The position numbers and the translations under genes are program-made. Below the pieces are notes generated by a model, which was given only the letters and a program-made list of their open reading frames with translations, had not been told where the DNA came from and made no database searches. Of a stretch of 64,000 nucleotides of DNA, positions 1 to 64,000 are shown in pieces (within the stretch, counting starts at the first letter, position 1; every line of letters starts with the position of its first letter). The DNA is from Betaproteobacteria bacterium Ga0077540 (GTDB lineage Bacteria > Pseudomonadota > Gammaproteobacteria > Burkholderiales > Methylophilaceae), in NCBI GenBank assembly GCA_001464125.1, contig LNEP01000012.1, positions 186,001-250,000 on the forward strand, written 5' to 3'.

Positions 1-1470
1 CCATACATCCATGCGAGGAATCATACGCAGACCAGAAGTGTTTTCTACTGGTTGGTGTGTAGGACCGTCTTCACCTTGACCGATAGAGTCATGGGTCAAT
101 ACGTACACTACACGTTGATGCATCAACGCAGACATACGCATGCCGTTTTTCATGTAATCAGAGAACATGTGGAAGGTACCGCCGTATGGTAACAAACCAC
201 CGTGCAATGCCATGCCGTTCATGATCGCAGCCATACCGAACTCACGTACACCGTAAGAGATGTAGTTGCCTGGCTCTTTACCGCTCACGTGTTTGAACTC
301 TTTAGCTGCTGTCAGGTTAGAACCTGTTAAGTCAGCTGAACCACCTAGGAATTCTGGAAGAATTGGTGCCAAAGCAGTAATTGCTTTTTGTGAAGCTTGA
401 CGTGTTGCCAATTTCTCAGCTTTTTCGTTAGTTTCGGCAATGATTGCGTCTGTTAATGCTTTCCAGTTAGCTGGCAATTCACCGGCCATACGGCGTTTGA
501 ATTCTGCAGCTTCCGCTGGGTAAGCTTTCGCGTAAGCGTCAAATTTAGCATTCCAATCAGACTCACGTTTTGCGCCTTTGTCTTTTTGATTCCAGCCGTC
601 ATACACGTCTTGTGGAATCACAAATGGCTCATGTGGCCAGCCGATTTCAGCACGTGTTGCCGCTACTTCAGCTTCGCCTAATGCAGAACCGTGGCAATCA
701 TGTGAACCAGATTTGTTTGGTGAACCTTTACCAATAATCGTTTTACAGCAAATCAGTGATGGTTTGTCCGTTACTTTCTTCGCTTCATCAATTGCTTTTT
801 GGATTGCAGCTGCGTCGTGTCCATCTACAGATTGTACGTGCCAGCCGTATGCTTTAAAGCGGCCTGCTGTATCGTCTGTATACCAACCTTCGATATGGCC
901 GTCGATAGAGATGCCGTTGTCATCCCAGAATGCCACCAATTTGCCTAAGCCCCATGTACCCGCCAATGCGCAAGCTTCATGAGAAACGCCTTCCATCATA
1001 CAACCGTCGCCCAAGAACACATAGGTGTAGTGGTCAACAATGTCGTGGCCTGGTTTGTTGAATTGGCTAGCCAATAATTTTTCAGCCATTGCAAAACCAA
1101 CACCGTTGGCAATCCCTTGACCTAAAGGACCTGTGGTTGTTTCAATGCCTTCTGCGTAGCCGTATTCTGGGTGACCAGCACATTGTGAGTGCAATTGACG
1201 GAATGTTTTGATTTGGTCCATTGGCAGGTTGTAGCCTGTCAAATGCAACAATGAGTAAATCAACATAGAGCCGTGGCCGTTAGACAATACAAAGCGGTCG
1301 CGGTTAGCCCATTTTGGGTTGTTTGGGTTGTGGCTTAAATTGTGGTTCCACAACACTTCTGCAATCTCTGCCATGCCCATAGGTGCGCCTGGGTGGCCGG
1401 AATTTGCTTTTTGTACTGCATCCATTGATAACGCACGGATGGCGTTGGCTAGATCGTTACGCGTTGCCAT
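1..1470 (-). CDS. tkt: Transketolase (3' end outside window)
   Basis: Thiamine-diphosphate enzyme of the pentose phosphate and ribulose monophosphate cycles that moves two-carbon units between sugar phosphates. About 490 N-terminal residues are present of a family length near 665; the rest lies left of position 1. The frame reads [20 protein letters not shown], then [24 protein letters not shown], the ThDP motif GDGCMMEG followed by DDNGISIDG, and in the second domain [10 protein letters not shown] and [14 protein letters not shown], all typical. The start is ATG at 1470, preceded by a strong ribosome site (GGGAG). In a methylotroph this enzyme regenerates ribulose 5-phosphate for formaldehyde fixation; that role is inferred from the host type. 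There is no recognisable partner gene on its 5' side. Confidence 0.97.
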
Positions 1471-1745
1471 TGTAGTCTCCCGAAAAATTAGTAACTTGAG
1501 GTCTTATAGAACTTGCAATAAAACCTTGCTTGAATTCTTAAAAAAGCTGGCTGTGAATAACCACTTTTTTGCAAAGGCTAAATTATTGCTTAGATACCAG
1601 TTTTGGGCAAGTGTTACCCTACAAAGTTAACGTTTATATCACATCTTTATTTGTTGCCACTTCCAGTCCATTTGCTCACAATCATGGGTTGGTAAATAGC
1701 GGGTATTGGCTTATCATTTTTTAAAACTTAATGAGAGAGTAGACG

Positions 1746-2294
1746 ATGAGCGAAAAAATAATTATGCGTGTAGGTGAGGCATTAGTTGCTGGCGGCCCTG
1801 TAGGCACAGCGGCTGAACCCGAAGTAGCGATTGGGGAGATGGATGGCCCAATGGGGGTTGCGTTTGCAAACCTGTTAGGTGACCAAGTAAAAGGCCATAC
1901 TCGCGTGCTAGCGATTATGAATACCGATATTATGGTGCGCCCTGCCACCATCATGGTCAGCAAGGTCACGGTAAAAGACACCCGCTACACCAATATCTTA
2001 ATGGGTACAGTACAAGGTGCCATTGCCAATGGTGTGCTGGATGCAGTGCGCGAAGGATATATCCCAAAAGAAAAAGCCAATGATTTAGGCATTATTGTGT
2101 CTGTTTGGCTTAACCCCGTGGTGGTTGAGCAAGACAATCTAGACCATAAAGTATTGTTTGAGATTCACCGTAAGGCGACTACATTGGCGATTAAAAAGGC
2201 GATGTGCAATGAGCCCAGTATTGATTGGTTGTTGGAACATCAAGATGAAATTGTGCACAAGTATTATGAAATGGGTTTAGATGGAAAGATTTAG
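1746..2294 (+). CDS. Formaldehyde-activating enzyme (Fae) homologue
   Basis: A 182-residue single-domain protein of the Fae family. Canonical Fae condenses formaldehyde with tetrahydromethanopterin. Matching landmarks are VGEALV near the N-terminus, LAIMNTDIMVRPATIMVSKVTVKD (compare the Fae pattern LAVIAPN...KPNTLMFNKVTIND), AVREGYIPKEKANDLGIIVSVWL, and the helix KATTLAIKKAMCNEP. The segment that carries the conserved histidine in classical Fae (an AHIDL context, from memory) reads EPEVAIG here, so that residue seems to be missing. This fits a divergent Fae2-type paralogue whose reaction is not established. It appears monocistronic: divergent from transketolase and closed by a hairpin terminator. 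The ribosome site is GAGAG upstream of the ATG. Confidence 0.85.
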   Translation: MSEKIIMRVGEALVAGGPVGTAAEPEVAIGEMDGPMGVAFANLLGDQVKGHTRVLAIMNTDIMVRPATIMVSKVTVKDTRYTNILMGTVQGAIANGVLDAVREGYIPKEKANDLGIIVSVWLNPVVVEQDNLDHKVLFEIHRKATTLAIKKAMCNEPSIDWLLEHQDEIVHKYYEMGLDGKI

Positions 2295-2336
2295 CTGAAC
2301 CACATCTAAATATTCAAATTAAATAGATATTCAAAT

Positions 2337-2364
2337 AAAAAAGGGTGCAGACACACCCTTTTTT
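2337..2364. terminator. Bidirectional intrinsic terminator
   Basis: A perfect inverted repeat AAGGGTG / CACCCTT (2341-2360, 6-nt loop) has A-runs on the left and T-runs on the right. It lies between the converging Fae homologue and Gfo/Idh/MocA gene and can serve both strands. Confidence 0.85.
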
Positions 2365-2379
2365 AATCTAAACAATCTG

Positions 2380-3408
2380 TTATTTGATGGCAGCTATGAC
2401 CAACTCTATCGCCTTGCAGTTTGCCTTAGCATCTTCAAAGGTTAGTAATGGCGGTTTATCATTCAACACACAGTCACTAAAGTGCTCTATCTCTAAATTA
2501 AAGTGGTTGGCCTTGGGCAACACCAATGTTTCTGTTTTGCCGCCCGCCTCCCAGCTAATCACTGGGTCATCCGTGGGGTAAGCCCACATATTGTGGCACT
2601 TGATCCAACCTTTATCGCCAATAATCTCATATTCCGCTTTACGGCTGCGCTCAAAGCTCACGTCAAAATGCCCCCAACGTGCGCGGCCTTGTGCATCTGC
2701 ACCAAAATCCAAAATACCACTCGCCACCACATCTGCGCCATATTCATTCAACTTGCCATAAGCCACCACTTTTTTTGGCTCCACAGGCGCACCACTTTTG
2801 GTGCTGTTATTCAAACCCATAGCCCAACGTAATGCATGGATAGCATAGGGCCCAATATCCCACATGGCACCACCGCCATCTGACATACTTCTGTTGATAC
2901 GATACATACGCGCGGCTTGCATTAAAAAAGAAAAACTGGCGCGCGCAGAAAGCACATCGCCGATTAATCCAGACTCCACCAACGTTTTTACCTTGGCATG
3001 TTGCGGATGAAAGCGATACATAAAGCCCTCCATCACCGTGACTCCCATGGCTTTAGCAGCTGCTTCAATCGCACCTATATCTTCCAACTGCGTAGTCATT
3101 GGCTTTTCAATCAGCACATGCTTACCTGCTTGCATCGCCTTAAATGCCCACTCAGCGTGCTCTTCATTCGCCATCGGGCAATACACCGCTTCCACATTAC
3201 TATCAGCGATTAGGCTATCCAAATCATCGTAGCAAGCTATACCCACAGTGCCAGGTGCATATTTTTCTAATGTAGCTCTAGCAGCACCCGCACGGCGGCT
3301 GGCGAACGCGACCAATTGCGAATTGGGGGCTTCCAAGATGGCAGGAAGTAAGCGCTCATTCACACGAGCAGCCCCGAGGATGCCCCACTTAAGTCTGTTA
3401 TTGCTCAT
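2380..3408 (-). CDS. Gfo/Idh/MocA family NAD(P)-dependent oxidoreductase
   Basis: Rossmann-fold dehydrogenase, about 342 residues; members oxidise or reduce sugars, inositols and similar polyols, and the substrate here is unknown. Visible features are the N-terminal dinucleotide site WGILGAARVNERLL, the family signature EKP in HVLIEKPMTT (about residue 98), and the C-terminal sheet-domain stretch GGGAMWDIGPYAIHALRWAMG. I place the start at ATG 3408, five codons inside the longest frame, because GGAAG lies just upstream and the ATGA overlaps the stop of the preceding gene exactly. It is therefore translationally coupled to the thioredoxin-fold gene at 3408-3962. Confidence 0.9.
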   Translation of the reverse strand: MSNNRLKWGILGAARVNERLLPAILEAPNSQLVAFASRRAGAARATLEKYAPGTVGIACYDDLDSLIADSNVEAVYCPMANEEHAEWAFKAMQAGKHVLIEKPMTTQLEDIGAIEAAAKAMGVTVMEGFMYRFHPQHAKVKTLVESGLIGDVLSARASFSFLMQAARMYRINRSMSDGGGAMWDIGPYAIHALRWAMGLNNSTKSGAPVEPKKVVAYGKLNEYGADVVASGILDFGADAQGRARWGHFDVSFERSRKAEYEIIGDKGWIKCHNMWAYPTDDPVISWEAGGKTETLVLPKANHFNLEIEHFSDCVLNDKPPLLTFEDAKANCKAIELVIAAIK

Positions 3409-3962
3409 CACGCTTCCTTCCATTTAATACTGCATCCTATACTGGATATCTGTTCTTGAGGCCCATGCCCAGTTTCAGCCACTAACTTCATGGCATGGAA
3501 TAAATCCCTTGTGCTATTGGGTGCCGTTTCTTTGCGGCTTTCGTCAAACCGGCCACGGTATTGCAACTCAAAATTTTTATTAAAGCCAAAAAAGTCTGGT
3601 GTACATACTGCGTCATAGCGTTTTGCAACTTGCTGGGTTTCATCTAACAAATAGGGGAAAGGAAACGCCATTTCTTGCGCTATCTTGCGCATATTTTCCA
3701 GGCTATCTTCAGGGTAATCGGTCGGATCGTTAGACATAATCGCCACCGCATATACCCCTAATGCTCGCAGTTCTTTTACATCTGCAATCAGACGCGGCAG
3801 TATCGCTTTAACGTAAGGGCAATGGTTGCATATAAACATGACCAGCAGGCCGTTTGGCCCCATGCTTTCTTTTAAACTCATCGTCTTGCCATCAACATCA
3901 GGTAAATTATAATCCGGCGCTTGCCAGCCAAATGTACATACGGGTGGGTGGATACTTGCCAT
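3408..3962 (-). CDS. Thioredoxin-fold (AhpC/TSA-like) protein with CNHCPY motif
   Basis: A 184-residue cytoplasmic protein of the AhpC/TSA-redoxin type often annotated 'thioredoxin family protein'. It begins APDYNLPDVDGKTMSLKE, then has the redox-site region VMFICNHCPYVKAILPRL with a CxxC pair, followed by DDPTDYPEDS-like and FPYLLDETQQVAKRYDAVCTPDFFGF segments. No signal peptide is seen. The start is chosen at ATG 3962 (MASIHPP) with GGAG upstream; the longer frame would need a TTG. It overlaps the Gfo/Idh gene by ATGA. The exact peroxidase or reductase function is unknown. Confidence 0.85.
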   Translation of the reverse strand: MASIHPPVCTFGWQAPDYNLPDVDGKTMSLKESMGPNGLLVMFICNHCPYVKAILPRLIADVKELRALGVYAVAIMSNDPTDYPEDSLENMRKIAQEMAFPFPYLLDETQQVAKRYDAVCTPDFFGFNKNFELQYRGRFDESRKETAPNSTRDLFHAMKLVAETGHGPQEQISSIGCSIKWKEA

Positions 3963-3986
3963 GCGGGACTCCAATCAATCTATAAT
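3956..3986 (+). promoter_or_regulatory. Possible promoter for rsmE
   Basis: A perfect -10 TATAAT (3981-3986) lies 31 bp before the rsmE ATG. A TTGCCA at 3956-3961 could be the -35, but the spacer would be 19 bp, which is long. The site supports the later rsmE start over the earlier in-frame codons. Confidence 0.4.
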
Positions 3987-4017
3987 CTGCATGTTACCAT
4001 TTTTCACTTTGTACCAC

Positions 4018-4752
4018 ATGTCACAACACCGCTTTTACTGCCCTGACAGGCTTTCTGTAGGCGCTATCGCCTCTCTACCAGAAACAGCCGCTACGCATGC
4101 TGCTCGAGTGTTGCGCATGCAAGTGGGAGACGCTGCCATTTTATTTAATGGCGATGGTATTGATTACGCGTGCGAATTGGTCAGCGTACAAAAAAGTGGC
4201 GTGACAGCTCGCATTCTCTCAAGCAAGGTCGTCACAAGCGAATCTCCACTCGACATCCTACTACTGCAAGGTATTTCTAGCGGGGACCGTATGGATTACA
4301 CCATACAGAAAGCAGTAGAGCTGGGCGTTCGTGCTATTCAACCGATTGCCACTGAGCGCAGTGTGGTTAAATTGAATCAAGAACGCGCCGAAAAGCGTTT
4401 AGCGCATTGGCAACAAATTGTAATTTCTGCTTGCGAGCAATGTGGCCGTGCTTTTGTGCCAGAGGTACTCGCCCCTCTCTCCTTAAGCCAATGGCTGGCG
4501 CAACACCCTCAAGATGAGGCTAGCCGAATTTTGCTTAACCCCACTGGCGCTAAGCAACTGGCACAACTTTCAAAACCACTTAACCAAGTTCAACTATTGA
4601 TAGGCGCTGAGGGTGGGCTTAGTCCAAGCGAAATCGATACCGCAACCGCGCATGGCTTTCAATCCATTATTCTAGGCCCACGTATTTTGCGCACGGAGAC
4701 AGCAGCACTCACTGCGATTGCGAGCATGCAGACACTTTGGGGTGATTTTTAA
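4018..4752 (+). CDS. rsmE: 16S rRNA (uracil1498-N3)-methyltransferase RsmE
   Basis: SPOUT-class RNA methyltransferase that methylates U1498 of 16S rRNA with S-adenosylmethionine. The 244-residue product starts MSQHRFYCPDRLSVG, has the N-terminal PUA-like domain (HAARVLRMQVGD), then the knot domain with DRMDYTIQKAVELGV, SACEQCGRAFVPEV, the SAM-binding loop IGAEGGLSPSEI, and the C-terminal signature LGPRILRTETAALTAIA. An ATG lies 19 codons upstream in frame, but the family start and a TATAAT at 3981 favour 4018. Transcribed divergently from the thioredoxin-fold gene. Confidence 0.95.
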   Translation: MSQHRFYCPDRLSVGAIASLPETAATHAARVLRMQVGDAAILFNGDGIDYACELVSVQKSGVTARILSSKVVTSESPLDILLLQGISSGDRMDYTIQKAVELGVRAIQPIATERSVVKLNQERAEKRLAHWQQIVISACEQCGRAFVPEVLAPLSLSQWLAQHPQDEASRILLNPTGAKQLAQLSKPLNQVQLLIGAEGGLSPSEIDTATAHGFQSIILGPRILRTETAALTAIASMQTLWGDF

Positions 4753-4770
4753 CTTAACCCATCAAATAAT

Positions 4771-4785
4771 TTGTATTAATTACAA
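4771..4785. promoter_or_regulatory. Operator copy 1, TTGTATTAATTACAA
   Basis: A 15-bp inverted repeat (TTGTA...TACAA arms around TTAAT) that covers the -35 element of the argA promoter. It is identical to copy 2 at 4802-4816. Its position and dyad symmetry are those expected of a repressor site. The obvious candidate regulator is the HTH domain encoded immediately downstream. Confidence 0.6.
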
Positions 4786-4799
4786 TATTTATTTAAAAT
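4771..4799 (+). promoter_or_regulatory. Promoter of the argA fusion gene
   Basis: TTGTAT (4771-4776), a 17-bp spacer, and TAAAAT (4794-4799) form a good sigma-70 promoter. Transcription would start near 4806, about 25 bp before the ATG, with AAGG as ribosome site at 4820-4823. The -35 hexamer is the first six bases of operator copy 1. Confidence 0.6.
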
Positions 4800-4801
4800 A
4801 A

Positions 4802-4816
4802 TTGTATTAATTACAA
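4802..4816. promoter_or_regulatory. Operator copy 2, TTGTATTAATTACAA
   Basis: A perfect second copy of the 15-bp dyad, 31 bp (about three helical turns) from copy 1, lying over the predicted transcription start. Two in-phase sites on one face of the helix suggest cooperative binding. Confidence 0.6.
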
Positions 4817-4830
4817 ATTAAGGTGTATTT

Positions 4831-6420
4831 ATGTCGATTGGCAATCAAATCCGCAAGTTACGTAAAGCACAGAATGTCACGTTGCAGCAACTTGCTCAGC
4901 TAACGGAATCTGATGCTGGTAATTTATCGCGTATTGAGCGTGGAGTGTTGGGCGTGTCAGAAGCACTGATTCGAAAAATTGCCGCGGCTTTGAATACCAC
5001 GCCTGCTGCCCTGTTTGTTGAGCATGGGACTTCACCCGGCCAGATAAAAAAAGTAAATGCTCACTCTCAAGCATCAGCAATACTTGACAGTAGCAACACC
5101 AAAGACTTTGTGCATTGGTTTCGTTCGGCGGCACCTTACATTCACGCCTTTGGTGGCAGAACTTTTGTCATTGCGTTTGGTGGTGAGGTAGTCAGTGAGC
5201 AGCAATTTATCGCACTCTCGCACGACTTAAATTTGCTAGCCAGCTTAGAAGTACGGTTAGTGTTGGTACATGGTGCGCGTCCACAGATTGAACAAAGGCT
5301 CAATCGCGATAAGCTTACACCGGCTTATCACAATGGCTTACGCATTACCGATGATGCCGCGATGGAGGCGGTAAAGGAAGCCAACGGTGCAGTACGGGTG
5401 GAAATTGAAGCATTACTCTCGATGGGTATCGCCAACTCGCCGATGGCAGGTGCCGATATTCGTGTTGCTAGCGGAAACTTTGTTACTGCAAAACCACTTG
5501 GCGTTCTAGATGGTGTTGATTTGCAGCATACGGGCGAGGTGAGAAAGGTGGATGCAATTGGCATTCAAAAGCGTTTAGACGATGGTGAGTTGGTATTGCT
5601 ATCCCCCATGGGTTACTCCCCTACTGGTGAAGCGTTTAACTTGAGTTTAGAAGATGTGGCTGTGAGTACCGCCATTGCTTTAGATGCGGAAAAACTGATT
5701 TTCTTGATGGACTCAGAAGGCGTGCACAATTTACGTGGCGAGTTATTGCGTGAGATGACTGCAGAGAAAGCTAAAAACTTACTGAAAAATGTGCAAGAAA
5801 GCGACGAGCCCATTCATTTTTCTGAAGACGTGAATTTCTATTTACCCGCCGCAGTTCAAGCTTGCGAGCAAGGCGTAGCTAGGACGCACCTGATTTCTCG
5901 TCATATTGATGGTGCCATTATTCAAGAGTTGTTTACGCACAATGGTATTGGCACCATGATTACCGAACTACCTTTGGAAACCATGCGCCAAGCTAATATT
6001 GATGACGTGGGTGGCATTCTCAAACTTATTGAGCCATTGGAGAATGATGGCATTTTGGTAAGGCGTGGACGCGAACGCATAGAAATGGAAATTAACCATT
6101 TTTATGTGATGGAACATGACAACCGCGCCATTGGTTGCGCTGCGCTTTACCCATTTCAAAAAGAGAAAATGGCTGAATTCGCTTGTTTAGCGATAGATCC
6201 TCAATACCGTGGGGGAGGCCGTGGCGATAAACTTTTTAACTACTGCCAAGCGCAAGCTAAAAAATTGGGATTCAATCAACTATTCTGTTTAACCACGCGT
6301 ACCGAGCATTGGTTCTTAGAACGGGGTTTTATTGAAGAGTCGATTGACGAATTGCCGCAAGAAAAGCAGGCCTTATATAACTTCCAGCGCAAATCTAAAG
6401 TGTTTGTTAAACCGCTGTAA
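4831..6420 (+). CDS. argA: N-acetylglutamate synthase with N-terminal XRE helix-turn-helix
   Basis: First enzyme of arginine synthesis (acetyl-CoA + glutamate to N-acetylglutamate), here 529 residues against about 440 for E. coli ArgA. Residues 7-55 are a Cro/C1-type HTH (IRKLRKAQNVTLQQLA, then DAGNLSRIERGVLGVS). Residues 96-380 are the amino-acid-kinase-like, arginine-sensing domain (WFRSAAPYIHAFGGRTFVI, LVHGARPQIEQRL, GADIRVASGNF). Residues 386-525 are the GNAT acetyltransferase (QANIDDVGGILKLIEPLE, DPQYRGGGRGDKL, RGFIEESIDELP, YNFQRKSKV). The linker at 56-95 has no methionine, so a separate ArgA start is unlikely. Two identical dyads sit in its promoter. It is followed after 46 bp by argB. 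I infer an enzyme that represses its own operon. Confidence 0.93.
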   Translation: MSIGNQIRKLRKAQNVTLQQLAQLTESDAGNLSRIERGVLGVSEALIRKIAAALNTTPAALFVEHGTSPGQIKKVNAHSQASAILDSSNTKDFVHWFRSAAPYIHAFGGRTFVIAFGGEVVSEQQFIALSHDLNLLASLEVRLVLVHGARPQIEQRLNRDKLTPAYHNGLRITDDAAMEAVKEANGAVRVEIEALLSMGIANSPMAGADIRVASGNFVTAKPLGVLDGVDLQHTGEVRKVDAIGIQKRLDDGELVLLSPMGYSPTGEAFNLSLEDVAVSTAIALDAEKLIFLMDSEGVHNLRGELLREMTAEKAKNLLKNVQESDEPIHFSEDVNFYLPAAVQACEQGVARTHLISRHIDGAIIQELFTHNGIGTMITELPLETMRQANIDDVGGILKLIEPLENDGILVRRGRERIEMEINHFYVMEHDNRAIGCAALYPFQKEKMAEFACLAIDPQYRGGGRGDKLFNYCQAQAKKLGFNQLFCLTTRTEHWFLERGFIEESIDELPQEKQALYNFQRKSKVFVKPL

Positions 6421-6430
6421 GCTTTTTTAG

Positions 6431-7351
<921 letters not shown>

Positions 7352-7380
7352 GGATTTACTTTTCTCTGGCAATCAATAAA

Positions 7381-7401
7381 AAAGCGGCTCATGGCCGCTT
7401 T
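7381..7401. terminator. Bidirectional terminator, argB / hsp20
   Basis: AAAGCGGC-TCATG-GCCGCTTT, an 8-bp perfect stem with A-run before and T-run after, between converging argB and hsp20. Confidence 0.88.
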
Positions 7402-7410
7402 TTATTTTGA

Positions 7411-7818
7411 TTACTGCACCGTAATGCGTTTAGAGGATTGCACCAGTTTTTTAGGGAGCTTTAACTCGAGTACACCGTCTGCATATTTTGCACTGGCACC
7501 ACTCTCATCCACCTCGTTTTCCAATCCAAAGCTACGCTCCACTTTGCCATAGAAGCGTTCCGAGCGAATCACTTTCTCACCGTCCTTCACTTCTTTCTCT
7601 TGTCTAACTTCGGCACTGATTGAGACTTGATTGCCGTCCAAACTCACATGAATATCCTCTTTTTTTGCGCCCGGAATATCTGCATGCACTGTGTAAGCCT
7701 GCTTATCTTCTTTGACATCAATTTTAATCTGCACTTCAGGCGCGCCCTCAATTCTGACTGGCCTGAAAAAACCTCTGAATACATCCTCAAACGGATCTAC
7801 GCGAGAAATATTCGCCAT
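7411..7818 (-). CDS. Hsp20-family small heat-shock protein
   Basis: ATP-independent holdase chaperone of the alpha-crystallin family, 135 residues. The alpha-crystallin domain runs from about residue 28 to the end: QIKIDVKEDKQAYTVHADIPGAKKEDI, RSERFYGKVERSFGL, and the conserved A-x-x-x-n-GVL-x-L-x-x-PK motif KYADGVLELKLPKK, followed by a short tail ending RITVQ. The second of two near ATGs (7818) has GGAG at proper distance; the first would place the ribosome site directly on the ATG. I found no convincing heat-shock promoter. Confidence 0.95.
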   Translation of the reverse strand: MANISRVDPFEDVFRGFFRPVRIEGAPEVQIKIDVKEDKQAYTVHADIPGAKKEDIHVSLDGNQVSISAEVRQEKEVKDGEKVIRSERFYGKVERSFGLENEVDESGASAKYADGVLELKLPKKLVQSSKRITVQ

Positions 7819-7975
7819 GTTCATCTCCTCTTAAATACAAACATTTGCAAAAGAAACAGTTTGTTGACTGCTGAAATTGTCTATTCAACATGAAGCAATT
7901 TCGTAGGTTTATTGTCGAATCGATAGACTCAATAAACTTTGATTTAGCGCAAACTATGGTTAAATCACACCCATC

Positions 7976-8608
7976 ATGCAAACAAAGACGTGGATTTTTG
8001 ACTTAGACGATACGCTGCACAATGCCTCTGCGCATATTTTTCCTGTAATGAACCAAGCCATGACGCAGTACATCATGGATGAACTGAATTTAGAGGAACA
8101 CTCAGCGCATCAACTCAGACAGCATTATTGGCGTATCTATGGCGCAACCTTAAAGGGTTTAATGCGGCATCATGGGGTCAATGCATATCATTTTCTTAAT
8201 CAAACGCATGCACTGATGGATTTACCCAATATGGTGATACAAGTAAAACGCTTGCGCCATACCTTGCAACAGCTTAAAGGACGTAAGTGTGTATTCACTA
8301 ACGCACCTCGGGCTTATGCCATTCGCGTGTTAAAACTGATGGGCATAGACGATTGTTTTGAGTTTGTATTCAGTGTGGAGTCCAGCAAGTTTCACGCCAA
8401 ACCCAGTGTGCGTGGCTTTCAAATGTTATTAAATACACTGAATGTCAACGCCAGCGATTGCGTCATGCTGGAAGACAATTTACCAGCATTGATGACCGCT
8501 AAACGTTTAGGCATGCAAACCATTTGGGTGACACGCAAGCTGAATAAACCAAATTTTGTCGATTTTAGAATCAACTCTGTGCTGGCACTCGCGCACCATA
8601 GGCTATAA
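7976..8608 (+). CDS. HAD-superfamily pyrimidine 5'-nucleotidase
   Basis: A 210-residue haloacid-dehalogenase hydrolase of the yeast Sdt1/Phm8-like subgroup, expected to dephosphorylate pyrimidine nucleoside monophosphates. Motif I is FDLDDTLHNASAHIFP (DxDxT nucleophile), a helical cap follows (YHFLNQTHALMDL), motif II is FTNAPRAYA, the motif III lysine region is HAKPSVRGFQMLL, and motif IV is CVMLEDNLPALMTAKRLGM. It is followed by slmA on the same strand after about 70 bp, an arrangement I recall from other Betaproteobacteria. Confidence 0.9.
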   Translation: MQTKTWIFDLDDTLHNASAHIFPVMNQAMTQYIMDELNLEEHSAHQLRQHYWRIYGATLKGLMRHHGVNAYHFLNQTHALMDLPNMVIQVKRLRHTLQQLKGRKCVFTNAPRAYAIRVLKLMGIDDCFEFVFSVESSKFHAKPSVRGFQMLLNTLNVNASDCVMLEDNLPALMTAKRLGMQTIWVTRKLNKPNFVDFRINSVLALAHHRL

Positions 8609-8681
8609 TTCCAACTCTTATTTGATTCATTGTGCATGAACAACCGCACACATTCTGCGTAACACATAGCTAAGGAAAATG

Positions 8682-9260
8682 ATGGCTTCTGACCGCAAAC
8701 AACAAATTTTGGAAACACTTGCCCAAATGCTTGAGGCACCCAAGCGAGAAAAAATCACCACTGCGGCGTTGGCTGCAAAACTGGAGGTTTCTGAAGCGGC
8801 GTTGTATCGCCACTTTGCGAATAAAGCGCAAATGTTTGAAGGCTTGATTGAATTTATCGAAAACTCCATTTTCGGCATTATCAACAAAATCACCACGGAT
8901 GAAATGGATGGCGCCAAACAGGTGCAACTGATAGTCAGTATGTTGCTGCGTTTTGCGGAAAAAAATCCTGGGATGACGCGTGTGTTGATTGGCGATGCTT
9001 TGGTGAACGAGGATGACGCATTGCAGTTACGCATTAACCAATTGCATGACCGCATTGAAGCCAGTATCAAACAGTCCCTTAAAATTGCGATTGCACAAGG
9101 TGAGAACAAACAGGACCCAACAGTGTTGGCAAGCTTGGTCACTTGCTATGTGATTGGGCGCTGGCAACAATTTGCCAAAAGTGGCTTTAAGCGTAAACCG
9201 CTTGAATCATCGACCGAACAAATTGCGTTAATGCAGCGTTTAATCCACTTTGTCAGCTAA
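8682..9260 (+). CDS. slmA: Nucleoid occlusion factor SlmA
   Basis: TetR-family DNA-binding protein that blocks FtsZ ring assembly over the nucleoid. The 192-residue sequence follows E. coli SlmA closely in order: QQILETLAQMLE, EKITTAALAAKLEVSEAALYRHFANKAQMFEGLIEFIE (the HTH), FAEKNPGMTRVLIGDAL and RINQLHDRIEASI. Two consecutive ATGs occur; the second (8682) is better spaced from AAGGA. Its partner ftsZ lies in the same window at 16-17 kb. Confidence 0.95.
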   Translation: MASDRKQQILETLAQMLEAPKREKITTAALAAKLEVSEAALYRHFANKAQMFEGLIEFIENSIFGIINKITTDEMDGAKQVQLIVSMLLRFAEKNPGMTRVLIGDALVNEDDALQLRINQLHDRIEASIKQSLKIAIAQGENKQDPTVLASLVTCYVIGRWQQFAKSGFKRKPLESSTEQIALMQRLIHFVS

Positions 9261-9268
9261 TTGCAAGT

Positions 9269-9493
9269 ATGGATAATACCGTTTTTGGCTTTACCGAGGA
9301 GCAAATCACTGAGTTTGGCCTGACCTACGGTGTAGGCGGGTTGATCTTATTGATGTTATTTATTGTCGGTCACCTTGCATGGCAATCCAAGGCAGGGAAA
9401 ATGGGCACATTCGCCCTATTTTTGGCATTAACGGTTGGATTTGTAGGCTTTATTGCAAAGTATTTAATTCAGTACTTTTTAAATATCCATTAA
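9269..9493 (+). CDS. DUF2788 small membrane protein
   Basis: A 74-residue protein of a conserved proteobacterial family of unknown function. It has a short acidic N-terminus (FGFTEEQITEFGLTYGVGG) and two membrane segments, about residues 24-42 (LILLMLFIVGHLAWQ) and 50-70 (FALFLALTVGFVGFIAKYLI). It starts 8 bp after slmA and is probably translated from the same message. Confidence 0.75.
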   Translation: MDNTVFGFTEEQITEFGLTYGVGGLILLMLFIVGHLAWQSKAGKMGTFALFLALTVGFVGFIAKYLIQYFLNIH

Positions 9494-9742
9494 GCGTATT
9501 TGCAGTTTAAAGTACGCAGCGCCATATCAAGCGTTGGTATCGTTTGCGCCTCAACCAATACATCCCAAAGATTGTTAACACTCATTCAGCACGCGCCACA
9601 AAATTTTCTAAAAAATCCTAAATGCTCACCCTGAGACCCTAGGTGCAACCTGTAAATTATGTGTTACATTAAGTATTAACAAATAAATCACATCACCCAG
9701 TGATGGTGCTGGGTCATTGGCCACAAATACAGGGGTAGCGTT

Positions 9743-10525
9743 ATGAGCAATAGCAAGGTTGTAAACGCCAACGACTTGATGGAACACATTCAAGTGAACA
9801 GTCATTTAAGCCCAAGTTTAGTCATTGATTGGCTTCATGCAGGGGTAGAAGACACGCATTCCGCAGGCAGAGCGAGTTTGTTTTATGGTCTAGTGTTCAC
9901 AGTGGTTGGGATACTGATACACACTCTTTTTGCTGATAACTATTGGTTACTTGGTGGCCTCACTACAGGGTTTCTATTATTAGGCCCTTTTCTTGCCGTG
10001 GGTTTATACGATCTTAGTCGCCGTATCGAACTTGGGCAAAAGCCCTCCCTCATTCCCAGCATGACAGCTTGGTGGCCAAACCTATTTCATATGGCTTTAT
10101 TTGCCTGTATTTTAGTGATCACTTTGTTGGCTTGGACCCAATTATCATTTGTCATTTTTGCTCATTTTTTTAATGGTCAGTTGCCCACTTTTATGGACAT
10201 CATCATCAATGTGTTGACGTTTAAACAATTGGAATTTACGCTAATTTACTTTTTAGTAGGCGGCCTGTTTGCAGCGTTTGTGTTCACGATCAGCGTGATT
10301 GCCATCCCGCTCATGTTGGATAAGCAAGTCAATGCACTCAGCGCAGTGAGCGCTAGCGTGCGTGCGTGCAAGCAGAACCCAACGGCGATGTTATGCTGGG
10401 CCTTTTGTCTGGTTGTGCTTGTGGGGGTTGGGTTTGCTACCAGCTTTCTGGGCCTGATTGTGACCATGCCAGTAGCAGGGCATGCCAGTTGGCATGTTTA
10501 TAAAAGTGTCATTCAATCCAGTTAA
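9743..10525 (+). CDS. DUF2189 multi-pass membrane protein
   Basis: A 260-residue inner-membrane protein with five to six hydrophobic segments: FYGLVFTVVGILIHTLF, LLGGLTTGFLLLGPFLAVGLY, ALFACILVITLLAW, YFLVGGLFAAFVFTISVIAIPLML and LCWAFCLVVLVGVGFATSFLGLI. The block GPFLAVGLYDLSRRIELGQKPSL is characteristic of DUF2189. The function is unknown. GGGG lies ahead of the ATG. The 250-bp gap before it (9494-9742) shows no gene or clear hairpin. Confidence 0.8.
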   Translation: MSNSKVVNANDLMEHIQVNSHLSPSLVIDWLHAGVEDTHSAGRASLFYGLVFTVVGILIHTLFADNYWLLGGLTTGFLLLGPFLAVGLYDLSRRIELGQKPSLIPSMTAWWPNLFHMALFACILVITLLAWTQLSFVIFAHFFNGQLPTFMDIIINVLTFKQLEFTLIYFLVGGLFAAFVFTISVIAIPLMLDKQVNALSAVSASVRACKQNPTAMLCWAFCLVVLVGVGFATSFLGLIVTMPVAGHASWHVYKSVIQSS

Positions 10526-10577
10526 TTAGCTCAAAAAGCGCTGGTATGAATGTTATGTTGCTCATCAAATCTGCCGC

Positions 10578-11789
10578 TTAAAGCAAGTTTACATTGATTG
10601 CGTTTAATCGGGCTTCAAAAACAGCCTGTTTGATTTGCTCAGGCTGACTAAATTGCTTCGCCACCTCGCCCGCATCTACCGATTGTGCAAATATTAACGC
10701 TTGTTGCAAGCGCTCCGCTTCTGGCAGTGCACAATTTTCAAGCCCAGTTCGCCCTCTAGAATCACTCTCACATGCCTGTAAAAATAGCTGGAACCGCTCA
10801 GGCTGACGAATTGCATCCAACTCCATTAAAAAGTGAAGCATGGTGCTGGTCTTCATATGGGCCACCGCATGCAACTTGCCATGAAACTGCGCCACCATCA
10901 TGGCCAATTCTTTGCAATCGTTGGGCACGCGTAAACGCTTCACCACATCTTTCAGCAAGGCTACGCTGCGCATCTCATGTCCAATGTGTCTGGGCAATAC
11001 GTCTTTAGGGGTCGTGCCTTTGCCTAAATCGTGCGTCAATGCGGCAAAGCGCACTGGCAAACTAAATCCTTGTTGTGCAGCGTAATCCACTACCAGCATC
11101 ACATGTATGCCGGTGTCAATTTCTGGATGATATTGGGTCGGTTGAGGCACACCCCATAGACGGTCGAGTTCTGGAAAAATACGCGCCAGCGCACCGCAAC
11201 TTCTTAGCACCTCAAACATGCAGCTGGGTTTGGCTTCCATTATCCCTTTTGACAACTCTTGCCATACGCGCTCGGGTACCAAGGCATCTACTTCTCCTGA
11301 GTCCACCATTTCGCGCATCAGTTGCATGGTCTCGTCGGCCACACAAAACTCGGTAAATCGTGCAGCAAAGCGTGCCAACCTTAATATGCGCACTGGGTCT
11401 TCAACGAACGCTGTGCTGACATGGCGCAACACTTTGGCTTGAATATCGCGCTGTCCATCAAATGGGTCGATCATCTCGCCATCTGCTGTTTTTGCCATGG
11501 CATTGATGGTGAGGTCACGGCGCGCTAAATCCTGCTCCAATGTAACATCTGGTGCGGCATGCACCTGAAAGCCTTTGTAACCTTTGGCTGTTTTGCGTTC
11601 GGTCCTGGCTAGCGCGTATTCTTCCTGTGTATCCGGATGGAGAAAAACTGGAAAATCTTTTCCAACTGGCCGATAACCGAGCTTGACCATTGCTTCTGGC
11701 GTTGCGCCAACCACCACGTAATCACGGTCTTGTATGGGCAACCCTAACAGCTCATCTCGCACAGCACCGCCGACACAGTAGATGTTCAT
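10578..11789 (-). CDS. cca: CCA-adding tRNA nucleotidyltransferase with HD domain
   Basis: Adds or repairs the 3'-terminal CCA of tRNA. The 403-residue multifunctional form has the class II polymerase head (YCVGGAVRDELLG, then DRDYVVVGATPE with the catalytic DxD), the tRNA-binding stretch RRDLTINAMAKTADGEMIDPFDGQRDI, VEDPVRILRLARFAARF, and a C-terminal HD phosphohydrolase (ALTHDLGKG) that gives 2'-nucleotidase/phosphatase activity in this class. It lies 30 bp downstream of the NDUFA9-like gene on the same strand. Confidence 0.97.
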   Translation of the reverse strand: MNIYCVGGAVRDELLGLPIQDRDYVVVGATPEAMVKLGYRPVGKDFPVFLHPDTQEEYALARTERKTAKGYKGFQVHAAPDVTLEQDLARRDLTINAMAKTADGEMIDPFDGQRDIQAKVLRHVSTAFVEDPVRILRLARFAARFTEFCVADETMQLMREMVDSGEVDALVPERVWQELSKGIMEAKPSCMFEVLRSCGALARIFPELDRLWGVPQPTQYHPEIDTGIHVMLVVDYAAQQGFSLPVRFAALTHDLGKGTTPKDVLPRHIGHEMRSVALLKDVVKRLRVPNDCKELAMMVAQFHGKLHAVAHMKTSTMLHFLMELDAIRQPERFQLFLQACESDSRGRTGLENCALPEAERLQQALIFAQSVDAGEVAKQFSQPEQIKQAVFEARLNAINVNLL

Positions 11790-11819
11790 GATGGTCTGAA
11801 AGATTGCAACGTTACACGC

Positions 11820-12779
11820 TTAACGTTTTGCGTTTATAGCGCGACCTGCGGCACTTCTAAACGCATCATAAGCACCGCGTGGGGTTGAATTGGTCAGATA
11901 CTCTGGCACCACGGCTTCCAGCGGCATGAGCGAAACACCCAACTCCGGCGCTAAAGTTTGCACAGTAATGCTATCTACACGCATGGAGCGTACATTGTCT
12001 CGACTCATCAACTTCACGGGTAAAAACTCCATTGCAAAGCCTTGCAGATAGGATAGCTTGTCACTCAAACCAATAATAGGACGTGAGATACCCAAAATAG
12101 TCATGACTTTTTGCACTAACTCACGGAAGGAATAAACTTGCGGCCCACCCAACTCATAGGTTTTGCCATAAGTATCGGTATTTTCTAGCGCATTCACCAT
12201 GCAGCTGGTCACATCCTCTACCCAAATAGGCTGAAATTTTGCATCAGGTTTCGCCAGCACAATGACCGGTAGTAGCTTGACCAAACGTGCAAACAGATTA
12301 AAAAAGCTGTCGTGACGGCCAAAAATAATGGATGGCTTAAAGATGGTGATATTTAACTTTTTGCTGAATTCATTGACTGCCGATTCACCTGCCGCCTTGC
12401 TGCGTAAATACTGGCTAGGTGCAGATTTGCTCGCTTGCAACGCACTCATATGAATCAGCCTATCAATCCCCAAGTCAACACACAACTGGGCTAAACGTCT
12501 GGGCAATTGATGGTGCGCTTGTTCAAAGCTGGCACGACCAGACTCATGCAGAATGCCCACCAGATTAATCACGGCAAAGCTACCTTCTAACATGCTTTTC
12601 ATTTTGTTGTGGTCATAAATATCACACTGCACCACCTGAACTTTAGGCAGCAAAATCAGGTGCTTAGCTGACTCTCTACGACGTGAAATGACAGTGACTT
12701 GATAGCCGGCGGCATCTAGTTTGGCCACTAAACTACTGCCTACAAATCCTGAGCCACCCAATACGGTTACTTTTTTCAT
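11820..12779 (-). CDS. NDUFA9-like NAD(P)-binding epimerase-family protein
   Basis: Atypical short-chain dehydrogenase/NmrA-like protein of 319 residues, related to the NDUFA9 accessory subunit of complex I; bacterial members have no established reaction. The Rossmann site is VTVLGGSGFVGSSLVAKL, followed by INLVGILHESG, HMSALQASKSAPSQYLRSKAAGE (a YxxxK-like YLRSK) and GGPQVYSFRELV. It sits 8 bp downstream of slt and upstream of cca, all leftward, so probably one transcript. Confidence 0.88.
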   Translation of the reverse strand: MKKVTVLGGSGFVGSSLVAKLDAAGYQVTVISRRRESAKHLILLPKVQVVQCDIYDHNKMKSMLEGSFAVINLVGILHESGRASFEQAHHQLPRRLAQLCVDLGIDRLIHMSALQASKSAPSQYLRSKAAGESAVNEFSKKLNITIFKPSIIFGRHDSFFNLFARLVKLLPVIVLAKPDAKFQPIWVEDVTSCMVNALENTDTYGKTYELGGPQVYSFRELVQKVMTILGISRPIIGLSDKLSYLQGFAMEFLPVKLMSRDNVRSMRVDSITVQTLAPELGVSLMPLEAVVPEYLTNSTPRGAYDAFRSAAGRAINAKR

Positions 12780-12787
12780 TACATTAC

Positions 12788-14749
12788 CTACTCATTCAAA
12801 GTTGAAATTGATTCTGTTTCCACGCTCACTTTTGCCGGAATAACCCCAAGGCGTTTTTTAAGTGGAATATTGTTTAAGCCCAAACGCAGCGTATAGATAT
12901 GCGCGTTGGCCATCACTTTTTTCACATAGTTTCGAGTTTCGCTAAATGGAATGGTTTCCGCATAAATCGCACCTTCCAAAGGCACGTTGGCCATCCATTT
13001 TTTGGCACGGCTTGGGCCGGCGTTATAAGCTGCAGTGGCCATGGTTTCTTGCCCATTAAATAAATCCGAGGTGTATCGCATGTAATAAGTACCCAAGGAA
13101 ATGTTGGTGTCCAAATCATGCAACATACCATGATGGTAATTGGACCAGCCCACCTTGCCTGCAACCCATTTTGCGGTGGCCGGCATTACTTGCATCAAGC
13201 CGGCGGCACCCACACCAGATTTAGCATAATGCATAAAGCGGCTTTCCTGACGAATGATGCCGTATACCCAAGCTTCATCTAAGGACTGATCGTTAGAGGC
13301 AGGCTGCATCAGATCACGGTACGGCGTTGGATAACGCAAGTTAAAGTTGTGCACGGTTTTTGTTTTATCCGCAGTAATCACAGCCAGGTCAAACCACTTT
13401 TGTCTGACTGCATATTCCGCTGCTGCAATTAATTGCTCATCACTCAAATTTTCGGTCGCTGCAGCCCATTCCAATTTTGCTTCCCAACGCATTTCCAAAC
13501 GCTGCAACGCTTCCGCGCGCTGTATCGCTTCGGATTTTGCAAACGCCTCAACATCAGCATCGGTGGGCACATATTCCATGGGTTGTGCGCGCATGCTGGC
13601 TTCTAGCTCTTCTTGCGCCAACCAGCCGTAATAGTGGCGCTCAGTAGAGAGCATGGCAAATAAACCATTGGCCTCCAATAGTTGATTTTGTGCTTTTAAA
13701 GCACGTGCTTTCCAATAACGCCAAGTGGCTTCTTCTGCTTGATCATCCGGCATCAATGCGATCACCTCTAACAATTGCGGCCAATTACTTTGCCTGAGTG
13801 TAGTGCGCGCAAACCAATCGAGTTGATCACGGTTGAGTTGGGTATGTTCAGCCAATCGAAACCATTGATAGGCCTCTGGCTCATGTCGTTGTGCTGACAA
13901 GATGGCTAAACGGCCATAAAAATAACTTTTTTGTTCGGCACTCAGCAGTGATTGTACTGATTTAAATGCATTGAGTGCTTGAGTGGACCCTGTTTTAGCG
14001 ATTTGATTGAGCGCATACAAATAGAGCTCTCTGCCAAAAGGTGTTTTAACGCTGATGGTTTTCTTGGCAATGGCTTTTTGCGGGTTAGCATTGACCGCAT
14101 CCATTTGCTTGAGAAAAATAGCATCGATAGCATGATGCCTTTTAGCGACACCTTTAGCCAAGGTCACTCGGTTTTCGGACAATGCCAAACGAAAGCGTGC
14201 CACCAAGTCTTCATCGGTCAGCACTTTGGCTTCTTGCATTTTATCGAACAAACTATTGCAGTTACCTGGCTGTTCCTTAGCCTGTAACCATAGCGCCCTT
14301 GCCGCTTCTAAAGCTTTTGCATCATTGGATAAAGCGTTGGATTCTGCTGCATAACAGGCTACAGCTGGGTCTTGCAATTGATATTGTGGATATACTTCTT
14401 GAAACACAACCCAGTTTTGTTGCTTGCCCAGCTTTTTCAACCATTCGCCACGTAACCTGTCTGCAAATGGCATATGCGCATATTGTGTTAAAAACGCGTT
14501 GATAGTTTCTGGGCTGGTATCGTCCAAGTTTGATAACATCCACCAGTAATCAGCATATGGCGCTAGCGGATGTTGTATTTCTTTTAAACGCGTTACTGCA
14601 TCGGCAAGGGCAAAGTTATTTTTTTTGTCGTAGGCGGCTCTGGCCAACAACACCTCATCGTCGCCCGCCAAGGCATGCGCCAAGCCAACCTGTAGCAGGA
14701 CGCAAATGACACATAAATAACTGAGTAGTGGATGGCGTCGCATAAACAT
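12788..14749 (-). CDS. slt: Soluble lytic murein transglycosylase (Slt70 type)
   Basis: Periplasmic enzyme that cleaves the MurNAc-GlcNAc bond forming 1,6-anhydro ends. 653 residues: signal peptide (RRHPLLSYLCVICVLLQVGLAHA), a long alpha-superhelical U/L domain (about 30-460), and the C-terminal SLT domain with catalytic Glu in VYGIIRQESRFM, then GVGAAGLMQVMPATAKWVA and ATAAYNAGPSRAKKWM. Start is 14749 or the ATG two codons later (14743), which is better spaced from AAAGG. It lies near the dcw cluster end. Confidence 0.95.
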   Translation of the reverse strand: MFMRRHPLLSYLCVICVLLQVGLAHALAGDDEVLLARAAYDKKNNFALADAVTRLKEIQHPLAPYADYWWMLSNLDDTSPETINAFLTQYAHMPFADRLRGEWLKKLGKQQNWVVFQEVYPQYQLQDPAVACYAAESNALSNDAKALEAARALWLQAKEQPGNCNSLFDKMQEAKVLTDEDLVARFRLALSENRVTLAKGVAKRHHAIDAIFLKQMDAVNANPQKAIAKKTISVKTPFGRELYLYALNQIAKTGSTQALNAFKSVQSLLSAEQKSYFYGRLAILSAQRHEPEAYQWFRLAEHTQLNRDQLDWFARTTLRQSNWPQLLEVIALMPDDQAEEATWRYWKARALKAQNQLLEANGLFAMLSTERHYYGWLAQEELEASMRAQPMEYVPTDADVEAFAKSEAIQRAEALQRLEMRWEAKLEWAAATENLSDEQLIAAAEYAVRQKWFDLAVITADKTKTVHNFNLRYPTPYRDLMQPASNDQSLDEAWVYGIIRQESRFMHYAKSGVGAAGLMQVMPATAKWVAGKVGWSNYHHGMLHDLDTNISLGTYYMRYTSDLFNGQETMATAAYNAGPSRAKKWMANVPLEGAIYAETIPFSETRNYVKKVMANAHIYTLRLGLNNIPLKKRLGVIPAKVSVETESISTLNE

Positions 14750-14759
14750 GACCTTTATT

Positions 14760-14942
14760 TCAAATGCGCAGCACGCGACTTACAAAAAACGAAACCAGTA
14801 CAAACAAGAAAAACCAAGCAGCATATTGTGCAAGCCGCTTTAAAAAGCGTAAATATTTGGGGTCTTTGCTATAAACGTATAGCCCCAACAAAACAAATGC
14901 TGCAATCAACATCAGGACAGCCATCAGCCTTATCACAATCAT
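14760..14942 (-). CDS. Small two-span membrane protein, unknown
   Basis: A 60-residue frame with two hydrophobic helices (RLMAVLMLIAAFVLLGLYVYS and YAAWFFLFVLVSFFVSRVL) separated by a basic loop (KDPKYLRFLKRLAQ). It has GAGG upstream and fits tightly between lpxC (38 bp away) and slt (10 bp away) on the same strand, which argues that it is real. I do not recognise a family. Confidence 0.6.
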   Translation of the reverse strand: MIVIRLMAVLMLIAAFVLLGLYVYSKDPKYLRFLKRLAQYAAWFFLFVLVSFFVSRVLRI

Positions 14943-14979
14943 ATGTGTAGCCTCACTGCGACTGCCATCTACCCATCAG

Positions 14980-15921
14980 CTAACTGCTAAAATGCGGCAT
15001 CAGCGCTGGGCTAAAATATTGGCGCTGCTCTACAAAACCAGCTGGCGCATCCTCAATGTGTTCAAACACTGCATACTCCCAAGCTTCAGCATCGGCCAGT
15101 AGCGCTCTTAATAATTGGTTATTTAGCGCATGACCAGATTTATACGCGGTAAACGCCCCCAAAATCGGGTGTCCCAACATGTACAAATCGCCAATCGCAT
15201 CTAGGACTTTATGCTTGGCAAACTCGTCTTCATAACGCAAGCCATCGGCATTCAATACTCGGTATTCGTCCAATACAATCGCATTATCCAAACTACCGCC
15301 ACGCGCTAAGCCATTCGCGCGTAAATATTCTACTTCATGCATAAAGCCAAAGGTGCGGGCACGGCTAATCTCTTTAATATAAGAGTTATCTGCAAAATCT
15401 ATTTTCACGGTTTTGCCGGAGTGATCAAACACCGGGTGCGCGAAATCAATGGTGAATTCCATCTTGAAGCCATGATAAGGCTCAAACTTCACCCATTTAT
15501 CGGCTTCTTTTACCTCGATTGTTTTTTTAATTTTGATAAATTTTTTCGGCGCATTCTGCTCGGCAATACCAGCAGACTGCAGTAAATAAATAAAAGGCCC
15601 TGAACTGCCATCCATGATGGGGATTTCAGAGGCGGTCACTTCAATCCGTACATTATCTACCCCAAGCCCTGCTAGGGCAGACATTAAGTGCTCAACGGTG
15701 GCCACACGCGCACCATTTTGCTCTAGGGCAGAGCATAGGCGCGTATCTTTTACTGCATCGGGGGTTGCATGAATCACTGGCGCACCGGGCAAATCGGCAC
15801 GACAGAATACAATCCCCGAATCAATAGGCGCAGGCATAAGGGTCATCACGACTTTTTCGCCGTTATGCAAGCCAACGCCTGTGGCGCTCACTGTTTTTTT
15901 CAGTGTTCTTTGTTTAAGCAC
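14980..15921 (-). CDS. lpxC: UDP-3-O-acyl-N-acetylglucosamine deacetylase LpxC
   Basis: Committed zinc-dependent step of lipid A synthesis. The 313-residue protein shows [19 protein letters not shown], the zinc histidine region [42 protein letters not shown] and the C-terminal zinc/catalytic block [22 protein letters not shown] with [14 protein letters not shown]. The start codon is GTG with AGGA eight bases upstream. It is the last gene of the dcw cluster, 75 bp after ftsZ, as in many Gram-negatives. Confidence 0.97.
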
Positions 15922-15996
15922 TTAATGTTTCCTATGTTATCTATTACTACTTTAGCAATAGTTTAACACCAACCAAATACAATCACTTAGTTGCAA

Positions 15997-17163
15997 TTAA
16001 TCGGCTTGCTTACGTAAAAATGCTGGGATGTCATACTCTTCTACCCCTGACATTTTCATCGCTTCTACCTGCGCACGACGATTATTGCTGGAGAACACTG
16101 CTGGCGCTTCTTCTTCGCTTTCCATGCCCACAAAAATCGGCTGGTTAGTCGTACCGTCACGCACAGTGGTCATCACTTTAAGCTCTGGTTTTGGTTGACG
16201 ACGCGCAACTGCACCACTCAAGCCTGTGGCCACCATGGTTACACGCAAGTTGTCGCCCATGTTCTCATCCATCACATTGCCCACAATCACAGTGGCGTCT
16301 TCTGCGGTAAAGGCTTTAATGGTGTTCATCACATCGTAGTACTCTTTCATTTTGAAGCTAGCACTCGCGCTGATATTCACCAACACGCCACGTGCATTGG
16401 CCAAGTTGACATCTTCTAGCAATGGGCTTGCCACTGCTTGTTCTGCAGCAATGCGCGCACGGTCAGGACCACTCGCTTCTGCGGAACCCATCATCGCCAT
16501 ACCCATTTCTGACATCACAGTACGCACGTCAGCAAAATCAACGTTCACCAAGCCTGGACAATTAATAATCTCTGCAATACCTGAGACAGCGTTATGCAGT
16601 ACATCGTTCGCGGCACGGAAGGCTTCCAAGAATGGCACATCCTCGCCCAATACTTCCATCAGTTTTTCGTTTGGAATCACAATCAGTGAATCCACGTGCT
16701 GGGATAGTTCTTCCAAACCTTCAACCGCCACTTTGGTACGCTTGCCCTCAAATGCAAAAGGCTTAGTCACCACAGCAACCGTCAAAATACCCATCTCTTT
16801 GGCCACTTCTGCAATAATCGGTGCAGCACCAGTACCAGTACCACCACCCATGCCTGCAGTAATAAATAACATATCGGCACCATCGATCACTTCTGCAATA
16901 CGATCGCGGTCTTCTAACGCGGCTTCACGACCGATTTCGGGTTTTGCCCCTGCGCCCAAGCCTTTAGTGATGTCTTCACCAATTTGCAATACTGTTTTTG
17001 CATGGCTTTTCTTCAATGCCTGCATATCAGTATTGGCGCAAATAAACTCTACCCCACTGACGTTTTTGCTCATCATGTGCTCAACTGCATTACCACCGCA
17101 GCCACCCACACCAATGACCTTAATAACCGCCTCTTGTGAATCTTTCTCCATAATTTCAAACAT
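15997..17163 (-). CDS. ftsZ: Cell division GTPase FtsZ
   Basis: Tubulin homologue that forms the Z ring. 388 residues: GVGGCGGNAVEHM (N-terminal nucleotide site), the tubulin signature GMGGGTGTGAAPIIA, T7-loop region NVDFADVRTVMSEMG, a short variable linker, and the C-terminal peptide EEYDIPAFLRKQAD that binds FtsA, ZipA or SlmA. A very strong ribosome site (AAGGAGG) precedes the ATG, as expected for an abundant protein. It is separated from ftsA by 192 bp holding a palindromic repeat, so it may also have its own promoter there. Confidence 0.98.
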   Translation of the reverse strand: MFEIMEKDSQEAVIKVIGVGGCGGNAVEHMMSKNVSGVEFICANTDMQALKKSHAKTVLQIGEDITKGLGAGAKPEIGREAALEDRDRIAEVIDGADMLFITAGMGGGTGTGAAPIIAEVAKEMGILTVAVVTKPFAFEGKRTKVAVEGLEELSQHVDSLIVIPNEKLMEVLGEDVPFLEAFRAANDVLHNAVSGIAEIINCPGLVNVDFADVRTVMSEMGMAMMGSAEASGPDRARIAAEQAVASPLLEDVNLANARGVLVNISASASFKMKEYYDVMNTIKAFTAEDATVIVGNVMDENMGDNLRVTMVATGLSGAVARRQPKPELKVMTTVRDGTTNQPIFVGMESEEEAPAVFSSNNRRAQVEAMKMSGVEEYDIPAFLRKQAD

Positions 17164-17282
17164 CTTGAACCTCCTTTTGCCTTTTGTTTTTTAGGTATAC
17201 GCAATTTGCATTGAACATACCCAGCCCTAAATCAACTACTTAATTACAAACAACTACTGACTAAAAATTGCCTTGACAACCA

Positions 17283-17340
17283 AGACTGCGTAGCAGTCTG
17301 TTGCGGCGCAGACTAACCTTTAGGTTATGTCGTAGCCAAA
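17283..17340. repeat. Dispersed palindromic repeat, copy 1 (ftsA-ftsZ gap)
   Basis: Positions 17283-17299 are a perfect hairpin AGACTGC-GTA-GCAGTCT. Positions 17300-17340 contain TAACC-TTTA-GGTTA within a block whose reverse complement reads TTTGGCTACG...TAAC-loop-GTTAG.CTGC.CCG.AAC. The same block occurs in opposite orientation at 23692-23737. It resembles REP-like intergenic elements. Confidence 0.65.
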
Positions 17341-17355
17341 CCAACTCCTGCACTG

Positions 17356-18594
17356 TTAAAAGTTACCCTGAAACCAACTCTTCATTTTTTCAAAAATCCT
17401 ACCAATGGAACTCGATTGCATTTGCCCCATCAATTGGCGCTCCAACTGCTGCTTGCCCATCAATACCAAACCCACGCCAGTGGCGTATCTCGGGTTACCA
17501 ATAACCTCTGATAAACCACCCACGTAACGTGGCATACCTAAGCGTACCGGTGTGTGGAAGATTTCTTCACCCAACTCCACCATACCGCGCATGGCAGCAG
17601 AACCGCCGGTAATCACAATGCCAGAGGCAATCATTTCTTCATTGCCACTGCGTCTGAGTTCTTGCTGTACAAACTCGTACAACTCAACCACGCGCGGCTC
17701 AATCACTTCTGCCAGCGTTTGAATGGATAGTTGGCGTGGCTCACGGCCATCAACACCCGGCACTTCCACTACTTCGCGTGCATCAGCCAATTGTCTGAGT
17801 GCACAACCGTATTTCACTTTAATTTCTTCTGCCGATTGCGTAGGCGTGCGGAACGCCACCGCAATGTCGTTGGTCATTTGGTCGCCAGCAATGGGGATTA
17901 CAGCGGTATGACGGATGGCGCCGTTTTTAAACACGGCAATATCGGTGGTGCCGCCACCAATATCCACCAAGCACACGCCCAATTCTTTTTCATCTTCCGT
18001 AAGCACAGCTACGCTGGATGCTAATGGTTGCAGAATCAAATCACTCACTTCCAGCCCACAGCGCTTAATGCATTTCACAATATTCTGTGCAGCCGCCACG
18101 GCACCAGTGACAATGTGCACTTTTACTTCCAATTTCATGCCACTCATGCCCAATGGTTCACGTACATCTTCTTGGCCATCGATGATGAACTCTTGCGTCA
18201 GAATGTGCAGAATCTGCTGATCAGCAGGTAGTGCTATCGCACGCGCAGTTTCCACCACACGGTCCACATCCATTTGCGACACCTCTGCGTCTTTAATCTT
18301 CACCATGCCATGCGAGTTCAAACTTTTTACATGGCTACCGGCAATACCGGTAAACACAGTGTTGATTTTGCAATCTGCCATTAGCTCAGCTTCTTCAATC
18401 GCTCTCTGGATAGCTTGCATGGTGGAATCAATATTAATCACCACCCCTTTTTTTAGTCCGCGCGAAATGTGTTGCCCAAGCCCAATCACCTTGATGGAAC
18501 CTTCCGGCAATAGCTCAGCCACTATCGCCACAATTTTTGAGGTGCCAATATCCAGCCCCACAATCAAATTTTTATCTTCACGCACTTTACTCAT
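17356..18594 (-). CDS. ftsA: Cell division actin-like ATPase FtsA
   Basis: Tethers FtsZ filaments to the membrane. 412 residues: phosphate-1 motif GLDIGTSKIVAIVAE, phosphate-2 VCLVDIGGGTTDIAVFKNGAI, adenosine motif VITGGSAAMRGMVELGEEIF, and a C-terminal amphipathic membrane-targeting helix (GRIFEKMKSWFQGNF). Located between ftsQ (31 bp) and ftsZ, the canonical order. Confidence 0.97.
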   Translation of the reverse strand: MSKVREDKNLIVGLDIGTSKIVAIVAELLPEGSIKVIGLGQHISRGLKKGVVINIDSTMQAIQRAIEEAELMADCKINTVFTGIAGSHVKSLNSHGMVKIKDAEVSQMDVDRVVETARAIALPADQQILHILTQEFIIDGQEDVREPLGMSGMKLEVKVHIVTGAVAAAQNIVKCIKRCGLEVSDLILQPLASSVAVLTEDEKELGVCLVDIGGGTTDIAVFKNGAIRHTAVIPIAGDQMTNDIAVAFRTPTQSAEEIKVKYGCALRQLADAREVVEVPGVDGREPRQLSIQTLAEVIEPRVVELYEFVQQELRRSGNEEMIASGIVITGGSAAMRGMVELGEEIFHTPVRLGMPRYVGGLSEVIGNPRYATGVGLVLMGKQQLERQLMGQMQSSSIGRIFEKMKSWFQGNF

Positions 18595-18625
18595 TTGTTT
18601 TCCCCACCAATTATTCCCTTGTCAC

Positions 18626-19360
18626 TCATGCTGACGGCTTACGCTCTTGTTGTTTCATTTGGGTTGGCTTTCTTACCGCAAACCCGTTGGGATAACGCAA
18701 ATCTGCATAAGTCACTTTTACATTCAACTGACTTAAAGTTGTCGTATATCCTTTTGCAAACTTTTCCAGACGTTTTGTCATGTCCACCCGACCCACCGCA
18801 ATCTGCATCCCATCCTGCGTTTTAATCTCCCAAGCACGTCTGGGCGATAACTTCACTTGTGCGATTTTCATGTTCGCCTGCGCTAATATTTTTTCAAACG
18901 TGGCATAGCCTTTGGTCACTTCCAGTACGCCATCACCAGGCCCATAAAACACAGGCAGTGAAGCGTCGGAAGCAGCATGGAAAATTTCACCCTGCGTATT
19001 CACCAAGGCCAAATTACCCCAACGTGCCAGTGCTTGATGTTCTTCAATGCCCACCACAATCTGGTCTGGCCAGCGCCTTCTTACACTTACGCTGCGCGCC
19101 CATGGCAGCTTCTCAAATGCATCTCGCGTGCGTTCCAAGTTCAAGGTAAAAAAGTTGCCTTTCAAATGTTTGGCCACAATCAATTTAATCTGCTCGCGAT
19201 TCACATGGCTTAAGTTGCCTTCCACACGTACCTCTCGCAATGGAAAGATGGGTAAATGCACCACCACAAATAACAAGCCGTACAACAACATCACTATCGA
19301 GGTTGCAAACAGAAAATTGGCTATCCAATTGAGTAGCTGTGGCTTATTCCACACTGTCAC
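18626..19360 (-). CDS. ftsQ: Cell division protein FtsQ
   Basis: Bitopic divisome protein that recruits FtsL/FtsB. 244 residues: cytoplasmic tail, one membrane span (about 13-36, [22 protein letters not shown]), POTRA domain ([20 protein letters not shown]...[31 protein letters not shown]) and the FtsQ beta domain. It appears to start with GTG and overlaps the end of ddlB by 17 bp. Confidence 0.94.
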
Positions 19361-20282
19361 TATCCTTAAATGTCATGGCCAAAATTCGCAATACCAAAGC
19401 ATCAAAATCCATGCCGGCCACTTTGGCCGCCATCGGTACTAAGCTATGATCTGTCATGCCTGGGCTGGTATTTACCTCTAAAAAGTAATGCTTACCCGCC
19501 TCGTCCATCAGAAAGTCAACGCGTCCCCAACCTTTGCAACCCAGCACCTTAAATGCGACCAAGGCCTCTTGCTGAATCTGCGCTTCTTTAGCAGCATCTA
19601 AACCAGATGGACAGTGATACTCCGTATCATTACGCAAGTACTTGGCTTCAAAATCGTAATACTCGTTTTTGGGTACAATACGGATAATGGGTAACGCTTC
19701 ACCATCCAAAATCCCTACGGTGTACTCTCCACCACCCACAAATTTCTCTGCAATGACCAGTGGGTCTGCTTTTGCTGCCAATGCATAAGCATCCGGCAAT
19801 GCCTCGGCTGCTTTCACTTTGGTGATGCCAATGCTAGAGCCTTCATTAGCCGGTTTTACAAAGAGCGGCAAACCTAAATGTTTGGCCACTTGTGCAAAAT
19901 CGGTCTTAGCATCTAGCATTTCAAAATCCGGCGTCACCACACCGCTGGCACGCCACAACAATTTTGTGCGCCATTTATCCATGCCCACCGCAGAGGCCAT
20001 CACGCCGCTACCGGTATAAGGAATCCCCATCAAGTCCAACAACCCTTGCATGGTGCCATCTTCACCAAAACGCCCATGTAAGGAGATAAATACACGGTCA
20101 AACCCACTCAGCTCGCTCAAGTTTCTATGGGCTGGGTCAAACGCTTGCGCATCCACGCCTTGTCTTTGCAAAGCTGTCAGTACTGCATTGCCACTTTTCA
20201 GCGACACTTCGCGCTCACCGGATTTACCACCCAATAACACGGCGACTTTGCCAAATTGTTTTACGTCTACCTGCTTATGCAT
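19344..20282 (-). CDS. ddlB: D-alanine--D-alanine ligase
   Basis: ATP-grasp enzyme making D-Ala-D-Ala for the peptidoglycan stem. 312 residues: [79 protein letters not shown], and the metal-binding C-terminus [28 protein letters not shown]. Overlaps murB (8 bp) and ftsQ, so it is embedded in the coupled dcw transcript. Confidence 0.97.
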
Positions 20283-21162
20283 ACTCGCCTATCACTCTCA
20301 CTTCTTGGTGCAGTTCAATGCCATGTTGAGCCAGCACTTGTTCTTTCATATGTTTAATCAATAACTCAATATCTAATGCGCTTGCATTCCCAACGTTCAC
20401 AATAAAATTGGCGTGCTTTTCAGACACCTGCGCACCCCCAATCATGTAGCCTTTTAAGCCGCACGCTTCAATCAACTTGGCCGCGTAATTACCCTCTGGG
20501 TTTCTAAACGTAGAACCCGCACTTGGCATATTGAGTGGCTGGCTAGCCAAACGCGTGGCCAACAACTGTTTAATCTTTTGTGTCGATTCTTTTGCATCGC
20601 CCGCTTGCAATGCAAACCAAGCACCCAAGAACCACTCATCTGCTTTGGGATATTGCACATGGCGGTAAGTTGCTACGTATTCAGCTTTGTCACGCACATG
20701 CAGTTCACCGGCCAAATCAATGGTTTTCACTTGATCCACAATGTCCCATGTTTCTGCACCGTAGCAACCAGCGTTCATTGCCAAAGCACCACCCACTGTG
20801 CCAGGAATACCTGCCATAAACTCTGCGCCTTGCTTGGCTTGGTTAGCAGTAAACCGTGCTAACTTGCCGCAGGTCACACCAGCATCTGCGTACACACGCT
20901 CGCCCTCCATGCGCAACTCACTCAGCGCCTGATGCATCACAATCACCGTGCCACGCACGCCGCCATCACGCACCAACAAATTACTACCTAAGCCAATAAA
21001 ATAAATAGGCTCACCAACTGGGAGCGTATGTAAAAATGCCTGCAAATCTTCAACACTATCCGCAATAAACAGTTGGTCGGCTTTGCCGCCCACACGCCAA
21101 CTGGTATAACGGGCTAGAGGCTCGTTTTTCAACAGTTGCGAAGCTGTTTTGGCTTGTGCCAT
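20275..21162 (-). CDS. murB: UDP-N-acetylenolpyruvoylglucosamine reductase MurB
   Basis: FAD/NADPH enzyme reducing enolpyruvyl-UDP-GlcNAc to UDP-MurNAc. The 295-residue type I form shows [17 protein letters not shown] (FAD site), [50 protein letters not shown] (catalytic serine) and [28 protein letters not shown]. The start is ATG 21162, sharing one base with the murC TGA (TGATG); a GTG one codon earlier is also in frame. Confidence 0.96.
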
Positions 21163-22556
21163 CACTGCGCTAGCTCCTTGGTTTTAGCGGCCACTTGGCC
21201 AATGCTGCCAGCCCCCATCACAATCACCACATCATTGGCTTGGGCAATATTTAAAATCGCTTCAGGCAAGTCGTCGGTCGTTTCCACAAAAATCGGCTCA
21301 TTCTTGCCTACCACGCGAATCGCACGAATCAAGCTACGTGTGTCAGCAGCCACAATCGGCGCTTCACCCGCTGAGTAAACTTCTGTGAGCAACGCCACGT
21401 CCGTGGTGGAGAGCACACGCACGAAGTCTTCAAAACAATCACGTGTGCGGGTATAGCGATGCGGTTGAAACGCCATGACTAAGCGACGGTTGGGGAACGC
21501 ACCGCGTGCTGCCGCGATTACCGCTTGCATTTCTACTGGGTGATGACCATAGTCATCAATCAGCGTAAAGGTGCCGCCTGTGCGTGCCGGAATTTCACCA
21601 TATCGCTCAAAACGACGGCCAACGCCTTTAAACTCTTTTAACGCCTTAATAATCGCTTCATCAGGTACATTTAACTCACTAGCTACTGCAATCGCTGCCA
21701 ACGCATTCAACACATAGTGCTGACCTGGTAAATTTAAGGTCACATCAAATGTGGTCGTGACGCCATTAATACGCTCTACCGTAAAGTGCATTTTTCCGTT
21801 ATCGGCACGGATATTCTTGGCACGTATTCTTGCGTCTTCAGTGGTGCCATATGTCATTACCGGACGTGTGACACGCGGCAAAATCTCACGAATATTGGCA
21901 TCGTCTGTGCACAACACGGCCATGCCCCAGAAAGGGATTTGCTGCAAAAATTCTACAAATGCACTTTTGAGCTTTTCAAAACTGTGCTCATAAGTGCCCA
22001 TGTGGTCATGGTCAATATTGGTCACCACCGCCAAGATTGGACTCAAATGCAGGAATGAAGCATCGGACTCGTCGGCCTCCACCACAATGTAATCACCAGA
22101 ACCTAAACGGGCATTGGTGCTGGCGGATTCCAATTTCCCGCCAATTACAAAGGTTGGGTCCATGCCCGCCTCAGCCAATATGCTGGCGATCAAACTGGTA
22201 GTGGTGGTTTTGCCATGTGTACCAGCCACTGCAATGCCTTGTTTAAAGCGCATGAGTTCGGCCAACATCAAAGCGCGAGGAATCACTGGAATATTTTTCT
22301 CACGTGCTGCAATAATCTCTGGGTTTTGCTCATTCACCGCACTAGATACCACCACTACATCCGCATCATTCAAATGCTCTTTAGCATGACCTTGATACAC
22401 GGTTGCACCAAAAGAGGCCAAGCGCTTTGTGGTTGCATTGCTCGCCAAATCAGAGCCACTTACATGAAAATCCAAGTTCACCAATACCTCCGCAATGCCA
22501 CTCATGCCCGAGCCGCCAATGCCGATAAAATGTATATTTTTAACTTTATGTTTCAT
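21162..22556 (-). CDS. murC: UDP-N-acetylmuramate--L-alanine ligase MurC
   Basis: First stem-peptide Mur ligase. 464 residues: N-terminal UDP-binding [22 protein letters not shown]-loop [41 protein letters not shown], and C-terminal [14 protein letters not shown] and [16 protein letters not shown]. It starts 3 bp after murG ends. Confidence 0.97.
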
Positions 22557-22559
22557 CGT

Positions 22560-23663
22560 TTAAGCGCCCACCAGAGCGCACTCCATGCAAATTTTTGCAA
22601 CTGTAGTTGTAGCCTCAGGCTGTGCTAATTTTTTAGCATTCAGTGCCATCGTTAAGCATTTCTCACGTGTAAAGCCACGCAATACCTCGGTGGCTTTTAC
22701 CACATTAAATTCTGATTGTTGAATCAACAACGCAGCACCGTTATCCACCAAATATTTAGCATTCGTGGTTTGATGATCATCCACAGCAAATGGAAACGGC
22801 ACCAATACACTTGCCACACCCACACAGGCAAGCTCTGCCACCGTGAGGGCACCTGCGCGACATATCACCACATCTGCCCAAGCATAAACTTCTGCCATAT
22901 TTTGGATAAACGCCTTAGCGTCTGCCTGCACCCCAGCCGCTTGATAATGTTGCTTCAGCGCCTCAATATGCTTTTCACCGGCTTGATGAATCACTACTGG
23001 CCGTTCCTCTGGGTCAATTTCTGCCAGCGCTTTTGGCAACACTTCGTTCAATGCAGCGGCACCCAGACTTCCACCCACCACCAATAGTTTTAACTTCCCA
23101 CTTTTTTGAGCAAAACGTTGCTCTGGCGGTACCACTTTCAATAAATCCTGACGCACCGGATTGCCCACCAATATCGACTCATCACCCAATACACTTGGGA
23201 AAGCCACCAGCACTCTGTCCGCAAATAGGCTTAATACCTTATTGGTTAAACCAGCTATGGAGTTTTGCTCATGCACCAGTAATGGTTTGCCCATGACTTT
23301 TGCCATCAACCCACCTGGAAACGCTGCAAAGCCCCCCATGCCTAACACCACATTAGGCTGATGCGTTTTAATCGCGCGTCTGGCTTGCAATAACGCTTTG
23401 GTCAACTTGATGGGCAATAACAACCAGCCTTTAATCCCATTACCACGCACACCCTGCATGGTCATCATGGCTTTGGTGTAACCTTTGCCTTCAATTAAAC
23501 GGTTTTCCATACCACCCTCGGTCGCAAGCCATACCACTTGCCAACCATGGGCTTTCAAGTAGTCAGCCACCGCCATTGCAGGGTAGACATGCCCACCCGT
23601 GCCCCCAGCCATCACCATGATGGTGTGCCTATCAAAGCGTGTGATGACGTTATCTAACATCAT
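22560..23663 (-). CDS. murG: Peptidoglycan glycosyltransferase MurG (lipid II synthesis)
   Basis: Transfers GlcNAc from UDP-GlcNAc to lipid I at the inner face of the membrane. 367 residues of GT-B fold: IMVMAGGTGGHVYPAMAVADYL (lipid-binding G-loop), ATEGGMENRLI, VLGMGGFAAFPGGLMAKV, HEQNSIAGLTNKVL, LVVGGSLGAAALNEVLPKAL and the donor site CRAGALTVAELACVGVASVLVPFPFAVDDHQTTNA. The ATG (23663) and its ribosome site (AGAAGGG) lie inside a 26-bp duplicate of the ftsW 3' end. Confidence 0.97.
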   Translation of the reverse strand: MMLDNVITRFDRHTIMVMAGGTGGHVYPAMAVADYLKAHGWQVVWLATEGGMENRLIEGKGYTKAMMTMQGVRGNGIKGWLLLPIKLTKALLQARRAIKTHQPNVVLGMGGFAAFPGGLMAKVMGKPLLVHEQNSIAGLTNKVLSLFADRVLVAFPSVLGDESILVGNPVRQDLLKVVPPEQRFAQKSGKLKLLVVGGSLGAAALNEVLPKALAEIDPEERPVVIHQAGEKHIEALKQHYQAAGVQADAKAFIQNMAEVYAWADVVICRAGALTVAELACVGVASVLVPFPFAVDDHQTTNAKYLVDNGAALLIQQSEFNVVKATEVLRGFTREKCLTMALNAKKLAQPEATTTVAKICMECALVGA

Positions 23664-23685
23664 GCTGGCAAACCCTTCTGAAGCC
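23660..23685. repeat. 26-bp direct repeat, copy A (at murG start)
   Basis: Identical to copy B at 23782-23807, 122 bp away. On the coding strand it ends in ATGA, with the murG start codon in it, and supplies the murG ribosome site. Confidence 0.9.
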
Positions 23686-23691
23686 TTCGAT

Positions 23692-23737
23692 TTTGGCTAC
23701 GGCTTAACTTGCTCCGCAAGTTAGCCTGCACCGAAAC
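23692..23737. repeat. Dispersed palindromic repeat, copy 2 (ftsW-murG gap)
   Basis: Reads TTTGGCTACGGCTTAAC, then loop TTGC-TCC-GCAA, then GTTAGCCTGCACCGAAAC. It contains an 8-bp hairpin TAACTTGC-TCC-GCAAGTTA. It matches the reverse complement of 17300-17340 outside the loop. It lies between the two arms of the 26-bp direct repeat. Confidence 0.7.
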
Positions 23738-23781
23738 CGCCTCGTGCATCCATCCAGCACTAATCATCATCGTGATTACTC

Positions 23782-23807
23782 TCATGCTGGCAAACCCTTC
23801 TGAAGCC
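23782..23807. repeat. 26-bp direct repeat, copy B (3' end of ftsW)
   Basis: The last 26 bases of ftsW including its TGA, repeated exactly at 23660-23685. Confidence 0.9.
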
Positions 23808-24948
23808 GGCGGTTTTCATAATCAATGCGCAACAAAATGGCCATGGCAATGCAATTAGCCAAAATGCCACTGCCACCAAACGAGAGCAATGGCAGGGTGA
23901 GTCCTTTGGTCGGTAGTACGCCCATGTTCACCCCGATATTGATAATGCCCTGCACACCCATCCATACACCAATGCCCTGCGCCAATAAGGCGGCAAAATA
24001 TCGCTCGTTTGCTACCGCTTCTTTTCCAATGCCAAATGCGCGAATCACAATCCATACAAATAAGCCCAGCACGGTAACCACACCAATAAAACCTAACTCT
24101 TCCGCAATTACCGCCAATAAAAAGTCGGTATGCGCCTCTGGCAAATACAAGAGCTTTTCAACGCTCGCGCCCAAACCAACCCCAAACCACTCGCCACGTC
24201 CAAACGCAATTAAGGCATGCGATAACTGATACCCTTTGCCATAAGGGTCAGCCCAAGGATCCATAAATCCAATCACTCGTTGCATGCGGTATGGCGAACT
24301 TTTAATCAGTACCACAATCGCCACTGGCAATAACAAGACCAACCCAGCAAATATCTTTCCGTTAATACCACCCAGCCACAAAATGGAAATAGAGATGGCG
24401 GCAATCACAGCAAACGCACCAAAATCAGGCTCGCGTAACAATAAAAACCCTACCAACACCATCACCGCTACCATCGGCAAAAAGCCTTTCACAATGCTGT
24501 CCATTTGCTCAGCTTTTCTTACCGCATAATCAGCCACATACATCGCTGCAAACAGCTTTACAAATTCAGAAGGTTGTACGTTGATAAATACCAATGGCAA
24601 CCAGCGCTGACTACCATTGACGTTACGTCCAACACCAGGAATCAGCACCAACACCAACAAAAACAGGCCTATGAGGAAAAGGTACGGTGCCATTTTCTGC
24701 CACCACATCACGGGGATTTGAAACGACACAAATCCAGCGCATAGCCCAATCACAATAAAAATACTTTGGCGTACCAAGTAATAGGTGGTTTTGTGACCCG
24801 TGTCTATATCGGCCTCTGCAATCGCAATCGATGCGGAATACACCATGACCAAACCCAAGCCCAATAAAATCAGGGTGACCCAGAGCAGCATCTGATCGTA
24901 GTTGGGCAAGCTTATGCGTTCACGCGTCAACATCACTGGGCTTAGCAT
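23782..24948 (-). CDS. ftsW: Peptidoglycan polymerase FtsW (SEDS family)
   Basis: Septal glycan polymerase that works with FtsI. 388 residues with about ten membrane spans, starting [31 protein letters not shown] landmarks are [90 protein letters not shown] and [22 protein letters not shown]. It overlaps murD by 7 bp at its start and is followed by a 118-bp gap to murG that holds a duplication and a repeat. Confidence 0.97.
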
Positions 24949-26309
24949 GTCGCCACCTCCAGCGCCTTGACTGCATCGATAAACACTTCTGCACGATGCA
25001 CATAATTTTTGAACATATCAAAGCTTGCGCAAGCTGGAGACAACAATACCGCATCACCCTTTGAGGCAATTTTGTGTGCAATGGCTACGGCTTCTCTCAA
25101 GTCGATGGCGTCATAAATAGGCAACTCAGAGGCAAGCAGCACAGATTCAATCAAAGGCGCATCTCGTCCAAACAACACTACTGCACGCGCATTGGCTTGC
25201 ACCGCTTCCAACAGCGGTGAGAAATCCTGACCTTTGCCATCCCCCCCTGCCAACAGCACCACTTTTTGGGGTTTACCTGCTTTGGTCATGCCTTTAATGG
25301 CGGCGCATGTTGCCCCCACATTGGTGCCTTTTGAATCGTCGTAATAGTCCACATCGTTGATGTTCGCCACCCACTCCACCCGATGTGGCAATCCTTTGAA
25401 TTGACGCAAGGTTTGAATAATTGCACTTTTTTCTATGCCAATATTGCTACACAGTGCTACTGCAGCAAGAGCGTTGGCAACATTATGTTGTCCTTGTATT
25501 TTGAGGTCTGACACTGGAATCAATTTTCGCTTACCGCTGGAAAGCCAAGTGCCATTGACCTCTATCAAGCCAAAATCTGAATAATTTTGCGCTTCGTTCA
25601 ATCCAAATGACACAGCCTCCGTCTTCGTTAATCCCAAACTGGCCGGGTCATCACGATTGACTACCGCTAATGTGGCATGGTCATAAATGCGCGCTTTAGC
25701 AGCTGCATAGTCTTCAATGGTGTCATAGCGATCCATATGATCTTCTGAAATATTAAGGACAGTGGCTACATCCACCTTCAAACTGTAGGTGGTTTCGAGC
25801 TGAAAGCTGGATAGCTCTAACACGTACACATCAGGCGCCTTGTCCTCTAAGGTATCCAACACTGGCAAACCAATATTGCCAGCTACAACCGTACTTAAAC
25901 CCGCACGTTTACAAATCTCACCCACCAAAGTGGTGACTGTGGTTTTTCCGTTAGAGCCGGTAATCGCAATCACTTTCGCGCTTGCAGGACGATGCAAGGC
26001 AAATAGCTCAATATCTCCAATCACCTTTTTGCCTTGTGTAATCGCAGCCTGCAATGCTGGTTCAGCCAAAGGTACACCGGGACTGCTAACAATAAAATCG
26101 CAATCCATCAACACACCCAATACAAATGGTCCGGTATGCACTTTGATATCTGGATAAGTTTTTAAAACATCATCCACACCGGGTGGATGCAAGCGTGAGT
26201 CCGCTATCGACACCTCTGCACCGTGCTTGCGCAGCCAACGCAATGCAGACAGGCCTGTCTCTCCCAGGCCTAGTACTAACACGCGTTGATCTTGATAAAG
26301 CATAGTCAT
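24942..26309 (-). CDS. murD: UDP-N-acetylmuramoylalanine--D-glutamate ligase MurD
   Basis: Adds D-glutamate to UDP-MurNAc-L-Ala. 455 residues: [17 protein letters not shown] (UDP site), [17 protein letters not shown]-loop [55 protein letters not shown] and [23 protein letters not shown] second ATG lies two codons in (26303). Confidence 0.97.
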
Positions 26310-26323
26310 CTTGGTTTAAATAT

Positions 26324-27427
26324 CTATCTCAATTTCAATGTGGATAAGCCCACTAGCACCAACATCATAGTAATAATCCAAAACCGCACTACTACTTGCG
26401 TTTCTTTCCAGCCTTTTTGCTCATAGTGATGATGCAAAGGCGCCATTAAAAAAATGCGCTTGCCCGTGCCCGTAAGCTTTTTGGTGTATTTAAAATAGAG
26501 CACTTGAATAGCGACAGAAAAGGTTTCCATCACAAAAACGCCACCCATAATAAACAGCACAATTTCTTGTCTTACAATCACCGCCACCACACCCAATGCC
26601 GCGCCTAGTGCCAGCGCACCTACGTCACCCATAAACACTTCAGCCGGGTAGGCGTTAAACCACAAAAATCCTAAGCCGGCACCCGCCATGGCGGCACAAA
26701 ACACCATAAGTTCACCTGCGCCTGCCACATAGGGAATGCCTAAGTACTTGGAGAAATAGAGATGTCCTGCCACATAGGCAAAGATGGCTAAGGCGCTTCC
26801 CACCATCACCGTGGGTAAAATAGCCAAACCGTCCAGACCATCGGTCAGATTGACTGCATTACTGCTACCAACAATCACCAAATAGGTCAGCAACACAAAG
26901 CCAAACATCCCGAGCGGCAATGTCAGCGTCTTAAAAAAAGGCACAATCAGCGTGGTTTCAACTGGGGTCGCCGCTGTTTTGTAAATAAAAATGGCCACAC
27001 CCAGCCCAATCAAGCTTTGCCAGAAATATTTTGCTTTAGCGGATAAACCTTTAGGGTTTTTGTAAACCACCTTACGGTAATCATCCACCCAACCAATGGC
27101 GCCAAACCCTAATGTGGTAATCAGCACCACCCATACAAAACGGTTGTGCAAATCTGCCCAAAGTAATGTGGATATTGCAATCGCCACCAATATCAAAGCC
27201 CCGCCCATGGTAGGCGTGCCCGCTTTAATTAAATGGGTTTGTGGCCCGTCGTCTCTTACAGATTGGCCAACTTTGTATTCCGTCAGCTTACGTATCATGC
27301 CCGGACCGACGATAAATGAAATGGCTAATGCTGTGAGTGTTGCCAGTACAGCACGCAACGTAATGTAATCAAACACGTGAAATCCGCGAATATCATGTGC
27401 TAACCAACGCGCCAATTCTAACAACAT
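26324..27427 (-). CDS. mraY: Phospho-MurNAc-pentapeptide transferase MraY
   Basis: Integral membrane enzyme making lipid I. 367 residues with about ten spans. Catalytic landmarks are [36 protein letters not shown] (Asp pair), [18 protein letters not shown], and [25 protein letters not shown] with the HHH motif. It overlaps the end of murF by 10 bp. Confidence 0.98.
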
Positions 27428-28809
27428 GTTGCTCTCCCCAATGTTTGTGTTGGTTGCTCAGCCTTTTGTAGCTCAAGCAACTTCACTACGCGCTCCATTT
27501 TCATGAATCTAGAGCCTTTTATTAATACGGTAACGCCCGCTTGCATCAGTGGCTTAATGTGGTTAGCCAGCATCTCAATGTCTGTAAAATGTTGTGCAGC
27601 ATCGCCAAACGCAAAACTTGCTTGTTGACTTTGTTCGCCAAAGCTAAAGAAGTGCTGGATGTTATGTTCGCGGGCATAACTGCCTACTGCAGCATGCATC
27701 GCAGCAGCATCTGGCCCAAGCTCGCCCATATCCCCCATCACAAAGATGCGGGTTGTATTCAGATGGCTTAGCACTCGAATAGCGGCCTTCATTGAATCTG
27801 GATTAGCGTTATAAGTGTCATCAATCAATACCGCTCCATTGATGCCTTGCTTATATTCCAGCCGCCCGTGTACTCCACCAAAGCTTGCCAATCCCTGTGC
27901 GATATGCCTGTTTTCAATCCCCAATGCCACGGCTACTGCGCTAGCAGCAAGCGCGTTATAAATGTTGTGTACACCTAGAATAGGCAGTTGAAATGACACA
28001 TTCCCATTGGGCGTTGTGAGGTTTACCTTGCTGGATTGCGCTTCTTCTTTATACGTTGCGGTAATATCTGCCGGATGTTTCAATGCAAAGCTGAGCACTT
28101 TACGAGACGAGTTTAGCGACCGCCAATAATCTGCAAATGCGTCATCAGCGTTGATAACCGCTGTACCGCTCTCAGCAAGGCCTTCATATATTTCCCCTTT
28201 GGCCTTGGCGATGTTTTCACGTGAACCCAACTCACCAATATGGGCAGTCCCCGCGTTGTTAATGACCGCAACATTGGGTTGAGCGATATTGCTTAAATAG
28301 GCAATTTCCCCTAAATGATTCATGCCCATCTCCAACACAATCTGCTGATGATGCGCACGCGCATTCAACAGAGTGAGTGGCATACCGATATCATTATTGA
28401 AGTTGCCTTGGGTTGCATGCACTGCGGCAACATCACCAGTGGCTGCCACCAAAATAGCATTTAGCATTTCTTTTGTCGTTGTCTTACCGTTGCTACCAGT
28501 AATTGCGGTAATCGGTGCGCGTAACTGTTTACGCCAATAATGAGCCAGCTTGCCCAACGCCAAGCGCGTGTCATTGACCAGCACTGCCGGCGTCGCTGAT
28601 TGTGACGCGTCTGAAATCATGACGGCGGCTGCACCTAACTTGAGAGCATCTGCCGCAAACGTATTGCCATCAAAACGCTCCCCTTTGATGGCCACAAACA
28701 ACTGCTGTGCTTGAATACGACGACTATCAGTATCCACAGAAGTCACCAGCACATCTGCTCCAATGAGCTTGCCACCCATCGCTTTTGCAATTTCAGAGAG
28801 CATCATCAT
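27418..28809 (-). CDS. murF: UDP-MurNAc-tripeptide--D-alanyl-D-alanine ligase MurF
   Basis: Final Mur ligase, adding D-Ala-D-Ala from the ddlB product. 463 residues: [27 protein letters not shown]-type N-domain, P-loop [51 protein letters not shown] and [17 protein letters not shown]. The start ATG overlaps the murE stop (ATGA). Confidence 0.97.
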
Positions 28810-30239
28810 AGCGCTATCTCTTGATAGGTTTCTAAGGCCAGCTCGGCCTGTTTGGCATCGCTAAAATAGTGGCGTACGCCTGCTACTTCTTGGTAATCCT
28901 CATGGCCTTTGCCCGCTATTAACACCACATCGCCCACCTTGGCTGACATCACCCCAATCGCAATTGCCTTGGCACGGTCTAGTTCAAACACATAATGGCC
29001 ATCCATCCCTTTGACGATATCGTTGACAATATCTTGTGGGTTTTCATTTCGCGGATTATCCGTGGTGACCACGATGGCATCCGCATGTTTGCTCACAATC
29101 TTGCCCATTTTTGCGCGCTTGCTTTGGTCGCGATCACCGCCACAACCAAACACACATACCAATTTTGATTTGGTTTGTGCCTTGAGGGTTTTCAACACTT
29201 TATCCAACGCATCAGGCGTATGTGCATAATCCACCACGACCAATGGCTTGTTGCCGCCACCTAACATTTGCATACGCCCATCGACTGGCTTGAGATGGCT
29301 AATCGCCTCAATCGCATCTGCAAATGCCACATCAGAAACCAACAAGGTTGCCAACACCGCCAAGGTGTTATACACGTTAAATTCACCAATCAGATTAACC
29401 ACAACATCTGCATCGCCATAGGGCGTTTTCACATGCATTTCAAAGAATGTGTCATGCAATTCCACGTTGGTAGCGCGCACTTCGCCTGAGGCAATCCCGT
29501 AGGTAATCACATGCTGATGATCAGCGTTTAACTTGTCAGCGATTTGCTTGCCAAACGCGTCATCATAATTAATCACGCTTGCTTTTAAAGTCGGCCAAGC
29601 AAACAGTTTCTCTTTAGCGGCCTGATACGCTTCCATGGTTTTGTGATAATCCAAATGGTCTTGCGTCAGATTGGTAAATACAGCCACATCAAATTCCACA
29701 CCATTCAAACGGCCTTGATCCAAACCATGCGAGGAGACTTCCATTGCGACAACACTGGCTTTAGCATTCAGATAGCGCGCCAGCAATTTTTGCAGTTCAA
29801 TCGGGCCTGGAGTCGTATTCATGGTCGGTTCTAGGCTATCTAAAAAGCCATTGCCCAAGGTACCCACCACAGCCGTACGCCGGTTTAAAAAATCAAACGC
29901 CTGCGCTAACCACTGACTAACCGAAGTTTTTCCATTCGTGCCCGTGACACCCACTGTCCATAATGTCGCTGATGGTTTTTTGTAGAACTGGCTGGCTATG
30001 TGTCCTGCCTGTAAATTCAGATGTGGAATAGCAATATTCTTCACATCCCAATCCGCGTTCCACGCAAATCCATCCTCATCCCACACCACCGCTACTGCGC
30101 CTTTTTTAATCGCATCTGCTATGTATTCACGACCATCCGAATATTGGCCAGGGTAAGCAATGAATAAGCTATTCTTCTCAACCAAGCGGCTGTCTGAAGT
30201 GATGCTGGCAATGGGCGCTTTAATTACATATCGCGTCAT
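28806..30239 (-). CDS. murE: UDP-MurNAc-L-Ala-D-Glu--meso-DAP ligase MurE
   Basis: Adds meso-diaminopimelate to the stem peptide. 477 residues: TSDSRLVEKNSLFIAYPG, P-loop GVTGTNGKTSVSQWLAQAF, AMEVSSHGLDQGRLNGVEFDVAVFTNLTQDHLDYH, VVDYAHTPDALDKVL and the DAP-specifying DNPR motif in VVTTDNPRNENPQDI. The ATG overlaps the ftsI stop (ATGA). Confidence 0.97.
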   Translation of the reverse strand: MTRYVIKAPIASITSDSRLVEKNSLFIAYPGQYSDGREYIADAIKKGAVAVVWDEDGFAWNADWDVKNIAIPHLNLQAGHIASQFYKKPSATLWTVGVTGTNGKTSVSQWLAQAFDFLNRRTAVVGTLGNGFLDSLEPTMNTTPGPIELQKLLARYLNAKASVVAMEVSSHGLDQGRLNGVEFDVAVFTNLTQDHLDYHKTMEAYQAAKEKLFAWPTLKASVINYDDAFGKQIADKLNADHQHVITYGIASGEVRATNVELHDTFFEMHVKTPYGDADVVVNLIGEFNVYNTLAVLATLLVSDVAFADAIEAISHLKPVDGRMQMLGGGNKPLVVVDYAHTPDALDKVLKTLKAQTKSKLVCVFGCGGDRDQSKRAKMGKIVSKHADAIVVTTDNPRNENPQDIVNDIVKGMDGHYVFELDRAKAIAIGVMSAKVGDVVLIAGKGHEDYQEVAGVRHYFSDAKQAELALETYQEIAL

Positions 30240-31963
30240 ACCACTTCCTTCACATCCACCACATCGGCTGGAATCACCACATTATTATTGGGCGCATCTT
30301 GCGGAACGGACAACATGCGTAATGCGTCTGCCATCACAGCACTAAATACAGGAGCAGCCACCGTGCCGCCATAATATTCACCCGATGTAGGCTCATCGAT
30401 CATCACCGCCATAATCAATTTTGGGTCGGATGCGGGCGCCATACCTACGAATGAACCAACATATTTATCTTTCTCATACCCGGTTGGACCTAATTTGTGA
30501 GCAGTCCCTGTTTTACCGGCCACACGGTAACCCGCTACTTGTGCGCGCAATGCAGTACCACCGGGCTGCACCACCAACTCCAACATATCTTTCATGTCAT
30601 TGGCCACTTTGGCAGAAAACACTTGCTGCCCCACTGGTGGCTCAGTGGCTTTTAATAAAGAAACCGGCTTAAGCTCCCCCTCATTGGCAAACACGGTGTA
30701 AGCCCTGGCCAGCTGCAGCAAAGTCAAGCTAATCCCATGACCGTAAGACATCGTTGCCTGCTCGATTGGACGCCAAGTTTTGTAATTTCTCAAACGACCG
30801 GAAGCTTCACCCGGAAAGCCGATATGTGTTGGTGTGCCAAAGCCCAACTGATGAAAAGTACTCCACAGCGCTTCTTTTCTTAGGCTCAGTGCCATTTTTG
30901 CGGAACCCACATTGGATGATTTCTGAATCACCTCAGACACCGTCAAAATCCCATGTGGATGCGCATCATGAATCACCGCAGGCCCAATCGCCATATAACC
31001 TGGCGCAGTTTGAATTTTTGTTTCAGGCGTGTAATCACCAAACTCCATCGCAGCAGCACCCGTCACTGGCTTGAGTGTGGAGCCTGGCTCAAAGGTATCG
31101 GTAATCACGCGGTTGCGCGTTTTGCCCTTGATATTCACAGGGTTATTGGGGTTGTAAGTAGGCAAATTCACCATTGCCAATACCTCCCCTGTTTTGGCAT
31201 CCAACACTACGGCTGCGCCTGCTTTTGCCTTGAACTGCTCAACCGCCTTGGAAAGCTCTCTGAAAGCCAAATACTGAATTCTACGATCAATACTCAGCAC
31301 CAAATCGTGCCCATCTTGTGGCACTTTCACCGCCTCCAAGTCCTCAACAATACGGCCTTTTCTATCTTTAATTACGCGTCGACTGCCCGGCTTACCTGAT
31401 AGATGGGTGTTCTTAGCTAACTCAAAGCCCTCTTGACCGTTATCATCAATCCCGGTGAACCCCACAATATGCGCGGCCACATCACCCGCAGGATAAAAGC
31501 GTTTATATTCGCGCTGCATAAAAATGCCGGGGATTTCTAAACTCATGACTTGCGCTGCTAAGTCCGGAGAAATGCGTCGCTTGATATAGACAAACTCACG
31601 TTGGGTATTGGCGATTTTTTTATCGAACTCCTTGGCTTTTAACCCCAACAATTTGAGCAACGCCTGTTTTTGCTTGGCATCAATTTCCACGTCTGGCGGA
31701 CTCGCCCAGATTGACTCAACTGGACTACTGATGGCTAACAACTCATCATTGCGATCAACTATTTTTCCGCGATAGGCAGGCAAAGTCAGGGTCCGGCTAT
31801 AACGGGCATCCCCTTTCTTCTGCAAAAAATCTTTGTGCAAGCTTTGTAAGTACACACCTCTTGCAAATAACCCAACAAATCCAAGCAGGACGCAGATAAG
31901 CAACAGCCTGCGTCTCCACGCAGGCAGTTTCACCATCCGATGCTGACTTTGTTTTAATAACAT
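30236..31963 (-). CDS. ftsI: Septal peptidoglycan transpeptidase FtsI (PBP3)
   Basis: Class B penicillin-binding protein, 575 residues: one N-terminal membrane span (RRLLLICVLLGFVGLFARGVYLQ), dimerisation/pedestal domain (RYSRTLTLPAYRGKIVDRNDELLAIS), and the transpeptidase domain with active-site S-x-x-K in FEPGSTLKPVTGA, SxN in IQKSSNVGSAKM, and KTG in VAGKTGTAHKLG. Partner of FtsW; follows ftsL after 5 bp. Confidence 0.97.
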   Translation of the reverse strand: MLLKQSQHRMVKLPAWRRRLLLICVLLGFVGLFARGVYLQSLHKDFLQKKGDARYSRTLTLPAYRGKIVDRNDELLAISSPVESIWASPPDVEIDAKQKQALLKLLGLKAKEFDKKIANTQREFVYIKRRISPDLAAQVMSLEIPGIFMQREYKRFYPAGDVAAHIVGFTGIDDNGQEGFELAKNTHLSGKPGSRRVIKDRKGRIVEDLEAVKVPQDGHDLVLSIDRRIQYLAFRELSKAVEQFKAKAGAAVVLDAKTGEVLAMVNLPTYNPNNPVNIKGKTRNRVITDTFEPGSTLKPVTGAAAMEFGDYTPETKIQTAPGYMAIGPAVIHDAHPHGILTVSEVIQKSSNVGSAKMALSLRKEALWSTFHQLGFGTPTHIGFPGEASGRLRNYKTWRPIEQATMSYGHGISLTLLQLARAYTVFANEGELKPVSLLKATEPPVGQQVFSAKVANDMKDMLELVVQPGGTALRAQVAGYRVAGKTGTAHKLGPTGYEKDKYVGSFVGMAPASDPKLIMAVMIDEPTSGEYYGGTVAAPVFSAVMADALRMLSVPQDAPNNNVVIPADVVDVKEVV

Positions 31964-31968
31964 AACAA

Positions 31969-32241
31969 TTAACGTATACCTTCTAGCTGAATTACCTGAA
32001 TGCGTTTTACATCAGGCACTTGCATATGCAATTTTTGTTGCGCGTATTCTTCCAATCGTGAGTGCATAGCCCAAGTACTTTGCTCCAATTGCAGTTGACC
32101 CAACTCTGTTTGATATCCAGAGGCCAATGACTCCTGATGTTCCAATTCAATATATAGCTTGCGTGCTTTGTGCTGGGCGGTAATCACCCCCAACGCCACC
32201 AATATCAACACTGCAAATAGAATCAAATTGATTCTGGTCAT
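31969..32241 (-). CDS. ftsL: Cell division protein FtsL
   Basis: A 90-residue bitopic divisome protein: short cytoplasmic tail, membrane span (INLILFAVLILVALGVITA, about 4-22), then a periplasmic coiled-coil helix (KLYIELEHQESLASGYQTELGQLQLEQS). Its place between rsmH and ftsI, with ATGA coupling to rsmH, confirms the assignment of this fast-evolving family. Confidence 0.92.
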   Translation of the reverse strand: MTRINLILFAVLILVALGVITAQHKARKLYIELEHQESLASGYQTELGQLQLEQSTWAMHSRLEEYAQQKLHMQVPDVKRIQVIQLEGIR

Positions 32242-33230
32242 AGCACAGCCGTCCTCTCGGCCACCCGCATCACAGCACTTCTTGCGCGCACATTGTTTTT
32301 CACTTCTGCCTCACTTGGCTTAATGGCTCGGCCAATAGACATCAATCTTGGTTGCGGCAAATCTTTCGCCTTGATAGGAAAGCGGCTGGGTAAATCATCA
32401 CGCGATTCTTCACTCTGTATAAAACGCTTCACCATACGATCTTCCAAGGAGTGAAAGCTAATCACCACTAAACGCCCACCTGCGCGCAACAGTGGCAGAC
32501 ACTTAGGCAAAATTAGCGATAACTCCTCAAGCTCTTGATTGATGAAAATCCGTAAAGCTTGAAAGGTGCGCGTTGCGGGGTTCTGCCCCGGATCGATCTT
32601 GGGGATTGCACTTGCCACGACCTTGGCAAGCTGTCCTGTAGTGGTGATGGCGTGCCCATCTTCGCGCTCTTTAATAATCGCCCTTGCAACCTGCTTAGCA
32701 AACCGTTCTTCACCATAATGTTTAATGACCTCTCCCAATTGTTTTTCAGAAACAGTGGTCAGCCACTCAGCCACCGTTTTCCCCTTTGTTTGATCCATAC
32801 GCATATCCAATGGACCATCAAACCTAAAACTAAACCCGCGCTCCGCCTCGTCAATTTGCGGTGACGAAATGCCCAAATCCAACAAAATACCGTCTACTTG
32901 CGAAACACCTAAATCTGCTAACGCCTCTTCAATTTCGGAAAAGTGGCGATGCACCATCTTAAAGCGCTCATCCGTCACACTTTGCCCAACAGCAACTGCC
33001 GCCATGTCTCTATCCATCGCAATGAGCCGACCCTTGTCACCCAACCTCGATAAAATCAGACGGCTATGACCACCGCGCCCAAATGTACCATCCACGTAAA
33101 TACCGTCCGCTTTAAGGGCTAATGCATCTACCGCTTCATGTAATAACACTGTGATATGCGGCGCAGTTTGTTCCGAAAGTGGCACCGACACTGAGGCTGA
33201 GATGGGCGCTGAGTGAGCGCCCGTCATCAT
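32238..33230 (-). CDS. rsmH: 16S rRNA (cytosine1402-N4)-methyltransferase RsmH
   Basis: Methylates N4 of C1402 in 16S rRNA. The body reads HITVLLHEAVDALALKADGIYVDGTFGRGGHSRLIL (SAM motif I), LLDLGISSPQIDEAERGFSFRFDGPLDMRMD, and RTFQALRIFINQELEEL. The open frame extends 30 codons further up into mraZ, but that part is mraZ read out of frame. ATG 33230, or 33227, overlaps the mraZ stop and has AAGG upstream. rsmI, the 2'-O-methyltransferase acting on the same nucleotide, lies at 37.8-38.6 kb. Confidence 0.95.
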   Translation of the reverse strand: MMTGAHSAPISASVSVPLSEQTAPHITVLLHEAVDALALKADGIYVDGTFGRGGHSRLILSRLGDKGRLIAMDRDMAAVAVGQSVTDERFKMVHRHFSEIEEALADLGVSQVDGILLDLGISSPQIDEAERGFSFRFDGPLDMRMDQTKGKTVAEWLTTVSEKQLGEVIKHYGEERFAKQVARAIIKEREDGHAITTTGQLAKVVASAIPKIDPGQNPATRTFQALRIFINQELEELSLILPKCLPLLRAGGRLVVISFHSLEDRMVKRFIQSEESRDDLPSRFPIKAKDLPQPRLMSIGRAIKPSEAEVKNNVRARSAVMRVAERTAVL

Positions 33231-33673
33231 AGTGAAAAACCTTCTAACTCTTGTGGAACCACCAGTTGTTCGGTGCCCATCAGCTTCTCTAGTTGCTGAT
33301 CCCAAGCCATCACATCCCACAATTCAAAATGACTTCCCTGTCCGACCAACATCACTTCCTTATCCAACTTTGCAAACTTTCTTAATACGGCTGATACCAA
33401 CAAACGTCCCGCGCCATCCAAACTCAACACGTCAGCCTGCCCCACAATCATGCGTTGAATCGCACTGATTTGCGGATTAAAGCTGGACAAGCTGGTGAGC
33501 TTGGCCTCAATTGGCGTCCACGCTTCCTTTGGGTACAAAATCAGGCAGCGATGAGGATGCGCCGTCAATACGACTTCACCAGCACCACCGGCCGTGAGGG
33601 CGTCACGATGCTTGGCAGGCACGGCAAGCCTGCCTTTTGCATCCATACTCAGCTGTGTCGCACCCCGAAACAT
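33227..33673 (-). CDS. mraZ: Transcriptional regulator MraZ
   Basis: First gene of the dcw cluster; an AbrB-fold ring-forming DNA-binding protein that represses this operon in E. coli. 148 residues with two repeats: FRGATQLSMDAKGRLAVPAKHRDAL and ADVLSLDGAGRLLVSAVLRKFAKLD, the paired DxxGRxxxP-type motifs, and QGSHFELWDVMAWDQQL. Start ATG 33673; one codon upstream is a GTG. Four 10-bp direct repeats that look like its own sites lie just downstream of the promoter. Confidence 0.96.
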   Translation of the reverse strand: MFRGATQLSMDAKGRLAVPAKHRDALTAGGAGEVVLTAHPHRCLILYPKEAWTPIEAKLTSLSSFNPQISAIQRMIVGQADVLSLDGAGRLLVSAVLRKFAKLDKEVMLVGQGSHFELWDVMAWDQQLEKLMGTEQLVVPQELEGFSL

Positions 33674-33740
33674 CACCCATTCAACCCCAAAAAAATTGCG
33701 TTATCTGCGCAAACATCTATCCGCGCATTATTGATTAAAA

Positions 33741-33780
33741 TTCACCACAATTCAACACAAAAAACCTCTTTTAACCACTA
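33741..33780 (-). promoter_or_regulatory. Four tandem 10-bp MraZ-type boxes
   Basis: Read on the minus strand the 40 bp split into TAGTGGTTAA, AAGAGGTTTT, TTGTGTTGAA and TTGTGGTGAA, consensus nnGTGGTkAA with an exact 10-bp period. E. coli MraZ is known to bind direct repeats of a TGGG-type core with the same spacing. The array starts at the -10 and covers the transcription start, as a repressor site should. Confidence 0.65.
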
Positions 33781-33805
33781 TAGTTAAAAAAAAATGGGTT
33801 TGCAA
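33777..33805 (-). promoter_or_regulatory. Main dcw (mra) promoter
   Basis: On the minus strand TTGCAA (33805-33800), a 17-bp spacer, and TATAGT (33782-33777). The start would fall near 33770, giving a leader of about 100 nt before mraZ. No other convincing promoter is seen in the first genes, which are all overlapping. Confidence 0.7.
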
Positions 33806-33881
33806 GTAAAACCTAAAGATTTTCTTTATAAGACAAGGACTTATCGCATTTTTTGAAAAAAGTTAATGGCTATTAAAATCA

Positions 33882-33900
33882 ATAAGTTGCGGCAACTTAT
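33882..33900. promoter_or_regulatory. 19-bp perfect palindrome, probable operator
   Basis: ATAAGTTGC-G-GCAACTTAT, 9-bp arms around one base, too tight for an RNA hairpin and so more likely a protein site. It lies just after a possible plus-strand promoter (TTGAAA 33853, TAAAAT 33874, spacer 15 bp). No regulator gene is adjacent. Confidence 0.45.
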
Positions 33901-34111
33901 GAATGTGCTACCTGATGAGGCATCAATATGTAATTGAATTGCTTGAGAGTGGTGAAATGTTAGGTAAAAACTGGTGTTTTATGTGCGTCAGACACTCCAA
34001 TTTTGGGGATTGTGAATAAGCAGAAGATTGATAGTATTTTGACGTGAGTTATTTAACGGTATTCATAACTCATCCCTCCGCCGCACCTCCAAAAGGGGTG
34101 CGGATTTTTTT
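33886..34111 (+). ncRNA. Candidate small RNA or small-ORF transcript
   Basis: The interval between the mra promoter and rnpB has no long gene but ends in a strong plus-strand terminator. Within it are a hairpin TGAGTTAT...ATAACTCA (34045-34072), a C-rich unpaired stretch CATCCCTCCG that could pair with ribosome sites, and a 20-codon frame at 33957-34019 starting MLGKNWCFMC and ending GDCE. The 5' end is a guess from a weak promoter. Confidence 0.4.
34081..34111 (+). terminator. Intrinsic terminator, plus strand
   Basis: CCGCACC / GGTGCGG stem (34081-34103) followed by seven T. It faces rnpB and has no protein-coding gene of normal size upstream. Confidence 0.85.
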
Positions 34112-34171
34112 GTGCTGTAACATCTGAAAATGTGCAGTGCATTTGAGAGTTAGCACTGCAAAAAAGAGAAA

Positions 34172-34504
34172 AAGCTAGCCGATAAGCCGGGTTCTGTCGC
34201 ACATCGCTGTGCGTGACAGTCATTCATCTAGGCGCACAATTACTCGTACGCTCAAGCAACCTACCCGCTGGCAGCGCGAGCCACGCCTATTACCAGCCTA
34301 TTTGGTCTTGCTGCAGATGGAGGTTACCGCGTTTCACCCGTTTCGATGCAAGCTCGCTAAAAAGCGTGCTCGCAGGTCGAACCGACTCGTCTCTGTGGCC
34401 CTATTCCTCGCCTCACGGCGTACGGCCGTTAGCCGTCATCTTGCTCTATGCAGCCCGGACTTTCCTCCCCTTGCTTTCACAAGCGGCGACTGTCTAGCTA
34501 GCTT
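34172..34504 (-). ncRNA. rnpB: RNase P RNA, type A
   Basis: Catalytic RNA that matures tRNA 5' ends. On the minus strand the conserved 5' core GAGGAAAGTCCGGGCT and the 3' core GACAGAACCCGGCTTATCGG are both present. The ends pair as P1 (GCTAGCTAGAC at 5', GGCTAGC at 3'), and the 3' end is followed by a U-rich run. TAAAAT at 34516-34511 is a suitable -10. The ends are accurate to a few bases. Confidence 0.95.
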
Positions 34505-34584
34505 TGTTGAATTTTAACATGGTTTGGCTTGGCACCAGCTAACAACAAAGCGAGCAAAACTCACCACTTTCACAAGCAAACCAG

Positions 34585-35088
34585 CTAAGGCTTAACCACC
34601 AATGCATTTTTAACAGCTTTAACACCACTCACTTCATAGGCAATTTGCTCGGCACGTTTTCTGGTGAATTCATTTTCAACAAAGCCACTCAACACCACTA
34701 CGCTATCTTTTGTTTCCACGCTCACTCTAAAGCTTCTGAAGTTCTTCTCAACCAAATACTTTGATTTTATTTTTGCGGTAATCGTGCTATCGCTTGCGGC
34801 TTGTTTGGCTTGTTTTTGTTGAACAGCCGATTTATAGGTGGCAAATTCCTCTTTATCCAACGCATGATTGCGGTTACGATCGGCCCTTGCAAACCCAGTA
34901 CTCCCAAAAACAGGATCTTTACTAGCCTCTTTAGCGCTAAGCTTGTCATTGGCATCGACATCAAGCAGCCTGAACTCACGGTTATACCCTGTTTGATCGT
35001 TTACATCTGGCGTGATGGCATGCGCCAACTGCAATCCACATAGACAGTAAATCCCCAGCAAATAGCGGCATAGATGGCTTTGATACAT
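34585..35088 (-). CDS. Secreted EF-hand and BON domain protein
   Basis: A 167-residue exported protein: signal peptide (YLLGIYCLCGLQLAHA), two EF-hand calcium loops (DVDANDKLSAKEA and DRNRNHALDKEEF, with Asp/Asn at 1, 3, 5 and Glu at 12), a lysine/glutamine-rich linker, then a BON domain (ITAKIKSKYLVEK...SVVVLSGFVENEFTRKRAEQIAYEVSGVKAVKNALVV) expected to contact lipid surfaces. The start 35088 is set by GGGAGG seven bases upstream; the longer frame is not supported. The function is unknown; a calcium-responsive envelope role is only an inference. Confidence 0.8.
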   Translation of the reverse strand: MYQSHLCRYLLGIYCLCGLQLAHAITPDVNDQTGYNREFRLLDVDANDKLSAKEASKDPVFGSTGFARADRNRNHALDKEEFATYKSAVQQKQAKQAASDSTITAKIKSKYLVEKNFRSFRVSVETKDSVVVLSGFVENEFTRKRAEQIAYEVSGVKAVKNALVVKP

Positions 35089-35320
35089 ATCCAGTCCTCC
35101 CAACATCAAGATGGCTACCTTATTTGATAACAGTTTGATTAAAAACTTATTTTCTGATGAATGCAACCCACACCCTTTAGCCTGATGTGACGAATACGCT
35201 TTTGTATACAAGCATCGAGCCATAACCAAATTAGGACGAGCGTGTACGCTCATGTAAAATAAAACCAGAATTGCACAGCAATTGAACAACGGCAATCCTC
35301 AAAGAATTGGAATCAGCATT

Positions 35321-36697
35321 ATGTCTAAGCAATCACAGCCATCAAACCAACCAGACCAAGGTGTCATATTTGCACCTTGGGAACGCGTGTTCAGACGCGT
35401 ACTCTCTCCGTTCGAACAATTTATCCACCAGCAAAGTACGAGCGGCCTACTACTCATGGCAGCAGCAATTGTTGCTTTATTTTTAGCCAACAGCCGCTGG
35501 GCAGAAGACTACCTTCACTTTATTCACACCCCTGCGTTGATAGGGATTGGTGATTGGGGCATACGCATGAGCTTGCATCATTGGGTGAACGATGCCTTGA
35601 TGGCGATCTTCTTTTTTGTGGTGGGTTTAGAATTAAAACGCGAGTTATTGGTAGGTGAACTCTCAGACATCAAACAGGCTGCATTACCCATTGTTGCTGC
35701 AATAGGCGGCATGGTGGTTCCCGCATTCATTTTCGAAGTCTTTAACTATGGTAGCGACGCAGCTCACGGATGGGGGGTCCCCATGGCCACCGATATTGCA
35801 TTTGCGGTTGGCGCGCTTGCACTCCTTGGAAAGCGCGTGCCCAAAGCACTCATTACGTTTCTAGTCGCGTTGGCAATTGCTGACGACCTAGGTGCGGTAC
35901 TGGTCATTGCTTTGTTTTACACACAAAACCTAGCACTAAATTGGTTGCTTGTCGCAGTTGCATTAACCGCCATTTTAATGACGCTTAATTATGCTGGCAT
36001 CCGCAATGCGATTCCCTATTTTATTATCGCAGTCATACTCTGGTATGCCATGCTGCAGTCCGGCGTGCATGCTACGCTGGCTGGGGTGATAGGCGCATTC
36101 ACGGTACCCGCTCGCTCAAAATACGACCCAAAACTTTTTGCTGACATGGTCAATCAGCACATCGATAAATTTATTGCCAACCGAAAACAACAAGATAGCT
36201 TGATGACGAATAATCAGCTGTATTCGATTGTGCAAAATCTCGAAGAAAGCGTACGCGGCGTACAAACGCCTTTACAGCAATTAGAACTCACGTGGCACTT
36301 ACCTGTGGCGTTTCTAGTGATTCCGATCTTCGCTATTTTTAATGCGGGCATCCCTATTCAAATGGGCACGTTGAGCGACACTTTTACCAACCCAGTGATG
36401 TTAGGTGTCATGCTAGGCTTATTAATAGGTAAATTTGTCGGCATCAGTGGCGCTTGCTGGCTGGCCATTAAATTGGGCCTTGCAAAAATGCCTAGCCAGA
36501 CACGATTTAGTCAAATTGCTGCCGTGTCTGTGCTTGGGGGTATTGGCTTTACAATGTCAATATTCATCGCAGAACTTGGCTTCCCCGGTCACCCAGAACA
36601 TCTCTTGATGGCAAAAACCGGGGTATTAGCAGGCTCTATTTGTGCTGGTTTGATAGGCTTTATTTGGTTATGGTGGTTAGGTCGCAAACAAGCCTAA
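35321..36697 (+). CDS. nhaA: Na+/H+ antiporter NhaA
   Basis: Exchanges internal sodium for protons for pH and salt homeostasis. About 458 residues with around a dozen spans: QSTSGLLLMAAAIVALFLANS, NDALMAIFFFVVGLELKRELLVGELS, VPMATDIAFAVGALALLGKRVPKALITFLVALAIADDLGAVLVIALFYT (the paired essential aspartates) and LGGIGFTMSIFIAELGF. It has a longer central cytoplasmic loop (about 275-330) than E. coli NhaA. ATG 35321 (MSKQ) is chosen over a codon 39 bases upstream because GGAA precedes it. Confidence 0.95.
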   Translation: MSKQSQPSNQPDQGVIFAPWERVFRRVLSPFEQFIHQQSTSGLLLMAAAIVALFLANSRWAEDYLHFIHTPALIGIGDWGIRMSLHHWVNDALMAIFFFVVGLELKRELLVGELSDIKQAALPIVAAIGGMVVPAFIFEVFNYGSDAAHGWGVPMATDIAFAVGALALLGKRVPKALITFLVALAIADDLGAVLVIALFYTQNLALNWLLVAVALTAILMTLNYAGIRNAIPYFIIAVILWYAMLQSGVHATLAGVIGAFTVPARSKYDPKLFADMVNQHIDKFIANRKQQDSLMTNNQLYSIVQNLEESVRGVQTPLQQLELTWHLPVAFLVIPIFAIFNAGIPIQMGTLSDTFTNPVMLGVMLGLLIGKFVGISGACWLAIKLGLAKMPSQTRFSQIAAVSVLGGIGFTMSIFIAELGFPGHPEHLLMAKTGVLAGSICAGLIGFIWLWWLGRKQA

Positions 36698-36716
36698 TTA
36701 GTGTCTGTTTTTACGA

Positions 36717-37751
36717 TTAATCCACCAAGCGCCAAGCCACAGACTGGCCTGCACGCAACGGCACCAACACATCGTTATCGTATGGAATATTTTCAGGCAC
36801 TTGCCAGCTTTGTTTTTGCAATGTAATGGTGTCTTGATTGACCGGTAGTCCATAAAATCCAGCGCCAAATACACTGGCAAAGCCCTCCAGCTTATCCAGC
36901 GCATTCATCTCATCAAACACTTCGGCATAGAGCTCAATAGCAGCATGGGCTGTATACATTCCCGCGCAGCCACAACTGGCCTCTTTGGCCGATTTTGCAT
37001 GCGGGGCACTGTCTGTCCCTAAAAAGAATTTAGCGCTTCCGGATATCGCAGCTTGCACTAAAGCCACACGATGCTCCTCACGTTTCAACACCGGTAAGCA
37101 GTAATGATGCGGACGAATCCCGCCTGTAAACATCGCATTACGGTTCATCAGCAAATGATGGGCAGTGATGGTAGCCGCCACATTGGCGGGCTGAGATTGC
37201 ACAAATTGCACCGCATCTTGTGTGGTGATGTGCTCAAACACCACTTTCAACTCGGGGAACTGTTGCATCAGCGGCCGCATATGACGCTCAATAAATACTT
37301 TTTCGCGGTCAAATACATCCACATTGCCATCGGTCACTTCGGCATGCACCAATAGTGGCATGCCATGCGCTTGCATCGCGGCAATCGTTTGATAACATTT
37401 TTCAAGACTAGTCACACCAGAATCCGAATTCGTGGTGGCACCGGAAGGATACATCTTCACCCCATGCACAAAACCACTGGCTTTTGCTTTTACAATTTCT
37501 TCTGGTGGCGTGTTGTCAGTCAGGTAGAGCGTCATCAGTGGTTCAAACTTCATACCATCAGGCAATACACTCAAAATGCGGTCACGATAAGCCGATGCCA
37601 ACGCTGTTGTCGTCACCGGCGGCCGCAAATTAGGCATCACAATTGCACGTGCAAAACGCTTGGCGGTATCGGGTAACACCGCTTTTAAAGCAGCGCCGTC
37701 TCGTAAATGTAAGTGCCAGTCATCTGGCCGTTGAATGGTAATTGTGGTCAT
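36717..37751 (-). CDS. pyrC: Dihydroorotase
   Basis: Zinc amidohydrolase cyclising carbamoyl-aspartate to dihydroorotate in pyrimidine synthesis. The 344-residue type II enzyme shows the metal motif [22 protein letters not shown], the carbamylated-lysine region [40 protein letters not shown] and [16 protein letters not shown]. It stands alone, converging with nhaA and followed on its 5' side by rsmI on the same strand (25 bp). Confidence 0.97.
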
Positions 37752-37776
37752 AATTCCAACTTTGCAAAATTAAAAA

Positions 37777-38637
37777 CTATTTTTGTGATTCGGCCGAATT
37801 TTTAATATCCAGCGCCAATTCATAAAGGGCATTCTTTTTAGCCCCAGTGATGTCAGAGGCCAACTTGGCGGCTTGCTTCAACGGCAACGCCTCTAGCAAT
37901 AGCCGCAGCACCCGCTCCGCTTCGGGATCCACCTCCACGGCCTCTTGCAAAGGCGGGGCTTCCACCAGCAATACAAACTCTCCGCGCTGCTGATTCAAAT
38001 CATGCGCCAACCAAGCGCTCGCCTCTCTCAGCATACAACGATGCATGGTCTCAAATGTTTTGGTGAGTTCACGTGCAATGGTGATGCGACGCTCCTCACC
38101 AAGGATGCTGGCTAAATCTTGCACACAGTCTGCAATCCTATGCGGCGCCTCATAAAACACCAACGTAGCATCCACGGCCTGCAAGCTCTCTAGTTTTTTA
38201 CGGCGTTGCGCGCCACTGGCTGGCAAAAATCCCACAAACATAAAGGCATTATCTGTGATGCCAGAAGCAGATAGCGCTGCCACCACTGCACTGGCACCTG
38301 GAATCGGCACCACCTTGACCCCATGGGATATCAGCACATCCACCACCACGGCGCCTGGGTCGCTAATGCCAGGGGTGCCTGCATCGGTTATGAGCGCAAT
38401 ATGCTCCCCTTGTTGAATACGTTGCAACAATAGCTGTGCAGACTGCTGCTCATTGTGTTCATGCACTGCAATCAATTTTTTATTAATGCCAAAATGGGTT
38501 AGCAAACCGGCACTGTGTCGCGTGTCCTCTGCCGCAATCGCATCCACCTGCTTAAGGGTGTCGATTGCACGCATGGTGATGTCACCTAAGTTACCGATAG
38601 GCGTGGCAACCACATATAATATGCCCTGTTCTTTCAT
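37777..38637 (-). CDS. rsmI: 16S rRNA (cytidine1402-2'-O)-methyltransferase RsmI
   Basis: Tetrapyrrole-methylase-fold enzyme that 2'-O-methylates C1402. 286 residues: LYVVATPIGNLGDITMRAIDTL, AEDTRHSAGLLTHFGI, ALITDAGTPGISDPGAVVVDVLI, PGASAVVAALSASGI, FVGFLPASGAQRRKKLE, FYEAPHRIADCVQDL. Divergent from yraN, the yraL-yraN linkage seen in enterics. Confidence 0.96.
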   Translation of the reverse strand: MKEQGILYVVATPIGNLGDITMRAIDTLKQVDAIAAEDTRHSAGLLTHFGINKKLIAVHEHNEQQSAQLLLQRIQQGEHIALITDAGTPGISDPGAVVVDVLISHGVKVVPIPGASAVVAALSASGITDNAFMFVGFLPASGAQRRKKLESLQAVDATLVFYEAPHRIADCVQDLASILGEERRITIARELTKTFETMHRCMLREASAWLAHDLNQQRGEFVLLVEAPPLQEAVEVDPEAERVLRLLLEALPLKQAAKLASDITGAKKNALYELALDIKNSAESQK

Positions 38638-38687
38638 CCAACTATTTTAAGCGAAAGCCACTGCAAAACCTATGGAAATCATCACCC

Positions 38688-39044
38688 ATGAAACTCAATG
38701 CTGACAACCCCGGATTGGCTGCAGAGAAAATGGCTGCAACTTTTTTAGCGCAACAAGGCCTTAAGTTAGTCGCAACCAATTTTCATTGTCGTTATGGCGA
38801 AATTGATTTAATCATGCACGATGGCAAGACATTAGTATTTGTGGAAGTGCGTTTAAGATCCAACACTGCATATGGCTCAGCCGCTGCCAGCATTACCCCG
38901 CAAAAGCAGCAAAAGCTGATTCGCACAGCACAACTTTACCTGCAACAGCATGCCATACAATCCCCGTGTCGCTTCGATGCCGTACTGATGTCAAAAGCCG
39001 ATTTGACCCAGATTGAATGGCTGCGTAATGCAATCGAAACATAA
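38688..39044 (+). CDS. yraN: YraN / UPF0102 family nuclease-fold protein
   Basis: A 118-residue member of UPF0102 with a restriction-endonuclease-like core: GLAAEKMAATFLAQQGLKLVATNFHCRYGEIDLIMHDGKTLVFVEVRLR, in which the E...D...ExR residues resemble a nuclease site, then SITPQKQQKLIRTAQLYLQQH. The biochemical role is not settled. Flanked by rsmI and dolP as in E. coli (yraL...yraN...yraP). Confidence 0.92.
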   Translation: MKLNADNPGLAAEKMAATFLAQQGLKLVATNFHCRYGEIDLIMHDGKTLVFVEVRLRSNTAYGSAAASITPQKQQKLIRTAQLYLQQHAIQSPCRFDAVLMSKADLTQIEWLRNAIET

Positions 39045-39138
39045 ACAGCGTATCATTTCACCTAAGTGTTAAGGGGCATGAGTACGCATTATTCACAACC
39101 ATACTGATAATAAAACACAATCTTTTGAGGAGTACACA

Positions 39139-39708
39139 ATGCATTTATTGACCAAGCTAATTTTATCAACTGCACTTGCCACACAACTTGCTGCATGCGT
39201 CCCCGCTGTAGTAGGAGGGGCAGCCGCAGGTGGCGCCATGGCCGCTGATAGAAGAACCTCTGGTATTTTTGTAGAAGATGAAAATATCGAACTAAAAGCG
39301 GTGAAAAAGATGGAAACCAATCTTGGCGAGTATTCTCATGTCAATGTCACCAGCTTTAACCGTAACGTATTACTCACTGGAGAAGTCCCCGATGAGTCTA
39401 AAAAAGCCTTGGCTGAAAGTTTATTGAAAGAAATTCCAAATATTCGTCAAGTCACTAACGAAATCACGATTGAACCAAAATCATCTTTAGGTTCACGTAG
39501 TAACGACACCTTTATCACGTCTAAAGTGAAAACATTGTTCGTGACGGAAAATCGCTTTCCTGCCAACTATGTAAAAATTGTCACTGAAAACGGTGTTGTT
39601 TATTTGATGGGTTTAGTCACTAAAGAAGAAGCAGATGCAGCTGTGGACATCGCAAGAAATACAGAGGGTGTCACCAAGGTCGTTAAAGTATTTGAATACA
39701 TCAACTAA
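39139..39708 (+). CDS. dolP: Outer-membrane lipoprotein with two BON domains (DolP/YraP type)
   Basis: 189 residues: lipoprotein signal (KLILSTALATQLAAC, lipobox LAAC, lipidated Cys near 20), a glycine/alanine-rich stretch (VVGGAAAGGAMAADRRTSG), then BON1 (LGEYSHVNVTSFNRNVLLTGEVPDES...IRQVTNEITI) and BON2 (DTFITSKVKTLFVTE...VKIVTENGVVYLMGLVTKEEADAAVDIARNTEGVTKVVKVFEYI). E. coli DolP binds anionic phospholipid and protects envelope integrity. Ribosome site GAGGAG. The family assignment rests on architecture and synteny. Confidence 0.9.
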   Translation: MHLLTKLILSTALATQLAACVPAVVGGAAAGGAMAADRRTSGIFVEDENIELKAVKKMETNLGEYSHVNVTSFNRNVLLTGEVPDESKKALAESLLKEIPNIRQVTNEITIEPKSSLGSRSNDTFITSKVKTLFVTENRFPANYVKIVTENGVVYLMGLVTKEEADAAVDIARNTEGVTKVVKVFEYIN

Positions 39709-39732
39709 TTATCATTGAGCACTGGAAATATT

Positions 39733-40026
39733 ATGGCAACACAAGAAATCATTATTCAAGGCCTCACCTTGGCTGGCAAACCTTTTCGCCCAAGCGACTG
39801 GGTGGATCGTATGTGCAGTACTTACGCCAGCTTTGGTGAGGATAAAAAGCTACGTTACTCACCATATCTTAAGCCAAAATTGGTCGATAACGTGCGCTGT
39901 TTATCTGTCGATATGAAACTTAAAGATGTGAACCCAGAAGGCTTTGAACAGTTGATTCAATTTGCCAATGAAAACCAACTGGGTATTTTGAACGCCGCTG
40001 GCGAGCAAATCACCATCACAGCTTAA
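39733..40026 (+). CDS. DUF3579 protein
   Basis: A 97-residue soluble protein of the betaproteobacterial DUF3579 family, function unknown. Typical segments are IIIQGLTLAGKPFRPSDWVDRMCSTYASFGEDKKLRYSPYLKP and VRCLSVDMKLKDVNPEGFEQLIQFANENQL. I place the start at ATG 39733 (GGAA six bases before) rather than the upstream TTG. It is 24 bp after dolP. Confidence 0.8.
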   Translation: MATQEIIIQGLTLAGKPFRPSDWVDRMCSTYASFGEDKKLRYSPYLKPKLVDNVRCLSVDMKLKDVNPEGFEQLIQFANENQLGILNAAGEQITITA

Positions 40027-40032
40027 GGGCGT

Positions 40033-40512
40033 TTACTTCATCAAACTCTCTAGGTATTGTTTAGTCACTAACCCGCGTTTGATTTTCACCAGTTCACCTC
40101 GCGGGTTGAACACATAAGTGGTTGGCAGTGCATCAGCATTGCCAATTTGCGCCTTCACTTCTTCATCACCCAATACAATCGGGTAAGACATCAACATGTC
40201 ATCTACGTAATCGAACACCTCTTTTTCCGAGTCAAAATCAAACACCACACCAATCACCACTACATCTTTATTTTTGCGGCTATCGTATAGCGCCACTAAA
40301 TCGGGCACCTCCTCTAAACAGGGCGGACACCAACTCGCCCAATAATTCACAAACACCCATTTACCTCTGTACTGCGAGAGCTTGTGCTGCCTGCCTGCCG
40401 TGTCTTTCAACACAAACTCTTTGAATCGTGGCTTGGACTGCTCCACAGCCAATACCGAAGGCTGCAATGTCAATAGACAGCAAGCAAATGCAAAACTCTT
40501 TAGAAAATTCAA
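40033..40512 (-). CDS. TlpA-like periplasmic thiol-disulfide protein
   Basis: 159 residues: signal sequence (NFLKSFAFACCLLTLQPSVLA), then a TlpA/ResA-type thioredoxin fold with FVLKDTAGRQHKLSQYRGKWVFVNYWASWCPPCLEEVPDL (CPPC active site), VVIGVVFDFDSEKEVFDYVDDML and the cis-proline loop LPTTYVFNPRG. It probably reduces or assists maturation of cytochrome c or other periplasmic thiols. The start is TTG at 40512 with GGGG six bases upstream; an out-of-frame ATG lies 4 bp before it. Confidence 0.88.
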   Translation of the reverse strand: MNFLKSFAFACCLLTLQPSVLAVEQSKPRFKEFVLKDTAGRQHKLSQYRGKWVFVNYWASWCPPCLEEVPDLVALYDSRKNKDVVVIGVVFDFDSEKEVFDYVDDMLMSYPIVLGDEEVKAQIGNADALPTTYVFNPRGELVKIKRGLVTKQYLESLMK

Positions 40513-40596
40513 TCATTACCCCTGAATTGGTGATGGATATCAGTGACAAATTCTATTCTTTTAATTAATATCCTAACAGTCCTTGGGAGTGAAAGC

Positions 40597-42126
40597 ATGT
40601 CGTTAAGTATCAATCTTGCACCATTAGAATTCGAATCTGCTGCCTTTGCTGAGACACGCCCTCAAAAAGTCTTAGAGTTTACAAAAAGCATCGGCCATAT
40701 GGAAACTTTCCTTGCGGCCTCACGCCTGCTTGAAGAACTCAAAATCTTAAATCGCCAGAAATTAGATGCAGACACTCGTATTCAAACACTAGAGCTTTAC
40801 AGAAAAATCACCCATGAGTTAGGCCACGATCTTGAAGAGGTGTATGGCAACGCTGCTGTGCCTATGCCAGATGATGCTAAAAATTATGCGGCGCTAGCTG
40901 AAGCTATCTGGCTAGAGACTGGTTATGGTTACAAGCGCGCGCTGTTGGATTTAAAGCAAAAGCTGATTAACTTCCAAGAAAACAAACAACATTCATTGGT
41001 CATGTTACGCATCATAGAAGCGCTCAAAAATGAAGCCCTAGTCAACTATTTATGCTACACCCTACCATCCGATGCCCTGTGGTCTGACTTGCATAAGGTG
41101 TACTTCCACGCATTACAGCTTGGTTTGGAAGACACAGAAGTAGCAGAACATGCAATAGGTGCTAATAGCAAGACCATTAATCTGGTGTATATCCAAGCGC
41201 TACTGATGAACATTGCCAACCCACAACGCTTGAGCAAAACCAACATCAGAAAAATGTCTCATTATGTGGGGAGCCTAGCCAAATTTGCAGAGTTACGTGG
41301 CATGGGTGTGATTGAAAAGCCCATGGGTGTGTTTTTGATTGAGCTCGACTCCAAGAAACCCCCTGTCCCTTACCTAAAAAACCGAAATACCCCCAGCATT
41401 GAAACTGATATTTTGCTGGTAACCGTGGAGGTAGCTCGCCATATCCATCAACAACTCACCTACATTCAAGAAGCCAAAGCACAAAACAGCGAGCCATTGC
41501 CCACTGCAGCGTTAGAGATTGTAGATGAAGAGTTACTGAAGCACCTGATTAAATATTTTGGTGTAGCTACTGCTCGCGCATTCGCAAGACTTGAAAAGAA
41601 GCAAGCCGCAGAATTGTCTATCGGTTTAGAGGCAGCTTCAATATTATTCAGATCCGCCAAGCGTGCAAAAGAAGAGGCCCGATCCTACTGGGAAGTCATC
41701 AATACCAGCCCGGATGGTTACGCACTCAAAACAACTAATCTACAAGACATCAAGATTGCAGTTGGTGAGTTGGTAAGTATTAAAGAAAGCGAAGTCAGCC
41801 CATGGGTACTAGGATACGTCGTGTGGCTCATTACCAAATCACAACAGATAGAAGTAGGCATCAAATTATTGTCACCCAGTGCAGAATCTGTGACTGTAAA
41901 ATCACCTACTAATAACATCGTCTCTAATGCTCTACTGTTGCCAGCAATCAAAGCTTTAAATCGACCAGTTTCCATTATTACGGATTGCGACTACTTGTCG
42001 GAGGACTCGATTGCTGAAATAAAAGAGGGAAACAAAAAATCCAAGCTAAAAATCAATCAGTTATTAGAACGCAGTGCTTGTTTTGACCGTTTTGAATACA
42101 GCTTGATTCATGACGATTTATCTTGA
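40597..42126 (+). CDS. Conserved cytoplasmic protein with C-terminal PilZ-like region
   Basis: 509 residues, no signal peptide or membrane span. The first 350 residues are mostly helical with a repeat-like feel (RPQKVLEFTKSIGHMETFLAASRLLEELKILNRQKL). The C-terminal part has a beta-rich stretch, YWEVINTSPDGYALKTTNLQDIKIAVGELVSIKESEVSPWVLGYVVWLI, resembling the PilZ-type barrel of a betaproteobacterial family annotated as possible cyclic-di-GMP binders. The classical RxxxR motif of PilZ is not obvious. Start 40597 has GGGAG upstream. Divergent from the TlpA-like gene. Confidence 0.7.
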   Translation: MSLSINLAPLEFESAAFAETRPQKVLEFTKSIGHMETFLAASRLLEELKILNRQKLDADTRIQTLELYRKITHELGHDLEEVYGNAAVPMPDDAKNYAALAEAIWLETGYGYKRALLDLKQKLINFQENKQHSLVMLRIIEALKNEALVNYLCYTLPSDALWSDLHKVYFHALQLGLEDTEVAEHAIGANSKTINLVYIQALLMNIANPQRLSKTNIRKMSHYVGSLAKFAELRGMGVIEKPMGVFLIELDSKKPPVPYLKNRNTPSIETDILLVTVEVARHIHQQLTYIQEAKAQNSEPLPTAALEIVDEELLKHLIKYFGVATARAFARLEKKQAAELSIGLEAASILFRSAKRAKEEARSYWEVINTSPDGYALKTTNLQDIKIAVGELVSIKESEVSPWVLGYVVWLITKSQQIEVGIKLLSPSAESVTVKSPTNNIVSNALLLPAIKALNRPVSIITDCDYLSEDSIAEIKEGNKKSKLKINQLLERSACFDRFEYSLIHDDLS

Positions 42127-42217
42127 TATACTAGAGTTAGTATTTAAAATCATCTGTATACGTTTAAACATCCAATTCTAACCCGCACGGTTAATACCCA
42201 TTTCTTAAGAGGCAACA

Positions 42218-42544
42218 ATGAGCGAACATATTATCCATTTAAGTGATGATGGCTTTGAACAAGAAGTTCTGCAATCACCCATCCCTGTTTTAGTTGATTA
42301 TTGGGCAGAGTGGTGCGGCCCATGCAAGATGATTGCACCGATTTTAGATGACATCAGCAAAGAATACGCTGGCCGTTTAAAAATTGCCAAATTGAACATT
42401 GATGATAATCAACAAACTCCACCTAAATATGGTATCCGTGGTATTCCTACCTTAATGTTGTTTAAAAACGGTAATGTAGAAGCCACCAAAGTGGGTGCAT
42501 TATCCAAATCTCAACTAACGGCGTTTATTGACAGCAATATTTAA
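42218..42544 (+). CDS. trxA: Thioredoxin 1
   Basis: General disulfide reductase, 108 residues: [24 protein letters not shown] (CGPC active site), [26 protein letters not shown] (cis-Pro). AGAGG upstream. It lies just before rho, the same pairing as in E. coli. Confidence 0.98.
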
Positions 42545-42560
42545 TTAGCACTAATATCAC

Positions 42561-42591
42561 AATCTGGTTTCTTAATCTTAGAAACCAGATT
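42561..42591. repeat. Perfect 11-bp inverted repeat, trxA-rho gap
   Basis: AATCTGGTTTC (42561-42571) and GAAACCAGATT (42581-42591) with a 9-nt loop, not followed by a T-run. It may be a trxA 3' stem or part of the rho leader, where rho expression is autoregulated in other bacteria. Confidence 0.6.
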
Positions 42592-42641
42592 CCCCAAACC
42601 TCTAATCATTCTCTTGTAGCACTCTTCTAGCGAGCATCCTC

Positions 42642-43901
42642 ATGCATTTATCCGACTTAAAACATCTACCAGTGACCGAACTTGTTGAAATGGCCATTAC
42701 CAATGAAATTGAGAATGCCAGTCGCATGCGTAAGCAAGACCTTATTTTTGCCATTCTGAAAAACAAGGCCAAGAAAGGCGATAGTATTTTTGGGGATGGC
42801 ACGCTAGAGGTGTTACAAGATGGTTTTGGTTTCTTGCGCTCGCCAGATACTTCTTATTTGGCTGGTCCTGATGATATTTATGTATCACCATCGCAAATTC
42901 GTCGATTTAATCTGCACACAGGCGACAGCATCCAAGGTGAAATTCGCACACCCAAAGACGGTGAACGTTATTTTGCCCTGGTAAAAGTTGACATGGTCAA
43001 TGGTGAGGCACCAGAGAACACCAAACATAAAATTTTGTTTGAAAACTTAACGCCACTCTTCCCAACTAGCCCACTCAAACTAGAGCGCGATATCCGTGGC
43101 GAAGAAAATGTCACCAGCCGCGTGATTGATATGATTGCACCGATTGGTCGCGGTCAACGTGGTTTGTTGGTAGCTAGTCCAAAAAGTGGTAAAACGGTGA
43201 TGATGCAAAATATTGCGCATGCCATTACTGCCAATCATCCTGATGTGATATTAATTGTACTGCTGATTGATGAACGTCCCGAAGAGGTCACCGAAATGAC
43301 ACGCTCTGTGCGTGGTGAAGTGGTGGCCTCCACCTTTGATGAACCCGCCACACGCCACGTGCAAGTAGCTGAAATGGTTCTTGAAAAAGCCAAACGCTTA
43401 GTGGAGCATAAAAAAGATGTGGTGATTCTACTAGATTCCATCACGCGTCTAGCTCGCGCATACAACACTGTCATCCCTTCTTCTGGCAAAGTATTAACTG
43501 GAGGCGTAGATGCCAACGCACTGCAAAAACCAAAGCGCTTCTTTGGTGCAGCACGTAACGTGGAAGAAGGCGGCTCACTGACGATTATCGCCACCGCCCT
43601 GGTTGATACCGGATCACGTATGGATGATGTAATTTATGAAGAGTTTAAAGGTACTGGCAATATGGAAATCCATCTGGATCGCCGTATGGCTGAGAAACGT
43701 ATCTACCCGGCGATTAACGTCAATAAATCTGGTACCCGCCGCGAAGAGTTGCTCATTGAGAAAGACGTACTACAAAAAATCTGGGTGCTGCGCAAACTGC
43801 TCTATCCTATGGATGATTTGGAAGCAATGGAATTCTTGCTCGATAAAATCAAAGCCACCAAAAACAATGGTGACTTCTTCGATAGCATGCGTCGCGGCTA
43901 G
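42642..43901 (+). CDS. rho: Transcription termination factor Rho
   Basis: Hexameric RNA helicase. 419 residues: N-terminal helical domain ([18 protein letters not shown]), cold-shock-type RNA-binding domain ([35 protein letters not shown]), Walker A ([19 protein letters not shown]), Walker B ([16 protein letters not shown]), Q/R loops ([37 protein letters not shown]). Full family length with no insertion. Confidence 0.98.
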
Positions 43902-43969
43902 TGCGGCTGTATCGCGGACAAGGGAATATTAAAACGCTGAATTATTGAGCGATTTTCCGGTTTTAATGT

Positions 43970-43998
43970 TTGCAAAAATTGAAGAATTCATACATAAT
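43970..43998 (+). promoter_or_regulatory. Promoter of rpmE
   Basis: TTGCAA (43970-43975), 17-bp spacer, CATAAT (43993-43998), about 40 bp before the rpmE ATG. Confidence 0.6.
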
Positions 43999-44037
43999 GC
44001 GCGGTTTACTGCAACTGCTTAACATAGAGAGAAAAGC

Positions 44038-44238
44038 ATGAAAGCTGAAATTCACCCAAATTACCCAGAAATCAATGTGACTTGTAGCTGTGGCAACAAG
44101 TTTAAAACACGTTCTACACATGGTCGTGACATGAACATTGAGGTTTGCTCACAATGCCATCCGTTTTACACTGGCAAACAGAAGATTGTGGACACGGCAG
44201 GCCGTGTTGAGAAATTCCGCCAAAAATACGGCATGTAA
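44038..44238 (+). CDS. rpmE: 50S ribosomal protein L31 (zinc-binding form)
   Basis: 66 residues, [26 protein letters not shown] and [31 protein letters not shown]. The CxC and CxxC cysteines mark the zinc-containing (C+) type, as opposed to the zinc-free YkgM paralogue. It is monocistronic with its own promoter and terminator. Confidence 0.98.
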
Positions 44239-44254
44239 TGCTGATTATTGGTTT

Positions 44255-44280
44255 AAAAAGGCAGCTTAGCTGCCTTTTTT
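44255..44280 (+). terminator. rpmE terminator
   Basis: AAAAAGGCAGC-TTA-GCTGCCTTTTT(T), an 11-bp stem and T-run, 16 bp after the rpmE stop. Confidence 0.93.
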
Positions 44281-44335
44281 GTTTTTTTTCTATACTATTT
44301 AGCTATCTCAGCAATCAGCCCCATTCAAATACACC

Positions 44336-45988
44336 ATGCAATTTGATTTAGACCACGACTGGCAAGGCAATATGGCTACACCTCGTGCGCGTGTAGGTGA
44401 GCGTGCCAAGACGCATCTGTTGATTGTGTTGTGTGCTATCTGGCTTTTATTTGGTTTGATTGGGCACTCGCCATGGAAACCATTCGAATCGCAATCCATC
44501 AGCATTGTAAAACATCTGATGGATGGTGGTAGCTGGCTTGCACCAATGGCAGTTAGCCATACACGCTTAGAAAATCCACCTCTTTATTACTGGGTTGCAT
44601 CTGCATTTTCAGCTACGCTCAGCCCCGTCCTCTCAACCCACGATGCTGCAAGACTTAGTTCAGGTGTTTGGATGCTAATCACCCTATTAATGGTAGGCAT
44701 GACTGGCCGTGAGCTTTGGGACAGAGGCATAGGCCGCCAAACCACCTTTGTGTTTATCGGCTGTTTGGGGTTGGTCATTAATGCTCATACTATGATGCCT
44801 GCAGTGTCAGCGTTGACTGGGCTTGCCACAGCTTTTTATGCGCTAGCACTGTCTAAGCGCAGACCTTACCGTGCCGCAATTTTGCTTGGCCTAGGGTTGG
44901 GGGTTAGCTTTTTATCAACAGGCCTACTGCCTGCATTGATTATTCTGAGCACCTGTATCTTATTACCTATCTGCTTTGCTTATTGGCGTAGTCGTTTTTT
45001 TTGGGTCGTCTGCCTGATTGCCTTCTTAGTCGCTAGCCCTTTTCTTTTGCTATGGCCGCTGCTCTGCTGGTTATATACCCCGCAATTATTAACAGAATGG
45101 TGGGTGAGTAGCGTTGCGCAGCTGAATCAATACTTACACTTGTATTTCTTAAAAACATTATTGTGGTACGCATGGCCCGCACTGCCCCTAGCTTTGTGGG
45201 GTGCATGGCGATTTAGAGCACAGCTATTGCATAAACCACGGTTTCAACTGTGTGTTGTGTTTTTTATTGCTGCGCTTGTCTGGATTGGTTTAGGGGCTGA
45301 GCGGAAAGAAGTATTTGCATTGCCATTGTTAATCCCACTCACTGCCATGGCTGGTGGTAGCATCGAAACATTAAAGCGTGGTGCTTCTGGCGCGCTGAAC
45401 TGGTTTGGACTCATTTTATTTGGTCTGTTAAGTGGCCTGACTTGGTTGGGCTGGATCGCCATGATGACTGGCAGCCCAAGTAAAATCAAAGAGCGTTTAA
45501 CTTACTTATCTGGGCTTACGCAACTCAATTTCAACATATTTTCTTTTGTAATCGCCACGGCGGTTACGCTGATATGGTTATTCGCAATCTTTAGATCGCA
45601 GCACTCCAATCGTTCATCCGCAACCAATTGGGCTATCGGCATGACCTGTATTTGGACACTGCTCATGACACTGTGGCTACCCATGCTTGAGGCTGCACGT
45701 GGCTACCAATCTGTATTTACCGACTTGAAAAAAGCACTTCCTGCGGACTATGCCTGCGTCAATAGTCAGCAATTGGGCGAGGCTCAACGCGATTTACTGG
45801 ATTATTTTGCCAACGTAAAAACTCACACTTTGGAAACCGAACAGCAACTCAATTGTGATTTATATTTAATCCAAGACAATCGTAGCCGCAATAAAGTCGA
45901 CCCAGGTCAGGATTGGCAGTTGATTTGGGAAGGGCGTCGCATTAGCGAGCGTGGCGAGCACTTCAGGCTGTTTCAGCGCTTACAATAA
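44336..45988 (+). CDS. ArnT-like family 39 glycosyltransferase
   Basis: Inner-membrane GT-C enzyme, 550 residues with about ten to twelve spans, that would move a sugar from a polyprenyl carrier on the periplasmic side. The family signature follows the first span: SPWKPFESQSISIVKHLMDGGSWLAPMAVSHTRLENPPLYYWV (acidic/ENPPLYYW region of ArnT-type proteins). A C-terminal soluble portion begins near residue 460. The substrate is not known and no arn genes are nearby. An ATG at 44372 (MATPRARV) has AAGG upstream and is an alternative start. Confidence 0.83.
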   Translation: MQFDLDHDWQGNMATPRARVGERAKTHLLIVLCAIWLLFGLIGHSPWKPFESQSISIVKHLMDGGSWLAPMAVSHTRLENPPLYYWVASAFSATLSPVLSTHDAARLSSGVWMLITLLMVGMTGRELWDRGIGRQTTFVFIGCLGLVINAHTMMPAVSALTGLATAFYALALSKRRPYRAAILLGLGLGVSFLSTGLLPALIILSTCILLPICFAYWRSRFFWVVCLIAFLVASPFLLLWPLLCWLYTPQLLTEWWVSSVAQLNQYLHLYFLKTLLWYAWPALPLALWGAWRFRAQLLHKPRFQLCVVFFIAALVWIGLGAERKEVFALPLLIPLTAMAGGSIETLKRGASGALNWFGLILFGLLSGLTWLGWIAMMTGSPSKIKERLTYLSGLTQLNFNIFSFVIATAVTLIWLFAIFRSQHSNRSSATNWAIGMTCIWTLLMTLWLPMLEAARGYQSVFTDLKKALPADYACVNSQQLGEAQRDLLDYFANVKTHTLETEQQLNCDLYLIQDNRSRNKVDPGQDWQLIWEGRRISERGEHFRLFQRLQ

Positions 45989-46015
45989 TTGTCTTTGCCC
46001 CAAAACAAGGGGCAA

Positions 46016-46231
46016 TTAATTAATGTGCTGCTGAATAGCTTCAACCACTCGCGGATGTAAACCAACGCCTTGCTGTTGTTTGACATGGGCGACAATTGAC
46101 TTAATCATCACCGAATTCCAAAAGCGTTGTAAATGATTGGCAATGTCTTTTTTGGCAAGCTCGGCATCCGGATACGCCTCAAAAAAATCACCGATCTGAT
46201 TGGCCATTTTAATTAACTTTTCTATTTCCAT
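46016..46231 (-). CDS. fdsD: Formate dehydrogenase delta subunit FdsD
   Basis: 71-residue small subunit of the soluble NAD-dependent formate dehydrogenase: LIKMANQIGDFFEAYPDAELAKKDIANHLQRFWNSVM is the hallmark. Last gene of the fdsGBA-fdhD-fdsD operon; needed for the active complex in related bacteria. Confidence 0.92.
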   Translation of the reverse strand: MEIEKLIKMANQIGDFFEAYPDAELAKKDIANHLQRFWNSVMIKSIVAHVKQQQGVGLHPRVVEAIQQHIN

Positions 46232-46274
46232 CTTCTCTGTTTCAGTCTCATAGTGCTATCTGTTAAATGGTGCG

Positions 46275-47111
46275 CTAGGATTCAACCAATCTATCGGCAT
46301 GTGCATACGCCACTAATTGCGTTTGCCGCACGAACCCTAACAATGTAATTTGGTTAGCTTCAGCAATGCGCACTGCCAAGCCTGTCGGAGCAGAAATAGC
46401 AGCTAGCATATCAAATCCTGCCATCGCCACTTTTTGCACCATCTCATAACTTGCACGGCTGGTCGTCAACACAAACCCACCGCTTATTTCTTGGCTAGCA
46501 AGCGCACCAACGAGCTTATCCAGGGCATTATGCCGACCGACATCTTCACGCACTAGCCCAACAGCACCGGAGGTATCTGCCCAAGCACAAGCATGGGTAG
46601 CTCCGGTTTCACGCTGTAACTCCTGTAGCGCTTGGATCTCTTCATGCGCCCGCAGCACACTTTGTACTGAGATGGGTTGCTGCACACGCTGCATATCTAT
46701 CGGCTCCGGCAAGCGAAACACTTGACTCAAGCTCTCTGTACCACATAACCCGCAGCCCGTCCGCCCAGCCATGCTGCGCCTGCGCGCTTTCAGCTCCACA
46801 AATTGCTCAGTTGCAATCTCTAGATGCACTTCAATACCATTGTTCCGTATCTGCGGCTCTATCGCGTATACATCACTTTTTTGCTGCACTATACCTTCTG
46901 TCAACGAGAATCCAAGCGCAAAATCTTCCAAATCACGTGGACTCGCCAGCATCACCGCATGTGATACCCCGTTATACACGAGCGCAATCGGCACCTCTTC
47001 TGCCAAACGATCATCTACCGTTGCGAATTGACCGTTGCGCCATTGCCGCACAGCATAGGTCTGCGAACTCAATTGCTGACGCAGTGCATCTTGTGCAAAC
47101 CAATCAGCCAT
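46275..47111 (-). CDS. fdhD: Formate dehydrogenase sulfur carrier FdhD (FdsC)
   Basis: Transfers sulfur to the molybdenum cofactor of formate dehydrogenase. 278 residues with the reactive pair in MAGRTGCGLCGTESLSQVF, then GATHACAWADTSGAVGLVREDVGRHNALDKLVGAL and LTTSRASYEMVQKVAMAG. It lies 24 bp after fdsA and before fdsD, the place of fdsC in Cupriavidus-type operons. Confidence 0.96.
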   Translation of the reverse strand: MADWFAQDALRQQLSSQTYAVRQWRNGQFATVDDRLAEEVPIALVYNGVSHAVMLASPRDLEDFALGFSLTEGIVQQKSDVYAIEPQIRNNGIEVHLEIATEQFVELKARRRSMAGRTGCGLCGTESLSQVFRLPEPIDMQRVQQPISVQSVLRAHEEIQALQELQRETGATHACAWADTSGAVGLVREDVGRHNALDKLVGALASQEISGGFVLTTSRASYEMVQKVAMAGFDMLAAISAPTGLAVRIAEANQITLLGFVRQTQLVAYAHADRLVES

Positions 47112-47135
47112 GACTAGCGCTTTTTTCCGGTACGC

Positions 47136-50003
47136 TTATTCCACTACCGCTGGTTTTGGCGGCAATATCCCAGTTAAATGAATTTGTGACTCACTGAACT
47201 CTTGATATTCTTGCTGCCAGTTTGAAAGCTGGTTCACGCGAGAAACTTGTACCGCCGTGACTTTATACTCTGGACAATTGGTTGCCCAATCTGAGTTATC
47301 CGTCGTAATCACATTGGCACCCGATTCCGGGTGATGGAAAGTGGTATACACTACGCCCGGTTGCACACGCTCGGTAATGGTAGCGCGCAATACTGTTTCA
47401 CCGGCACGGCTGGTAATCCCCACCCAATCGCCCTCATGGATACCTCTTTCATCGGCATCATGTGGATGAATCTCAATCAAATCTTCTTTATGCCACACTA
47501 CGTTTTGTGTGCGACGTGTTTGCGCACCTACGTTGTATTGCGACAAGATACGCCCAGTTGTTAATATCAGCGGGTATTTGCCATTCACTTTTTCTTTGGT
47601 TGGCACGTACTGGGTCACAAAAAACTTGCCTTTACCACGCACAAATTCATCCACGTGCATGGTCGGGGTACCTTCTGGCGCTTCGTCATTGCATGGCCAT
47701 TGGATACTGCCAAGCTCATCCAGTTTTTTGAAGCTGACGCCTTTAAACGTAGGGGTCAATGCCGCAATTTCATCCATGATTTCACTGGCATGGCTGTAGT
47801 TCATCTCGTAACCTAGTGCAGCAGAAAACTTGGCGGTAATTTCCCAGTCTTCGTAACCGTTTTTAGGTGTCATGACTCGGCGAACAGGTGAAATACGACG
47901 CTCGGCATTGGTAAAGGTGCCGCTTTTCTCCAAGAATGAAGCACCTGGGAAGAATACATGGGCAAACATGGCGGTTTCGTTCAAGAATAAATCTTGCACA
48001 ATCACGCATTCCATCGATTCCAAGGCATGGGTGACATGCTGTGTGTCCGGGTCTGATTGCGCAATATCTTCACCCACGCAGTACAACGCTTTAAAGCTGC
48101 CTTCAGTCGCCAAATCCAACATATTGGGAATGCGCAAGCCGGGGTCTGCACTCAGTGGCCTGCCCCATGCGGCCTCAAACTCTGCACGGGTATCGTCATC
48201 AGACACATGACGATAACCTGGGAACTCATGTGGCATAGAACCCATATCGCATGAGCCTTGCACGTTATTTTGGCCTCGCAATGGGTTCACACCAACGCCT
48301 TCACGGCCTACGTTGCCTGTCGCCATCGCTAAGTTAGCAATACCCATCACGGTAGTTGAGCCTTGGCTATGTTCAGTTACACCCAAGCCGTAGTAGATAG
48401 CGGCATTACCGCCTGTAGCAAATAATCTTGCAGCTTCACGTACTTTTTGTGGATCTACGCCTAGATCTTTAGCCAAACTTTCTGGTGAATTTTCTGGCTT
48501 GGCCACAAAATCACGCCATGCCACGAAAGAATCCCACTCACAACGTTCTTTTACAAAATCTTCTTTGACCAGCCCTTCAGTCACAATCACATGTGCTAAT
48601 GCTGAAACCAGCGCCACGTTGGTACCCGGACGTAAATTCAGGTGGTAATCCGCACGCACGTGCGGTGAATTTTCCACTAAATCAATGGCGCGCGGATCAG
48701 CAATGATGAGCTTAGCGCCTTCACGCAGGCGACGCTTCATAATCGAAGCAAACACTGGATGACCATCGGTTGGGTTGGCACCAATAATCAAAATCACATC
48801 GGATTTCATCACAGAGTCAAACGTCTGCGTACCGGCAGATTCACCCAAGGTTTGTTTTAATCCATAACCAGTAGGACTATGGCAAACACGTGCGCAGGTA
48901 TCTACATTGTTACTACCAAACACTGCACGTACCAATTTTTGGGTGACATACACTTCTTCATTCGTGCAACGTGAGGATGTAATCCCACCTACTGAATCTT
49001 TGCCATATTTGGCTTGAATACGCGTTATTTCGCTCGCCGCATAATTAATCGCTTCATCCCAGCCCACTGTTTGCCAAGGGTCATGAATGCTTTTACGAAT
49101 CATCGGCGTCGTAATACGATCTTGGTGTGTGGCATAACCCCAAGCAAAGCGGCCTTTGACACAAGAGTGGCCGTGATTCGCACCGCCATCTTTATTCGGT
49201 GTCATACGCACCACTTCTTCGCCCTTCATTTCCGCATCAAAACTACAACCCACGCCACAATAAGCACAAGTGGTGGTAACTTTATGTTCTGGTGTACCAG
49301 CCTCGATAACGGTTTTTTCCATTAATGTCGCTGTAGGGCAAGCTTGTACGCAAGCACCACAAGACACGCATTCGGATTCTAAGAAATCTTTGTTGCCAGC
49401 AGACACTTTACTGCCAAAACCGCGCCCTTCAATAGTGAGTGCAAAGGTACCTTGCGTTTCTTCGCAAGCACGCACACAGCGACTACACACAATGCATTTA
49501 CTTGGGTCAAACGTAAAATAAGGGTTGGATTCATCTTTGACTGAATCCAAATGGTTTTCACCTTCGTAGCCATAACGCACTTCGCGCAAGCCTACAGCGC
49601 CCGCCATGTCTTGTAATTCGCAGTCGCCATTGGCTGCACAAGTGAGACAGTCTAGCGGGTGGTCTGAAATATAAAGCTCCATCACACCACGACGTACATC
49701 GGCCAGTTTAGACGTCTGCGTTTTGACTTTAATGCCTTCTGCTACAGGTGTAGTGCAGGAAGCAGGGTAGCCACGACGGCCTTCAATTTCCACCAAGCAA
49801 AGACGACAAGAACCAAAAGGTTCTAACGAGTCTGTCGCACATAACTTGGGTACGGTGACGCCACCCAATTGCGCTGCATGCATAATCGAAGTGCCTTCAG
49901 GCACAGTGACAGACACTCCGTCGATATTGAGCGTCACCATTTTGTCGCTCACAATCTTAGGCGTGCCATAATCTTTATTGGGGTCGTATTTAATGTCATC
50001 CAT
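47136..50003 (-). CDS. fdsA: NAD-dependent formate dehydrogenase alpha subunit FdsA
   Basis: Mo-bis-MGD catalytic subunit, about 955 residues. From the N-terminus: 2Fe-2S ferredoxin domain (KLCATDSLEPFGSCRLCLVEIEG...PASC), His/Cys cluster motif SDHPLDCLTCAANGDCELQ, two 4Fe-4S motifs (CIVCSRCVRACEE and CVSCGACVQACPTATLMEK), the catalytic domain's own 4Fe-4S (CAYCGVGCSFDAEM...HSCVKGRFAWGY), then TCARVCHSPTGYG, where Cys ligates Mo in place of selenocysteine. The start is ATG 50003 with AAAGGA nine bases before; the longer frame begins with GTG. Final step of C1 oxidation, yielding NADH. Confidence 0.96.
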   Translation of the reverse strand: MDDIKYDPNKDYGTPKIVSDKMVTLNIDGVSVTVPEGTSIMHAAQLGGVTVPKLCATDSLEPFGSCRLCLVEIEGRRGYPASCTTPVAEGIKVKTQTSKLADVRRGVMELYISDHPLDCLTCAANGDCELQDMAGAVGLREVRYGYEGENHLDSVKDESNPYFTFDPSKCIVCSRCVRACEETQGTFALTIEGRGFGSKVSAGNKDFLESECVSCGACVQACPTATLMEKTVIEAGTPEHKVTTTCAYCGVGCSFDAEMKGEEVVRMTPNKDGGANHGHSCVKGRFAWGYATHQDRITTPMIRKSIHDPWQTVGWDEAINYAASEITRIQAKYGKDSVGGITSSRCTNEEVYVTQKLVRAVFGSNNVDTCARVCHSPTGYGLKQTLGESAGTQTFDSVMKSDVILIIGANPTDGHPVFASIMKRRLREGAKLIIADPRAIDLVENSPHVRADYHLNLRPGTNVALVSALAHVIVTEGLVKEDFVKERCEWDSFVAWRDFVAKPENSPESLAKDLGVDPQKVREAARLFATGGNAAIYYGLGVTEHSQGSTTVMGIANLAMATGNVGREGVGVNPLRGQNNVQGSCDMGSMPHEFPGYRHVSDDDTRAEFEAAWGRPLSADPGLRIPNMLDLATEGSFKALYCVGEDIAQSDPDTQHVTHALESMECVIVQDLFLNETAMFAHVFFPGASFLEKSGTFTNAERRISPVRRVMTPKNGYEDWEITAKFSAALGYEMNYSHASEIMDEIAALTPTFKGVSFKKLDELGSIQWPCNDEAPEGTPTMHVDEFVRGKGKFFVTQYVPTKEKVNGKYPLILTTGRILSQYNVGAQTRRTQNVVWHKEDLIEIHPHDADERGIHEGDWVGITSRAGETVLRATITERVQPGVVYTTFHHPESGANVITTDNSDWATNCPEYKVTAVQVSRVNQLSNWQQEYQEFSESQIHLTGILPPKPAVVE

Positions 50004-50027
50004 GGTGTCGTATCCTTTGCTCACCGA

Positions 50028-51578
50028 TTAGGCAGCAACTTCCTTCTTATTTAATCTAAAATCTTCAGGGAAATGATTCAGTGCACTCAGCACTGGATAA
50101 GGCGTCATCCCGCCTAGCGCGCATAAAGAGCCATTTAACATAGTATCGGACAAATCTCGCACAAGTTGAATGTTTTTTGTGTGGTCTTTACCAGTTGCAA
50201 TCTTATCCATCACCTCAACGCCACGTGTGGAGCCAATTCGACAAGGCGTACATTTACCACAGCTTTCTACAGCGCAAAATTCAAACGCATAACGGGCCAT
50301 CTTGGCCATGTCGACGGTTTCATCAAACGCCACAATGCCGCCGTGGCCTAACACTGCCCAAATTTTAGAAAACTCTTCGTAATCCAAAGGTGTATCAAAC
50401 TGGCTTTCTGGTAAGTAAGCGCCTAATGGCCCACCTACTTGCACCGCGCGAATAGGCTTGCCAGTGGCGGAGCCGCCACCAAAATCGTAGAGAAGCTCAC
50501 GCAGGGTTGCGCCAAATGCCAACTCGACTAAACCGCCTTGCTTGAGGTTACCCGCTAGTTGAATGGGCAAGGTGCCGCGTGAACGCCCCATGCCATAATC
50601 AGCATAAAACTGCGCACCTTTGTCTAAAATGATAGGAATGGTTGCAAGTGAAATGACGTTGTTGACGACCGTAGGCTTGCCAAATAGACCTTCAATGGCT
50701 GGCAACGGTGGTTTAAAGCGCACCAAGCCGCGTTTGCCTTCTAAACTTTCCAGCAATGAAGTTTCCTCGCCACAGACATAAGCGCCCGCTGCGCGCCGTA
50801 CTTCTAGATGAAAAGCTTTACCTGAGCCACGAATATTCTCGCCCAGATAGCCAGCTTGATTCGCCTTCTCTATCGCCTCATTCAGCACTTTCAGCGCATG
50901 CGGATACTCACTACGCAAATAAATATAGCCTTGCGTTGCACCCACCGCCACACCCGCAATCGTCATGCCTTCAATCAACACATACGGATCGTCTTCCATC
51001 ACCATGCGGTCAGAATAGGTGCCTGAGTCACCTTCGTCGGCATTACATACAATATATTTTTGGTCGGCTGGCGCATTCAGCACGGTGTTCCATTTAATAC
51101 CAGTCGGGAACGCTGCACCCCCACGGCCACGCAAGCCAGAATCAGTCACAGTTTTTACAATGTCCGCACCTGACATCTTGAGCGCATTCGTGAGGCCCTT
51201 GTATCCATCATGGGCAATGTAATCGTCCAGAGATACTGGATCAGTAATGCCAACACGGGCAAACGTTAAACGCTGTTGTTTTTTAAGCCAGCTTAACTCT
51301 TCGGTTAGACCTAAATTGAGCGGGTGTGCGCCAGCATGCAAGAAATCCGCATCAAATAAACTAGGTACATCTTTAGGTTGCACTGGCGCAAAAGCAACAC
51401 GACCTTTATCTGTGGCAACCTCTACAAATGGTTCTAACCAAAACAAGCCACGTGAACCGTTGCGTACCAGCTCAATTTCGACGCCTCGCTTTTGCGCTTC
51501 TGCCACAATGGCCTGGGCTGTTTTGTCTGCGCCCAAAGAAAGCGCTGTTGAATCACGAGGAACATATACTTTAATCAT
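50028..51578 (-). CDS. fdsB: Formate dehydrogenase beta subunit FdsB (NuoF-like)
   Basis: Diaphorase subunit passing electrons to NAD. 516 residues: thioredoxin-like N-terminal part, FMN/NADH sites [16 protein letters not shown] and [48 protein letters not shown], and the 4Fe-4S motif [15 protein letters not shown] with distal Cys in NGSLCALGG. Overlaps fdsG by 4 bp and precedes fdsA by 24 bp. Confidence 0.97.
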
Positions 51579-52057
51579 GATGCAGCCCTCGCCTCTTGGA
51601 TAATCTCTGCAATTTTATGACTGTCAACGCGGCCATGCAGTTCCTCATCCATCAGCACTGCTGGTGAGCATGCACAATTGCCTAAACAGTAGACTGGTTC
51701 TAGGGTAATCGCACCGTCAGCCGTCGTTTGATGATAATCAATCCCTAATGTGGATTTGATATGTGCCTCTAACTTTTCCGATCCCATGGCCTGGCAGGAT
51801 TCGGCGCGGCAAATCTGCAATACATGCTTGCCAACCGGATGCCTTCTAAAATGATGATAAAACGTAACCACACCATGCACCTCCGCTACCGATAATGCCA
51901 AGGCATGTGCAATTTGTGGGTAGGCCTCTTCCGGCACATAACCCAAATCATCTTGTATCGCATGCAATACAGGTAGCAGAGCGCCAGGCATCTCTCGATG
52001 CGCCTGAATTTGCGCATCTATTCTGGCTTTTTCCTGTGAAGTTAGTACTGTTGTCAA
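51575..52057 (-). CDS. fdsG: Formate dehydrogenase gamma subunit FdsG (NuoE-like)
   Basis: 2Fe-2S subunit of about 160 residues: [45 protein letters not shown] and the cluster cysteines [10 protein letters not shown]...[13 protein letters not shown]. No ATG lies near the N-terminus. A TTG at 52057 has GGGGA five bases upstream and is my choice; a TTG at 52069 is the alternative. First gene of the operon, divergent from moaA across 137 bp. Confidence 0.93.
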
Positions 52058-52194
52058 AACATTCCCCAAGCGCTAAAAAAACAAAATTAACCCTGTAATC
52101 ATATACCTAATCAAAAGCTTGTTAAAGGCAAAAAAGCGCATAGAATATAGGCTTATTCGATTTATGATGTATTTTCATTAAAACCATTAGCGCA

Positions 52195-53205
52195 ATGACT
52201 ATTCATGCAAGCACCCCTCCCAAATTGATTGATCAATTTGGCCGTCAAGTAGATTACATTCGGTTATCTATTACCGACCGCTGTGATTTTCGTTGCCAGT
52301 ATTGCATGAGTGAAGACATGACGTTTTTGCCACGCGATGAGGTGCTCAGTTTAGAGGAGTGTGCACGTATTGTGCGCGCCTTTGTGCAACTGGGTGTCAC
52401 CAAGGTGCGCATTACTGGCGGAGAGCCATTAGTACGCAAAAATGCTTTATGGTTATTTGAAGAGGTGGGGCAGCTTGAAGGCTTGGAAGAGTTAGTGCTT
52501 ACTACCAACGGTAGCCAACTAGTCAAAAATGCTAGCGCATTAAAGCATGCAGGCGTCAAGCGCATCAACATCTCCTTAGATAGCCTGAATGCTGAGCGAT
52601 TTAAGCAAATCACCCGCATCGGCAACTTGGAGCAAGTGCTGGATGGCTTACAAGCAGCCATTGCAGTTGGCTTTGATGGAATCAAGCTCAATACAGTGCT
52701 AATGCGTGGCATCAACGACGATGAGGCAGAAGATTTAGTAAGCTTTGCGATTCAACATAATATTGATATCAGCTTTATTGAAGAGATGCCGCTTGGTGAT
52801 GTAAGCCACATACGCGATAGTACTTTTGTCAGCAATTCGGATACGCTAAAGAGACTACAAAGCAAGCACTCACTTATTGCCAGCACCCACACTAGCGGTG
52901 GCCCTGCACGATACTGGCAAGTAGCTAATACTGCAACAAAAATTGGTTTTATATCGCCACATTCACATAACTTTTGCGAGAGCTGTAACCGTGTGCGCAT
53001 TAGCTGCAAAGGTGAGTTATTTTTGTGTTTGGGCCAAGATGACAAAGTGGAATTAATGCCTTTGTTACGTGAGCACCCTGATGACGATACCCCACTTAAA
53101 GAAGCTATTTTAAACAGCATGAACATAAAGCCCAAAGGCCATGACTTTGACTTAAAACGTGCCACACCTGCCGTGGTCAGGTTTATGTCACACACAGGTG
53201 GTTAG
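52195..53205 (+). CDS. moaA: GTP 3',8-cyclase MoaA
   Basis: Radical-SAM enzyme starting molybdenum cofactor synthesis. 336 residues: IDQFGRQVDYIRLSITDRCDFRCQYCMSED with the CxxxCxxC cluster (CDFRCQYC), GGEPLVRKN, LTTNGSQL, RINISLDSL, GINDDEAEDLV, the second cluster FCESCNRVRISCKGELFLCLG, and the conserved C-terminal Gly-Gly. It supplies the cofactor used by FdsA next door. Confidence 0.97.
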   Translation: MTIHASTPPKLIDQFGRQVDYIRLSITDRCDFRCQYCMSEDMTFLPRDEVLSLEECARIVRAFVQLGVTKVRITGGEPLVRKNALWLFEEVGQLEGLEELVLTTNGSQLVKNASALKHAGVKRINISLDSLNAERFKQITRIGNLEQVLDGLQAAIAVGFDGIKLNTVLMRGINDDEAEDLVSFAIQHNIDISFIEEMPLGDVSHIRDSTFVSNSDTLKRLQSKHSLIASTHTSGGPARYWQVANTATKIGFISPHSHNFCESCNRVRISCKGELFLCLGQDDKVELMPLLREHPDDDTPLKEAILNSMNIKPKGHDFDLKRATPAVVRFMSHTGG

Positions 53206-53792
53206 TGGCTATTTCAGCAGTCATACTTTCTGGCGGTCGCGCAACCCGTATGGGTGGGGTTGATAAGGGGCTGGTCAATTTTCAAGGCAAACCGCTGGTA
53301 CAACATGTCATTGAGCGCATTCAGCCGCAGGTCGATGAAGTCTTTATCAATGCCAACCGAGAGTTGCCTACCTATAAGTCGTTTGGTGTCCCTGTATTCA
53401 CGGATGACCAAGCTGACTTTATTGGTCCATTAGCAGGCTTTTATATTGGGCTGTTGCATGCCAAACACCCTTATTTGCTTACCATACCCTGCGATTCACC
53501 ACTTATGCCTTTTGATATTGCCAATAGGCTATACCAATCGTTAGATGCGCTTAATGCTGACATAGCAGTGGCAAAGAGCGATGGGCATGCGCACCCCGTG
53601 ATTAGCTTGTGTCGAACAGCTTTACTTCCCTCTCTGCGGAATGCAATTCAACAGGGTGAACGTAAAGTGAGCGCTTGGCAGAAATCGCAACAGTATATCG
53701 AAGTGGACTTTGATGATAGTGCGAAAGCTTTTATCAACCTCAACACACTGCATGATGTTGCAGAACTTGAATCGCAGCACTTGAGCTTTTGA
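53205..53792 (+). CDS. mobA: Molybdenum cofactor guanylyltransferase MobA
   Basis: Attaches GMP to molybdopterin to form the bis-MGD type cofactor that FdsA needs. 195 residues: ISAVILSGGRATRMGGVDKGLVNFQGKPLVQHVIERI (nucleotide loop and Lys), FTDDQADFIGPLAGFYIGL, LTIPCDSPLMPFDI. It starts at GTG 53205, sharing one base with the moaA TAG. Confidence 0.95.
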   Translation: MAISAVILSGGRATRMGGVDKGLVNFQGKPLVQHVIERIQPQVDEVFINANRELPTYKSFGVPVFTDDQADFIGPLAGFYIGLLHAKHPYLLTIPCDSPLMPFDIANRLYQSLDALNADIAVAKSDGHAHPVISLCRTALLPSLRNAIQQGERKVSAWQKSQQYIEVDFDDSAKAFINLNTLHDVAELESQHLSF

Positions 53793-53793
53793 C

Positions 53794-54345
53794 ATGAAAT
53801 CTAAGCTTCCAGTCCTGGGAATTTGTGCTGCTGCGAGCAATGTAGGCAAAACCACATTCATCACAAAACTTATCCCAATTCTTGCGCAGCGTGGCATTCG
53901 CGTTTCAGTGATTAAACATGCGCACCATCAGTTTGATATCGACCATCCCGGCAAAGATAGTTTTAATATACGTGAGGCAGGCGCTGTACAGACCCTGATT
54001 GCTTCTGGCAAACGTTGGGCACTCATGACAGAGATGCAGCGCACACCAGCGGCAGATGGCGAAGCTGATTTGCAATCCCTTCTGACAACTCTTAACCATG
54101 ACTATGCCGATTTAATTTTGGTGGAGGGGTTTAAATTAGCCTCTATACCAAAAATAGAAATACATCGTCCTAGCCTTGGATACCCTTTACTGGCAACGCA
54201 CGATCCACTTATCATCGCCATAGCCAGTGATGCACCGATTACCGCTACAACGAAGGTGCTAGATTCAAATGCATTAGATACGATAGCTGACTTTATACAA
54301 CAGACCTTGATACCCAATACAAACCACCATCATGACAACACCTAG
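53794..54345 (+). CDS. mobB: Molybdopterin-guanine dinucleotide accessory protein MobB
   Basis: GTP-binding partner of MobA, 183 residues. Walker A is CAAASNVGKTTFITKLIPIL (first position relaxed from the usual GxSGSGKTT), followed by VSVIKHAHHQFDIDHPGKDSFNIREAGA and LILVEGFKLASIPKIEIHRP. One base after mobA and overlapping moeA by 14 bp. Confidence 0.95.
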   Translation: MKSKLPVLGICAAASNVGKTTFITKLIPILAQRGIRVSVIKHAHHQFDIDHPGKDSFNIREAGAVQTLIASGKRWALMTEMQRTPAADGEADLQSLLTTLNHDYADLILVEGFKLASIPKIEIHRPSLGYPLLATHDPLIIAIASDAPITATTKVLDSNALDTIADFIQQTLIPNTNHHHDNT

Positions 54346-55606
54346 CCTCACCGAACTGCTCACCAACCCCAGTTGCATGGAAGACTACGACCCAAACGCG
54401 ATGTCTGTATCCCAAGCCAAAAGCTATATCCGTCAATATCTTCAAGCCGTCAGCCATACGGAAACCTTGCCGATTCACGATAGCCTCGGCAGAGTGATTG
54501 CCAGCGCGGTTGTCTCGCCGCATAACGTGCCTAATCACCATAACTCGGCCATGGATGGCTATGCGTTTAAACATGCAGATGGCATCAACCAATTACACAT
54601 CATGGGCACAGCTTTCGCCGGAAAACCGTTTTCTGGCGAGGTCTTCACTGGTCAGTGCGTGAAGGTCATGACTGGCGCAGTGATTCCATTGGGCGCGGAT
54701 ACCGTTGTGATGCAGGAGCGCGTGACTGTCAAAGATGGGCAATTGCATATCTTGGAATTGCCAAAGCAAGGCGCCAATATCAGACTGGCTGGGGAAGATA
54801 TCACGCTGGGGCAAACCGTATTATCAGAAGGTCACCTTATTCGACCAGCAGACCTTGGCTTGCTGGCATCCCTTGGCATTCCAACTGTAAGCGTATACAG
54901 ACGCTTAAAAGTTGCTTTTTTCAGCACAGGCGATGAGTTGGTAAGCGTTGGTAAACCGCTGGCTGAAGGGCAGATTTACGATAGCAACCGCTACACACTC
55001 TATGGCATGCTGATCCGACTTGGGGTTGAAGTAAGCGACTTAGGCGCAATTCCTGATGACCCTCAACTATTAGAACAAACCTTACTAAAAGCGGCATCTG
55101 AAAATGATGTGGTGATTACGAGTGGCGGTGTATCCGTGGGTGAGGCAGACCATATGAAAACGCTACTCGCCAAACACGGCGAAGTGTTATTTTGGAAAAT
55201 CAACATGAAGCCAGGGCGACCACTCGCTTATGGAAAATTACACACAAACCATCACACTGCTCATTACTTTGGCTTACCTGGCAATCCGGTAGCCACCATG
55301 GTCACGTTTTACCAGTTTGTGCGTGATGCCCTTTTACACATGATGGGAGCAACGGTAAAACCATTTCCCACCTTCAAAGTCACCTGCACAGCACCTATCA
55401 AAAAAGCACAGGGGCGTACCGAGTTTCAACGTGGCTTGCTGTTTGAATCAGGCGGAGATTGGCAGGTAAAACCTTTACCCAACCAAAGTTCTGGCGTTTT
55501 AAGCAGCATGAGCTTTGCCAATTGCTTTATTGTACTTGGGGAAGAAATTGGCCATCTAGAGGCTGGCGAAACGGTCAGCGTGCAGCTCTTTGAAGGGGTT
55601 ATTTAA
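54332..55606 (+). CDS. moeA: Molybdopterin molybdenumtransferase MoeA
   Basis: Inserts molybdenum into molybdopterin. 424 residues: LGRVIASAVVSPHNVPNHHNSAMDGYAF, VKVMTGAVIPLGADTVVMQE, FFSTGDELVSVGKPLAEGQIYDSNRYTLYGML, ITSGGVSVGEADHMKTLL, KINMKPGRPLAYG, YFGLPGNPVATMVTFYQFV. Last gene of moaA-mobA-mobB-moeA. Confidence 0.97.
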   Translation: MTTPSLTELLTNPSCMEDYDPNAMSVSQAKSYIRQYLQAVSHTETLPIHDSLGRVIASAVVSPHNVPNHHNSAMDGYAFKHADGINQLHIMGTAFAGKPFSGEVFTGQCVKVMTGAVIPLGADTVVMQERVTVKDGQLHILELPKQGANIRLAGEDITLGQTVLSEGHLIRPADLGLLASLGIPTVSVYRRLKVAFFSTGDELVSVGKPLAEGQIYDSNRYTLYGMLIRLGVEVSDLGAIPDDPQLLEQTLLKAASENDVVITSGGVSVGEADHMKTLLAKHGEVLFWKINMKPGRPLAYGKLHTNHHTAHYFGLPGNPVATMVTFYQFVRDALLHMMGATVKPFPTFKVTCTAPIKKAQGRTEFQRGLLFESGGDWQVKPLPNQSSGVLSSMSFANCFIVLGEEIGHLEAGETVSVQLFEGVI

Positions 55607-55620
55607 CATAACAACAATTT

Positions 55621-55640
55621 ATTGGTTGTTATAAACCAAT
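55621..55640. repeat. Short inverted repeat after moeA
   Basis: ATTGGTT-GTTATA-AACCAAT, a 7-bp AT-rich stem without a T-run. It may be a weak 3' hairpin or an operator for the tonB unit; a TATAAT follows at 55676-55681. Confidence 0.4.
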
Positions 55641-55716
55641 AGTAATACGCTTTTTCCATTCAATTTTAACTATAGTATAATCACCGGTCGCACAAAATAT
55701 ACGCTAAAGCACGATT

Positions 55717-56460
55717 TTGGAAGCCTTGATTACACACGCAAAAAGCAATGAACACTTGCTAGTATGGACACTGATTTGTTCCATACTGCTGCACGTATTG
55801 ATTGCAGTGGTGGTACCCAACTTTAACTTCACAACCGAGCCCCCCATTCAGCAAGAGCTCACGATTGAGCTAGTGCAACCTAAAATGCCAGAGGCCGCTC
55901 CAGAGGTCACTCCAGCACCACCCGCACCGGCCGAACCAGAACCGGTCAAAGAACTTCCCAAGCCCATCAAGAAAATTGAAAAGCCGATTGAGCCTCAGCC
56001 TATTAAAGAGCCTGTTACGCAAACCAGCTTAGAACCACAGCCACCTGCACCACCACCCGAGGTCATCTCTGTTGCACCTAAAGAAGAAGTCAAACCCACC
56101 TTTGTTGCGCCACCTCCTCCACCTCCGGAACCACCAAGAGCAACCGGCCCATCGGAGAGCGATATCGATGCAGCTCGTTCTGCTTATCGTAATCAAGTGC
56201 AACGTGAGCTAAAACGCAACCAACGCTACCCAAAAGTGGCGGAAACGCGTGGCATTCAGGGTGACGTCAAACTGGAAATCAGCATAGATGATGCTGGCAA
56301 TGTAACCGACGTCACCGTAGCTGAATCCAGCGGCAATAATGCTTTAGACGATGCTGCCATTGCCGCTGTGAAACGTTCCGATCTGAAGCAATACATGAAC
56401 GACATCCTACGTGGTCATGTAGATAAAATCACTGTCACCGTCGGCTTTAAGCTCGCATAA
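55717..56460 (+). CDS. tonB: TonB energy-transducing protein
   Basis: Couples the proton motive force to outer-membrane receptors. 247 residues: single N-terminal span (LLVWTLICSILLHVLIAVVV), proline/glutamate/lysine-rich periplasmic spacer (about 45-145) and the C-terminal TonB domain (YRNQVQRELKRNQRYPKVAETRGIQGDVKLEISIDDAGNVTDVTVAESSGNNALDDAAIAAVKRS). No ATG precedes the membrane span, and an in-frame stop lies at 55705, so the start is TTG 55717 (or 55726). No exbB/exbD nearby. Confidence 0.9.
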   Translation: MEALITHAKSNEHLLVWTLICSILLHVLIAVVVPNFNFTTEPPIQQELTIELVQPKMPEAAPEVTPAPPAPAEPEPVKELPKPIKKIEKPIEPQPIKEPVTQTSLEPQPPAPPPEVISVAPKEEVKPTFVAPPPPPPEPPRATGPSESDIDAARSAYRNQVQRELKRNQRYPKVAETRGIQGDVKLEISIDDAGNVTDVTVAESSGNNALDDAAIAAVKRSDLKQYMNDILRGHVDKITVTVGFKLA

Positions 56461-56462
56461 CC

Positions 56463-57914
56463 ATGCCGCAATCACGCAACTCAAAATCGTTACGTGACCT
56501 ACTCCTCACCCATGAGCTCATTTTCATCGCACTTATTTTGCTAGCGGTGGTCAGCGGCGCCTATGGCATTCACATTTGGGATAAAACCTCCAAGGAATCA
56601 CAACGCATCAATTTGTTAGTACAAGAGATTTATCAAGTGCGCGGTGATTTGTACCGCCAAATGAAAGAGCTTTTTGACGCATTCTTTTTACAAGATGGTG
56701 AAGCGCTCGATGAATATAACGCTTACACACAATCGGTACTTAAACATTTTGACGAACTAAAAACGATTGCCAGTGGCAATGAGGAAAAAAAAGCCATTGC
56801 CGAGATTGAGCAAAACTATCGTGTATTTGTGAACGAGGCGCCTGCACTGTTTTACCGCTACCAAGCACGACCGAGCAGTGATACACAAAAGACACTATAC
56901 AAAGATATCGAAACCGGCATTTTTTCGCGCTATGAAGATGTGTCAAAACGAGCAGAAGTGTTGCTTGGGCAGAAACAATATGAGCTAAAAACGCGCTTGG
57001 CTGAAGCTAAGTCGAGCTCTATCGCCATTTTGAGCATTCCGGTCTTACTCGCGGGGGTGTTACTTTTCTTTTCGCGGTTATTTCTTAAAAAATCGATTGT
57101 GAACCCCATTAACGCAATGATGCGTGCCACTCAGGAGATTAGTGCCGGTAATCTTACTCATAAAGTCCCAGAAACTGGGGCCAAAGAATTAGCCACACTC
57201 TCTCAAGAAATCAACAAAATGGCTGAGGACCTATCGCTTAGCCGAGACGCCTTAGTGCGCACTGAAAAACAAGCGGCTTTGGGGCTGCTGGTGCCTATGC
57301 TAGCCCACAACATCCGCAACCCACTGGCTAGCATTCGTGCAACAGCACAAATTGCAGATAGCCCTGAGCACGACAAAGATACGCGCGAATCTCTGCAAGG
57401 GATTATGACTACTGTAGATCGATTAGAACGTTGGACCGGTGCATTATTGGCTTACCTGAACCCCATCAAGCCGCAACTCAATCCTGCCAAGTTGAGCAAT
57501 ATCGTGCAAGGTGGTACGGGGCCTTTGGCACTTAAGCTCAATGAGAAAAAAATTAAGCTAGTCACCGATTTAAGCAAAGTCAAAGGCGATATTTTGACCG
57601 ATGAACATTTGTTAGAACAGGTGCTTTACAATCTTCTTCTTAACGCAGTCGAAGCATCCCCCAAACAATCTTCTATCTACCTTAGCGCCACACTCACACG
57701 CCATCAGCTGGAAATTACCATCCGTGACGAAGGCACAGGCATGCCATTTGTACCCGACCCTCATGCGCTCAGCCCAGGCCCTACCACCAAACGTTTCGGT
57801 ACTGGGTTGGGCATTCCATTTGCATTCAAAGTATGCGAAGTCTTGAATGGTCAAGTGGAGTTCATGTCGGCGGAACCGCAAGGTACGCTCATCAAAATAT
57901 CATTGCCACAATAG
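56463..57914 (+). CDS. Orphan sensor histidine kinase with HAMP domain
   Basis: 483 residues: span 1 (ELIFIALILLAVVSGAYGI), periplasmic helical sensor (about 40-185), span 2 (SIAILSIPVLLAGVLLFFSRLFL), HAMP (NPINAMMRATQEISAGNLTHKVPETGAKELATLSQEINKMAEDL), dimerisation helix with phosphoacceptor His282 (MLAHNIRNPLASIRATAQIA), N-box (LLEQVLYNLLLNAVEAS), and ATP lid (RDEGTGMPF, TKRFGTGLGIPFAFKVCE). It begins 2 bp after tonB, so the two are co-expressed. No response regulator gene lies in the window, so the partner is unknown. Confidence 0.9.
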   Translation: MPQSRNSKSLRDLLLTHELIFIALILLAVVSGAYGIHIWDKTSKESQRINLLVQEIYQVRGDLYRQMKELFDAFFLQDGEALDEYNAYTQSVLKHFDELKTIASGNEEKKAIAEIEQNYRVFVNEAPALFYRYQARPSSDTQKTLYKDIETGIFSRYEDVSKRAEVLLGQKQYELKTRLAEAKSSSIAILSIPVLLAGVLLFFSRLFLKKSIVNPINAMMRATQEISAGNLTHKVPETGAKELATLSQEINKMAEDLSLSRDALVRTEKQAALGLLVPMLAHNIRNPLASIRATAQIADSPEHDKDTRESLQGIMTTVDRLERWTGALLAYLNPIKPQLNPAKLSNIVQGGTGPLALKLNEKKIKLVTDLSKVKGDILTDEHLLEQVLYNLLLNAVEASPKQSSIYLSATLTRHQLEITIRDEGTGMPFVPDPHALSPGPTTKRFGTGLGIPFAFKVCEVLNGQVEFMSAEPQGTLIKISLPQ

Positions 57915-58026
57915 TTCCACACTCAAGCAACTACCCAATCACCCTGTTGTCCCAATTTTGCGTAAATTTATTTACGATTAAACTTGCCTTATTCTCTTTT
58001 TTTTAGAACAATGGACACATTAGGAC

Positions 58027-58500
58027 ATGACAAACACTATGCTAAACCAACCCGTTCCAGACTTTGCAATCCCAGCTACTTCAGGCAATACTTTCAAGCT
58101 TTCTGATTTTTTAGGTCAATATGTGGTGGTGTATTTCTACCCCAAAGACTCAACCCCCGGTTGTACCACACAAGGTATGCAGTTTAGAGATGCATACGCC
58201 GACTTTAAACAGGCAAACACAGAAATCATTGGCATTTCCCGAGACACAGTTAAATCTCACGAAAACTTTAAAGCCAAATTTAGCTTCCCTTTCGAGTTGG
58301 CTGCCGACACCGAAGAAGTCGTCTGTAATATTTTTGGTGTCATCAAAATGAAAAATATGTACGGCAAACAAGTACGTGGCATTGAACGCAGCACGTTTGT
58401 TATCAATCCTCAGGGTGTGCTCGTTCATGAGTGGCGTGGGGTCAAAGTGGATGGTCACGCACAAGAGGTGCTTTCTTTTATTCAATCTTTATCAACATAA
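58027..58500 (+). CDS. bcp: Thioredoxin-dependent peroxiredoxin, Bcp/PrxQ type
   Basis: Reduces hydroperoxides. 157 residues: VPDFAIPATSGNTFKLSDFLGQYVVVYFYPKDSTPGCTTQGMQFRD with the peroxidatic Cys in PGCT, GISRDTVKSHENFKAKFSFPFELAADTEEVVCNIFGV, and RSTFVINPQGVLVHEWRGVKVDGH. The E. coli-type resolving Cys five residues after the first is absent (CTTQGM), so it is 1-Cys-like or uses another thiol. ATG 58039 is a possible later start. Confidence 0.93.
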   Translation: MTNTMLNQPVPDFAIPATSGNTFKLSDFLGQYVVVYFYPKDSTPGCTTQGMQFRDAYADFKQANTEIIGISRDTVKSHENFKAKFSFPFELAADTEEVVCNIFGVIKMKNMYGKQVRGIERSTFVINPQGVLVHEWRGVKVDGHAQEVLSFIQSLST

Positions 58501-58511
58501 CAAGTAAAATC

Positions 58512-59909
58512 ATGGCCAAAAAAACTGCTGAGGCAACCAAACTTTTTGTATTAGATACCAATGTTTTGATGCACGATCCGTCTTCACTGTTCCGTTTTGA
58601 AGAGCATGATATCTATCTCCCCATGGTGACCTTAGAGGAGTTGGACAACAATAAAAAAGGCTTGACGGAAGTTGCTCGCAACGCCCGCCAAGCCAGCCGT
58701 TACTTAGAAGAAATAGTAGGCACCGACCTCACCAATTTGGAGCTCGGTTGCCCACTCGCCATTAACAACAATCGTCACCTAACAGGGCGTTTGTTCCTAC
58801 AAACCCAGCAGGTCATCAAAGAGTTACCTGGGTTAGCCGGCAGCAAAGCAGACAATCAAATCATTGGCGTAGTGCTTGATTTACAACAGCGCTTCCCTAG
58901 TCGCCAAGTTATTCTAGTCAGCAAGGATATTAATATCCGCATTAAAGCACGTGCCATGGGCGTGCCGGCTGAGGACTATTTTAACGATAAAGTATTAGAA
59001 GACAGCGATTTACTCTACACCGGGATACGTGAATTACCCCAAGACTTCTGGGAAAAACACAGCAAAGCCATGGAGTCATGGCAGGAAGCCGGCCGTATGT
59101 ATTATCGTATTTCCGGCCCACTGGTGAAGTCATTTTTGATCAACGAGTTTATTTTTTACGAGTTTGATAAACCGTTTAATGCGATTGTCCGCAAGATTGA
59201 GGACAACACCGCCGTACTTGAAGTGGTGCAGGATCACACCAACCCAAAACATAGCGTATGGGGCATTGTTGCCAGAAACCGTGAGCAAAACTACGCGCTT
59301 AATCTGTTGATGGATCCGGAAATAGATTTTGTTACTTTATTAGGTCAAGCGGGTACAGGCAAAACTTTACTGACTTTAGCCGCAGCGCTGACCCAAACGC
59401 TGGATAAAAAAATCTATTCTGAAATCATCATGACACGTGTGACAGTGCCAGTAGGCGAGGACATTGGATTTTTACCCGGCACAGAAGAAGAGAAAATGGC
59501 GCCATGGATGGGTGCACTAGAAGACAACTTGGACGTACTTAATAAGACAGACGAAGATGCGGGGGAATGGGGGCGTGCAGCTACGCAGGATCTGATTCGC
59601 ACTCGCATTAAGGTAAAATCCCTTAACTTTATGCGTGGCCGCACATTTTTGCATAAGTTTTTGATTATCGATGAAGCGCAAAACTTAACGCCCAAACAAA
59701 TGAAAACGCTCATCACACGTGCGGGTCCTGGCACCAAAGTAGTGTGTTTAGGCAATATTGCGCAAATTGATACACCTTATCTGACCGAAGGCAGCTCCGG
59801 TCTCACTTATGTCGTAGATCGCTTTAAAGGATGGCAGCATAATGGTCATGTCACCCTAGTTCGAGGTGAACGCTCAAGACTTGCCGATTTCGCAGCAGAA
59901 TCACTATAA
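58512..59909 (+). CDS. PhoH-family protein with N-terminal PIN domain (YlaK/PhoH2 type)
   Basis: 465 residues: PIN ribonuclease domain (LFVLDTNVLMHDPSSLFRFEEHDIYLPMVTLEELDNNKKG...VSKDINIRIKARAMGVPAEDYFND, with the acidic cluster), then a PhoH helicase-like ATPase: Walker A LLGQAGTGKTLLTLAAAL, PVGEDIGFLPGTEEEKMAPWMGAL, and Walker B FLIIDEAQNLTPKQMKTLITRAGPGTKVV. PIN-PhoH proteins act as RNA unwinding and cleaving toxins in some species; the role here is not established. ATG 58512 is preferred over a long upstream extension that overlaps bcp. Confidence 0.92.
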   Translation: MAKKTAEATKLFVLDTNVLMHDPSSLFRFEEHDIYLPMVTLEELDNNKKGLTEVARNARQASRYLEEIVGTDLTNLELGCPLAINNNRHLTGRLFLQTQQVIKELPGLAGSKADNQIIGVVLDLQQRFPSRQVILVSKDINIRIKARAMGVPAEDYFNDKVLEDSDLLYTGIRELPQDFWEKHSKAMESWQEAGRMYYRISGPLVKSFLINEFIFYEFDKPFNAIVRKIEDNTAVLEVVQDHTNPKHSVWGIVARNREQNYALNLLMDPEIDFVTLLGQAGTGKTLLTLAAALTQTLDKKIYSEIIMTRVTVPVGEDIGFLPGTEEEKMAPWMGALEDNLDVLNKTDEDAGEWGRAATQDLIRTRIKVKSLNFMRGRTFLHKFLIIDEAQNLTPKQMKTLITRAGPGTKVVCLGNIAQIDTPYLTEGSSGLTYVVDRFKGWQHNGHVTLVRGERSRLADFAAESL

Positions 59910-59917
59910 AAAATAAA

Positions 59918-59940
59918 TGAGCATCACTGTGTTATGCTCA
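59918..59940 (+). terminator. Probable terminator after phoH-like gene
   Basis: TGAGCAT-CACTGTGTT-ATGCTCA, a 7-bp stem followed by CTCAGTTTTAATTTT. The T-run is displaced, so efficiency is uncertain. Confidence 0.5.
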
Positions 59941-59997
59941 CTCAGTTTTAATTTTAGGGGATCCGTCTGATATAGCTAACGCTATTCAACATCCAAC

Positions 59998-61170
59998 ATG
60001 CAGTCTGGTTTTTATATTATTTTAGTTGCCCAGTTTTTATCTGCACTAGCAGATAATGCTTTGTTGTTTGCAGCAATCGCCCTACTTGCGGAGATGCAAG
60101 CCCCCAACTGGCATACACCGCTGCTGCAACAGTTCTTTGTTATTTCATATATATTGTTAGCCCCATTTGTGGGCTCAATTGCAGACGCCTTTCCTAAGGG
60201 CAGCGTCATGTTCGCCTCCAACACCATCAAAGTAGCCGGGTGCGTTTCCATGATTTTTGGTCTACCTCCTCTCTATGCCTATGGCATTGTTGGGATTGGC
60301 GCAGCGGCTTACTCGCCAGCGAAATATGGCATTCTGACTGAGCTACTGCCTAGCCATTTATTGGTCAAAGCCAATGGCTGGATGGAGGGCTCTACAGTCA
60401 CAGCGATTATTGCAGGGGCTATCGTGGGCGGGAAATTGGCCAGTGATAATCCACATTTCGCAATGTATGTCATTACAGGGTTATACGTTGGCGCTGCAAT
60501 TTTTAATTACTTTATTCCCAAAATGCCAATTGAACATCGCTTGGAAAGTAAAAGTATTTTTTACATGATGAAAGACTTTTGGCATGCATTTATATCGCTC
60601 TGGAAGGACCCTTTAGGCCAAGTGTCACTGGCGGTCACCACATTATTCTGGGGTGCTGGTGCAACGTTGCGCCTAGTTGTATTGGCTTGGGCGGCGCTTG
60701 CGCTTAACTTTAATATTGAAGCGTCCACACAGTTAGTCGCCACTGTGGCCGTAGGTATCGCTGTAGGCTCAATCATAGCGTCGAAATACATCACGTTAGA
60801 AGAGTCCACCAAGGTATTACCCGCTGGTATTTTAATGGGCGTATTGGTGATTGCCATGGTATTTGTCACCCACTGGATGGCTGCCGCAGCCTTGCTGTTC
60901 TTAATCGGCGTACTAAGTGGTTACTTTGTGGTTCCGCTAAACGCATTACTGCAACATCAAGGCCACCATTTAATTGGGGCCGGCCACTCTATTGCCGTTC
61001 AAAACTTTAATGAGCATATCGGTATTCTGATCATGCTAGGTTTCTATTTACTGATGGTAAAAGCCCATATGTCTATGAATTTTATTATTGTTGCCTTCGG
61101 TACATTCATCATCTTAAGTATGAGCATCATCAATAAGATTTATCATAAAAAAACTTACGCGCCCAGATGA
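59998..61170 (+). CDS. lplT: Lysophospholipid transporter LplT (MFS)
   Basis: Flips lysophospholipids inward across the cytoplasmic membrane. 390 residues, about twelve spans: FYIILVAQFLSALADNALLFAAIALL, FVISYILLAPFVGSIADAFPKGSVMFASNTIKVAGC, GIGAAAYSPAKYGILTELLP, LVKANGWMEGSTVTAIIAGAIVGGKLA, GVLSGYFVVPLNALLQHQGHHLIGAGHSIAVQNFNEH. Its usual partner, the acyltransferase/acyl-ACP synthetase aas, is not adjacent. Confidence 0.93.
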   Translation: MQSGFYIILVAQFLSALADNALLFAAIALLAEMQAPNWHTPLLQQFFVISYILLAPFVGSIADAFPKGSVMFASNTIKVAGCVSMIFGLPPLYAYGIVGIGAAAYSPAKYGILTELLPSHLLVKANGWMEGSTVTAIIAGAIVGGKLASDNPHFAMYVITGLYVGAAIFNYFIPKMPIEHRLESKSIFYMMKDFWHAFISLWKDPLGQVSLAVTTLFWGAGATLRLVVLAWAALALNFNIEASTQLVATVAVGIAVGSIIASKYITLEESTKVLPAGILMGVLVIAMVFVTHWMAAAALLFLIGVLSGYFVVPLNALLQHQGHHLIGAGHSIAVQNFNEHIGILIMLGFYLLMVKAHMSMNFIIVAFGTFIILSMSIINKIYHKKTYAPR

Positions 61171-61182
61171 GCGCGTAAGTTT
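61151..61182. terminator. Terminator overlapping the lplT stop codon
   Basis: A perfect 12-bp stem AAACTTACGCGC / GCGCGTAAGTTT with loop CCAGATGA. The left arm and loop are lplT codons and the TGA stop closes the loop. A-rich on the left and T-rich on the right, so it can serve lplT and the converging ndh gene. Confidence 0.85.
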
Positions 61183-61212
61183 GTTCTATTTTTACTATCG
61201 TTATTAATTACC

Positions 61213-62538
61213 TTAGTGCAATTTAACGTGTGGTTCCGTCCTACGCGAAATCAATCTACCTATTGAATGCATCGCGACTGACAACACACCATGTAAGGCC
61301 ATTAAGTGCATTTTATATAAGGAACGATACATCAAGCGTGCAAACAAGCCTTGAATATACATGCTACCACCAGACACGGCACCCATCAGGCTTCCCACAG
61401 TCGAGTATTTACCCAAATTTACTAGTGAGCCATAATCGGTGTAATGGTACTCTGGCAACGCCGTCTTATTTGCCACACGTGCTTTGATAGACTTCACCAA
61501 CAGTGAAGCTTGCTGATGTGCAGCTTGCGCCCGAGGCGGCACATTGCCATCGTGTCCAAGCCATGGACACGCTGCACAATCACCCAATGCAAAAATATTA
61601 TCATCATGCGTAGTTTGCAACGTCTGCTTAACCACCAATTGATTAATTCGGTTGGTCTCTAACCCGTCAATATCTTTCAAGAAGTCTGGCGCCTTAATAC
61701 CTGCCGCCCACACCACCAACTCTGCGGGTATCATGCGTCCACTGTGCGTGGTCACGCCTTTTTCGGACACCTCCGTTACACGTTCACCCGTAAACACGTT
61801 TACGCGTAGTTTACGCAACTCTACGTCAACGGCCAAAGACATCTTCACCGGCAGTGCAGGCAATATTCTATCACCTGCTTCGATGAGAGAAATTTTCACA
61901 TCGCGATCAGCGTCAATTTTATCCAGACCATAGGCCGCCAACTCACGTGTCGTATTGTGCAATTCTGCTGCCAACTCTACTCCCGTCGCACCTGCACCCA
62001 CAATCGCCACTTCTAGCTGCCCTGGTTTTAAAGGTGTTGTTTGCGTTTGTGCACGCAACAATGCATTATGCAAGTAACGATGGAATTTCTGCGCTTGCTC
62101 TTGCGTATCTAAAGCTAATGAATACTCGCGCGCACCCTTGATGCCGAAGTCATTGGTCGTGCTGCCCACTGCAATGACCAAAGTGTCATACTTGAACGTG
62201 CGTCTTGGAATTACCTCATTACCATCTTCATCAATATAAGGCGTAATTGTTACTTCACGCGTAGCGCGGTTTAACCCATCCATGCGACCTAATCGAAAGC
62301 TGAAATGATGCCAATGCGCTTGGGCTAGATACTCAAGCTCATGTCGATCTGGATCCATACTACCTGCAGCAATTTCATGTAGCAGTGGCTTCCACACATG
62401 AGTGCGGGTACAGTCTATCAACGTGATCAGTGCTTTTTTCTTTTTACCAAGACTATCACCTAGGCGTGTAGCCAGCTCCAAGCCGCCAGCACCCCCACCT
62501 ACAATAATCACATGATGTAATTCGGTTTCTGAACTCAA
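61213..62538 (-). CDS. ndh: Type II NADH dehydrogenase (NDH-2)
   Basis: Non-proton-pumping NADH:quinone oxidoreductase, FAD enzyme on the inner membrane. 441 residues: HHVIIVGGGAGGLELATRLGDSL (FAD Rossmann), THVWKPLLHEIAAGSMDPDRHELEYLAQAHWHHF, YDTLVIAVGSTTNDFGIKG, VAIVGAGATGVELAAELH (NADH Rossmann), VVWAAGIKAPDFL and IFALGDCAACPW, with a C-terminal amphipathic part (IQGLFARLMYRSLYKMHLMALHGVL). It starts with TTG 62538, GAGG six bases upstream. It could oxidise NADH made by formate dehydrogenase. Confidence 0.95.
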   Translation of the reverse strand: MSSETELHHVIIVGGGAGGLELATRLGDSLGKKKKALITLIDCTRTHVWKPLLHEIAAGSMDPDRHELEYLAQAHWHHFSFRLGRMDGLNRATREVTITPYIDEDGNEVIPRRTFKYDTLVIAVGSTTNDFGIKGAREYSLALDTQEQAQKFHRYLHNALLRAQTQTTPLKPGQLEVAIVGAGATGVELAAELHNTTRELAAYGLDKIDADRDVKISLIEAGDRILPALPVKMSLAVDVELRKLRVNVFTGERVTEVSEKGVTTHSGRMIPAELVVWAAGIKAPDFLKDIDGLETNRINQLVVKQTLQTTHDDNIFALGDCAACPWLGHDGNVPPRAQAAHQQASLLVKSIKARVANKTALPEYHYTDYGSLVNLGKYSTVGSLMGAVSGGSMYIQGLFARLMYRSLYKMHLMALHGVLSVAMHSIGRLISRRTEPHVKLH

Positions 62539-62561
62539 AATATACCTCTTTTATAAACAAA

Positions 62562-62591
62562 AACGCGCCTGCCATCATATGCAAGCGCGTT
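62562..62591 (-). terminator. Terminator of the lipoprotein cytochrome gene
   Basis: On the minus strand AACGCGC ... GCGCGTT with an inner TGC/GCA pair, followed by TTTTTGTTT, 18 bp after the cytochrome stop. Confidence 0.8.
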
Positions 62592-62609
62592 GTATTTCGC
62601 AATTATAAA

Positions 62610-63155
62610 TTAGCTTGCAGCTGGCGCTGGTGCACCCATGCTACGCACCCACGCAATAATTTTCAACAATTCATCAGGAGTAATGCCATTTTTTGGATCT
62701 GTTGGATCCATTAAACCAACACCTTTTGCACCCATACCACCGTTGGTGCCATGCCAGACCGTTTCAAACATCCCTTTATCTGTTGCATTTTTAGGATACT
62801 TGTAATTAGGACCAGTTAAACCAGGCCCGACTTGTCCTTTGGCTTCAGGACCATGACATTGTGTACAAGAGTAAAGCTGAAACACTTTTTTACCCTTAGC
62901 AATCGCATCGGCGTCACCAATGTAAGGATTGTTGCCTGTGGTCAGAAATTCCTTTGCGGCTGGTGTATCAAACAATGCTGCATCAATTACTAATGGTTTG
63001 CCTTCTTGCGTATCTACAAACTCAATAGATTTAGCGGAAGTTGCGCTCGCCGCTGGCTTGTCACCAGTTGCAGAGGTTGTTGCATTTTCAGAATTACAAG
63101 CAGTCAAGACCGTCGTTAGCATAGCCAAAGTTATGCCAAATTTCACACTGTTCAT
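62610..63155 (-). CDS. cL-type cytochrome c lipoprotein (XoxG/MxaG-like)
   Basis: 181 residues: lipoprotein signal (FGITLAMLTTVLTAC, lipobox LTAC), an Ala/Ser/Thr-rich linker (about 22-42), then a single-haem domain: KPLVIDAALFDTPAAKEFLTTGNNPYIGDADAIAKGKKVFQLYSCTQCHG (haem site CTQCH), GQVGPGLTGPNYKYPKNATDKGMFETVWHGTNGGMG and ITPDELLKIIAWVRSMG. These blocks match the cytochrome that accepts electrons from PQQ methanol dehydrogenases. The membrane anchor is unusual because MxaG and XoxG are normally soluble. GGGG is upstream; ATG 63158 is also possible. Confidence 0.85.
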   Translation of the reverse strand: MNSVKFGITLAMLTTVLTACNSENATTSATGDKPAASATSAKSIEFVDTQEGKPLVIDAALFDTPAAKEFLTTGNNPYIGDADAIAKGKKVFQLYSCTQCHGPEAKGQVGPGLTGPNYKYPKNATDKGMFETVWHGTNGGMGAKGVGLMDPTDPKNGITPDELLKIIAWVRSMGAPAPAAS

Positions 63156-63258
63156 CATCTACCCCTATGTATATAAATATGTTCTACTAAATGAAAACTT
63201 TACCAATAATTATACAGCAACCTTTTGTTTTTGTTACACACACGTAATTTTGCATGTC

Positions 63259-63277
63259 ACACATAAAGTCTATGTGT
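63259..63277. promoter_or_regulatory. Inverted repeat upstream of cytochrome gene
   Basis: ACACATA-AAGTC-TATGTGT, 7-bp arms, about 100 bp before the 62610-63155 gene in an otherwise gene-free 300-bp gap (63156-63462). Possible regulator site or 5' hairpin. Confidence 0.35.
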
Positions 63278-63385
63278 TACCTCGTACTAAATAGAAGACA
63301 TGCTGAGCATACACGGTTCGATTACTTTCAATTTATTTTTATCTAGTAGCGGAACAAATTGATCCCAATAGTACGGCGCACATAA

Positions 63386-63419
63386 CAAAACGGCTACCAT
63401 TTACATGATAGCCGTTTTG
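63386..63419 (-). terminator. Terminator of the second cytochrome gene
   Basis: CAAAACGGCTA / TAGCCGTTTTG, an 11-bp stem with 12-nt loop. Read on the minus strand the arm itself ends in TTTTG. It separates the two cytochrome genes transcriptionally. Confidence 0.8.
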
Positions 63420-63462
63420 TTTATTATATTTTTTGTTTGAATTACATCAGCCTAAGCCAATA

Positions 63463-64000
63463 TTATTTCAACCAAGTTTTTTCGTCATCGCCTCTGTATT
63501 TAGTTCTTACAAAAGCAATAATTTTTAAGATTTCGTCTGTAGATAGACCAGTATCCAGATGACCAGGTACTTGCTTATGGAAAACAAGCATCACACCACG
63601 GTTACTTACTGATGTTGATGCACCACCGCCTGCAATGGTCTCAAACATACCCTTATCGGTTTTATTTTTGGCATATGTCCATTTGCCGTCATAGATGTCG
63701 TTACCACCAGCTTTGTGTAGTGCTGGTGCCATTACACCTTCTAAGTTACCGCCATGGCAACCTGTGCAGTTGTTGTAGTTATACAATTTTTTACCAGCTT
63801 TTGCTGCTTCTGGGTCTGCAATGTATTTTTTGGTATATGGGTTTACACAAGTCTCTAAGAATTGTTTTGCCTCTGGGGTGTCGTCTTCAGCCACTTTAAT
63901 TGGTAGCGGGCTGCCATCTTTGTTTGATACTAAATTACACGCTGCACTTGCTTGAAATGAAAGTGTAAGACCTGCTAATGTCAACATACCAACAAATAAG
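63463..64000 (-). CDS. cL-type cytochrome c, XoxG-like (5' end outside window)
   Basis: At least 178 residues. The visible N-terminus is the hydrophobic part and cleavage site of a signal peptide (LFVGMLTLAGLTLSFQASA); the positively charged start is missing, so the true ATG lies right of 64000 and the internal Met at 63987 is not the start. The haem domain has PIKVAEDDTPEAKQFLETCVNPYTKKYIADPEAAKAGKKLYNYNNCTGCHG (haem site CTGCH), YAKNKTDKGMFETIAGGG and LSTDEILKIIAFVRTKYRGDDEKTWL. This is the periplasmic electron acceptor of a lanthanide (XoxF) or calcium methanol dehydrogenase. XoxF/XoxJ would be expected just beyond the window. Confidence 0.9.
   Translation of the reverse strand, partial: LFVGMLTLAGLTLSFQASAACNLVSNKDGSPLPIKVAEDDTPEAKQFLETCVNPYTKKYIADPEAAKAGKKLYNYNNCTGCHGGNLEGVMAPALHKAGGNDIYDGKWTYAKNKTDKGMFETIAGGGASTSVSNRGVMLVFHKQVPGHLDTGLSTDEILKIIAFVRTKYRGDDEKTWLK

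Follow-up and report, generated by a model that had tools for sequence, protein, structure and literature searches.

Arginine biosynthesis is the textbook example of split control, in which ArgR acts on the genes and arginine acts on ArgA. In the 64,000-nucleotide stretch of Methylophilaceae DNA analyzed here (the window), the gene for ArgA, N-acetylglutamate synthase (NAGS), opens with a helix-turn-helix (HTH) domain of the CI/XRE type, which raises the question of whether one protein might serve both as the feedback-controlled enzyme and as the repressor of its own gene. We consider autorepression highly probable: judged from the sequences compared below, the synthase would also repress its own gene through the HTH and two operators, blocking transcription of argA. 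Whether arginine takes part in this control is a separate matter, on which the readings diverge.

The HTH-ArgA frame and its conservation

Positions 4831-6420 form a single open frame of 529 codons plus stop, and the uninterrupted HTH plus complete ArgA claimed by the original prediction was confirmed by the frame itself and by Pfam and NCBIfam matches (Table 1). The HTH_3 profile aligns at E 4.2e-8 and 33.5 bits (gathering cut-off 23), so the domain stands as predicted, while its limits in the profile match are residues 7-59 rather than the 7-55 given at first; HTH_31 matches residues 3-59. On the enzyme side, the Pfam GNAT match covers residues 418-501, and two NCBIfam ArgA equivalogs span nearly the whole remainder, NF003641 at residues 88-529 (699.5 bits, cut-off 344) and TIGR01890 at residues 93-529 (591.3 bits, cut-off 202.85). 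The equivalog scores suggest that the ArgA part has kept its catalysis, and both the catalytic and the DNA-binding module appear intact within one polypeptide, with computed masses of 58 kDa for the full-length fusion and 48 kDa for ArgA alone. The predicted structure (mean pLDDT 83, pTM 0.65) displays a five-helix HTH, followed by a stretch with pLDDT < 50 at residues 65-88 and then by ArgA. In a Foldseek search with this model, the two best solved matches were N. gonorrhoeae NAGS entries.

Table 1. Features of the HTH-ArgA locus. Coordinates are positions in the window; a full stop in the strand column marks features given without strand.
Feature	Location	Strand	Basis or remark
rsmE, upstream gene	3961..4752	+	NF008692
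Predicted operator 1, TTGTATTAATTACAA, TTGTA-N5-TACAA inverted repeat	4771..4785	.	Motif search, family pair
-10-like element TAAAAT, weak	4794..4799	+	17 bp after TTGTAT; read from sequence
Predicted operator 2, identical 15-mer TTGTATTAATTACAA	4802..4816	.	31 bp downstream of operator 1
Shine-Dalgarno-like AAGGTG	4820..4825	+	Read from sequence
Fusion gene, CI/XRE-type HTH + N-acetylglutamate synthase, 529 aa	4831..6420	+	ORF, profile matches, family conservation
HTH domain, residues 7-59	4849..5007	+	Pfam HTH_3; five helices in predicted structure
Recognition-helix region DAGNLSRIERG, residues 28-38	4912..4944	+	Family alignment
Linker, residues 63-92	5017..5106	+	Variable in length and sequence; pLDDT < 50 at 65-88
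N-terminal helix of ArgA, residues 85-107 in model	5083..5151	+	Predicted structure
Amino-acid-kinase-like regulatory domain, residues 111-356	5161..5898	+	Pfam AA_kinase
K288	5692..5694	+	By count along the alignment, arginine-binding K201 of N. gonorrhoeae NAGS
Arginine-site motif ELFTHNGIGT, residues 366-375	5926..5955	+	Family alignment, PMC4490483 motif
GNAT catalytic domain, about residues 384-528	5980..6414	+	Pfam, NCBIfam, alignment
argB (N-acetylglutamate kinase), next gene	6467..7351	+	TIGR00761, 257 bits, cut-off 151
Ser30 loci with TTTGCA...TTTTGCAAAA	110 bp before argA		L010, L011, L013-L018, L020, L023, L024, L026, L027, L031, L129

The host family consists of bacteria living on methanol and methylamine; a protein of the formaldehyde-activating enzyme (Fae) family, as expected in a methylotroph, is encoded at window positions 1746-2294 (TIGR03126, 133.9 bits, cut-off 118). 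From 187 family genomes, 176 of which gave a match at E <= 1e-50, we read 170 loci in 24 genera; the 17 genomes outside this set comprise 11 without a match at that threshold and 6 with protein pieces only. The HTH lies in frame in 169 of the 170 orthologues, across all 24 genera, with alignments starting at query residue 1-7. Likewise, 169 family loci translate without a stop from the HTH on, the one from genome G140 ending with its contig. The single exception, G181, is broken by a stretch of N at the HTH-linker junction, for which reason we rejected it as a natural fission of HTH and ArgA. As the HTH-ArgA frame is conserved across the family, a frameshift or assembly error, which the original prediction had named as a refutation, is excluded. 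HTH_3 was matched at E <= 0.001 by 42 of 42 sampled family members. The fusion is kept even in small genomes of 1.2-1.4 Mb. Among the small-genome genera, g15 (all 16 genomes read) and g2 (24 of 31 read) both retain the HTH, which has diverged in g2.

The search for XRE-ArgA fusions that had been proposed as a check thus found them family-wide and in none of the other-family ArgAs among the matches listed. These matches came from 399 further genomes of the order (375 with a match) and 369 of the class (259 with a match). Among those listed, ArgAs of other families show no recognizable HTH; their alignments start at query residue 47 or later, mostly at 80-95, and some of them sit in long open frames. 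At 23 sister-family argA loci no HTH was seen by eye ahead of ArgA, the stretch being short in most. A Citrobacter locus (L036), which matches residues 1-85 only, at 34%, was dropped. The original statement that no ArgA of this kind had been described agrees with the open-access PubMed Central literature searched, in which we found no HTH-ArgA; a description elsewhere is possible. The term 'helix-turn-helix' is absent from a NAGS review (PMC4490483).

Comparison of the genomic surroundings offers a hint at the origin of the fusion. The end of rsmE also precedes, by eye, several unfused sister-family argA genes, which points to an insertion of HTH and operators between these two genes in the family ancestor. 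On the other flank, argB is possibly co-transcribed with the fusion gene. Downstream of argB follow a pyrimidine 5'-nucleotidase gene (TIGR01993) and slmA (NF007015), at window positions 7976-9260.

The HTH is under purifying selection: its pooled dN/dS is 0.12, compared with 0.27 in the linker, 0.064 in the kinase-like domain and 0.085 in GNAT (277 non-independent pairs). In the recognition helix, the element of the HTH fold that reads DNA, N31, L32, S33, R34, I35, E36 and G38 each show 95-99% identity across the family (169 rows, one empty). The linker, highest in dN/dS among the four regions, ranges from 6 to 51 residues over 168 loci. Part of the small-genome genus g2 (L051, L052, L055-L057, L059, L060) combines a diverged HTH with a linker of about 6 residues, and these loci provide a natural test of tight coupling between HTH and ArgA.

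Paired inverted repeats ahead of argA

The region from 4760 to 4830, originally proposed as the DNA target of the full-length protein, holds two exact inverted-repeat sites of the kind that recurs at argA in much of the family. The first six bases of predicted operator 1 (TTGTAT, 4771-4776) occupy the -35 position, and operator 2 sits 14 bp ahead of the start codon. Besides these two copies, the window contains no match to TTGTATTAATTACAA with fewer than 3 mismatches. A simple promoter scan of the window found no promoter. With site 1 on the -35 region and site 2 between the -10-like element and the start codon, occupation of the sites should block initiation.

Across the family, the consensus of the operator pair is WTGYRNNNNNYRCAW, with the dialects TTGTA...TACAA and TTGCG/TTGCA...CGCAA. 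A pair with at most 2 mismatches, 28-33 bp apart, is present in 115 of 166 argA upstreams (110 bp searched; the 170 loci minus three with short upstreams and the N-run locus), and the other 51 fall short of the 2-mismatch level. The same pattern occurs in 1.0% of 3320 dinucleotide shuffles, a figure uncorrected for the relatedness of the loci and optimistic, since the pair motif was set by eye from the upstreams that were later counted. Independent checks on the motif come from the sister-family upstreams, the search of whole genomes and the phage loci. None of 23 sister-family argA upstreams contains the pair, the best having 4 mismatches, although these upstreams are the 150 bp before the alignment start and hence partly coding. 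At 78 of the 115 pair loci a hexamer matching TATAAT at 5 or 6 of its 6 positions lies at a spacing of 15-19 bp, as compared to 38% of shuffled spacers; the spacing is 17 bp in 67. The two arms vary together: among 232 sites, positions 4 and 12 hold T-A in 87 and C-G in 49, next to the mixed combinations C-A in 47 and T-G in 23.

At least one pair locus was found in 17 of the 24 genera. The pair occurs at all 46 g18 and all 13 g19 loci, which together supply 59 of the 115, and at only 4 of 21 loci of the window's own genus; genera g3, g11, g13, g14, g21, g22 and g23 have no locus at the 2-mismatch level. Operator and residue 30 of the HTH covary: loci with Gly30 carry the pair in 112 of 140 cases and loci with Ser30 in 3 of 25 (one row empty, relatedness uncorrected), with few events behind these figures because Ser30 is confined to two genera. 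In the window's genus, fifteen loci combine Ser30 with upstreams resembling TTTGCA...TTTTGCAAAA in place of the pair, and this conserved arrangement is a possible second operator dialect.

Genome-wide, the exact form of the site is nearly confined to argA. TTGTA-W5-TACAA occurs three times in the genome that contains the window, and two of the three copies lie before argA. The third (G000:C4:126121-126135, L067) forms a perfect palindrome where a pilin-like gene ends, directly before an apparent GC-rich hairpin and a T run, and probably arose by chance or belongs to a terminator. The eight relatives searched contain 9 exact sites, every one of them 13-50 nt before argA; the sites are spread over seven of the genomes, with none in G116. 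As these relatives, from g1, g18 and g19, were picked for using the TTGTA dialect upstream of argA, a site at argA was to be expected; the lack of further sites, by contrast, is unselected.

Parallels to both the domain and its predicted sites come from phages. The fusion HTH is 50-57% identical to the HTHs of CI-type repressors of temperate phages and of one plasmid-borne relative. Five such repressor genes have 2, 2, 1, 2 and 2 perfect motif matches in the 150 bp upstream, where mononucleotide shuffles yield an expectation of about 0.01 per repressor upstream. The corresponding 150 bp hold no motif in three repressors whose HTHs are 41-42% identical and differ in recognition-helix residues; the eight examined comprise five of the top matches and three lower ones, out of 34 phage and 85 plasmid records. 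Adjacent perfect motif copies are also present at +824 and +839 from the repressor start in L217 (Cronobacter phage ENT47670) and at +825 and +840 in L220, where they perhaps form a second operator region downstream of the repressor gene. The original prediction was right in its observation, and had missed the family-wide scope, the operators and the likeness to phage CI repressors and their operators.

Autorepression, arginine and the competing readings

That the enzyme is its own repressor, the central claim of the original prediction, is well supported by the family-wide fusion and by the operator sites recurring at argA. The HTH, the operators and their near-exclusive location at argA can be read directly from the genomes, and from them we infer enzyme activity, DNA binding and repression. 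CI-type HTHs would pair across the two-fold axis of the ArgA hexamer, and the HTH pairs would bind two operators of the TTGTA-N5-TACAA type about three helical turns apart. Placed on either side of the -10-like element and overlapping the -35 and start-site regions, the operators would allow the bound repressor to block transcription of argA, and perhaps of argB too. Because the sites occur almost only at argA, the circuit would meter the enzyme itself and not an arginine regulon. ArgJ is encoded in the same genome, and ArgA should therefore top up the acetyl cycle rather than carry the bulk flux, in line with the division of flux between ArgJ and ArgA known for the pathway.

The arginine site of the ArgA half is conserved. 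Bacterial-type NAGS is described as a D3 hexamer, with an arginine site made up of the motif E-(L/I)-(F/M)-(T/S)-X-X-G-X-G-T and a lysine of the central sheet; arginine bound against the N-terminal helix triggers a movement of this helix, seen for the equivalent helix of the N. gonorrhoeae enzyme, and a widening of the ring by about 10 angstroms (PMC4490483). In the family, K288 and the motif residues E366, T369, G372, G374 and T375 are invariant in 168 of 168 loci; of the variable motif positions, one is L or I in all 168, and another is F in 165 and Y in 3. Since the HTH is joined to the very helix that arginine moves, and the arginine site is invariant, arginine could gate DNA binding. Arginine at the conserved site would shift the N-terminal helix and the ring geometry, strengthening or weakening DNA binding either directly or through the oligomeric state. 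We place such an arginine-dependent change of DNA binding, a step beyond autorepression itself, just short of an even chance. As the linker is variable and modeled with low confidence, the coupling between HTH and ArgA can only be inferred.

A serious competitor, to which we give somewhat less than an even chance, is autorepression that is blind to the ligand: the HTH would hold the ArgA level constant, and arginine would act on catalysis alone. This reading overlaps with the autorepression proposed above, the gating step being the sole difference. The variable linker, its pLDDT below 50 and its dN/dS, the highest of the protein, point to rigid coupling being unselected in most genera; however, in some g2 genomes the linker shrinks to 6 residues, and helix motion could pass on to the HTH. 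What the same review reports on oligomeric state points both ways (PMC4490483). The P. aeruginosa NAGS hexamer does not dissociate with or without arginine, in agreement with ligand-blind control, whereas the E. coli enzyme interconverts between trimer and hexamer depending on concentration and ligands, a transition by which a multivalent repressor could be gated even if its linker is not rigid.

The most detailed version of arginine-gated autorepression combines gating with a single target and a phage origin, and we offer it tentatively, as distinctly less than evenly likely. The D3 hexamer of ArgA would present three HTH pairs and thereby bridge operators about 30 bp (roughly 100 angstroms) apart. 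By moving the N-terminal helices and widening the ring by about 10 angstroms, arginine would alter the fit to the paired operators, so that one allosteric event would control both the catalysis and the synthesis of ArgA. The HTH and its operator code would have been taken together from a phage CI-type repressor in the family ancestor, with half-site sequence and recognition helix co-evolving since the capture.

A different reading would make HTH-ArgA a wider repressor of the arginine pathway, an ArgR replacement with targets besides argA, which we regard as improbable. ArgR is indeed undetected in the family: none of the 187 family genomes and none of the 399 order genomes scored above the cut-off of PF01316 (2 and 8 of them, respectively, gave sub-threshold matches), whereas 8 of 14 control genomes did, and PF01316 is not among the Pfam matches of the fusion protein. 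ArgR is, however, equally undetected in the sampled relatives that lack the fusion, so that neither a replacement of ArgR in Methylophilaceae nor ArgR loss as the cause of the fusion is indicated. The fusion rather seems to have arisen on an ArgR-less background; a comparative study reports ArgR as retained by many groups of gammaproteobacteria but by none of the other proteobacterial classes (PMC5343134). Further targets were not apparent either. In the genome of the window, no arginine gene recognizable from the reading frames adjoins any of the sites that lie outside argA and have at most 1 mismatch, the 301 bp ahead of the argJ match contain no motif at this level, and the exact sites of the eight relatives all belong to argA. 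A regulon beyond argA was accordingly rejected for these nine genomes, with the proviso that degenerate sites could escape the search.

It is more improbable still that the HTH is a folding, oligomerization or vestigial appendage without regulatory role. The seven genera without a canonical-pair locus would fit such an appendage, but the conservation of the recognition helix, mostly at 95-99% over 24 genera, the dN/dS of 0.12 and the matching operators do not.

Scarcely credible is an annotation artefact, in which an internal start would yield ArgA by itself and the HTH would be a separate product. In its favor, a GTG is present at codon 94 in the window, and of 169 junctions 25 contain GTG or TTG plus a loose Shine-Dalgarno-like sequence and 19 a bare ATG. 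Against it, the HTH is in frame in 169 of 170 loci, none of the 169 junctions offers an ATG with a Shine-Dalgarno-like sequence, residues 56-95 lack Met as the original prediction had stated, and the GTG at codon 94 has no Shine-Dalgarno-like sequence ahead and as a start would cut into the conserved N-terminal helix.

Relation to known enzyme-repressors

Autorepression by ArgA would place a repressor domain on the feedback enzyme itself, in one family of an order sample in which ArgR was not detected. With 24 genera, linkers of 6-51 residues, operator dialects and a change in the recognition helix, the family supplies a natural series for testing the birth of an enzyme-repressor. Amino-acid production in methylotrophs may also be affected, as argA expression would be self-limited.

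In NadR, BirA and PutA, one polypeptide is likewise a biosynthetic or metabolic enzyme and a DNA-binding repressor. They are built on other enzymes of other ancestry and control more than their own gene, whereas for HTH-ArgA a single target was found. The nearest structural relative is the classical hexameric ArgA of N. gonorrhoeae (PDB 2r8v/3d2p), the best fold match, with kinase-like and GNAT domains alike over residues 91-526 and the arginine-site lysine and E-L-F-T-x-x-G-x-G-T shared; compared to it, the fusion adds the N-terminal CI-type HTH and its own predicted operators. For the added part, the relatives are the CI-type repressors of Cronobacter phage ENT47670, Morganella phage IME1369_01, Salmonella phage Fels-1 and Yersinia phage vB_YenM_30.14, which share the 50-57% identical HTH, a very similar recognition helix and the operator motif before the gene. 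These phage genes are annotated as repressors or transcriptional regulators, are about 650-700 bp long and lack ArgA.

BzdR resembles the fusion in architecture, joining an XRE HTH through a linker to an enzyme-derived, shikimate-kinase-like domain, but this domain has lost catalysis (PMC3602430), whereas the ArgA of the fusion keeps its equivalog scores and its arginine site. PepA and PyrH, trigger enzymes at E. coli carAB, are hexameric enzymes that regulate an arginine/pyrimidine promoter; they act on carAB rather than on their own gene and do not figure as HTH fusions in the passages describing them (PMC6245113). ArgR/AhrC likewise regulates arginine biosynthesis, as a protein unrelated to HTH-ArgA. 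An enzyme acting as its own repressor is thus a known arrangement, while an ArgA with a DNA-binding half resembling a phage repressor, as deduced here from its gene, appears to be new.
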